Shown: positions 1 to 36,869 of the stretch, one piece after another
Position numbering within the stretch: the first letter of the stretch is position 1
Layout of the letters: the number at the start of each line of letters is the position of its first letter
Notes under the pieces: model-generated
Told to the model about the DNA's origin: nothing
Database searches by the model: none
The model's input: only the letters and a program-made list of their open reading frames with translations
Program-made: the position numbers and the translations under genes
DNA from: Lachnospiraceae oral taxon 107 str. F0167
GTDB lineage: Bacteria; Bacillota; Clostridia; Lachnospirales; Lachnospiraceae
Reading direction: 5' to 3'
DNA length: 36,869 bases
Assembly: GCA_000209465.1 (NCBI GenBank)
Contig: GL890604.1
Span: 1 to 36,869 of the forward strand

Positions 1-484
<484 letters not shown>

Positions 485-722
485 AAAAGATAGGAAAATT
501 TATGTATATAATCGGAGACACCATCAAATCCGCAAGCGAATTTGAGGTGTACTTTCTCACTAAGGCTTGAGACAAGCTCTTCGCCAAGTGAGAAATGCAG
601 TTTGGTAGGCAGTTTTGAAGGTACATTTTTCTTGGTAAGTACAAGCGAAGTACGAGCTTAGAAAATAGCGTACTTGAATTTACGAAGTAAGTTCATGGTA
701 TTGCCTTTATTTAAAAAGATGT
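485..722 (+). other. 23S-tRNA spacer with serial hairpins; no 5S gene recognised
   Basis: This 238-nt spacer holds a series of inverted repeats. One is ACACC/GGTGT enclosing a CAAAT/ATTTG stem (518-550). A second is TTTCTCACT/AGTGAGAAA (553-594). A third is centred on GTACAAGCGAAGTAC (639-653), and a fourth is TGAATTTAC/GTAAGTTCA (674-694). The loops favour AAGCGAA-type sequences. These are most likely precursor-rRNA processing or spacer helices. I looked for a 5S rRNA, which is usual at this place, and did not see its conserved core. Confidence 0.6.
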
Positions 723-796
723 GGCCCGATGGCTCAGTTGGTTAGAGCGCCGCCCTGTCACGGCGGAGGTCGTCGGTTCGAGTCCGATTCGGGTCG
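723..796 (+). tRNA. tRNA-Asp (GTC)
   Basis: A complete cloverleaf is visible: acceptor GGCCCGA/TCGGGTC, D-arm, anticodon stem CCGCC/GGCGG with loop CTGTCAC, and T-arm GTCGG-TTCGAGT-CCGAT. The anticodon GTC is at 757-759. The 3' CCA is not encoded. It is the first of seven tRNA genes directly following the 23S gene. Confidence 0.97.
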
Positions 797-831
797 TTAC
801 TTAAAGTATTCCAGCCTTTAAGTTTATATAT

Positions 832-904
832 GGGATCTTAGCTCAGCTGGGAGAGCATCTGCCTTACAAGCAGAGGGTCACAGGTTCGAGCCCTGTAGGT
901 CCCA
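832..904 (+). tRNA. tRNA-Val (TAC)
   Basis: The cloverleaf has acceptor GGGATCT/AGGTCCC, anticodon stem TCTGC/GCAGA with loop CTTACAA, and T-arm ACAGG-TTCGAGC-CCTGT. The anticodon TAC is at 865-867. The 3' CCA is not encoded. Confidence 0.97.
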
Positions 905-962
905 TCATCTTGGAAAAGATGGTATTGACATTGTATTAACCTTATGTTAGTATAGTGTACAT

Positions 963-1035
963 GCCGATATGGCTCAATTGGCAGAGCAGCTGATTTGTAA
1001 TCAGCAGGTTATCGGTTCGAGTCCGATTATCGGCT
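963..1035 (+). tRNA. tRNA-Thr (TGT)
   Basis: The cloverleaf has acceptor GCCGATA/TATCGGC, anticodon stem GCTGA/TCAGC with loop TTTGTAA, and T-arm ATCGG-TTCGAGT-CCGAT. The anticodon TGT is at 996-998. The discriminator base is T, and CCA is not encoded. Confidence 0.96.
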
Positions 1036-1075
1036 TTTACTCTTCGGAGTAAAAGTAAAGAACTTAATAAGTTAT

Positions 1076-1157
1076 GGGGGAATTCCCGAGAGGCCAAAGG
1101 GGACAGACTGTAAATCTGCTAGCACTGCTTTCGGTGGTTCGAATCCACCTTCCCCCA
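1076..1157 (+). tRNA. tRNA-Tyr (GTA)
   Basis: A class II tRNA of 82 nt with a long variable arm. The acceptor is GGGGGAA/TTCCCCC and the T-arm is GGTGG-TTCGAAT-CCACC. The anticodon GTA at 1110-1112 sits in loop CTGTAAA. The long variable arm fits bacterial tRNA-Tyr. Confidence 0.96.
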
Positions 1158-1206
1158 TTGTTCAGTCACTCTTTTCAAGAGTGAGTTTTATTCTGAATAT
1201 AGTTGT

Positions 1207-1280
1207 CGCGGGGTAGAGCAGTCTGGAAGCTCGTCGGGCTCATAACCCGGAGGTCGCAGGTTCAAATCCTGTCCCCGCAA
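1207..1280 (+). tRNA. Initiator tRNA-fMet (CAT)
   Basis: The acceptor CGCGGGG/CCCCGCA has an unpaired C1-A72 position. The anticodon stem carries the three consecutive G:C pairs (GGG/CCC) around loop CTCATAA. Both are hallmarks of the initiator tRNA rather than elongator Met. The anticodon CAT is at 1241-1243. Confidence 0.96.
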
Positions 1281-1283
1281 TAT

Positions 1284-1356
<73 letters not shown>

Positions 1357-1369
1357 TTTATTCTTTCAT

Positions 1370-1442
1370 GGGATACTAGCTCAGGTGGTAGAGCACTTGA
1401 CTTTTAATCAAGTTGTCCCGGGTTCGAGTCCCGGGTGTCTCA
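1370..1442 (+). tRNA. tRNA-Lys (TTT)
   Basis: The cloverleaf has acceptor GGGATAC/GTGTCTC, anticodon stem CTTGA/TCAAG with loop CTTTTAA, and T-arm CCGGG-TTCGAGT-CCCGG. The anticodon TTT is at 1403-1405. It is the last tRNA of the array and is followed by a terminator. Confidence 0.97.
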
Positions 1443-1451
1443 CGATTTTAT

Positions 1452-1486
1452 GGCTTAAGTAGATATATCTATTTGAGTCTTTTTTT
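1452..1486 (+). terminator. Rho-independent terminator of the rRNA-tRNA array
   Basis: A 12-bp stem (GGCTTAAGTAGA/TCTATTTGAGTC, with G:T pairs) has a TATA loop and is followed by a run of seven T. It closes the 23S-tRNA transcription unit. Confidence 0.9.
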
Positions 1487-1510
1487 GTATTTAAGAGAGT
1501 TGAATGAGGA

Positions 1511-1705
1511 ATGAAGGTTAGGTGGCTTGGTAAAACAGAGGCTTTGATATTAACTACTGATAAAATCTATGATGTTATATCTATAGAGCGAGGTTGGTAT
1601 AGGGTTATAGATGGCAGTGGTGAAGATTATTTGTATCCTCCTGAGGTGTTTGAAATTGTTGAAGAAGATAATAAAATTAAAAAATCATATGGTTCAATCA
1701 CATGA
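1511..1705 (+). CDS. Small protein of unknown function (64 aa)
   Basis: A 64-residue, soluble-looking acidic protein. Motifs include a YDVISIERGWYRVID segment and a YLYPPEVFEIVEE segment, which read like a compact beta-barrel (SH3-like) fold. I have a general memory of similar short Bacillota proteins near toxin or immunity genes, but I cannot name the family. A GAGG lies immediately before the ATG, closer than ideal. It sits just behind the tRNA terminator and ahead of a frame broken by stops, in a patch of small AT-rich genes. The function is unknown. Confidence 0.6.
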   Translation: MKVRWLGKTEALILTTDKIYDVISIERGWYRVIDGSGEDYLYPPEVFEIVEEDNKIKKSYGSIT

Positions 1706-1959
1706 GCTTACACTAAAGAGGGAAGAGACTGAATATATAACCAATGTTATTATGTGGGATAATCAAGCAGTTGTTTTACCTAAGTAATATTACGACATTA
1801 AATCAAGAATGGTTTCGGAGCGATTTAAGAGATTTGTATATTAGTATGAAATGCTTTATGATGGAAAGTGATAAAAATAGGATTTATTTTTATAATTATA
1901 GGAGAATTTCTTCGGATGAAGAGCTGAGGAAAGTACAGATACTGTTGAAGAACTGTTAA
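1689..1959 (+). pseudogene. Degraded ORF, possibly an immunity-protein-like remnant
   Basis: A frame starting at ATG 1689 reads 32 codons to a TAA at 1785-1787. Without a frame change it then continues as a protein-like stretch (YYDIKSRMVSERFKRFVY) to another stop, and then decays. A second frame (1744-1959, 71 codons, ending in SSDEELRKVQILLKNC) overlaps it and carries the more plausible C-terminus. Together this looks like one small gene broken by two stops and a frameshift. The ISERFK-like wording recalls immunity proteins of the DUF1629/Imm11 kind, but that is only a resemblance. No Shine-Dalgarno supports the 1744 start. Confidence 0.4.
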
Positions 1960-1984
1960 AAATATTTGAGTAAAATAGGGGAAT

Positions 1985-2215
1985 ATGGTAGAGAATATCA
2001 GTATTGAGGGGATAGCTTATATTGTAGAAAGAATAGCAGAAAGAGCAAGAGAAGCATCAAGAGACTCAAAAGAAGATAGGGAAGATTGCTTTAAAGGTGG
2101 AAGAGCGTTGGAGTACTATGAGGTTTTAGATATTTTAAGAACAGAACTTGATGCAAGAGAAATAAGTTTAGATAAGATAGGTTTAGACTTTGACTTGGAA
2201 AAGGAACTGTTATAA
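1985..2215 (+). CDS. Small charged protein of unknown function (76 aa)
   Basis: A 76-residue acidic, helix-rich protein starting at ATG 1985, behind a purine stretch (AATAGGGGAAT) that can act as ribosome-binding site. The sequence is dominated by Glu, Arg, Asp and Lys. It has a central GGRALEYYEVLDILRTEL helix and ends in a DFDLEKELL tail. I recognise no catalytic motif. It lies in the same small-gene patch as the 64-aa protein and the broken frames, and could be part of an accessory toxin/immunity remnant. Function unknown. Confidence 0.55.
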   Translation: MVENISIEGIAYIVERIAERAREASRDSKEDREDCFKGGRALEYYEVLDILRTELDAREISLDKIGLDFDLEKELL

Positions 2216-2281
2216 TATTAGTTGGTAAAATACTTGAGAAAAAACTTAAAATTAGTAGTAATATAATATGGGGGAAGTGTA

Positions 2282-2431
2282 ATGAAGAAAGAGAAGATAA
2301 GAGAGGCAAAATAGTCTTATCAGGATTATTTAGACAGGTTATCTATGCTGTTATACCCTATTAAATTAACGAATGAAGAAGTTGAAGAATTAATAAAAGA
2401 AGGTCGTATTAAACCACTTTATGAAGTATAA
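2282..2431 (+). pseudogene. Short ORF split by an in-frame TAG
   Basis: ATG 2282 follows a good ribosome-binding site (GGGGGAAG). It reads ten codons (MKKEKIREAK), then a TAG at 2312-2314. The same frame then continues for 38 codons as a coherent, charged protein-like sequence (including SYQDYLDRLSMLLYP and EEVEELIKEGRIKPLYEV) to a TAA at 2429-2431. A single nonsense mutation in a 49-residue gene explains this best. A 28-residue restart at ATG 2345 is possible but lacks a ribosome-binding site. Confidence 0.5.
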
Positions 2432-2494
2432 ATAAAATATTCAAGGTATAATATGAATTTAAAAGATGAGATTATGAAGATAATTAGATATTGT

Positions 2495-2529
2495 AAAAGG
2501 GATTTGAATGCAGTACTCAAATCCCTTTT
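2495..2529. terminator. Bidirectional terminator hairpin
   Basis: AAAAGGGATTTGA and TCAAATCCCTTTT form a perfect 13-bp stem with a 9-nt loop. A-run and T-run ends make it functional in either direction. It separates the plus-strand small-gene patch from the minus-strand membrane protein that ends at 2547. Confidence 0.85.
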
Positions 2530-2546
2530 GTGTTTATAAAGTATTA

Positions 2547-2918
2547 TTATTTGATAAGCATACTCTTGGCTATAAATGCCATACCTCCGAAAATAAGCAC
2601 CAGCATCACTACCCAGTCAAAAAGTGACAGGTACTGAATATAGAATCTGGTTGATTGTATCAGGCTTGCTAAAATCAAGATAACACTCAGTACCAAGGCT
2701 ACCTTTGAAGCCATATTGGTTTTTATAAACAACCAAATCAAAGAAAAGATAAATGGTACCATTACAATCCCCGAGTTAATATACATACCCATCAGACGCA
2801 TACCTCCGCCCCAGAAGGAATTGGTCACAGTCACCTTTTGCGATAAGAAGAACAAACCTACTACCATCATGATAAGTCCACTCCAGAAAAATAAATAAAA
2901 ATCATTCTTTCTACTCAT
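2547..2918 (-). CDS. Small integral membrane protein of unknown function (123 aa)
   Basis: Four hydrophobic segments fit a small polytopic membrane protein, at roughly residues 9-26, 45-66, 70-88 and 97-117. The loops contain few charges, and a Gly-rich WGGGMRLMG stretch lies between the first two. A GAGGAGA ribosome-binding site stands eight bases before the ATG. I see no enzymatic motif and do not recognise the family. It ends at the bidirectional terminator 2495-2529 and has no evident partner gene. Confidence 0.75.
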   Translation of the reverse strand: MSRKNDFYLFFWSGLIMMVVGLFFLSQKVTVTNSFWGGGMRLMGMYINSGIVMVPFIFSLIWLFIKTNMASKVALVLSVILILASLIQSTRFYIQYLSLFDWVVMLVLIFGGMAFIAKSMLIK

Positions 2919-3035
2919 TCGTTCTATCTCCTCTCTATTATGCTTGCTTTCAGCAATTATTTTGGCTTGATTTTATCATATTATAGATATTATGTAAATT
3001 GATTTTAGTTTAAGATTTATAAAAATTATCCAAAA

Positions 3036-3434
3036 TTATCCAAACTCTATTATTTCAGGTTCTTTATTCAAACTGCAGATATTTGCTTTTGCATTTTTTA
3101 GATAAAAAACAGCTGTATTGCCATCTCCTACCGCATACATAGTCTTTAGGGTTGGGTTTGCCTCAAGCATCGCTGCCTGAGCCTCCAATCTTTCATCATA
3201 CACGGCATACGCATCCAGTCTTATCCACTTGTCTTCCACCATACCGCTTATTGAAATCCTTGGATGAGCCAGCATCTGTTTTGCAACCTGCTTTTTTAGC
3301 CCGGTCTCTATATATAATTTACCTTCAAAGATATTTTGGGCTCCAAAGGGGCGAACCTGCGGGTTGCCATACTCATCGACTGTTGCCAGATACCATATTC
3401 CTGCTCTTTTTAAAAATTCAAATACTCTTTCCAT
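3036..3434 (-). CDS. Pyridoxamine 5'-phosphate oxidase-like flavin-binding protein
   Basis: A 132-residue protein of the split-barrel FMN-binding (PNPOx-like) type. It opens with ERVFEFLKRAGIWYLATVDEYGNPQVRPFG, in which the 'LATVDxxGxPxVRP' pattern is the typical first strands of this fold. Further family features are KLYIETGLKKQVAKQM and ISISG. Members bind FMN, F420 or haem, or act as general flavin reductases; the substrate cannot be read here. The length is normal for small family members. A GGAGG-like site stands just before the ATG. It lies downstream of a minus-strand tRNA-Pro and could be read through from it. Confidence 0.85.
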   Translation of the reverse strand: MERVFEFLKRAGIWYLATVDEYGNPQVRPFGAQNIFEGKLYIETGLKKQVAKQMLAHPRISISGMVEDKWIRLDAYAVYDERLEAQAAMLEANPTLKTMYAVGDGNTAVFYLKNAKANICSLNKEPEIIEFG

Positions 3435-3504
3435 ATGTACCTCCTATATACAATAAATGACTTAAACAGGTATCTCACCACCTATCTAAGCCATCTTTTA
3501 CGAA

Positions 3505-3578
3505 TCGGAATGACAAGACTTGAACTTGCGACCTCTTGACCCCCAGTCAAGTGTGCTACCAAACTGCACCACATCCCG
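3505..3578 (-). tRNA. tRNA-Pro (GGG)
   Basis: The minus strand folds as a cloverleaf with acceptor CGGGATG/CATTCCG, anticodon stem CTTGA/TCAAG with loop CTGGGGG, and T-arm GCAAG-TTCAAGT-CTTGT. The anticodon GGG is at 3544-3542. It is an isolated tRNA gene away from the rRNA-linked array. CCA is not encoded. Confidence 0.93.
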
Positions 3579-3832
3579 TAATTATTTTCTACATCACCTA
3601 TTATATAAGATTTTTTGTATATTGCCAACCTGAAATTGTTTTATTTTGCAGATAAATTTATAAAATAATTTTACCTCACTTAATATATTCATTTGTTTAT
3701 TTTTGTTTACAAAGCTATATTTTTATATTATTGTAGGATTATATATATAATTCAGCATTATATTATTCAAAATATTTTATGGATAGTATGAGGGTATTTA
3801 GTAATATAATAATATAAAGTATGGAGGTTATT

Positions 3833-4792
3833 ATGGCAAATCTTGTAGACTATGTAAAATGGCGTGGAGATTTATCCTTTGAGATTTCTCCTTTTAATGA
3901 GATTGACAATGCGGTTTTTTCGTTGTTATCCTATATTGATTTGAAAGACTTACAAACAGAAATAAACTCTACCGGCATTTCCATCAAAGATGTCTGCAAG
4001 TATTTAATTGCCGGTGGATATCAATATGGATATATGAGTGAGATAACCTTGGATTTTTTGAATGAACTTCTATCTTCAAAACGATTTGGAAATGTAATGA
4101 TAGTTGACTATGTGGACCTTTATCATGAGAAAAAATATCAGTTTTCCTCAACAGGATATTTATATAAGGAGAATAATATATATCTTGCGTTCAGGGGAAC
4201 GGATGACAGTATTATAGCTTGGAAGGAAGATTTTATGATGAGCTTTTCCGTTATACCGGCACAGAAGTTTGCTCTCAGCTTTTTAAAAAAGGTATTTTCC
4301 AATCATCCGGATGCAAAGTTTATAGTTGGCGGACATAGCAAGGGTGGGAATTTGGCGCTTTATTCATCTGCTATGTGTGATAAATCCCTGCAAGACAGAA
4401 TCATCACAATATATAACAATGACGGTCCCGATCTTTGTGAGGAAGTCATTAATAATGATGTTATGAATGCTATAGAGCGTAAGTTGATTAAAATAGTACC
4501 GGAGTTTTGTATTGTCGGAATGATCTTTAACAGTACAAAAAATCTGAAGGTTGTAAAGTCTGATAATATAGCATTTCTACAGCATGATATACTTAATTGG
4601 AATTGTCTTGGTACAAGCTTTGAGCTTATCTCTGATGTAACTAAAGAGGCAAATAAATTTAATAATCTACTGGACAAGGTTTTGGAACACACCGACTTGG
4701 ACAAGCGCCGAGAGTATGTAAATAATTTCTTTGATAAAATAATAGATGCAGGCACTACCAGGCTTCCCTGGGGTAAGAAAAACAACTCATAA
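3833..4792 (+). CDS. Mbeg1-like (DUF2974) alpha/beta-hydrolase
   Basis: A 319-residue serine-hydrolase-like protein. The nucleophile elbow GGHSKGGNLALY places the candidate catalytic Ser at residue 169. It is preceded by the YLAFRGTDDS segment typical of lipase class 3-like folds. The start YVKWRGDLSFEISPFNEIDN is characteristic of the DUF2974/Mbeg1-like family common in Bacillota. The physiological substrate is not known. I chose ATG 3833 over ATG 3821, because the upstream ATG lies inside the GGAGG ribosome-binding site that serves 3833. There is no signal peptide, so it is likely cytoplasmic. It appears monocistronic, with terminator hairpins downstream. Confidence 0.85.
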   Translation: MANLVDYVKWRGDLSFEISPFNEIDNAVFSLLSYIDLKDLQTEINSTGISIKDVCKYLIAGGYQYGYMSEITLDFLNELLSSKRFGNVMIVDYVDLYHEKKYQFSSTGYLYKENNIYLAFRGTDDSIIAWKEDFMMSFSVIPAQKFALSFLKKVFSNHPDAKFIVGGHSKGGNLALYSSAMCDKSLQDRIITIYNNDGPDLCEEVINNDVMNAIERKLIKIVPEFCIVGMIFNSTKNLKVVKSDNIAFLQHDILNWNCLGTSFELISDVTKEANKFNNLLDKVLEHTDLDKRREYVNNFFDKIIDAGTTRLPWGKKNNS

Positions 4793-4853
4793 GAAGTCTT
4801 TATAGGATGTATTAAAATAAATTCGTTCAGAGTTATTTCTGTGATCTATAAAT

Positions 4854-4897
4854 AAAAAAAGAGAAGCTAATCTGCCTGATGGCTACCTTCTCTTTTT
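4854..4897 (+). terminator. Rho-independent terminator after the Mbeg1-like gene
   Basis: AAAAAGAGAAG pairs with CTTCTCTTTTT across a 20-nt loop, with A-tract and T-tract ends. It lies about 60 bases after the stop of the hydrolase gene. Confidence 0.8.
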
Positions 4898-4905
4898 ACA
4901 TAAAA

Positions 4906-4957
4906 AGGGGCGTTGCCGGACAGATATTCTGTTTGTTCGGTGGTGCCCCTAATTTTT
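4906..4957 (-). terminator. Hairpin terminator, mainly for the minus-strand small peptide gene
   Basis: AGGGGC and GCCCCT close a long stem with an inner CCG/CGG and ACA/TGT helix. A T-run follows on both strands (TTTTT on minus, ATTTTTT on plus). It lies just past the stop of the 37-aa minus-strand gene and probably also backs up plus-strand termination. Confidence 0.75.
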
Positions 4958-4980
4958 TCATAAACGATATATTAGCTGCA

Positions 4981-5094
4981 TTACTCAGCTGCAACTTTCG
5001 GCTTATGCTTTGATGTGATGGAATGACCTGTAATCATACACATTACCATTGCAACCATTGCTACAACTGCCCAAAATTGGTGTTTATTTAACAT
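4981..5094 (-). CDS. 37-residue single-pass membrane peptide
   Basis: A 37-codon ORF reads from ATG 5094 to TAA 4983-4981 on the minus strand. It begins MLNKHQFW, continues with a hydrophobic segment rich in Val, Ala and Met (AVVAMVAMVMCMITG), and ends in a basic tail (HSITSKHKPKVAAE). This layout is one membrane helix with a short cytosolic N-terminus and a polar C-terminus. A strong GAGGAGG site stands seven bases upstream, and a terminator hairpin follows the stop; both support real expression. I recall similar very short Met-rich membrane peptides in clostridia, but no function. It is missed by length cut-offs. Confidence 0.75.
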   Translation of the reverse strand: MLNKHQFWAVVAMVAMVMCMITGHSITSKHKPKVAAE

Positions 5095-5173
5095 ATAAAA
5101 CCTCCTCTACTATTAAATCCTCATTCTTATAATAGTCATAAAATATAGTTTTGTAAACAGTATTGCTGATTTT

Positions 5174-5206
5174 AAAAGAGCGTAGCAGCTTTAAAAACTG
5201 CTACGC
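5174..5206 (-). terminator. Terminator of the choline-binding-repeat protein gene
   Basis: GCGTAGCAG pairs perfectly with CTGCTACGC around a 9-nt loop. On the minus strand a TCTTTT tract follows. It starts seven bases beyond the stop of the gene at 5213-6001. Confidence 0.88.
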
Positions 5207-5212
5207 ATATTA

Positions 5213-6001
5213 TTACTGAACCCAAACACCGTCCTGATTTATGTTAAATCCGTCGATAGTGGTATTTGTAACCATTTCACCATTTGCATCAAGGTAGTAC
5301 CAAAGTCCCTTGTATTCAATCCATCCTTTTTTGAAAAGACCTGATTCCTCAAAATAGTACCATTTATTATTAATCAATTCCCAACCTACCGGCATTGCAC
5401 CGCTTTGTGGATTTAAATAATATCTGTATCCATTGTTCTCAATCCATCCGGTCATCATATTTCCGTTGGCATCAAAGAAATACCAAAGATTATTCACTAG
5501 GTACCAGTTTGTAGCATGAGTACCGTCAGGTTTTCTGTAATGCCATGTACCATTTGTCTGATACCAGCCGTTATTTCCTGATGAGTTTGTAGTGGTAGAT
5601 GAATTATTGGAAGAATTGTTATTTGAAGTACTGCCACTTCTGCTTCTCTTATATTCATTTATTGTGTCTATATCAAAATATTCTGCAGGAGAAGATACAG
5701 ACATATCAGGTCCGCCCTTTAGCGGATATACCACGAAATGATAGTTGCCCGCACCGTTTTCGGTTATAAGCTTTGTAAAATCATATTTATCATTTGGGGT
5801 ACTGTTATTAGAGCCTATTTTTTTGTTTCCTTTGTACAATTGAACCTTGTACCTTGTCTTATCCTCAGGTTCATCCCAAGTTGCATACGCCTTATCTCCG
5901 GTATCCCATGAAGCACCACCTATGGTGTAGTCCGCTGCAAATACAGTTATACTCATGAGAAGTGAAAAAAGCATGGCTAAAGTTAAAATCAGTTTTTTCA
6001 T
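5213..6001 (-). CDS. Secreted choline-binding/glucan-binding repeat protein
   Basis: A 262-residue exported protein. Residues 1-22 form a classical signal peptide (MKKLILTLAMLFSLLMSITVFA). An unassigned beta-rich domain follows at about 23-115, with fibronectin-like phrases such as AYATWDEPEDKTRYKVQLYKG. A low-complexity Ser/Asn/Thr linker at about 118-143 separates it from five or so WYxxNGxWYYxxxxG repeats (about 144-262). Such repeats bind choline on teichoic acid in pneumococcal proteins, or glucans in glucosyltransferases. No catalytic domain is seen, so adhesion or a structural surface role is likely. It has an AAAGGA ribosome-binding site and its own terminator. Confidence 0.88.
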   Translation of the reverse strand: MKKLILTLAMLFSLLMSITVFAADYTIGGASWDTGDKAYATWDEPEDKTRYKVQLYKGNKKIGSNNSTPNDKYDFTKLITENGAGNYHFVVYPLKGGPDMSVSSPAEYFDIDTINEYKRSRSGSTSNNNSSNNSSTTTNSSGNNGWYQTNGTWHYRKPDGTHATNWYLVNNLWYFFDANGNMMTGWIENNGYRYYLNPQSGAMPVGWELINNKWYYFEESGLFKKGWIEYKGLWYYLDANGEMVTNTTIDGFNINQDGVWVQ

Positions 6002-6147
6002 AAAATTCCTTTCTTTGATTATGTTCTTCTATACCCTCTAAAAAATTAAGGACATACTTTTTATACTATTGTAACATATAAAGTAGTGAGTTTATATTAC
6101 ATTTCATTAAATATAATTTATTCTTTTTTAAACTTTATGTTTCAAAG

Positions 6148-6804
6148 TTAGGAATTTTCTTTTTTTATTATGTCCAAATACCGGTACATACTTGCAGGAG
6201 AGCAGGAAAGTTTATGTCCAACAGCTTTGACGGATCCTTTCATAGAAAAGATACCTTTTTTATAAAGTTGTCTTATTATATCAAGTTTTTCAAGTTGGCT
6301 TAGCTTAATAAAAGGTAGGGATTTATCTATTCTTTTTAAAATCTCATCTATTGCATTTGAAATATTCTCAGAGAAAACCTCCTGATCATTATTACCCTTT
6401 ATTTCGATGGAGATATTTTTGGAAACATAGCTATCAGGGTGACAGAGGGAAAATACAAGGTTTGAAAGCTCCCTGTATCTATTATCATCAAAGTTTATAT
6501 TCAGTGCCCCTACAAGCTTGTTTGATTTATCCTTTATATAGAATGTGGAACATCTGAGAATCTTGCCGTTAGCAGACAATGCACGATAATTGGACAGCCA
6601 TTTTTCATCGGCTGCCTTTTTTTGATGCAGAATAGTTTTAATTGTGGGGCTTAGAGCTTCTCCGCTATGCCTGCCGCTGATATCTCCGTTTACTATATGT
6701 ACTATATGCTTCATATCATAAAGTATAATCTCATAGTCAGGCCCCAGGAGTGTGCCCAGAAAATTTGAAATATCAATATATTGCTTTAAGTCAAATTCAT
6801 TCAT
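6148..6804 (-). CDS. YheO/DauR-type transcriptional regulator
   Basis: A 218-residue regulator with an N-terminal YheO-like PAS domain (about 5-120, with LLGPDYEIILYD and LVGALNINFD) and a C-terminal DauR-type helix-turn-helix (about 160-218). The latter has the typical EKLDIIRQLYKKGIFSMKGSV...SCSPASMYRYL pattern. The family includes sensors of amino acids; DauR responds to D-arginine. I chose ATG 6804 because TTTGGAG stands five bases before it; the upstream ATG 6819 lies in front of that site. It is divergent from the beta-eliminating lyase and symporter genes, so control of those two is the simplest inference. Confidence 0.85.
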   Translation of the reverse strand: MNEFDLKQYIDISNFLGTLLGPDYEIILYDMKHIVHIVNGDISGRHSGEALSPTIKTILHQKKAADEKWLSNYRALSANGKILRCSTFYIKDKSNKLVGALNINFDDNRYRELSNLVFSLCHPDSYVSKNISIEIKGNNDQEVFSENISNAIDEILKRIDKSLPFIKLSQLEKLDIIRQLYKKGIFSMKGSVKAVGHKLSCSPASMYRYLDIIKKENS

Positions 6805-6844
6805 AAATACTCCAAACATATTTGTAAAAATTAAAATTAATTTT

Positions 6845-6874
6845 ATTATAGCAAGACTTATGACTTTATGACAG
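6845..6874 (-). promoter_or_regulatory. Promoter of the YheO-type regulator
   Basis: On the minus strand an extended -10 (TGCTATAAT, core at 6850-6845) follows a CTGTCA -35 (6874-6869) with an 18-base spacer. It lies about 40 bases before the chosen start of the regulator. Confidence 0.5.
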
Positions 6875-7183
6875 AAAATAATTTTTAAACAAAATCACGA
6901 AAACAGCAAATCAGATGTAATAAATGCCGAATATATACCGGAGACAAAATTTTATTATAAAAATTCTCATATAATAGTTTGAATAAAGATAATTATAAAA
7001 AAGATAAGGATTTTTAAACATACATATACATATGTACTTTGTATACTCAAAAATAAAATCTTAAAAATTTTATCATATAAAAATTGCATCAAAAATTGAG
7101 ATAATTTCAAAAAGCAAATTTTAATGCATATTGCACAGAAATATACTAAAAATACACGAATATAGGCTTTTGATTAAACAATA

Positions 7184-7212
7184 TTGACAAGAATTTAAAA
7201 TGATGATAAATT
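7184..7212 (+). promoter_or_regulatory. Promoter of the lyase-symporter operon
   Basis: A perfect TTGACA -35 (7184-7189) is followed after 17 bases by TAAATT (7207-7212). Transcription from here would leave a leader of about 150 nt before the lyase start at 7373. The rest of the 550-base intergenic stretch 6820-7372 is AT-rich. Apart from the divergent promoter I saw no other element in it. Confidence 0.55.
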
Positions 7213-7372
7213 AAAACCATAGGGAATAGTTAGATAATAAAGCTGATATTTGTAAAAAATTAGAGATTATGTGTATACACTATGCAAAGAGTTAATAGCT
7301 GAAATATCTACTACTCGCTGAATGTGATTGTAATACCGTCCGCCAGTCGTTTACTACGATGACCGGGGTAAA

Positions 7373-9058
7373 ATGGAGTATGAGAAGATGTTAGGTGTAG
7401 AGGCACCGAAGTCATGGACACATGTTGTAAGGGAAGTTCCTACAGTTACACAGGAGCAGAGAAAGAAAGCCTTGGAGATGACTCATTATAATGAGTTCGC
7501 TTTCCCCGCAGGTCTTTTGTATATAGACTGTCTTTCTGATTCAGGTACTACATCAATGACAGATACACAGTGGTCAACCATGTTCCTTGCAGATGAATCA
7601 TATGGAAGAAATAAGGGATACTATGTTCTTTTGGATGCATTCAGGGATGTATGGGAAAGAGGAGATGATCAAAAGAGACTCATCAACTACATCAAAGAGG
7701 GCGTTGATAAGGATGATGTGGAAAAGATGATGAATGAAGTGTATCTGGTTGATCATGAGGGTGGATTTATCAATGGAGGTAAGTATCAGCTTTCCAGACC
7801 TAACACATTTATCGTTCCTCAGGGACGTTGTGCGGAGGCTCTTTTATTTGATGTATTAAAGCCTTTATTTGCAAGAAGATGGCCGGGTAAGGTATTTACC
7901 ATCCCGTCAAATGCACATTTTGACACTACAGAGGGCAATATCAAGCAGATGGGTAATGTTCCGAGAAACCTTTTCCATAAGGAGATTTTATTCGAGGTAC
8001 CTGAGAGCGGAAAGTATGAGAAGAATCCTTTCAAGGGAGATATGGATATAGATAAGCTGAATCAGCTTATCGAAGCTGTAGGTGTGGAGAATGTTCCTCT
8101 TATTTATTCTACAGTAACCAATAACTCTGTATGCGGACAGGCAGTTTCTATGAAAAACATCAGAGAGGTTTCCGAGATTGCACATAAACATAATATTCCA
8201 TTTGTTATGGACGGTGCAAGATGGGCGGAGAACTGCTACTTTATAAAGATGAATGAAGAGGGTTATGCCGACAAGTCAATCTGCGAGATAGCAAAAGAAA
8301 TGTTCTCATATTTTGATGTTGTTTCCGCATCACTTAAGAAAAACGGACATTCAAATATGGGCGGTATTTTAGCTTTCCGTGATAAGGGATTATTCTGGCA
8401 GAAGTTCTCAGAGTTTAATGAGGATGGAACTGTAAAGACAGATATCGGACATCTTTTAAAGGTTCGTCAGATTTCAGCTTATGGTAATGACTCTTATGGC
8501 GGTATGTCGGGACATGATATTATGGCGCTTTGCCAGGGTATGTATGAAGAGGCAAGATTTGATTATCAGGATGAGAGAGTAAAACAGTGTCAGTATCTGG
8601 CTGACGGACTTACTGCAAACGGTGTTCCGGTAGTACAGCCTGCCGGCGGTCATGGAGTTTATGTTGATGTTGATAAGTTCTTTAACTATAAGAGAGGACA
8701 TGAGAGTTTTGCAGGTCAGGCACTTTCACTTGAGATGATCCATCGTTACGGTATTCGTTGTTCAGAGCTTGGAGATTTCTCTATGGAATATGATTTAAAG
8801 ACTCCTGAACAGCAAAAGGAAGTATGTAATGTTGTTCGTCTGGCTATTAACAGAAGTCAGTTCAGCAAGCAGCATATGGACTATATCATTGCGGCATTGA
8901 CACAACTTTATAAAGACAGAGATACTGTTCCTAATCTGAAGATTACCTTCGGTCACACATTGCCTATGAGACATTTCCATGCATGGGCAGAGCCTTATGC
9001 TCCGTCAAAAGAAGAAATGTGTGATGAAGCAAATTACGGATATTGGGAAAATAAATAA
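7373..9058 (+). CDS. Tryptophanase/tyrosine phenol-lyase family PLP-dependent beta-eliminating lyase
   Basis: This 561-residue fold-type I PLP enzyme belongs to the family that cleaves aromatic amino acids to indole or phenol plus pyruvate and ammonia. Family landmarks are DCLSDSGTTSMT (52-63), QGRCAE (150-155), HFDTTEGN (182-189), VMDGARWAEN (278-287), the PLP-lysine segment SASLKKNGHSNMGG (Lys323) and PAGGHGVYVD (423-432). Two features are unusual. About 50 extra residues lie at 92-142 compared with the 456-471 aa enzymes, and Asn324 follows the lysine where Asp is normal. The substrate may therefore not be Trp or Tyr. The start is ATG 7373 behind a weak GGGG; ATG 7388 behind GGAG is an alternative. 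The symporter follows in the operon. Confidence 0.85.
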   Translation: MEYEKMLGVEAPKSWTHVVREVPTVTQEQRKKALEMTHYNEFAFPAGLLYIDCLSDSGTTSMTDTQWSTMFLADESYGRNKGYYVLLDAFRDVWERGDDQKRLINYIKEGVDKDDVEKMMNEVYLVDHEGGFINGGKYQLSRPNTFIVPQGRCAEALLFDVLKPLFARRWPGKVFTIPSNAHFDTTEGNIKQMGNVPRNLFHKEILFEVPESGKYEKNPFKGDMDIDKLNQLIEAVGVENVPLIYSTVTNNSVCGQAVSMKNIREVSEIAHKHNIPFVMDGARWAENCYFIKMNEEGYADKSICEIAKEMFSYFDVVSASLKKNGHSNMGGILAFRDKGLFWQKFSEFNEDGTVKTDIGHLLKVRQISAYGNDSYGGMSGHDIMALCQGMYEEARFDYQDERVKQCQYLADGLTANGVPVVQPAGGHGVYVDVDKFFNYKRGHESFAGQALSLEMIHRYGIRCSELGDFSMEYDLKTPEQQKEVCNVVRLAINRSQFSKQHMDYIIAALTQLYKDRDTVPNLKITFGHTLPMRHFHAWAEPYAPSKEEMCDEANYGYWENK

Positions 9059-9094
9059 AATATACCGGTAGACCGGTCTTATCAGATCGGACTG

Positions 9095-9130
9095 CCGTCC
9101 AAAATAAGTACTTGCATTTTGGCAAGACGG
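9095..9130 (+). promoter_or_regulatory. Intergenic hairpin touching the symporter ribosome-binding site
   Basis: CCGTC (9095-9099) pairs with GACGG (9126-9130), and CAAAAT (9100-9105) pairs with ATTTTG (9116-9121). The last two paired G belong to the GGAGG (9129-9133) that serves the symporter start at 9140. Folding would partly mask that site. It could set the expression ratio of lyase to transporter, or act as a processing stem. The role is inferred. Confidence 0.45.
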
Positions 9131-9139
9131 AGGAATTTT

Positions 9140-10486
9140 ATGGGTTCAGATAATACATCTGTAAAACAGGATGGTTTTAACTCACAAGTAGGTTTTATTA
9201 TAGCATGTGTAGGTTCTGCCGTAGGTATGGGAAATCTGTGGAGATTCCCGGTTTTGGTATCTGCATTTGGCGGAATGACTTTCCTTATTCCATATTTTAT
9301 ATTTGTAGTATTGATAGGAAGTACGGGAGTGGTCGAAGAGATTGCTCTGGGAAGAAGCACAGGCAAAGGACCTATAGGAGCTTTTGGAGCCGCTATGGCA
9401 CATGCCGGAAAAAGCAGAAAGCTTGGTGAGGGTATAGGAATTATACCGACTCTCGGATCATTGGCTCTTGCTATAGGATATTCATGCGTTGTCGGCTGGA
9501 TATTTAAATATCTTATAATGGCATTTACAGGTAAAGTATATGGCATGGGAACCGATATGGAAACTATCGGGGGGACTTTTGGAGCTACAGCTTCAGCCTT
9601 CGGTAATAATATGTGGATTGTTATTGCTTTGATAGTAAGCTTTGCAATCATGGCATTCGGTGTAGCCGACGGTATTGAAAAAGCCAATAAGTTTATGATG
9701 CCTTTGCTATTTGTGATGATGATCGGCTTGGCAATATATATCGGAATACAGCCGGGAGCAGTCAACGGATATAAGTATATTTTCACTGTAAATCCTCAGG
9801 GATTAAAGGATATAAGACTTTGGATATTTGCTTTCGGACAGGCATTTTTCTCACTTTCTATTGCAGGAAACGGTACTGTAATCTACGGTTCTTATTTGAG
9901 TAAGAAAGAGGATATACCTTTCTCGGCAATGAATATCGCAATATTTGATACCTGTGCGGCGCTTTTGGCAGCTCTTGTTATTATACCGGCTATGGCTACA
10001 TCAGGGGCGGAACTTAGCGAAGGCGGTCCGGGACTTATGTTCATCTATCTTGTAAATATTATGAATCAGATGCCCGGAGGTATGCTTGTAGGAATTATAT
10101 TCTTTGTATGCGTTACATTTGCAGGACTCAGTTCTCTTGTAAATCTATATGAGGCACCTGTTGCCACATTGCAGCAGCAATTTAAACTAAACAGAATACA
10201 GTCTGTAGGAGTTATCGGAGTAGTAGGTGTGATCGTTGCCATATTGATACAGGGAATAGTAGGAAATTGGATGGATGCCGTATCTATCTATATTTGCCCG
10301 ATAGGTGCCGTACTTGCATCTGTGATGTTGTTCTTTGTATTCGGCAAGGATTATACAATGGACGCTGTTAATACAGGAGCTAAAAAACCGAAAGGAGATA
10401 TTTGGTTCTTCCTTGGTAAATATGTATATACCGGACTTGCATTGCTTGCACTTATAGCAGGTGCATTCTATGGAGGAATCGGTTGA
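9140..10486 (+). CDS. Sodium-dependent amino acid transporter (NSS/SNF family)
   Basis: A 448-residue polytopic membrane protein of the neurotransmitter:sodium symporter family. The signature GFIIACVGSAVGMGNLWRFP in helix 1 contains the sodium- and substrate-binding unwound region. About 11-12 hydrophobic segments follow. The short form resembles bacterial Tyt1/MhsT-type amino acid importers; Tyt1 of Fusobacterium imports tyrosine next to tyrosine phenol-lyase. Here it lies 81 bases after the lyase gene, so it probably imports that enzyme's substrate. ATG 9140 is chosen because GGAGG stands six bases before it; the in-frame TTG at 9119 lies upstream of that site. A strong terminator follows. 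Confidence 0.92.
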   Translation: MGSDNTSVKQDGFNSQVGFIIACVGSAVGMGNLWRFPVLVSAFGGMTFLIPYFIFVVLIGSTGVVEEIALGRSTGKGPIGAFGAAMAHAGKSRKLGEGIGIIPTLGSLALAIGYSCVVGWIFKYLIMAFTGKVYGMGTDMETIGGTFGATASAFGNNMWIVIALIVSFAIMAFGVADGIEKANKFMMPLLFVMMIGLAIYIGIQPGAVNGYKYIFTVNPQGLKDIRLWIFAFGQAFFSLSIAGNGTVIYGSYLSKKEDIPFSAMNIAIFDTCAALLAALVIIPAMATSGAELSEGGPGLMFIYLVNIMNQMPGGMLVGIIFFVCVTFAGLSSLVNLYEAPVATLQQQFKLNRIQSVGVIGVVGVIVAILIQGIVGNWMDAVSIYICPIGAVLASVMLFFVFGKDYTMDAVNTGAKKPKGDIWFFLGKYVYTGLALLALIAGAFYGGIG

Positions 10487-10520
10487 TAGGGCTATAATAT
10501 GAGGGGAAAAGTATGAGCTT

Positions 10521-10560
10521 AAAAAACTCCCACACCGTATAAAGCGGTTGGGAGTTTTTT
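10521..10560 (+). terminator. Terminator of the lyase-symporter operon
   Basis: AAAAACTCCCA pairs with TGGGAGTTTTT, with an inner ACCG/CGGT extension and a T-run. It begins 35 bases after the symporter stop codon. Confidence 0.92.
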
Positions 10561-10613
10561 GGTATTACTGCCTGTGATTTGGATGTTTTTAAGAAACAAT
10601 AAATGGGAGGGAC

Positions 10614-11084
10614 ATGTTAAAGATGAAAACTATAGAAACTCCATGGCTAAAACTTAGCCGATTTTTGGGTATTGGTTTTGGGATACCGTTTACTTTGTTG
10701 GGTATTTTTTTATATTTTAATTATTCTAATACGGCTTTCTTAATTAATGGTATCTTGTGGCTCGGTGTTGCCTTAATACTTTTATTAAAAGGCAAGTGGG
10801 ATGAATACGAACTTGGAAAAATAATGAAATATAGCGATTGTTATGATGCCTCTTATATTAAAGTAATTCCATTAAATATGATTAAGATAGGAAGTTATGT
10901 AACGGCTCGCATCAAGTGTAAATATAAAGTTAATGGTGTGGAGTATATGGTGATAAGCGGTCCCTACCTTTTATCGCCATGGGATAAATCAGAGAATTTA
11001 CATATAATAATTTATGTAAGCAAGAATAATAAAAACAGATATGCAGTAGTTGCTTTTAGAAAAGAGGATATTTTTGAGGCATAG
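10614..11084 (+). CDS. Membrane-anchored protein of unknown function (156 aa)
   Basis: Two hydrophobic helices (about residues 16-34 and 40-59) form an N-terminal membrane hairpin. They are followed by a soluble beta-rich domain of about 95 residues (VTARIKCKYKVNGVEYMVISGPYLL...). The layout resembles DUF3592-type proteins, but I do not recognise a specific family. GGGAGGG precedes the start closely; ATG 10614 and ATG 10623 are both possible. It stands between the symporter terminator and the heat-shock promoter and appears monocistronic. No clear terminator is visible after it. Confidence 0.7.
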   Translation: MLKMKTIETPWLKLSRFLGIGFGIPFTLLGIFLYFNYSNTAFLINGILWLGVALILLLKGKWDEYELGKIMKYSDCYDASYIKVIPLNMIKIGSYVTARIKCKYKVNGVEYMVISGPYLLSPWDKSENLHIIIYVSKNNKNRYAVVAFRKEDIFEA

Positions 11085-11164
11085 TTTAAATAAATGCTAT
11101 TGCAAAAGATGCAGAAACTGAAAATAGCGATTTATAAAAGTAATCAAAAAAATAAAAAAAGTTA

Positions 11165-11193
11165 TTGACAAATATGCCTGTATGGAATATAGT
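11165..11193 (+). promoter_or_regulatory. Sigma-A type promoter of the hrcA-grpE-dnaK-dnaJ operon
   Basis: TTGACA (11165-11170), a 17-base spacer and TATAGT (11188-11193) form a near-consensus vegetative promoter. It is immediately upstream of the CIRCE operator, so HrcA can block transcription starting here. Confidence 0.85.
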
Positions 11194-11204
11194 AACTAAT
11201 AGAT

Positions 11205-11231
11205 TTAGCACTCTATATAAATGAGTGCTAA
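11205..11231 (+). promoter_or_regulatory. CIRCE operator (HrcA binding site)
   Basis: TTAGCACTC, nine bases, GAGTGCTAA is a perfect 9-9-9 CIRCE inverted repeat. It lies just past the promoter and before hrcA, so the operon is repressed by HrcA and induced on heat shock. Confidence 0.97.
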
Positions 11232-11251
11232 CAAATAAGAAGGGAGGGCAA

Positions 11252-12283
11252 ATGGATTCAGAGGACAGGAAAGCGATTATTTTAAAAGCTATCATAAAAA
11301 ATTATATGGAAACCGGGGAGCCGGTAGGTTCAAGAACTATTTCAAAGCTCCCTGAACTTAATTTAAGTTCCGCAACAATCAGAAATGAGATGAGTGATTT
11401 GGAGGAGATGGGCTATATTTTACAGCCGCATACTTCAGCGGGGCGTATTCCTTCAGATAAGGGCTACAGATTCTATGTAGATGAGATGCTTAGAGAAAAG
11501 GAGATAGAAACTGAAGAGTTTAAGGATCTGATGTTCAAAAAAGTGGACAGATTGGAAACTGTATTAAAGCAGCTTGCAAAGGTGATTGCAAGAGATACCA
11601 ATTATGCCGCAATGATATCAGGTCCGACCATTCACTCAAATAAGGTAAAGTTTTTGCAGCTCTCAAAGATAGATAAAGTCAAGTTGCTTTTGGTAACCGT
11701 GGCTGAGGGAAATATTATCAATAATAAGATAATAGATATTGAGAGCGAAATATCCGAAGCCGAGCTTCTTAATCTGAACCTGCTTATAAATACTTCTTTA
11801 AACGGATTGACTGTGGAAGAAATAAACTTAAGCATTATGAATAAGCTGAGAACTGATGCAGGAGTTTATGGTGATATAGTGGATAAGGTTTTAAGAGAGG
11901 TGGCAGCAGTATTTGAAAGTGCTACTGACAATCTGGAGATATATACAAGCGGCACAACAAATATTTTTAAATATCCTGAGATTTCCGACAGGGAAAAAGC
12001 AAGTCAGCTTGTAAATGCCTTTGAGGAGAAGGATAAGCTAAAGGCGATACTGGCGGAAGTCAATGAGGATGATAAGGACGGTATCAGAGTATATATAGGA
12101 AATGAAGTACCGGTTTCAGATATGAGGGATCTTTCGGTAGTCACAGCCAATTATGAGATAGGCGAGGGACTTAGAGGTACTATCGGTATAGTGGGACCAA
12201 AGAGAATGGACTATGAAAAGGTATTAAAGACCATAAAGACGGTTATGGCATCGCTGGATGAGCAATTTAAAAATGATGAATAG
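11252..12283 (+). CDS. hrcA: Heat-inducible transcription repressor HrcA
   Basis: A 343-residue DNA-binding repressor of class I heat-shock genes, which normally needs GroE for activity. It has the N-terminal winged-helix with EPVGSRTISK...SSATIRNEMSDLEEMGYILQPHTSAGRIPSDKGYR, diagnostic for HrcA, followed by the GAF-like and insertion domains. The length is typical. ATG 11252 is supported by GGGAGGG a few bases upstream; the longer frame from GTG 11225 would begin within CIRCE and is rejected. It is the first gene of the operon and autoregulated through CIRCE. grpE starts 12 bases after its stop. Confidence 0.97.
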   Translation: MDSEDRKAIILKAIIKNYMETGEPVGSRTISKLPELNLSSATIRNEMSDLEEMGYILQPHTSAGRIPSDKGYRFYVDEMLREKEIETEEFKDLMFKKVDRLETVLKQLAKVIARDTNYAAMISGPTIHSNKVKFLQLSKIDKVKLLLVTVAEGNIINNKIIDIESEISEAELLNLNLLINTSLNGLTVEEINLSIMNKLRTDAGVYGDIVDKVLREVAAVFESATDNLEIYTSGTTNIFKYPEISDREKASQLVNAFEEKDKLKAILAEVNEDDKDGIRVYIGNEVPVSDMRDLSVVTANYEIGEGLRGTIGIVGPKRMDYEKVLKTIKTVMASLDEQFKNDE

Positions 12284-12294
12284 AGGAGAGGGCT

Positions 12295-12913
12295 GTGAAG
12301 GAAAAGGATTTAAAAAGAAAACAAAAAGAAAATAAGGAAGTTTTAGAAAACGAAAAGGATAAAGATCCGGTAGTAGAGACTGAAACTTCTTTGGAGGAGG
12401 AAGCGGCAAAGGCGGCGGCTATGGAAGCTGAAGCCGGTGAGGATTTCAGTGATGAAAATCCTGAAGAAAAGCCTGATAAAAAAGACCTCGCCATTGCGGA
12501 TTTGACAGACAGACTTAAAAGAAGTATGGCAGAGTTTGAAAATTTCAGAAAAAGAAATGAAAAAGAAAAAGACTACCATGTTTGATATGGGAGCAAGAAG
12601 TATGGCAGAAAAGCTTTTACCGGTGGTTGACAATTTTGAAAGAGCAATGCTTGCAGCACCGGCGGATGGAGAAGGCAAGGCTTTTGCAGAGGGAATAACA
12701 ATGATTTACAATCAAATGACAAAGACTCTTGAAGATTTGGGAGTAAAGGCGATTGATTGTGTGGGCAAAGAATTTGATCCGAATTTCCACAATGCTGTAA
12801 TGCATATAGAAGATGAAAATTTAGGTGAGAATGTAGTAGCCGAGGAACTTTTAAAGGGCTATATGTATAAGGACACTGTTCTTAGACACAGCATGGTAAA
12901 GGTTGCCAATTAA
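12295..12913 (+). CDS. grpE: Nucleotide exchange factor GrpE, interrupted by a frameshift
   Basis: GrpE releases ADP from DnaK. The gene starts at GTG 12295 (ribosome-binding site GAGGAGAG). It reads the usual acidic N-terminal tail and the coiled-coil motif LKRSMAEFENFRKRNEKEK, then ends prematurely at TGA 12583-12585. The remaining GrpE (TTMFDMGARSMAEKLLPVVDNFERAM... to VLRHSMVKVAN) is in the +1 frame. Removing one base near 12561-12571, in the A-rich AAAAAGAAAAAG tract, restores a 205-residue protein of normal length. A sequencing or assembly error is most likely; a true mutation or ribosomal frameshift is possible. The neighbouring genes are intact. Confidence 0.9.
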
Positions 12914-12971
12914 ATTCGGGACTATATTTTGTTGTGTGAGAGCAAAGCAAAATATTTAATATAGATATTAA

Positions 12972-14873
<1,902 letters not shown>

Positions 14874-14889
14874 TTAAGGAGAGCAACTG

Positions 14890-15987
14890 ATGGCAGAGAG
14901 TAAAAGAGATTACTATGAAGTACTTGGCGTGGATAAAAACGCTGATGACTCTGCAATAAAAAAGGCATACAGAGTACTGGCAAAAAAATATCATCCGGAT
15001 TCAAATCCTGATAATCCTGAGGCTGAAAAGAAGTTTAAGGAAGCCAGTGAAGCCTATTCGGTACTAAGCGATCCTGATAAAAGAAGACAGTATGACCAAT
15101 TCGGTCATGCTGCCTTTGATGGTGGAGCCGGTGCCGGAGGCGGTGGCTTTGGCGGCTTCTCAGGTTTTGATTTTGGCGGTGATGATATATTTGGAGATCT
15201 CTTTGGAGGAATGTTTGGAGGCGGTGGAAGCAGAGCTGCCGGAAACGGTCCTATGAAGGGTGCAAATGTCAGAGCATCGGTAAGGCTTACATTTGAAGAG
15301 GGAGTTTTTGGATGTAAGAAAGAAATCAAGGTAAACTTCAAGGAAGAATGTGAAACTTGCCATGGTACAGGAGCTAAGCCGGGCACTTCACCAACCACTT
15401 GTTCAAAGTGTAACGGTAAGGGGCAGATAAGATATTCACAGCAGACTATCTTTGGAACAATGCAGAATGTTAAAACCTGTCCGGATTGTAACGGCACAGG
15501 AAAGGTTGTCAAGGAGAAATGCCCTGAATGTCATGGGAAGGCATATATTCAAAAAAAGAAGAGCTTTGTTGTGGATATACCTGCCGGTATAGACAACGGT
15601 ATGTCTATAAGAATGGCAGGAGGCGGGGAGCCGGGGATAAACGGAGGCCCGAGAGGAGATTTGCTTGTAGAAGCGATAGTAAGCCCTCATCCTATTTTTA
15701 AACGCCAGGAAACAAATATTTATTCTACAGTACCTATAAGCTTTACAAAGGCAACTCTGGGAGGTGCCATAAGAGTAAAGACTGTAGACGGTGAAGTGGA
15801 ATATGAGGTAAAGCCGGGTACTCAGACAGATACAAGGGTAAGACTAAAGGGCAAGGGTGTACCGTTCCTAAGAAACAAAAACACGAGGGGAGATCACTAT
15901 ATAACATTGGTGGTATCCGTACCTACAAAGCTTACAAGGGAACAAAGGGAAGCTTTGGAAGCCTTTGATGCGGCAATGAACAAATAG
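14890..15987 (+). CDS. dnaJ: Chaperone DnaJ (Hsp40)
   Basis: A 365-residue type I J-protein that delivers substrates to DnaK and stimulates its ATPase. The J domain (1-70) contains YHPDSNPD with the HPD triad. A Gly/Phe-rich region follows at about 75-115. Then come four zinc-binding CxxCxG motifs: [24 protein letters not shown] and CPECHGKA, the last with A in place of G. Two C-terminal beta-domains complete it. The start is supported by AAGGAGAG nine bases upstream. It lies 16 bases after dnaK and closes the operon, which ends at a terminator at 16053. Confidence 0.98.
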
Positions 15988-16052
15988 TAATATATAAGTC
16001 ACATAGTAAATAATATAATAGCGGTCATATATGAGTATGGCTGTACTGAAAG

Positions 16053-16083
16053 GTCACGAGTTTTTGACTCGTGGCTTTTTTTA
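16053..16083 (+). terminator. Terminator of the heat-shock operon
   Basis: GTCACGAGT pairs with ACTCGTGGC around TTTTG and is followed by a run of T. It lies 65 bases after the dnaJ stop. Nothing else is seen in the short gap before it. Confidence 0.88.
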
Positions 16084-16159
16084 GGTATTTGGCTGAAGAT
16101 GTCTTTTTAATTTTAAACATAGAATAATAATAGTGTCATGGCTTTTTTTGCGTTCATAT

Positions 16160-16188
16160 TTGACGGAAATACTACTGTGAAGTATAAT
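16160..16188 (+). promoter_or_regulatory. Promoter of the polysaccharide cluster
   Basis: TTGACG (16160-16165), 17 bases and TATAAT (16183-16188) form a strong vegetative promoter. It stands about 40 bases before the RmlC-type gene. Confidence 0.8.
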
Positions 16189-16229
16189 TTAGAACAGAAA
16201 TAAAGCATAAAATAATGAGGTGTATTATA

Positions 16230-16790
16230 ATGGGAAAAATCATAGTGGACAGATGCGAGATAGAAGGACTTTGCGTAATCACTCCAACAGTGTTTAAAGA
16301 TGATAGGGGATATTTTATAGAAACATATAATCAAAATGATTTTAAAGAGGCAGGACTTGATATGGTCTTTGTACAGGATAATGAGTCAAAATCATCCAGA
16401 GGAGTTCTTCGCGGTTTACATTTTCAAAAGGAGCATCCACAGGGTAAGCTTGTAAGAGTACTAAGCGGTGAGGTCTATGATGTGGCGGTTGATTTAAGAA
16501 AAAACTCAAAGACATTCGGAAAGCATTTCGGAGTATTATTATCAAGCGAGAATAAAAAGCAATTTTATATACCGGAAGGTTTTGCGCACGGCTTTTTAGT
16601 GCTTTCGGATGAGGCTGTATTTGCTTATAAATGTACAGACTTTTATCATCCGAATGATGAGGGCGGTATTATATACAATGATCCCGATATAGGTATTAAC
16701 TGGCCGATAGAGGGAATGGAACTTATAATGTCTGAAAAAGATACAAAGTGGAAGGGCATTAAAGAAACATTTAATTTTGATAAATTCTGA
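16230..16790 (+). CDS. rfbC: dTDP-4-dehydrorhamnose 3,5-epimerase (RmlC)
   Basis: A 186-residue cupin epimerase of dTDP-L-rhamnose synthesis, converting dTDP-4-keto-6-deoxyglucose to the L-lyxo form. Diagnostic motifs are DDRGYFIETYN, SSRGVLRGLHFQKEHPQGKLVRV (with the catalytic His of GLH), FYIPEGFAHGFLVLSD and KCTDFYHPNDEGGI. ATG 16230 follows a GAGGTG site; the in-frame ATG 16215 lies upstream of that site. The partner genes rmlA, rmlB and rmlD are not in the window. Its place ahead of Wzm/Wzt suggests a rhamnose-containing surface glycan, which is inference. Confidence 0.93.
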   Translation: MGKIIVDRCEIEGLCVITPTVFKDDRGYFIETYNQNDFKEAGLDMVFVQDNESKSSRGVLRGLHFQKEHPQGKLVRVLSGEVYDVAVDLRKNSKTFGKHFGVLLSSENKKQFYIPEGFAHGFLVLSDEAVFAYKCTDFYHPNDEGGIIYNDPDIGINWPIEGMELIMSEKDTKWKGIKETFNFDKF

Positions 16791-16911
16791 TATTGATTTA
16801 CAATCCTGTTTTGTAAAAGAATTATTTATATAAGGATTGCAAGAGTAAAGACTTATAAAAGAGTAATGCTTTAAAAAGGCAGAATTGTAGATATAATTTG
16901 TAAAATAATGA

Positions 16912-17733
16912 ATGGAAAAAGAGATGAATATAATATCGCTTATACGAGAAATATTAAAATCCAGAGGAATCATATGGGATTTGGCAAAGGCTGATTTTAA
17001 GAAGCGCTTTGTCGGGTCCTATTTTGGCATTGCCTGGATGTTTGTTCAACCGGTAGTTACAGTGCTTATATACTTTTTGATTTTTCAGATGGGCTTTAAG
17101 AGTGAGCCTCCGGTTCCGGGAGTACCCTATGTAGTATGGTTGGTGCCCGGTATAGTACCGTGGTTTTTCTTTGCTGAGACTCTAAACTTAGGTACGGCAG
17201 TACTTTCGGAATATAATTATCTTGTAAAAAAGGTAGTGTTTAATGTATCAATACTGCCTGTAATCAAGGTGATTTCATGCCTTATAGTGCATGGAATCTT
17301 TGTTGTAATAATGATAACAATGACATTGGCATTTGGAAGACTGCCGATGATTAGCTGGATTGGCGTAGTATATTACAGTTTTTGCCTGTCAATATTTGCA
17401 TTGGCAATAATATATATAACCTGTGCTATAAATGTATTCTTTAAGGATATGGCACAGATAGTGGGTATTGCCTTACAGTTTGGAATGTGGATGACACCGA
17501 TTATGTGGGATCCTACAATGTTTGAGTTCTTCCCTCCAAAGGTAGAAAAATTAATGAAGCTCAATCCGGTATATTATATTGTGGTAGGATACAGAGACAG
17601 CATACTGAGAGGGAACTTTTTTTTCCAAAGGCCGGGACTTACAGTTTATTTTTGGGTAGTTACCATAATATTATTATTTATCGGACTTAGAATGTTCAAT
17701 AAGCTTAGACCGCATTTTTCAGATGTATTATAA
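16912..17733 (+). CDS. ABC-type polysaccharide export permease (Wzm-like)
   Basis: A 273-residue ABC-2 membrane protein with about six transmembrane helices. The opening LAKADFKKRFVGSYFGIAWMFVQPV is characteristic of Wzm/TagG exporters, as are the VWLVPGIVPWFFFAETL and NPVYYIVVGYRDSILRG segments. It would form the channel exporting an undecaprenyl-linked glycan or teichoic-acid-like polymer with the next gene's ATPase. Two starts are possible: ATG 16912 without a clear ribosome-binding site, or ATG 16924 directly behind GGAAAAAGAG. The 120-base gap upstream holds a CAATCC/GGATTG hairpin but no full terminator. Confidence 0.92.
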   Translation: MEKEMNIISLIREILKSRGIIWDLAKADFKKRFVGSYFGIAWMFVQPVVTVLIYFLIFQMGFKSEPPVPGVPYVVWLVPGIVPWFFFAETLNLGTAVLSEYNYLVKKVVFNVSILPVIKVISCLIVHGIFVVIMITMTLAFGRLPMISWIGVVYYSFCLSIFALAIIYITCAINVFFKDMAQIVGIALQFGMWMTPIMWDPTMFEFFPPKVEKLMKLNPVYYIVVGYRDSILRGNFFFQRPGLTVYFWVVTIILLFIGLRMFNKLRPHFSDVL

Positions 17734-17741
17734 GGAGAAGT

Positions 17742-19064
17742 ATGCAGAGCAATTTAGCAATAAATGTCTGTGATGTGACCAAGATTTACAGACTGTATGA
17801 TAAGCCTATAGACAGGTTAAAGGAGAGTATTTCTCTTACACATAAAAAATATCATAAGGAATTTTTTGCCTTGGATAAAATATCCTTTTGTGTAGAGAAA
17901 GGCTCAACAGTGGGAATTATAGGAACAAACGGTTCCGGAAAGTCCACTATATTAAAAATCATAACAGGAGTATTAAATCCAAGTACCGGTAGTGTAGAGG
18001 TGGACGGCAATATATCCGCATTACTGGAACTTGGAGCCGGATTTAATATGGACTATACAGGCATTGAAAATATATATATGAACGGTACCATGATGGGCTT
18101 TAGCAGAGAGCAGATGGATGCAAAGCTTCCTGAAATACTTGATTTTGCGGATATAGGGGATTTTGTCTATCAGCCTGTAAAGACATACTCATCAGGTATG
18201 TTTGTAAGACTTGCCTTTGCACTTGCTATAAATGTGGAACCGGAAATACTGATAGTGGATGAGGCGCTTTCGGTAGGTGATGTTTTCTTCCAGGCAAAAT
18301 GCTACAGAAGAATGGAAGAGATAAGAAAGACAGGTACAACCATATTGATGGTAACTCATGATATGGGAAGCGTTATAAAGTATTGCGATAAGGTAATACT
18401 TCTAAATAAGGGAAAGTTTCTTGCCGAAGGTCCTGCCGGAGAGATGGTGGATCTGTATAAAAAAATCCTTGCGGGAAGAATGGATGATTTGGAGGCAGAT
18501 CTTGCAAAAAGACTGGACAGCAATTTCTCCGATATGATGGAGTTAAACAATGATATAAATAAATCACATGCCAAAGAATATCACGGTCTTATGAAGGAAA
18601 AAATCTCCATAAATCCCAATAAAACAGAATATGGTGACGGCAGAGCCGAGATATATGATCTGGGGCTTTTAGACTCTAAGGGAGAGCTTACAAATCTTTT
18701 GCTTAAGGGCGAGGAGTTTACAATCAGAGAAAAGATAAGGTTTAATGCCAATATAGAATCCCCTATATTTACATTCACCATTAAGGATAAAAAGGGAACG
18801 GAACTTAGCGGTACCAATACAATGTTTGAGGGTGCACCTGTAAAACCTGTAAAACCCGGTGATGAAGTAGTGGTGGAATTCAAACAAAAAATGACCTTAC
18901 AGGGTGGGGAGTATCTTTTAAGTATGAGCTGTACCGGATTTGAAGACGGTACACATGTGGTATATCACAGACTCTATGATGTTACATTCATTACAGTTAT
19001 TTCAAATAAAAACACTGTGGGAGTCTATGATATGGAATCAAAAGTAAAACTTATTCAATCATAG
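17742..19064 (+). CDS. ABC-type polysaccharide export ATPase with C-terminal carbohydrate-binding domain (Wzt-like)
   Basis: A 440-residue ATPase. Walker A is GTNGSGKST (61-69), the ABC signature is TYSSGM (148-153), Walker B is ILIVDE (169-174) and the switch His is 206. After about residue 240, a linker leads to a beta-sandwich (about 290-435) with the layout of the Wzt C-terminal domain, which recognises the finished glycan. Simple TagH-like ATPases lack it, so export is probably coupled to recognition of a glycan end. It starts 8 bases after the permease stop with an AAGGAG site. Confidence 0.93.
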   Translation: MQSNLAINVCDVTKIYRLYDKPIDRLKESISLTHKKYHKEFFALDKISFCVEKGSTVGIIGTNGSGKSTILKIITGVLNPSTGSVEVDGNISALLELGAGFNMDYTGIENIYMNGTMMGFSREQMDAKLPEILDFADIGDFVYQPVKTYSSGMFVRLAFALAINVEPEILIVDEALSVGDVFFQAKCYRRMEEIRKTGTTILMVTHDMGSVIKYCDKVILLNKGKFLAEGPAGEMVDLYKKILAGRMDDLEADLAKRLDSNFSDMMELNNDINKSHAKEYHGLMKEKISINPNKTEYGDGRAEIYDLGLLDSKGELTNLLLKGEEFTIREKIRFNANIESPIFTFTIKDKKGTELSGTNTMFEGAPVKPVKPGDEVVVEFKQKMTLQGGEYLLSMSCTGFEDGTHVVYHRLYDVTFITVISNKNTVGVYDMESKVKLIQS

Positions 19065-19098
19065 GATTTTGCTTGAATAAAAATAAATGGGAGAGAAA

Positions 19099-22000
19099 AT
19101 GAGTCTTTTAGAACTTTCAAAAAAGTATGGAAAAGATGAATATAGACTTTTAAAAGAAAATCCCGGATTAGAGAATCTGTCCTTTTTTTCATCTCTGTCG
19201 CTTGGAAATACAGAGTGGATAGATATACAGGGAAAGACATTATTCCTCGGAAGTCAGATTGCAATATTGGATGATCTGTGTAAGAAATCAAAAGTCTATA
19301 TCTATGAAGAGTCAAAAGAAAAATCGGAAAGTGTGCAGGCTGTTTTCGGCAATAGCATAGAATATATTTCAGATTTAAAAAGTATAGATTTTAACGGATT
19401 TGATACTGTTATCGCCTATGGTGCCGAGATGGTATCAAGGCTTATGGAAAATGAAAAGCCCGAAACAAAGATGGTTTTAATATTTGATAATAAGTACGGT
19501 ATGAACTATTTTGAAGAGGATTTCGGAGATAAAAATCCCTTGAGTGTAAATACTGTAAGACAATGGCTTAAAGAGGGGTATTCCACATATTATCCATATC
19601 CAAACTATAGATATGTTTATAAACTTTTTTCAGACAAGGAAATGCCCGGAGAGGGAGAGCTTGCACAGATAAAAGCTTATGATTATCCAAGATTTGCACT
19701 CAAAGATATCGGTGAGAGATTTTCACAGGCTGCAAAAACAGGAGATTTTGATACCTTTGCAAACTCATATATACTGGTTTGCGGAGGCAGTGAGGAGAAC
19801 ATCTATATTAAATACAACAGAACCAGACTTCCAAAGTATCAGATAAAGACGGAAATCAGGAGAAGAGAAGGTGAGAAGTATGCCTTAAAGTCCGCTCTGA
19901 AAAAAGACGGTATTCCACATATACTGGGTATGTATGACAGGGCAAAGCTTATAAAAAATGACAATGTGACAGTGCTTGAAGGGACTTTTAAAAATGCCGG
20001 AGAGATAAACTTCCCCTTTGTAAACGGAAAGTCTTTAAACAGGCTTTGTGCAGACAGCATAAAAAAAGATATAGACAGCTTTATAGAAGGTATTAAGGGA
20101 TATCTTGAACAGATAGTGGATAATGACGCAATAAATCTTGATGCCATATTTGATAATTTTATATTTGACGGAGAGAAGTTTATCGTTATAGACTGCGAAT
20201 GGATATTTGATGAGTCGATGGATTTTATAAAGGATAGAGAACTCTTTATAAAATACCGTGCATTGCACAGCTTTTATCAAAATAATGCAAGCAAAATACA
20301 GGAAAATTTCGGTCTTGTTGAGGAAGAATTCCTGGAAAAGTTCGGTATAGATGATATAGATGCCTTTGACTTTATGGAAAGAAGATTCCAGGAATATATC
20401 CATGGCGATTATCAGGAAGTTTATCTGGACAATTATTTTGTGGAGACAGTAAGCCGTGATACTCTAAATGAGGGATTAAAAGCGCTTGAGGAATTACCGC
20501 ATGCAAAAAATAAGATAACCGAGCTTTCAGAGATAAATAAGGACAGAGAGCTGGCTATCAAAGAGATGACAAGGCTTAGAACCCTTACGGATAATCATGT
20601 AAACAACCTGGGGATAATAATAGATAATCTAAGACATGAAAATGAAGAGCTTGCAAAGACCTTGAATGTGTACAACAGCAATCTCTCCATTCCTTTCAGA
20701 ATCAGAAGAAAGTTAAGCACAATTTACAATAAAAAATATCCTAAGGGAAGTATGGAAAGAAAAAGGCTTAACTACAGGCTTATGAGCATTTTCCATCCTA
20801 TAAAATATTTTAAATTAACACATTCCGAACAGGGAAAAAACCTTATAGAGGGCGAATTTAAAATAGGTGATTTATACAGAGAAAAGGGCAGAATAGAGTT
20901 CCCCTATGTGGAAAATCCTAAGGTAAGTATTATTATACCTGTGTATAATCAGATACATTATACCTATGCCTGTCTGGTATCCATTCTTGAAAATACTGTA
21001 GGGTTTGATTATGAGATAATCATTGCCGATGATGTATCCACAGATGCTACAAAGGAAATAGATAAATTTGTAAGAGGTCTTGTAATTGCAAGGAATGAAA
21101 GTAATCAGGGATTTTTAAAGAATTGTAATAATGCCGCAAAAAAGGCGAGAGGCGAGTATATATTCTTTTTAAATAATGATACAACCGTGAAAGAAAATTG
21201 GCTGCCGCCGCTTATAAAGCTGCTTGAGTCTGACAGGAGTATCGGAATGGTAGGTTCAAAACTTATATATCCTGACGGCAGATTGCAGGAGGCAGGAGGC
21301 ATCATATGGAGTGACGGCAGCGGCTGGAACTATGGCAGATGTGATGATCCGAATAAGCCCGAGTATAATTATGTAAGAGATGTTGACTATATATCAGGTG
21401 CGGCGATAATGCTTAGCAGAAAACTCTGGGAGGAAATCGGTGGATTTGATGAAAGATATGCACCTGCATATTGTGAGGATTCAGATCTTGCCTTTGAGGT
21501 GAGAAAGCGTGGACTGAGGGTGGTATATCAGCCGCTCAGTGTGGTAATTCATTTTGAAGGTGTATCAAACGGTACGGATGTTAACGGCACAGGGCTTAAG
21601 AGATATCAGGTGGAGAACAATAAAAAGCTTCAGGAAAAATGGAGTGAGGAGTTTAAAAACCAGTACGACAATGTCGGTGTGCCGAATGCCTTTAGAGCCA
21701 GAGAAAGAAGCAGAGGCAAAAAGGTTATACTCTTTGTAGACCATTATGTGCCGACCTTTGATAAGGATGCCGGCTCAAAAACTACTTTCCAGTATATAAA
21801 AATGTTTATAGAAAGAGGTTATGTGGTGAAGTTTTTGCCGGATAATTTTGCAAAGTCCGAGCCATATACCGAAATTCTGGAGCAAATGGGTGTAGAGGTA
21901 TTATATGGCAATGAGATGAGAACAAATATATTTGAGTGGATTGAAAATAATCAGTCAAATATTGATATTGTTTATCTTAACAGACCTCATATTGCAACAA

Positions 22001-22815
22001 AATACATTGATTTTATCAAAGAAAAAACTGATATCAAGGTAATCTACTATGGTCATGATTTACATTTCCTGCGTGAAAGAAGAGAGTATGAGCTTACCGG
22101 GGATGTGGAGAGAAAAAATGCCAGTGCATATTGGAAGAGTATGGAGCTTGACCTTATGAGAAAGGCAAGTATAAGCTATTATCCTTCAAATATTGAGGTG
22201 GACTATATACATACATTTGATAAGAAGATAAATGCCAAAGCTATAACAGCCTATGTATTTGAGAGGTTTAACCATATTGACTATAATCCGGATATCAGAG
22301 AGGGTGTATTATTTGTAGGAGGATTTTCACATCCGCCGAATGCAGATGCACTAAAGTATTTCCTTGATAATATGTGGGAAAAAATCTATGCACAGATAAA
22401 AGTACCGTTTTATATAGTGGGTTCCAATGCTACAGATGAAATAAAGGCACTTCACAATGAGGAAAGGGGTATAATATTTAAAGGCTTTGTCAGTGAAGAG
22501 GAATTAAAAGAACTATACGAGAAGGTAAGGCTTGTAGTAGTACCTCTAAGATACGGAGCAGGAGTAAAGGGCAAGGTAATAGAGGCACTATATTATCGTG
22601 ATCCGGTAATAACCACTGCTGTAGGCGCGGAGGGAATAGATAATTCCCATAATCAAATGTTAGTAGCAGATGAACCGGATGATTTTATAACGGGATGTGT
22701 AAGGCTATATAATGACAAGGAAGCTCTAAAAGATATGAGCAGAGCAGCCGGAGAGTATGTAGAAAACAAGCATAGTGTAGAGGCTGTTTGGGAAATAATA
22801 AGAGAAGATTTTTAG
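19099..22815 (+). CDS. Large multidomain glycosyltransferase (GT2 plus GT-B fold)
   Basis: A 1238-residue cytoplasmic protein. Residues 1-130 look Rossmann-like (TLFLGSQIAILDDLCKKSKV). Residues 200-390 recall aminoglycoside/WaaY-type kinases, with NLDAIFDNFIFDGEKFIVIDCEW as a catalytic-loop-like segment. About 470-525 is a coiled coil. About 604-860 is a GT2 domain with VSIIIPVYNQ, DDVSTD, FLNNDT and APAYCEDSDLAFE. About 873-1238 is a GT-B (GT4-type) domain with YGHDLHF and VVPLRYGAGVKGKV. Such fusions build O-antigen or wall-glycan chains. ATG 19099 follows GGGAGAG; the ATG at 19087 is upstream of that site. It is the last gene of the cluster and is followed by a terminator. Confidence 0.9.
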   Translation: MSLLELSKKYGKDEYRLLKENPGLENLSFFSSLSLGNTEWIDIQGKTLFLGSQIAILDDLCKKSKVYIYEESKEKSESVQAVFGNSIEYISDLKSIDFNGFDTVIAYGAEMVSRLMENEKPETKMVLIFDNKYGMNYFEEDFGDKNPLSVNTVRQWLKEGYSTYYPYPNYRYVYKLFSDKEMPGEGELAQIKAYDYPRFALKDIGERFSQAAKTGDFDTFANSYILVCGGSEENIYIKYNRTRLPKYQIKTEIRRREGEKYALKSALKKDGIPHILGMYDRAKLIKNDNVTVLEGTFKNAGEINFPFVNGKSLNRLCADSIKKDIDSFIEGIKGYLEQIVDNDAINLDAIFDNFIFDGEKFIVIDCEWIFDESMDFIKDRELFIKYRALHSFYQNNASKIQENFGLVEEEFLEKFGIDDIDAFDFMERRFQEYIHGDYQEVYLDNYFVETVSRDTLNEGLKALEELPHAKNKITELSEINKDRELAIKEMTRLRTLTDNHVNNLGIIIDNLRHENEELAKTLNVYNSNLSIPFRIRRKLSTIYNKKYPKGSMERKRLNYRLMSIFHPIKYFKLTHSEQGKNLIEGEFKIGDLYREKGRIEFPYVENPKVSIIIPVYNQIHYTYACLVSILENTVGFDYEIIIADDVSTDATKEIDKFVRGLVIARNESNQGFLKNCNNAAKKARGEYIFFLNNDTTVKENWLPPLIKLLESDRSIGMVGSKLIYPDGRLQEAGGIIWSDGSGWNYGRCDDPNKPEYNYVRDVDYISGAAIMLSRKLWEEIGGFDERYAPAYCEDSDLAFEVRKRGLRVVYQPLSVVIHFEGVSNGTDVNGTGLKRYQVENNKKLQEKWSEEFKNQYDNVGVPNAFRARERSRGKKVILFVDHYVPTFDKDAGSKTTFQYIKMFIERGYVVKFLPDNFAKSEPYTEILEQMGVEVLYGNEMRTNIFEWIENNQSNIDIVYLNRPHIATKYIDFIKEKTDIKVIYYGHDLHFLRERREYELTGDVERKNASAYWKSMELDLMRKASISYYPSNIEVDYIHTFDKKINAKAITAYVFERFNHIDYNPDIREGVLFVGGFSHPPNADALKYFLDNMWEKIYAQIKVPFYIVGSNATDEIKALHNEERGIIFKGFVSEEELKELYEKVRLVVVPLRYGAGVKGKVIEALYYRDPVITTAVGAEGIDNSHNQMLVADEPDDFITGCVRLYNDKEALKDMSRAAGEYVENKHSVEAVWEIIREDF

Positions 22816-22822
22816 TATAAGG

Positions 22823-22858
22823 AAAGTCCTGTGGAGAAGTTACTTCATGGGGCTTTTT
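22823..22858 (+). terminator. Terminator of the polysaccharide cluster
   Basis: AAAGTCCTGTGGAGAAG and CTTCATGGGGCTTT form an imperfect stem with a TTA loop and a T-run, eight bases after the glycosyltransferase stop. Confidence 0.75.
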
Positions 22859-22973
22859 GTTATCTTGACATAAATTTTAAAAAGTGTTAATTAATATATA
22901 AAAGATAATAGATGTATATTTAAGATGAAATAGTGTAAGTAAAAGTTTATAAAGGGAGGTAATAGGTATTGTT

Positions 22974-23216
22974 ATGAAAAAAGTAGGTAATATATTGCTA
23001 ATTGCTATATGGACTATAAATTTGATTCTGCTTGCAATAATTGTGGCAACCACACCGGAAATAATATATAAGATAGTTATGGGAATATCCATGATAAATG
23101 CGATTAATACAATCGTAAGAGCAGTACGTAGTGAAATAGGTAATTTTGAATTTATTTTTGAAATGGTATGTGGTGTAATACTTGTTTTGATCTTAAGTTT
23201 TATTATTATAAGATAA
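22974..23216 (+). CDS. Small membrane protein of unknown function (80 aa)
   Basis: An 80-residue hydrophobic protein with two clear and one weaker transmembrane segment (about 5-26, 29-45 and 58-79). A short polar stretch (AVRSEIGNFE) precedes the last one. I do not recognise a family. The consensus GGGAGG ends 14 bases before ATG 22974, which is far. An in-frame ATT at 22968 sits at the ideal distance, so a rare non-canonical start is conceivable; a weaker AGGT is nearer to the ATG. The gene is flanked by terminators on both sides, so it is monocistronic. Confidence 0.65.
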   Translation: MKKVGNILLIAIWTINLILLAIIVATTPEIIYKIVMGISMINAINTIVRAVRSEIGNFEFIFEMVCGVILVLILSFIIIR

Positions 23217-23262
23217 AACTTGTTAAATGAATATTATAGGTTGATTCCTGTATAGGGCAAAG

Positions 23263-23293
23263 AAGCGAGTTGAATTTTTCAATTCGCTTTTTG
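23263..23293 (+). terminator. Terminator after the small membrane protein
   Basis: AAGCGAGTTGAA pairs with TTCAATTCGCTTT and is followed by T residues, about 50 bases after the stop at 23216. Confidence 0.8.
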
Positions 23294-23334
23294 TATGAAA
23301 TTGATATGTGTATTATAGAATAATATATATACTT

Positions 23335-23367
23335 TGAAAGTTTAGAATCAAATTCTAAGCTTTTTTT
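23335..23367 (+). terminator. Second terminator-like hairpin
   Basis: AAAGTTTAGAAT pairs with ATTCTAAGCTTT over a CAA loop (12 bp, one G:T), followed by T residues. No gene lies between it and the preceding terminator, so it acts as a backup insulating the downstream sugar operon. Confidence 0.7.
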
Positions 23368-23479
23368 GAATACAAAAAATAATATTTCACGTCTATTCTA
23401 CATTTAAAAATTCTCAAAGGACAAAATGCATAATAAACTAAATAAAAAATGGATACAATAGAGAAAAAATCTTTGTATA

Positions 23480-23507
23480 TTGACAAAAAACACCCAAGTT
23501 GTAAAAT
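23480..23507 (+). promoter_or_regulatory. Promoter of the sugar operon
   Basis: A perfect TTGACA (23480-23485), 16 bases and TAAAAT (23502-23507) stand about 85 bases before the binding-protein gene. The -10 overlaps an inverted repeat at 23499-23517. Confidence 0.7.
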
Positions 23508-23517
23508 TAAATTACAA
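23499..23517 (+). promoter_or_regulatory. Putative RpiR-type operator
   Basis: TTGTAA, seven A/T bases, TTACAA form a 19-base inverted repeat covering the -10 box. It resembles the TGTAAT-N-ATTACA sites of RpiR-family regulators such as HexR. The RpiR gene at the end of this operon is the obvious candidate ligand-responsive binder; the link is inferred from site and gene context. Confidence 0.5.
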
Positions 23518-23593
23518 GTAAAACGTGAATGAGGAATTTTATAAAATAAAATTACAAAAATGAAATAAAATTTCTCGGAAAGTGAGGGGTAAT

Positions 23594-24919
23594 ATGAAAA
23601 TAAGTAGATTTGTAAAGTTGGGTATTACAACAGTGTTATCGTGTGCTTTGCTGACAGGTCTTGTTGGATGCGGTAATAACAGTACACCTAAAGCAGAAAG
23701 TTCAGGTGGGGATACAAAAGAAGTATCTTCCGAAGCGGAGACTAAGAAGGCTGGTGGAGTAACTATTAAATTCCAACAGTGGTGGGGTGGAGAGTTGCCG
23801 GAAGGCTATCTGCAAAAAATATGTGATGAATATGAAGCTGCCACAGGTAATAAGGTAGAGCTTTTGACAGCACCCTGGGCAGACACTAAGACAGCTATAA
23901 CAGCCGGGGCAACAAATGGTACAATTGCAGATGTGCTTAGTATTGATGGAGCATGGTTATCAGAGTTTGTTGATATGGGCATTTTAACAGATCTTTCAAC
24001 TGTAGATGTGAAATTAGATCTGGCAAGTGATGTTTGGAAGGTAGATAATAAAGAGTATGTAGTTCCGATATTAAATTTTGCCTATCCGATGTATGTAAAT
24101 ATGGATATTTTGGAAAAATCAGGTGTTGAAAAAATTCCGACTACATGGACTGAGTTGGAGCAGGCTTGTGAAAAAATAAAAGCTGCCGGATATTCAGCGT
24201 TGGCTTTAAATTTGGGAACTACAAATGCCAATGGTATACAAAATGTATTTATGGGAACAGGTTGGGCATCAGGAATTGCATTAAAAGATAAGGATGGCAA
24301 ATATTTGACTAAAGACAATAGTGAACTTGCTTCCTTAGCAGAGATGTATAAAAAACTTTATGATTTGGGAGTATTATACCCGGGAATGAGTACATTGGAA
24401 GAGGCTGAAATGACAAGTAATTTTGCAGCAGGAAATTGTGCATTTACCATTGCATCTGCAGCAACAATGAGCCAATTCGAGAAGTTGAACTTTAAAGCTG
24501 CTACAATACCTGTTAAAGATGATTATAAAGAACAAAGCGGCATTTGTTATGCGAGTTGGGCTGTTGGAATTTCAGAGTCATGTGAAAATAAAGAAGCTGC
24601 GGCAGAGTTTATAAATTTCTTATTGGGTGGAAAAGATGGAAAAGACGGTTCTGCATCTGCGGGATTGGCATCGACAATGTCAGCATTTCCAAACAGTAAA
24701 GTGGCTACACCGGACTACAGTTCAGCACCAACACAGTTCCAAGAGTACTATGAGGAATACAAAAAGAATTATGTTATAAATGAGTTTATCGGATTGGCAA
24801 ATGCTTCAGATGTTATGACATCTATGACAAATGACCTGGTAATGTATTTAGAGGGTGAGATGGATGTCAACAAGATGTTGGAAAATTGGCAAAACTATTT
24901 AGATAATGCAGGTAAATGA
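23594..24919 (+). CDS. Sugar ABC transporter substrate-binding lipoprotein
   Basis: A 441-residue extracellular solute-binding protein of the CUT1 (family 1) type. The signal peptide ends in the lipobox LVGC (Cys26 lipidated), followed by a Ser/Glu/Lys linker. The mature domain begins TIKFQQWWGGELPEGYLQKICDEYEAATG, the usual start of family 1 binding proteins. Aromatic residues (WWGG, WASGIAL, CYASWAVG) probably line the sugar site. ATG 23594 follows GAGGGG; the in-frame GTG 23582 lies before that site. Two permeases follow, but no ATPase gene is present, so a shared MsmK-like ATPase elsewhere is implied. The sugar is unknown. Confidence 0.92.
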   Translation: MKISRFVKLGITTVLSCALLTGLVGCGNNSTPKAESSGGDTKEVSSEAETKKAGGVTIKFQQWWGGELPEGYLQKICDEYEAATGNKVELLTAPWADTKTAITAGATNGTIADVLSIDGAWLSEFVDMGILTDLSTVDVKLDLASDVWKVDNKEYVVPILNFAYPMYVNMDILEKSGVEKIPTTWTELEQACEKIKAAGYSALALNLGTTNANGIQNVFMGTGWASGIALKDKDGKYLTKDNSELASLAEMYKKLYDLGVLYPGMSTLEEAEMTSNFAAGNCAFTIASAATMSQFEKLNFKAATIPVKDDYKEQSGICYASWAVGISESCENKEAAAEFINFLLGGKDGKDGSASAGLASTMSAFPNSKVATPDYSSAPTQFQEYYEEYKKNYVINEFIGLANASDVMTSMTNDLVMYLEGEMDVNKMLENWQNYLDNAGK

Positions 24920-24976
24920 TCATATTACTGAAGTGATTACTATTCATTTGTGAAACTACTTAATGGGAGGGGTTAG

Positions 24977-25861
24977 ATGAATATATTAGCTGGAAAAAAG
25001 TCTGCACCATATAGATATTTATTACCTACAATTACATTGATGATTGTATTTATGGTAGTACCGATTTTCATGGTAGTTACATATTCATTTGCAGACAAGG
25101 CGGTTATATCAAAAAATCCCTCTTTTGTGGGATTGGAAAACTATTATAAACTATTTAAAGACAGTAACTATTGGAAATCTGTATATAACACAATTATATT
25201 TGTAGCTGTAAGTGTTATTGCACATATGGTTATAGGCATGCTATTTGCAATATTGTTAAATTCAAAATATTTCAGTGTAAGAACAAAGACAATTGCAAGA
25301 GTTATTTATATATTGCCATGGGTATTCACAGCATCTGTAGTTGCCATACTTTGGAAATTGATGTTACAACCATCCGGAATTATAAATTATATTCTATCCT
25401 TGTTTCCTCATGTAAATAGAGATACAGAGTGGCTTAGTGACAGAGCAATTGCACTGCCTGTTATATGCTTTATAAATATATGGTGTGGTTATACGTTTTA
25501 TATGATCAGTATATTGGCCGGATTACAGGGAATCTCAGAAGATTTATATGAAAGTGCGGCAATAGATGGTGCTAATGATATTAAAAGATTTTTTAGTATT
25601 ACAATACCACAATTAAAGCCGATATTAATCAGTATTGCTATGCTGGATTTCATATGGACACTTCAATCCTTTAATGTTATTTGGATGTTGACAGGGGGTG
25701 GACCTGTAAACACTACCCAGACTTTAAGCATATACATATACAAACTGGCATTCCAGAAAGTTGATTACAGTATGGCGTCTACATCAGCCACAATATTGTT
25801 AATTGTATGTATTATCGTTGCGATTTTTTATGTAAGGCAGCAGAAAAAAGTGAGGAGCTAG
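24977..25861 (+). CDS. Sugar ABC transporter permease, MalF/UgpA-like
   Basis: A 294-residue CUT1 inner-membrane permease with six transmembrane helices. It opens with APYRYLLPTITLMIVFMVVPIFMVVTYSF. It carries the ATPase-docking EAA loop YESAAIDGANDIKRFFSITIPQLKP, and the segment WMLTGGGPVNTTQTLSIYIY is typical of UgpA/MalF proteins. It starts behind GGGAGGGG, 58 bases after the binding-protein gene, and is followed after three bases by the second permease. Confidence 0.95.
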   Translation: MNILAGKKSAPYRYLLPTITLMIVFMVVPIFMVVTYSFADKAVISKNPSFVGLENYYKLFKDSNYWKSVYNTIIFVAVSVIAHMVIGMLFAILLNSKYFSVRTKTIARVIYILPWVFTASVVAILWKLMLQPSGIINYILSLFPHVNRDTEWLSDRAIALPVICFINIWCGYTFYMISILAGLQGISEDLYESAAIDGANDIKRFFSITIPQLKPILISIAMLDFIWTLQSFNVIWMLTGGGPVNTTQTLSIYIYKLAFQKVDYSMASTSATILLIVCIIVAIFYVRQQKKVRS

Positions 25862-25864
25862 ATT

Positions 25865-26701
25865 ATGGTGGGAAGTCATACCGGTATAAAGAAGATAATA
25901 GCTACAGTATTGCTGGTGATAGGTGCCGTTTTTGCATCATTTCCTATTCTTTGGATGATATGTTCATCATTGAAAGACAATTCTGAAATATTTTCATGGC
26001 CGCCAAAGTTTATTGACGCTACATTCAGCTTTAAGTCATATATTGCGGTTATTACAGACAGTACAAAAGTAAGATTTTTTGTGAATAGTTACATTGTGTC
26101 CATTTGTGTTGTGGTTGCAACATTACTAATAGGGATATTAGCTGCTTATGCATTTAGTAGATTTGATTTTCCGGGAAAAGGAGTTTTAAATTCAATAATA
26201 ATAAGTGTACAGGCTATTCCTCCAATTGTGCTGCTTATTCCGTATATGGGATTGATAGTAACAATGAAATTATTTAATACATATTTGGCATTGATATTGA
26301 CTTATTTGATAATGACATTGCCATACTGTATTTTAATGATGACCGGATATTTCAATACATTATCAAGGGAGTTGGATGAAGCTGTAATGATAGATGGTGG
26401 ATCAAGATGGAAAGCGTTATGGTATATACTTGTTCCAATAGCAGTGCCAAGTATGGTGTCTGTAGGAATGTATACTTTCATGCAGGCATGGAATGAGTAT
26501 TTGTTTGCATTGGCTTTAACACAGACAACGGAGATGAGAACGGTGCCCATAGGTATTAACTTACTTATGGGACAGCATGCATATGACTGGAGTCAGATGA
26601 TGGCTATGAGCGTTTTGGGCTCAATTCCTGTTTTAATATTATTTGTATTTTTTCAAAAATACTTTATTGCAGGAATGTCATCGGGAGGTGTTAAAGGCTG
26701 A
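25865..26701 (+). CDS. Sugar ABC transporter permease, MalG/UgpE-like
   Basis: A 278-residue CUT1 permease with six transmembrane helices. The opening FPILWMICSSLKDNSEIF, the EAA loop ELDEAVMIDGGSRWKALWYILVPIAVP and the C-terminal FQKYFIAGMSSGGVKG are all characteristic of MalG/UgpE. The start lies three bases after the first permease's stop, using its 3' end (GAGGAG) as ribosome-binding site, so the two are translationally coupled. It pairs with the preceding permease to form the channel. Confidence 0.95.
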   Translation: MVGSHTGIKKIIATVLLVIGAVFASFPILWMICSSLKDNSEIFSWPPKFIDATFSFKSYIAVITDSTKVRFFVNSYIVSICVVVATLLIGILAAYAFSRFDFPGKGVLNSIIISVQAIPPIVLLIPYMGLIVTMKLFNTYLALILTYLIMTLPYCILMMTGYFNTLSRELDEAVMIDGGSRWKALWYILVPIAVPSMVSVGMYTFMQAWNEYLFALALTQTTEMRTVPIGINLLMGQHAYDWSQMMAMSVLGSIPVLILFVFFQKYFIAGMSSGGVKG

Positions 26702-26720
26702 TTAATTAAAGGAGAGAAGA

Positions 26721-27581
26721 ATGATATTAAATATGAAAAATTTGCTTGGAGTAGCAAGAGAAAAAGGATTTGCAGTTCCGGCATTCAATATTAGTGATTA
26801 TAATATGTTTAATGGAATTATGGAGATATGCGAAGAGAAAAATGCGCCGGTTATTATTGCAATTCATCCTGATGAACTTAAACATATTACATCTGAAATG
26901 GTTAAGGGAATCATAGCAAGAACAAATAATTCAAAAATTCCGGCTGTAATACATTTAGACCATGGTGCTTCTATTGATCAAATTATAAAAGCAATACAAA
27001 TAGGGTTTACATCTGTTATGATTGACGGTTCTCTATTACAATATGAAGATAATGTAGATATTTGCAAGAAAGTATGTGATTTAGCTTATGTGGTGGATGT
27101 GTCTGTGGAGGGCGAACTTGGAACTATAGGAAATACAGATTCTAAAGAAACCACTGCACCTGAAGATATACTGTACACAAATCCGAAACAAGCAAAAGAT
27201 TTTGCAAAAAGGACGGGAATAGATTGTTTGGCGGTTGCAATAGGAACGAGTCATGGAATATATCCTAAGGATAAGATACCAAAATTAAGAATAGATATAT
27301 TGGATGAAATCAGAAAAGAGGTTTCAATTCCATTGGTATTACATGGCGGATCATCAAATAAGGACAGTGAAATTGAAAAAGCTGTGGAACATGGGATAAA
27401 TAAGATAAACATATCAAGTGATATTAAAGTTGCATATTATAAAAAAATGAGGGAAGTACTTAGAGATGAATCACTTAGAGAGCCAAATGTTATTCAGCCA
27501 CCATGTGTAGCAGAGATGAAAAAAATTGCGGCAGAAAAAATTAAACTTTTCAAAGCGGATAATATGGCAATATTTTATTGA
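26721..27581 (+). CDS. Class II (zinc) ketose-bisphosphate aldolase family protein, copy 1
   Basis: A 286-residue TIM-barrel aldolase of the FBA/GatY/KbaY family. Visible residues are the catalytic Asp80 and zinc His81 in HLDHG, Glu130 in VEGELG, zinc His178 in GTSHG, zinc His208 in LHGGSS, and the phosphate-binding KINISSD. All metal ligands are present. The family cleaves fructose-1,6- or tagatose-1,6-bisphosphate or related ketose phosphates into two trioses. The exact sugar is unknown; the divergent second copy three genes on suggests it is not plain fructose bisphosphate. A GGAGAG site lies before ATG. Confidence 0.88.
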   Translation: MILNMKNLLGVAREKGFAVPAFNISDYNMFNGIMEICEEKNAPVIIAIHPDELKHITSEMVKGIIARTNNSKIPAVIHLDHGASIDQIIKAIQIGFTSVMIDGSLLQYEDNVDICKKVCDLAYVVDVSVEGELGTIGNTDSKETTAPEDILYTNPKQAKDFAKRTGIDCLAVAIGTSHGIYPKDKIPKLRIDILDEIRKEVSIPLVLHGGSSNKDSEIEKAVEHGINKINISSDIKVAYYKKMREVLRDESLREPNVIQPPCVAEMKKIAAEKIKLFKADNMAIFY

Positions 27582-27605
27582 TTGTATTAAAGAGGGATAA
27601 CTGAG

Positions 27606-28805
27606 ATGGATGAAAAAATTGCTATGGGCTTTCACACTTGTGTAGATTACGAATTAATTTGGGATAAAAATGTAATTGAAGAGCAAATTAAAAGACATAA
27701 TATCCATAACAAAGACTTAGAAATGAATATAGGAGTTTTATCTGAAAGGGATATATTGATTACTGCTCTTGCACATCTTAAAGAAGGGGTGGGCTGCGAA
27801 ATAATACCTGAAACAGAGCAACAAAGTAAGGATTTTGCAGAACATTTCAAATATAAGATAACATTAGGCGGTACAGCAACAAGAGCGGCAATTGCAATTT
27901 CAAATCTAGGTTATCCCAGTTTAATACAAACAAGCTGTTACAATAAGTATGTAAGAAAGTTATTGCCGCCGGAAGTTAGAGCAATACCGGGAATCAAAGG
28001 AAAAGAAATAATATATCCTCATATAGTCTTACAATGTGCGGGAGGGGTAAGAATAAAGGCCAATGATATAGATTTTATCACTCCCAGAGAAAATAGAATT
28101 TTAATATCTTATGATGAGGATAGTTTAAATCTGCCGGTTCTGGAAAAAGAGTTCGGTAATGAAATAAAAAAATGTGAAGTATTTTTATTGGGATCTTTTA
28201 CTGAGATATTGGATTTTGAAATATTGAAAGATCGTATAGAAAAAACATATAATATGCTGTCGTATTTACCGGATAATGCTATTGTAGTAATGGAAGATGG
28301 TTGTTATATTAAAGAAGAGTTCAGACATTACATACATAGTAAGCTTGCATGTAGAGCAGATATTTTAAGTATGAATGAAGATGAACTTCAAAAATATATC
28401 GGGCGCCGGATAAATATAATGGATAAGGACGAGGTTATGGATGGAGTTAAATACATTTATAACAAGACGGGAATTAAAAATATACTTGTCCACAGTGCTG
28501 CATGGGTTATTGTATATGGAAATAATGCACGAAAATTAAATAAAGCTTTAGAAAGCGGTATTGCCATGTCTGCTACAAGATTCAGAAAAGGAGATGATTT
28601 TAATAAGGATGATTATTTATATACTAAAAATTTAAATGATAAATCTGAAAGTAAAATGTTTTGCCAAAAATTGGAACAGGAATATGGGGAGAATATTTGT
28701 TGCAGACCTTGTAAAGATTTAAGTTTTGTTGAGCATCCTACAGTTGTCGGATTGGGAGATGCCTTTGCGGGTGGTTTAGTAATTGGTTTATTAGAGAGAG
28801 ATTAA
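27606..28805 (+). CDS. ADP-dependent phosphofructokinase/glucokinase family sugar kinase
   Basis: A 399-residue protein of the ADP-dependent sugar kinase family (ribokinase fold), known mainly from archaeal glycolysis. Landmarks are the substrate-lid region ITLGGTATRAAIAISNLGY, the nucleotide-site motif ILSMNEDELQKYIG and the C-terminal VVGLGDAFAGG, whose Asp385 is the expected catalytic base. The length is slightly shorter than archaeal enzymes (about 450). In this operon it probably phosphorylates the imported or hydrolysed sugar, giving a ketose phosphate for the flanking aldolases. Phosphoryl donor (ADP or ATP) and acceptor cannot be read from sequence. The start follows GAGGGAT. Confidence 0.85.
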   Translation: MDEKIAMGFHTCVDYELIWDKNVIEEQIKRHNIHNKDLEMNIGVLSERDILITALAHLKEGVGCEIIPETEQQSKDFAEHFKYKITLGGTATRAAIAISNLGYPSLIQTSCYNKYVRKLLPPEVRAIPGIKGKEIIYPHIVLQCAGGVRIKANDIDFITPRENRILISYDEDSLNLPVLEKEFGNEIKKCEVFLLGSFTEILDFEILKDRIEKTYNMLSYLPDNAIVVMEDGCYIKEEFRHYIHSKLACRADILSMNEDELQKYIGRRINIMDKDEVMDGVKYIYNKTGIKNILVHSAAWVIVYGNNARKLNKALESGIAMSATRFRKGDDFNKDDYLYTKNLNDKSESKMFCQKLEQEYGENICCRPCKDLSFVEHPTVVGLGDAFAGGLVIGLLERD

Positions 28806-28824
28806 ACAAAGAGAGTATATCCAT

Positions 28825-29679
28825 ATGTATGAAAAAACACAGAATATATTAAGAATGGCAAAGGAGAGCAATACTTCTGTTATAGCTTTTATTTGCATGG
28901 ATTATATAATGGCTCGTTCAGTAGTATATGCAGCAGAAAAAACAAATACACCGGCTATTGTGATGCTATATCCGGAGCATGTAAGTGTTCAGCATACAAC
29001 AGGAATTTGTAATTATGCAACTATGGTTAAAGAACTTGCCGGTGAAGTTAATGTACCTATAGGATTACATGCGGATCATGACTATAGTTATGGAGCCGTG
29101 GTAAGGTCTATGAATGCAGGATTTGATTCAATAATGATTGACGGCTCCATGCACTCTTTAGAAAAAAACATTTCTATTACAAAGGAGGTAGTAATTAAGG
29201 CGCATAGCCTTAATGTGTGCGTTGAGGGAGAAATAGGTCATGTAGGACTTGCAAAGGAAGATGCTGATAGTAGAGAAGATTTATATACAAAACCGGAGGT
29301 TGCCAAAAAATTCTGTGATGAAACAGGAGTTGATGCATTGGCTGTTTCAATAGGCAATGCACATGGAGAGTATAAATCCATACCGAAGTTGGATATAAAA
29401 AGATTAGAGGAGATACATGACATGACGGATGTTCCTTTGGTGCTTCATGGAGGAAGCGGAATTCCGGATAATCAATTATTGATTGCGTTTTCTAAAGGCA
29501 TAAACAAATTTAACTTGGGTACAGAATTTTTGGGAAGATATTATTCTGCGATGGAAGAATATATAAATGTTAACAAATATAATTCAAACCCGGTAAAGAT
29601 TATTGACTTACCGGAATATGTTCAGTCGAGGCTACAGCCTTACTTAGAAAACAGACTAAGAACTTTATGCAGATTTTAA
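28825..29679 (+). CDS. Class II ketose-bisphosphate aldolase family protein, copy 2
   Basis: A 284-residue protein of the same fold as the gene at 26721 but clearly divergent. It reads HADHDYSYG (Asp84, His85), VEGEIG, GNAHG (His180) and LHGGSG (His208), and the phosphate loop is KFNLGTE rather than KINISSD. The metal ligands are kept, so it should be an active aldolase. The differences around the catalytic Asp and phosphate site suggest a different substrate or stereochemistry from copy 1; a two-subunit (GatY/GatZ-like) role is less likely because both look catalytic. GAGAG lies upstream of ATG 28825. It is the last enzyme before the regulator. Confidence 0.85.
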   Translation: MYEKTQNILRMAKESNTSVIAFICMDYIMARSVVYAAEKTNTPAIVMLYPEHVSVQHTTGICNYATMVKELAGEVNVPIGLHADHDYSYGAVVRSMNAGFDSIMIDGSMHSLEKNISITKEVVIKAHSLNVCVEGEIGHVGLAKEDADSREDLYTKPEVAKKFCDETGVDALAVSIGNAHGEYKSIPKLDIKRLEEIHDMTDVPLVLHGGSGIPDNQLLIAFSKGINKFNLGTEFLGRYYSAMEEYINVNKYNSNPVKIIDLPEYVQSRLQPYLENRLRTLCRF

Positions 29680-29712
29680 TATTGAATAGTGGTTTATAAA
29701 AGGAGATGGATT

Positions 29713-30561
29713 TTGGAAGAAAGTAATATATTAAATAGAGAAGTCCTTAGTGTGATGAGAGAAAAGTATAAGAAAATGTCAATTGCTGAAAGAAAGGTAG
29801 CAGATTTTGTTGTAAAGAATCCTCATAAAACTGTAGATTGCAATGTGGCCGATCTGGCAAAACTTAGTGGTGTAAGTGATGCAACGATAGTTCGAATGTG
29901 CCATCATATAGGCTATACAGGCTATTATCAATTTAGGATTACATTGGCAAGAGATATGGGGAAGAGTCAATATAGTGATATAAAGGTATCAAACAGTACA
30001 GATGAAATAAAGATTTTTTTTCGAGAGTATGCTGAAAATATGATAGCAATCGGAAAGAGATTAGATACTGAAACGATGTGGAATTGCGTAAAGCTCATAA
30101 GAAACTGCGGTATGGCACATATTATAGCAGTTGGAAATACAGTACCTTTATCACAATATATTGGCTTTAGACTTGGACGTTTGGGAGTGAGGAGCAGTTT
30201 TGGATTGGCTACCGAATATTATATGAATCATATCAATTTGGCGGAGCCAAATGATATTGTAATTGCAATTTCAAAGTCAGGTGCATCAAAGCCGATACTT
30301 ATGGGTATGGAACTGGCTAAGGAAAAAGGCTTAAAATCTATTGCAATAACAGCTTATGAGGAATCACCGGTAGCAAAAATGGCAGATTATATATTGCTTT
30401 CAAGAGGAAAGGATATTTCCTTTAATTATTATAAAGATTATTCACATACAAATATGATGGCAACAATAGATGTTCTACTGGAATTTTTAACAAATGAGGA
30501 ATCTATAAGAAAAAAGCAGGCAGATAGGCCGGAGATAATTTTATCGGAATATAAGGTTTAA
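29713..30561 (+). CDS. RpiR-family transcriptional regulator
   Basis: A 282-residue regulator with an N-terminal RpiR helix-turn-helix (about 8-80, MSIAERKVADFVVKNPHKTVDCNVADLAKLSGVSDATIVRMCHHIGY) and a C-terminal SIS domain (about 115-250, containing DIVIAISKSGASKPIL) that binds sugar phosphates. TTG 29713 is chosen because AAAAGGAG stands seven bases upstream; GTG 29689 lies before that site. It is the last gene of the sugar operon. Its probable target is the TTGTAA/TTACAA repeat over the operon promoter, with a pathway sugar phosphate as effector. Confidence 0.9.
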   Translation: MEESNILNREVLSVMREKYKKMSIAERKVADFVVKNPHKTVDCNVADLAKLSGVSDATIVRMCHHIGYTGYYQFRITLARDMGKSQYSDIKVSNSTDEIKIFFREYAENMIAIGKRLDTETMWNCVKLIRNCGMAHIIAVGNTVPLSQYIGFRLGRLGVRSSFGLATEYYMNHINLAEPNDIVIAISKSGASKPILMGMELAKEKGLKSIAITAYEESPVAKMADYILLSRGKDISFNYYKDYSHTNMMATIDVLLEFLTNEESIRKKQADRPEIILSEYKV

Positions 30562-30709
30562 AAATATCGGAGTAAAAGTAGTAAATAAATATATTAAATA
30601 TAATATTCAGAAAATTAAAACAATATATACAATTAAAACAGATTAAAATATCAATATAAGAATATAATAAAATAAAAAAGAAAAAACTATAAAAAGTTTT
30701 AAAACACTA

Positions 30710-30737
30710 TTGACAAGAACAAAAAATCTGATATACT
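30710..30737 (+). promoter_or_regulatory. Promoter of the candidate noncoding RNA
   Basis: A perfect TTGACA (30710-30715), 16 bases and TATACT (30732-30737) make a strong promoter. It lies 150 bases past the RpiR gene with no credible protein gene on the same strand after it. The stretch 30562-30709 is AT-rich; I see no clear terminator for the sugar operon in it. Confidence 0.75.
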
Positions 30738-30743
30738 GTAGAC

Positions 30744-31240
30744 ATAAACAAAGAAAGAATATATTCTTAAAAAGTTTAATAAATGAAATCCACAGGGGAG
30801 AAGCAAAAAGCTTTAAAAAGTGGAAAAATGTAAAAGGAGGTATGGTCCAAAGAAAACTTAAGTAATGATTAGACTTTGATCTAATCCGGAACCTATAAGA
30901 GGATTGTTAGATAATATATTATTGAAAACTTTAAAAGTTACTATCTGAAGAATCGGTTAGGATAGTATCATACAGGTTTTATGACGAGAAAGTAGGATTT
31001 GTATGAAGAATAGACCGTGTAGATAGATTGATAACAACCATGTATTTTTTAAAAGTGAAAGGAAACTTATAGGAGGAAAATTAAAAACTGAATAGTAACA
31101 TCTATATAGAATGTCCAATAAATCGTGAAAGGACATCAAAAAATATAGAAAATAGGCTTTTATGAAAGTGAGGATTAATCCGTTGGAGCCGGAAATGTGT
31201 TGAAGAGAGCATTGATATAAAAAGTTAATGCTCTCTTCTT
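30744..31240 (+). ncRNA. Candidate large structured noncoding RNA (about 500 nt)
   Basis: Downstream of a strong promoter lies a purine-rich stretch without a plausible ORF but with many inverted repeats. They are AAGAATATATTCTT (30755-30768), GATTAGA/TCTAATC (30867-30886) inside GGTCC/GGAACC (30844-30893), TTAGATA/TATCTGA (30907-30948), TCATACA/TGTATGA (30968-31006), ATGTCC/GGACAT (31111-31136) and a perfect 12-bp 3' hairpin (31202-31238) with a U-rich tail. It contains none of the core motifs of RNase P RNA, tmRNA, SRP RNA or T-box that I know. Size and context would allow a ROOL/GOLLD-like large RNA, but I cannot assign a class. Confidence 0.6.
31202..31240 (+). terminator. 3' hairpin, probable terminator of the candidate RNA
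   Basis: GAAGAGAGCATT pairs perfectly with AATGCTCTCTTC over a 13-nt loop. The tail TTATTATG is U-rich but not a full U-run, so termination may be inefficient. It also separates the RNA from the convergent minus-strand operon. Confidence 0.65.
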
Positions 31241-31294
31241 ATTATGTGGTTCTTTGTCAAATTTTGGTGTGGATAGATTTTTAAACCGGTTATA

Positions 31295-31789
31295 TTATGC
31301 TCCGGCAATTTCCTTTGTTTCCACTTGAAATTTGCCATCATCATCCACATTCATTATCATATATGTAGGCATATGACCGGCTTGCCTGGGATAGCCGAGA
31401 GAACCCGGGTTTAATATGGTTACACCGTCTATTGTCTTTACATAAGGTCTATGAGTATGACCATACATAGCAAAATCACAACCTCTTGATATTGCCTCGT
31501 CTTTTAAAATTTCAACTCCCATGCTGACACCATATTGGTGACCATGTACCAAAAGAGCCTTATGATTTTTGATGTTAACCTCTTTTTCCTTGGGAAGCTG
31601 TGAAAAGAAGTCGTTATTTCCCTGTACAATAAAGCAGGAACAATCAGGCTCAAGCATATAGCTTATTTTGGTTTCACTACTTTCGACATCCCCAAGATGG
31701 ATAAACATATCAAAAGGTTTTTCTCTTTCAATCACCTTTTTGAGTATATCATCCATTCTGTGAGTGTCACTAACAATCAGTATTTTCAT
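31295..31789 (-). CDS. YfcE/YsnB-type metallophosphoesterase
   Basis: A 164-residue calcineurin-like phosphoesterase. The metal-binding motifs are SDTHR (7-11), HLGDVE, QGNND, LVHGHQ and YGHTHRP, with NPGSLGYPR near the end. This is the short YsnB/MJ0936 branch; the cellular substrate is unknown. ATG 31789 follows AGAGGAAA. Its start overlaps the end of rdgB by 20 bases, so the genes are coupled; the same fusion-like pairing rdgB-ysnB is common in Bacillota. It is the last gene of the minus-strand operon. Confidence 0.9.
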   Translation of the reverse strand: MKILIVSDTHRMDDILKKVIEREKPFDMFIHLGDVESSETKISYMLEPDCSCFIVQGNNDFFSQLPKEKEVNIKNHKALLVHGHQYGVSMGVEILKDEAISRGCDFAMYGHTHRPYVKTIDGVTILNPGSLGYPRQAGHMPTYMIMNVDDDGKFQVETKEIAGA

Positions 31790-32375
31790 AAATTTCCTCT
31801 AGCTTTTTCTTCATTGCAGTAAGTGCCTTGCCCCTGTGGCTTATCCTGTTTTTTTCATCAGGATCAATCTCGGCACTTGTTTTATCATATTCAGGTAAAT
31901 AAAGTATAGGATCATATCCGAATCCGTTTTCACCCGATATAGTTTGTGATATCAGCCCCTCCATACTTCCTTCTGTGAATATGGCACTGCCGTCTTCCAA
32001 AACAGCACAGATACAGGCTCTAAATCTTGCGCTTCTCTCATTTCCCTTGGCATCTTTCAGCCTGGATATAATATTTTGATTTTTTATGGTATAGGAGGTA
32101 TTCTCGCCCATATATCTTGAGGAGTATACCCCCGGCTCCCCTCCTATATAATCCACTTCCAAACCGGAATCATCGGAAAGCACTATACCGCCTGTAATAT
32201 CCCATATCGCCTTGGCTTTTATATAGGCATTATCTCTAAAGCTTGTTCCGGTCTCTTCTATATCAAGAGATATACCGGCATCCTTTGCGGATATGATATC
32301 AAATGTTGGTAAAATAGCCCTTATTTCCTTTAATTTATTTTGGTTTCCGGTTGCAAAAATAATCTTTCTTCTCAT
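31770..32375 (-). CDS. rdgB: XTP/dITP pyrophosphatase (RdgB/HAM1)
   Basis: A 201-residue Ham1-family nucleotide house-cleaning enzyme that hydrolyses XTP, ITP and dITP to monophosphates. The start KIIFATGNQNKLKEI, the VLSDDSGLEVDYIGGEPGVYSSRY segment, GENGFGYDPIL and NRISHRGKALTAM are the family signatures. The length is standard. It overlaps the downstream phosphoesterase gene by 20 bases and lies 17 bases after the methyltransferase gene. Role: keeping non-canonical purines out of DNA and RNA, compatible with the purine salvage gene xpt in the same operon. Confidence 0.96.
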   Translation of the reverse strand: MRRKIIFATGNQNKLKEIRAILPTFDIISAKDAGISLDIEETGTSFRDNAYIKAKAIWDITGGIVLSDDSGLEVDYIGGEPGVYSSRYMGENTSYTIKNQNIISRLKDAKGNERSARFRACICAVLEDGSAIFTEGSMEGLISQTISGENGFGYDPILYLPEYDKTSAEIDPDEKNRISHRGKALTAMKKKLEEIYENTDC

Positions 32376-32392
32376 TGTCTTACCTTTGTAAA

Positions 32393-33553
32393 TCAGAGTT
32401 CCTGCTTATTTCTTTTAGGAGGTTTTGGACCCATATATTGATAAAATCTGGTCTGCATCATACCATTATAGATTTTTCTGTTCTTATCTGCAGCTTTTCC
32501 TATATATTTTTGAGTTTCATTATAGGAAGTTATAAGATATAATGACCAGGAATCGAGATTTGCATATCTTTCTCCAAGACTCTTATAAATAGCCGGAAGA
32601 TTCTCTTTTTCCTCCAATCGCTCTCCATAAGGGGGATTTGTGATAATAAACCCGTATTTTTTGGGATGTGACAGGGCAGAAACATCCCTGCATTGTAAAT
32701 GCAGCATATCGATAACGCCGGCTCTTGTGGCATTACTTCTGGCTGCTTCTACAATATTTTTATCAATATCATATCCCTGTATATCCACAGATGTATCTAT
32801 ATTCACCATATCACGGGCTTCTTCGTAGGTATTATCCCAAATATCCTTTGAGATAAGATTTGACCATTTATTACTTAAAAAACCACGTTTAAGTCCGGGG
32901 GCTATATCTGCCGCCAACATTGCGGCTTCTATTACAAATGTACCGCTTCCGCAAAAAGGATCTACAAGTATTCTGTCCTTTTTCCATGGAGTAAGCATAA
33001 TAAGTGCGGCTGCTAAAGTCTCTGTAATAGGAGCTTTGGCAGTCATTGTTCTATAGCCTCTTTTATGAAGTGATACTCCGGTGGTATCAAGACCTATGGT
33101 AACAATATCTTTGTTTATGGAAACACGGAGCGGATAATCGGCACCGGTTTCTTCAAACCATTCCTTTTTATAAGTCTTTTTCAGTCTTTCCACCATTGCT
33201 TTTTTAACAATGGATTGAATATCGGAAGGAGAGAAGAGTTTACTTTTAATAGATGTTGCCTTGCTCACCCAAAACCTGCCGTCAGCAGGAATATACTCTT
33301 CCCAAGGTATATCTGCAACGGAATCAAAAAGTTCAGTGAAACTTGTGGCTTTAAACTCCGCAACCTTAAGTAATACTCTTTCAGTAGTACGAAGCCACAT
33401 ATTAGCTCGGGCTATTGCCTCATCATCACCTTCAAAATACACTCTGCCGTCTTCGACTTTGGTGATATCATAGCCTATATCTATGATTTCTTTTTTTAAA
33501 ACAGCTTCAAGACCGAAATGGCATGGAGCATACAGTTCAAATATTTTTCTCAA
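32393..33553 (-). CDS. THUMP-domain RNA methyltransferase (RlmL/YpsC-like)
   Basis: A 386-residue SAM-dependent methyltransferase. An N-terminal ferredoxin-like/THUMP RNA-binding region (about 1-165, beginning FELYAPCHFGLEAVLKKEI) is followed by a Rossmann methyltransferase domain. The latter has VDPFCGSGTFVIEAA (SAM site) and ITNPPYGER (NPPY catalytic motif), typical for N2-methylguanine formation in 23S rRNA, as in the RlmL N-terminal half and B. subtilis YpsC. The start is TTG 33553 behind AAAGGAG at seven bases. It overlaps the upstream yfcE-like gene by 17 bases, so it is probably coupled. Confidence 0.92.
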   Translation of the reverse strand: MRKIFELYAPCHFGLEAVLKKEIIDIGYDITKVEDGRVYFEGDDEAIARANMWLRTTERVLLKVAEFKATSFTELFDSVADIPWEEYIPADGRFWVSKATSIKSKLFSPSDIQSIVKKAMVERLKKTYKKEWFEETGADYPLRVSINKDIVTIGLDTTGVSLHKRGYRTMTAKAPITETLAAALIMLTPWKKDRILVDPFCGSGTFVIEAAMLAADIAPGLKRGFLSNKWSNLISKDIWDNTYEEARDMVNIDTSVDIQGYDIDKNIVEAARSNATRAGVIDMLHLQCRDVSALSHPKKYGFIITNPPYGERLEEKENLPAIYKSLGERYANLDSWSLYLITSYNETQKYIGKAADKNRKIYNGMMQTRFYQYMGPKPPKRNKQEL

Positions 33554-34091
33554 GTTTTATCTCCTTTAATACATTGCCATCAAAATCATATATAGAGAAA
33601 ATGTCATTATCAAGTATTGCATAGGAGTTCGGATTGTTTTCCTTTGGAAGAGATGCCGAGCCCGGATTTAATATATAAATACCGTCAACATTTTTCGCTA
33701 TAGGCAGATGTACATGTCCATATATGAAGGCTGAACCCTTGGACAGTTTTGGAAGTCTGTCTTCACTATAAATATGCCCATGAGTTATAAAAAAATAAAT
33801 ATCATTAAAAATACCTACACAATAGTCGGATTGCATAGGGAATTCCAGTACCATCTGATCCACTTCGGAATCACAATTTCCCCTGACTGCAATGATATCA
33901 TCTTTAAATTCATTTAGCAGAGTAAATACTTCCTTTGGAGAGTAATCCTTTGGAAGATCATTTCTTGGGCCATGGTATAAGAGGTCACCAAGCAGTATCA
34001 ATTTATCGGCAGCATTTTCTTTATACTTTTCGAGTATTTTCTTTGTATAGAATGCGGAGCCATGAATATCGGAAGCAAAAAAATATTTCAT
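33537..34091 (-). CDS. yfcE: YfcE-type phosphodiesterase
   Basis: A 184-residue metallophosphoesterase with the length and pattern of E. coli YfcE: ASDIHGS (6-12), LLGDLLYHGPRNDLP, VRGNCDSEVDQM, ITHGHIY and IYGHVHLP, then NPGSASLPKENNPNSYA. E. coli YfcE cleaves phosphodiesters in vitro with Mn; its physiological role is unclear. It is the second metallophosphoesterase of this operon and differs from the 31295 gene, as it keeps the YfcE-specific HGPRN loop. The ribosome-binding site is weak, and it begins 18 bases after xpt. Confidence 0.9.
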   Translation of the reverse strand: MKYFFASDIHGSAFYTKKILEKYKENAADKLILLGDLLYHGPRNDLPKDYSPKEVFTLLNEFKDDIIAVRGNCDSEVDQMVLEFPMQSDYCVGIFNDIYFFITHGHIYSEDRLPKLSKGSAFIYGHVHLPIAKNVDGIYILNPGSASLPKENNPNSYAILDNDIFSIYDFDGNVLKEIKLEKNI

Positions 34092-34109
34092 AAATAAAAG
34101 CCCTGGGAC

Positions 34110-34697
34110 TTATTCCTCCTGTTGTCTGAATTCTATTGTCTGAGTAGCGGCATCCATAGCATCAATTATGGCAAGAGATTCTAAACGGAAGCCAAGGTTT
34201 CTGATAGTGCGTCCACCGCTTTGGAAGCCTTTTTCGATAGCGATACCTATGCCTTCCACGCCGGCACCGGATTCGTTTACTATGGAGATAAGCCCCTGCA
34301 GTGCACATCCGTTTGCGAGGAAATCATCAATAATAAGAACATGGTCATCAGGGTTTAAGAATTTTTTTGAAACTATTACTTGATTTTTGCATTTATGGGT
34401 AAAACTTTCCACTTCTGCCGTATACATATCACCATCAATATTTATAGACTTTGATTTTTTGGCAAATACTACAGGAACACCGAATTCAAGTGCTACTATA
34501 GCGGCAATTCCTATGCCGGATGATTCTATTGTCAAAATCTTATTTATATTATTTGCAGCAAATTTTGACTTGAATTCCTTTGCCATTTCTAAAAAGAGTT
34601 CAACATCCATTTGATGGTTTAAAAAAGAATCAACTTTTACAACATTACCCTCTTTGATTACTCCGTCTTTTTTGATGCGCTCTTCTAATAACTTCAT
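34110..34697 (-). CDS. xpt: Xanthine phosphoribosyltransferase
   Basis: A 195-residue purine salvage enzyme forming XMP from xanthine and PRPP. It starts MKLLEERIKKDGVIKEGNVVKVDSFLNHQMD, as B. subtilis Xpt does. It carries the PRPP-binding loop VLIIDDFLANGCALQGL and the VVFAKKSKS segment. ATG 34697 follows GAGAGGA. In many Bacillota xpt is controlled by a purine riboswitch; here only 43 bases separate it from holA, so no such leader fits and it is transcribed with holA. Confidence 0.95.
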   Translation of the reverse strand: MKLLEERIKKDGVIKEGNVVKVDSFLNHQMDVELFLEMAKEFKSKFAANNINKILTIESSGIGIAAIVALEFGVPVVFAKKSKSINIDGDMYTAEVESFTHKCKNQVIVSKKFLNPDDHVLIIDDFLANGCALQGLISIVNESGAGVEGIGIAIEKGFQSGGRTIRNLGFRLESLAIIDAMDAATQTIEFRQQEE

Positions 34698-34740
34698 GAA
34701 AAATCCTCTCTTTTTTGAAAATACACAAAAGTAAATTACT

Positions 34741-35709
34741 TTAGCGTGTAAGCATCAGCAACTCAAGTGCCAGCTTATCATTAATATTACCTTGTTTAAT
34801 AGCTTCTTCCAAATCAATTGCATTTTTAACATAGGATAGCAGCAAGGCTATGTCAAAGCCTCTTGATTGGCGTATCAGATTTTTAGCGACATAAGGATTT
34901 AGTTTCATATTTGATATTACATCCTTTTCGCCAAAACCCGCTGCAGTTAATTCCTTGATTTGTAAGAGCTGGTTAAACTGCCTTGTGATAAGAATAATTA
35001 TCTTAAGCGGCGGTTCTTTTAATGCAACTAAGTCTTCATATATATCCAAAGCTTCTTTGATTTTGTTATTTGTAATCATCTTAACAAGTTCAAATATTCT
35101 ATTGGTAAGACTTATACTTGTTATTGCCCTTATATCTTCCTCTTCTATAATATCTTTGTCAAGAGTAAAGGAAAGTAATTTGTCAAGTTCGCTTTTTATT
35201 CTTTCCATATCATTTCCCACTCTTGCTATAAAAAAATCCATATTTGAAACAGTGATTTTTTTACCGGCTCTATTTATAATATTGCCTGCCCAATTCTTCA
35301 GCTCCTCATCGGTAGGATGATTAAGCTCTGCGATATATCCGATATCTTTAACCTTTTTATAAAGCTTGGAGCGCTTGTCAAGGTCTTTTTCTACAAAAAT
35401 AATCTTTGTACTATCGGGCTTATCTGAAATATGGTCAAAAAACTTTTCATTTCCGGCTTTAAACCATTGGCTGTCTTCTATAAGGATACATCTGTATTCA
35501 GAGAAGAACGGAAGAGTATTGCTAAAGTCAATAATGGCATCGATATCTATCCCCTTTCCTTCAAAATAGGCAAAGTTCATTTGGTCGTCACCTACAATAG
35601 CTGATTTTAATCTTTTCTTATAGCTATTTTTTAAAAATTCATCATCACCTGATAGTACATAAATGCCTTTGAATATGGATGTTTTCAAATCATTATTTAA
35701 TACTTTCAT
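34741..35709 (-). CDS. holA: DNA polymerase III subunit delta (HolA)
   Basis: A 322-residue clamp-loader subunit that opens the sliding clamp. It starts MKVLNNDLKTSIFKGIYVLSGDDEFLKNSYKKRL, the usual HolA opening with the degenerate nucleotide-site region. The LARVG-like FFIARVGNDMERIKSELDKL helix and the C-terminal collar region follow. ATG 35709 is chosen because homologous proteins begin there; the longer frame from 35766 adds an implausible 19 residues. No Shine-Dalgarno is seen. Instead an extended -10 box stands just seven bases before the ATG, suggesting a leaderless mRNA. It is the first gene of the minus-strand operon. Confidence 0.93.
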   Translation of the reverse strand: MKVLNNDLKTSIFKGIYVLSGDDEFLKNSYKKRLKSAIVGDDQMNFAYFEGKGIDIDAIIDFSNTLPFFSEYRCILIEDSQWFKAGNEKFFDHISDKPDSTKIIFVEKDLDKRSKLYKKVKDIGYIAELNHPTDEELKNWAGNIINRAGKKITVSNMDFFIARVGNDMERIKSELDKLLSFTLDKDIIEEEDIRAITSISLTNRIFELVKMITNNKIKEALDIYEDLVALKEPPLKIIILITRQFNQLLQIKELTAAGFGEKDVISNMKLNPYVAKNLIRQSRGFDIALLLSYVKNAIDLEEAIKQGNINDKLALELLMLTR

Positions 35710-35724
35710 GAGGATGATTATAGC
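35710..35724 (-). promoter_or_regulatory. Extended -10 promoter directly before holA
   Basis: On the minus strand TGCTATAAT ends seven bases before the holA ATG. The -35 region is weak (TGGATG at 17 bases). A start site at normal distance would fall at or next to the ATG. Confidence 0.5.
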
Positions 35725-35897
35725 ATGAATAGAAAAAACCATCCAGTAAAAAGCTGTGAAAGTCATAGGAAATTACAGTGAAAAATCCGAAGTTTATTCT
35801 TCTTTATAAAATATGTAATAGTTAATCAAAATGAATAATGGATATGAGCCATTAAAAGTTGATATTATCTAAACTTAATTAAATATCCTTTAAAATA

Positions 35898-35926
35898 TTG
35901 ACATGTAAGAGGATAGAGTGTATAGT
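35898..35926 (+). promoter_or_regulatory. rRNA operon promoter P1
   Basis: TTGACA (35898-35903), 17 bases, TATAGT (35921-35926). It is the first of three similarly built promoters upstream of the 16S gene. Confidence 0.8.
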
Positions 35927-35989
35927 TATATCACTGCCTTTTAAGGGCATAATTATTTAAAATAAGATTAAGATTTAAGTTAAACATTC

Positions 35990-36018
35990 TTGACATATTT
36001 TAAAATATTTGATATCAT
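35990..36018 (+). promoter_or_regulatory. rRNA operon promoter P2
   Basis: TTGACA (35990-35995), 17 bases, TATCAT (36013-36018). It lies 92 bases downstream of P1. Confidence 0.75.
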
Positions 36019-36082
36019 GCAAAAGTTGCTCTTTAGAAGCAATAGAGGTTTTAGAAAAAGTAAAACTTTTTTAAAAAAGTTA

Positions 36083-36111
36083 TTGACATATAAAATCTCC
36101 CTTGATATAAT
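36083..36111 (+). promoter_or_regulatory. rRNA operon promoter P3
   Basis: TTGACA (36083-36088), 17 bases, TATAAT (36106-36111), a full consensus promoter. It lies 93 bases after P2 and 350 bases before the 16S gene, and is likely the strongest of the three. Confidence 0.88.
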
Positions 36112-36119
36112 AGCTAAGC

Positions 36120-36460
36120 TGTTTCAAACAGCAAAGCGATGAACCTTGATAATTTAAGATTAAACAGTACACACAACCCTGAAAATTTGCATATTTTTAT
36201 TAACGAGAACAAGCGAAGCGAAGTTCGAGTTTAGAAAAATAGTACACCTCATCGAGCAAAGCGAGATGATGGTGCTACCTTAAAAATATGATGAAGTTTC
36301 AGATGCATTTTTCACTTGATGAAAACAAGCGAAAGCTTGTTTCATATCTTAGTGAAAAGAAAGTTCTTCGTACGAGTGAAACGAGTGCGATAGAACAACC
36401 TTAAAAAACAGTAGATCTGTGAAAACAGATGCAAGCTAGCGAGAAGGCTAGATTAAACTT
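36120..36460 (+). other. 16S rRNA leader with serial hairpins
   Basis: The leader contains several inverted repeats. One is GAAC/GTTC around AAGCGAAG (36207-36226). Another is CACCTCATC/GATGATGGTG (36245-36274). A long stem TTTTTCACT/AGTGAAAAG (36308-36359) encloses ACAAGC-GAAA-GCTTGT, a GNRA tetraloop stem. GTTCT/AGAAC follows (36363-36396), then CTAGC/GCTAG near 36436-36450. They probably include the processing stalk of pre-16S RNA. The motif at 36204-36245 matches the one at 637-673 behind the 23S gene. Confidence 0.6.

Positions 36461-36869
<409 letters not shown>

Follow-up and report, generated by a model that had tools for sequence, protein, structure and literature searches.

A conserved stand-alone RNA gene of Lachnospiraceae with ribosome-binding-site-like modules and, usually, a mini-ORF at its terminator

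Sequence comparison confirmed positions 30710-31246 of the window (the whole 36,869-nt stretch analysed, from contig GL890604.1 of Lachnospiraceae oral taxon 107 str. F0167) as a conserved stand-alone RNA gene that has its own promoter and terminator and lacks an ordinary protein gene. The initial annotation had proposed a stand-alone noncoding RNA; the stand-alone, conserved gene stood, but the RNA is probably not purely noncoding, given a terminal module that carries the marks of translation. The comparisons support the promoter, the terminator, the family, the conservation of a repeated module, the anti-Shine-Dalgarno strength of that module, the mini-ORF signature and the covariation of one hairpin. 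Our preferred reading, to which we assign a probability of roughly 0.38, is that of a stand-alone trans-acting RNA engaging or titrating ribosomes, by a mechanism that we infer.

Results

An RNA gene with its own promoter and terminator

As had been claimed, the locus opens with a TTGACA-16-TATACT promoter on the + strand (30710-30737), which has 11 of 12 consensus matches, is the best of eight promoter-like sites in 30500-31400 (5.2 expected) and is retained in all six aligned genus sequences. Of 80 family loci, 71 likewise have a TTGACN-16..18-TANNNT promoter 5´ of their first module, compared with a mean of 1.7 and a maximum of 5 for shuffled sequences. The perfect 12-bp 3´ hairpin is also where it was said to be (31202-31213/31227-31238), within the only terminator-like site found (0.4 expected). 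This intrinsic terminator spans 31202-31246 on the + strand, and the base of its stem is overlapped by the stop codon of a mini-ORF. With the transcription start set 7 nt past the -10 element, the promoter and terminator positions predict a + strand transcript of ~500 nt (30744-31246). The next gene (31295-31789) is convergent to the candidate RNA, in agreement with the initial annotation. The accompanying statement that there was no ORF with a credible start was right in that the candidate RNA stretch holds no + strand ORF of at least 60 aa, but it had overlooked the six-codon, TTG-initiated mini-ORF at 31183-31203. We also noted that the contig carries rRNA at both ends, and that 39 nt located 3´ of the terminator (31249-31287) match contig C15 of the same genome (87%) beside another hairpin, possibly a small repeat.

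A family found mainly in Lachnospiraceae

A nucleotide search of 61 genomes with the candidate RNA recovered it from its own genome and all five other genus members searched, with 83-87% identity over ~500 nt. Four more genomes gave short matches only, one of which (G009) turned out to be a relative. Named matches (L. orale, L. saburreum) identify the genus as Lachnoanaerobaculum. The genus alignment shows the -35 and -10 elements, the module, the hairpins and the terminator to be kept, with similarity fading past the terminator. In another genus member (G002, contig C6), 42 nt at about positions 1500-1541 of locus L013 copy the beginning of the RNA (88%) and lie 5´ of a 91-aa ORF, as if the leader had been duplicated.

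Among 397 genomes of the bacterial family, sampled evenly from a larger set, 10 contain the best-kept piece, GGAGGTAYRGTCCRAAGNNNANNTAAGTAATG, with at most three mismatches. A related exact pattern occurs in 17 stretches among ~85,000 GTDB genomes, assigned to Lachnospiraceae, Butyrivibrio, Eubacterium, Blautia and Lachnoanaerobaculum, and in one case to a bin labelled Muribaculaceae; this bin carries a near copy of the Blautia locus and may be a binning error. We then applied a sequence-only model of the module, R1, which has 48 positions and was built from 21 sequences including module 1 of the window. Of the 397 family genomes it matched 106 at E 0.01, a number that fell to 71 at E 0.001 and to 32 at E 1e-5. 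At E 0.001 it also matched 5 of 196 genomes sampled across the order, four of which belong to the same family; 5 of 245 sampled across the class, where two belong to that family, one outside it is convincing and two look like chance by eye; and 1 of 249 sampled across the phylum, the window's own genome. Since the two matches rejected as chance (L117, E 2.6e-5; L118, E 1.6e-4) scored so well, the E-values of the model err on the optimistic side, and there must be false ones among the 106 family matches. Several genomes have two or three separate loci. Taken as a whole, the matching loci are an RNA family, mainly of Lachnospiraceae, without an entry in Rfam 15. A phage origin was considered and set aside, as viral contigs gave no match with one pattern and a single match with another; that match falls within a long ORF on a phage-like contig and reads as chance.

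A linear repeated module with the strength of a Shine-Dalgarno sequence

The size and stand-alone nature of the RNA fit the large structured RNA that had been proposed, but what is best conserved in it resembles a ribosome-binding site: a linear, apparently unpaired module that is repeated in many relatives. The consensus, AAGGAGGUAYRGWCCA-NNN-NNN-ACN-UAA, is present in 1-8 copies per RNA. Modules were collected with the filter GGTA..[GA][TA]CC plus a purine-rich lead, and the letters so fixed are 100% by construction. From 236 modules, 57 outside the filter and then 11 near-duplicates were dropped, leaving 168, which still include a few chance cores, such as that at 4502 on the + strand of L029. 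In these 168, the core GGUAYRGWCC comes after an A-rich stretch and GGAGG-like letters, a pattern partly made by the filter, and GAGG, GGAG or AAGG is found in 166, largely by construction given that GG and a purine-rich lead were required. The number and order of modules vary from locus to locus, neighbouring modules lie a median of 58 nt apart, and position 7 is U or A even within one RNA (L063, for example). In the window, module 1 (AAAAGGAGGTATGGTCCAAAGAAAACTTAAGTAATGA; 30832-30868, + strand) combines a strong Shine-Dalgarno sequence with AAG at the start position and an in-frame UAA three codons on; R1 matches it at E 2.8e-11, its sequence being one of the 21 from which the model was built. 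By reading of the sequence, a possible degenerate second module (TAGGAGGAAAATTAAAAACTGAATAG) lies at 31070-31100 on the same strand.

AAG is not known to initiate translation. The start-codon position is occupied by a non-start codon in 109 of the 168 modules (AAG 45, CCA 18, ACA 14, AAA 10, CCG 9, ATC 7 and others) and by ATG, TTG or GTG in 59. For the start-type modules, the first in-frame stop falls within seven codons in 56 of 59, compared with 32/59 and 19/59 for the two alternative frames, where ATGA inflates the count of the +1 frame. The mean duplex energy with the 16S rRNA tail, whose sequence was taken from the window's own genome, was -14.4 for the 109 non-start modules and -11.9 for the 59 start modules. 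By comparison, 22 window genes, with starts as listed for their ORFs, gave -6.6, and 400 random 25-mers of the window gave -4.6. Twenty tests, covering 10 segment pairs in each of two module classes, showed equal pairing inside the modules for native and swapped halves (|z| at most 1.9), and unpaired modules are what is expected for a linear ribosome site. A UAAG/CUUA stem within the module, suggested by the consensus, was unsupported by this swap test and was not in the best six of an ungapped pair scan.

Two observations fit the ribosome reading less well. A stop is superfluous where AAG or CCA stands in place of a start, yet 84 of the 109 non-start modules have one at the fourth codon, usually as ACNUAA. 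Nor does a pure ribosome site account for the strong conservation of the UAYRGWCC spacer and of CUUAA further on, which is why our confidence in the reading stays below one half; a protein or RNA partner could account for this conservation. The spacer might pair with UUGGAUC of 16S rRNA: natural spacers did so better on average than their shuffled versions (-19.6 versus -17.5), but consensus spacers with U at position 7 were equalled by 5-16% of random spacers and 7-20% of shuffled ones, and those with A by 9-41% and 25-72%, respectively.

The conservation beyond the Shine-Dalgarno sequence, the linear, unpaired motif and the tandem copies (of 93 clusters by strict core, 44 have at least two modules and 49 are single) are all features expected if an RNA-binding protein reads GGUAYRGWCCANNRAAACUUAA in its 1-8 copies and is titrated in the fashion of CsrB. 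CsrB is a stand-alone RNA with its own promoter and terminator and many copies of one short binding site, and the family resembles the CsrB/RsmZ sponges in these respects. It differs from them in that the site is a linear module of Shine-Dalgarno strength rather than a GGA hairpin, that CsrA is often missing in carriers and that the RNA usually ends with a mini-ORF. CsrA itself was excluded as a general partner: PF02599 was detected in 5 of 20 carrier genomes tested and in none of six of the genus, and 62 of the 168 modules have no GGA between -10 and +2 (GGA is present in 106/168 between -10 and +2 and in 128/168 between -10 and +20). As no protein stood out as a candidate and the mini-ORF would be left unexplained, we consider a protein sponge rather unlikely.

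A terminal mini-ORF against the terminator

The terminal module of the window (31170-31203, + strand) consists of GAGG (31170-31173), a 9-nt spacer and the mini-ORF (31183-31203), TTG GAG CCG GAA ATG TGT TGA, predicted to encode fMEPEMC. Its orthologues read ATG GAA CCA GGA ATA TTT TGA, TTG GAG CCA GGA ATA TGT TGA and TTG GAG CCA GGA ACG TGT TGA. We scored a mini-ORF as a Shine-Dalgarno sequence, a start codon and an in-frame stop after 4-10 codons including the start, the end of which lies at most 2 nt ahead of the terminator stem or 8 nt inside it. This arrangement, with 5-9 codons, was found in 56 of the 70 loci that have a terminator past the last module (shuffled upstream sequence: mean 2.7, maximum 8) and was missing in the other 14. 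The count leaves aside 12 of 82 loci without a terminator found by the script, three of which (L025, L064 and L067) have a mini-ORF by eye; it includes nine MKL... peptides that are ambiguous with a hairpin, with L014, L024 and L039 of the same subfamily scored as misses; and it treats loci of related species separately (six of one genus; L031/L038), so that the counts are non-independent. In the commonest case (18/56), the stop ends 2 nt inside the scored stem. Among the 56, starts are ATG (34), TTG (19, with an ATG directly next in two) and GTG (3), and stops are TAG (22), TAA (21) and TGA (13). D is the commonest second residue (25), ahead of E (12), K (9) and N (4), with others in 6. As a control, other terminators of the same loci had the arrangement in 3 of 92 cases, two of which read as family RNAs missed by the core filter; an earlier, looser control, in which family RNAs were under-masked (masking over 800 nt only, and later loci that held family RNAs), gave 16 of 147 terminators. 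In a member of the RNA family from another bacterial family of the same order (L112, 1500-2060), Shine-Dalgarno sequences are followed serially by mini-ORFs beginning MD (MDSE*, MDREAIF* and MDNR* by reading).

The start and stop are kept despite codon variation, and 41 of the 56 have D, E or N as second residue, as might be expected if the RNA served to make short formyl peptides that act as signals or on the ribosome translating them. However, the peptides differ widely between species (MDSIV, MDNMF, MNEIV, LDNEQ and MEPGIF are examples), coding is ambiguous in the MKLLEIH subfamily, in which the same letters can form a hairpin, and the bulk of the RNA would be unexplained; a peptide-coding RNA thus seems improbable to us.

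The position of the stop, 2 nt before to 8 nt into the stem, could also mean that a ribosome at the mini-ORF stop melts the terminator, with translation setting the amount of short RNA. We find this quite improbable, given that downstream genes are unconserved, and convergent in the window, leaving read-through without an obvious target. The same point separates the family from uORF motifs (for example those of PMC8632094) and leader-peptide attenuators, in which a short ORF lies beside an intrinsic terminator: the short ORF adjoining the terminator is shared, but the family RNA is a stand-alone gene without a conserved downstream gene in the same direction in flanks of ~1.2-1.5 kb.

Genomic setting

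No neighbouring protein family recurred within ~1.2-1.5 kb in more than five of 70 loci, and those five were all of one genus. With neighbours unconserved, a trans-acting RNA is the most likely. A protein that matches the glycosyltransferase-like ORF of the window (19087-22815) stands directly 5´ of the RNA in five genus relatives. In the window, ORFs at 22974-30561 (transport, aldolase and RpiR-type by reading) separate the two, and the direct adjacency in relatives suggests that these ORFs were inserted. Elsewhere, a group II intron match (L014, 239-309; 43.9 bits, gathering 40) is close 5´ of a family RNA, and the family RNA of L022 lies slightly more than 1 kb 3´ of an rRNA-tRNA unit.

A trans-acting RNA might also pair with other RNAs, or act as a sponge for an RNA with an anti-Shine-Dalgarno-like seed, for which repeated, apparently unpaired G-rich seeds would be suited. 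Such a role is very unlikely: the search for an antisense partner in the window's own genome gave 14 complements (at most two mismatches, own locus included) versus 17 for the reversed control, and position 7 varies between U and A inside the single RNA of L063.

Limited support for a global fold

The region had been described as hairpin-rich, with at least six inverted repeats. The latter number was exceeded, with 41 pairs, few of them perfect among the 25 listed. The predicted fold (-101.9 kcal/mol) beats those of shuffled sequences (-83.0, sd 6.0; z -3.15; 1 of 100 as good), but changes on both sides were seen in just 3 of 125 predicted pairs in the genus alignment. The homologue collection called for by the initial annotation thus yielded a family and one hairpin covarying strongly across genera, but little evolutionary support for the global fold at genus distance. 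The covarying hairpin (30968-31006, + strand; loop UGACGAGAAAG at 30982-30992) was found in 16 of 84 locus-strand sets, that is, at 16 loci, with GACGAGAAAG preceded by U every time; GACGAGAAAG was the search string and is invariant by construction. Its stem had a covariation score of 0.773, compared with at most 0.20 for slid structures, and none of 500 shuffles scored as high. Double changes were seen in 7 of 7 pairs, a measure that alone was matched by 50 of 500 shuffles. Three other + strand hairpins are predicted by folding. The one closed by UCCAC/GUGGA (30789-30824) has its five pairs in all six genus sequences, invariant and so uninformative either way. GATTAGA-CTTTGA-TCTAATC (30867-30886) appears in the single-sequence fold only, and the genus consensus fold pairs part of it differently. 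The AUGUCC/GGACAU hairpin (31111-31136) has lost its innermost pair in two of the six genus sequences, in which a U-A pair has also turned into U-G.

ROOL, GOLLD and OLE are stand-alone RNAs of several hundred nt in Bacillota, and the family is like them in these properties. At gathering scores, Rfam 15 matched only rRNA and tRNA in the whole window, and at E up to 10 the region 30560-31300 gave only four sub-threshold microRNA matches, all on the terminator hairpin. The covariance-model check thus found no Rfam 15 family in the candidate RNA, and the earlier view that it has no RNase P, tmRNA, ROOL, GOLLD or OLE core was borne out. For eight relative loci (E up to 1), only rRNA, tRNA and an upstream group II intron end were above threshold, the rest being sub-threshold. 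With no such match, no large conserved fold found, unpaired modules and a module count and order that differ among loci, a large ornate RNA is scarcely credible, even though the size, the fold z-score and the covarying hairpin are compatible with one.

Discussion

How might the preferred RNA, one that engages or titrates ribosomes, work? Transcription, ribosome binding, a lack of initiation and a physiological effect are what we infer. The inner modules have a much stronger Shine-Dalgarno match to the 16S rRNA 3´ tail than do the window genes, with the start position filled by a codon not expected to initiate (AAG, CCA, ACA, AAA, CCG) or by an ORF of two or three codons. The 30S subunit would bind a module, and then either not initiate or initiate, end immediately and rebind. 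At the 3´ module, a start and a short ORF with the stop at or near the terminator stem would park one ribosome against the hairpin. The effect may be titration or idling of ribosomes, or protection of the RNA in a ribosome-dependent way.

Lambda bar and the 23S rRNA pentapeptide are examples of minigenes. The family shares with minigenes a Shine-Dalgarno sequence plus an ORF of few codons (PMC8708949), but it has serial arrays of such sites, mostly start-less, on a dedicated RNA. No counterpart with arrays of start-less ribosome-binding sites was found in Rfam 15 or in the literature searched, and nothing similar was recognised there; most subscription journals and all supplements lay outside that search, and an earlier description is possible. 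The main texts of two surveys of bacterial RNA motifs (PMC11109978, PMC8632094) have no mention of Lachnospira- or Butyrivibrio. As judged from these comparisons, the novelty would lie in the architecture, an array of ribosome-binding-site-like modules, mostly start-less, usually with a mini-ORF against the terminator, for which a function is predicted.

Lachnospiraceae are among the commonest gut bacteria. The broader proposal, which we hold to be doubtful, is that the family represents a new bacterial RNA class common in Lachnospiraceae, an RNA-only ribosome titrator that controls translation capacity through serial start-less sites and mini-ORF parking at the 3´ hairpin. If the modules are bound by ribosomes, the family would add an RNA to the known ribosome-sequestering factors; if they are bound by a protein, it would point to a new RNA-binding regulator.
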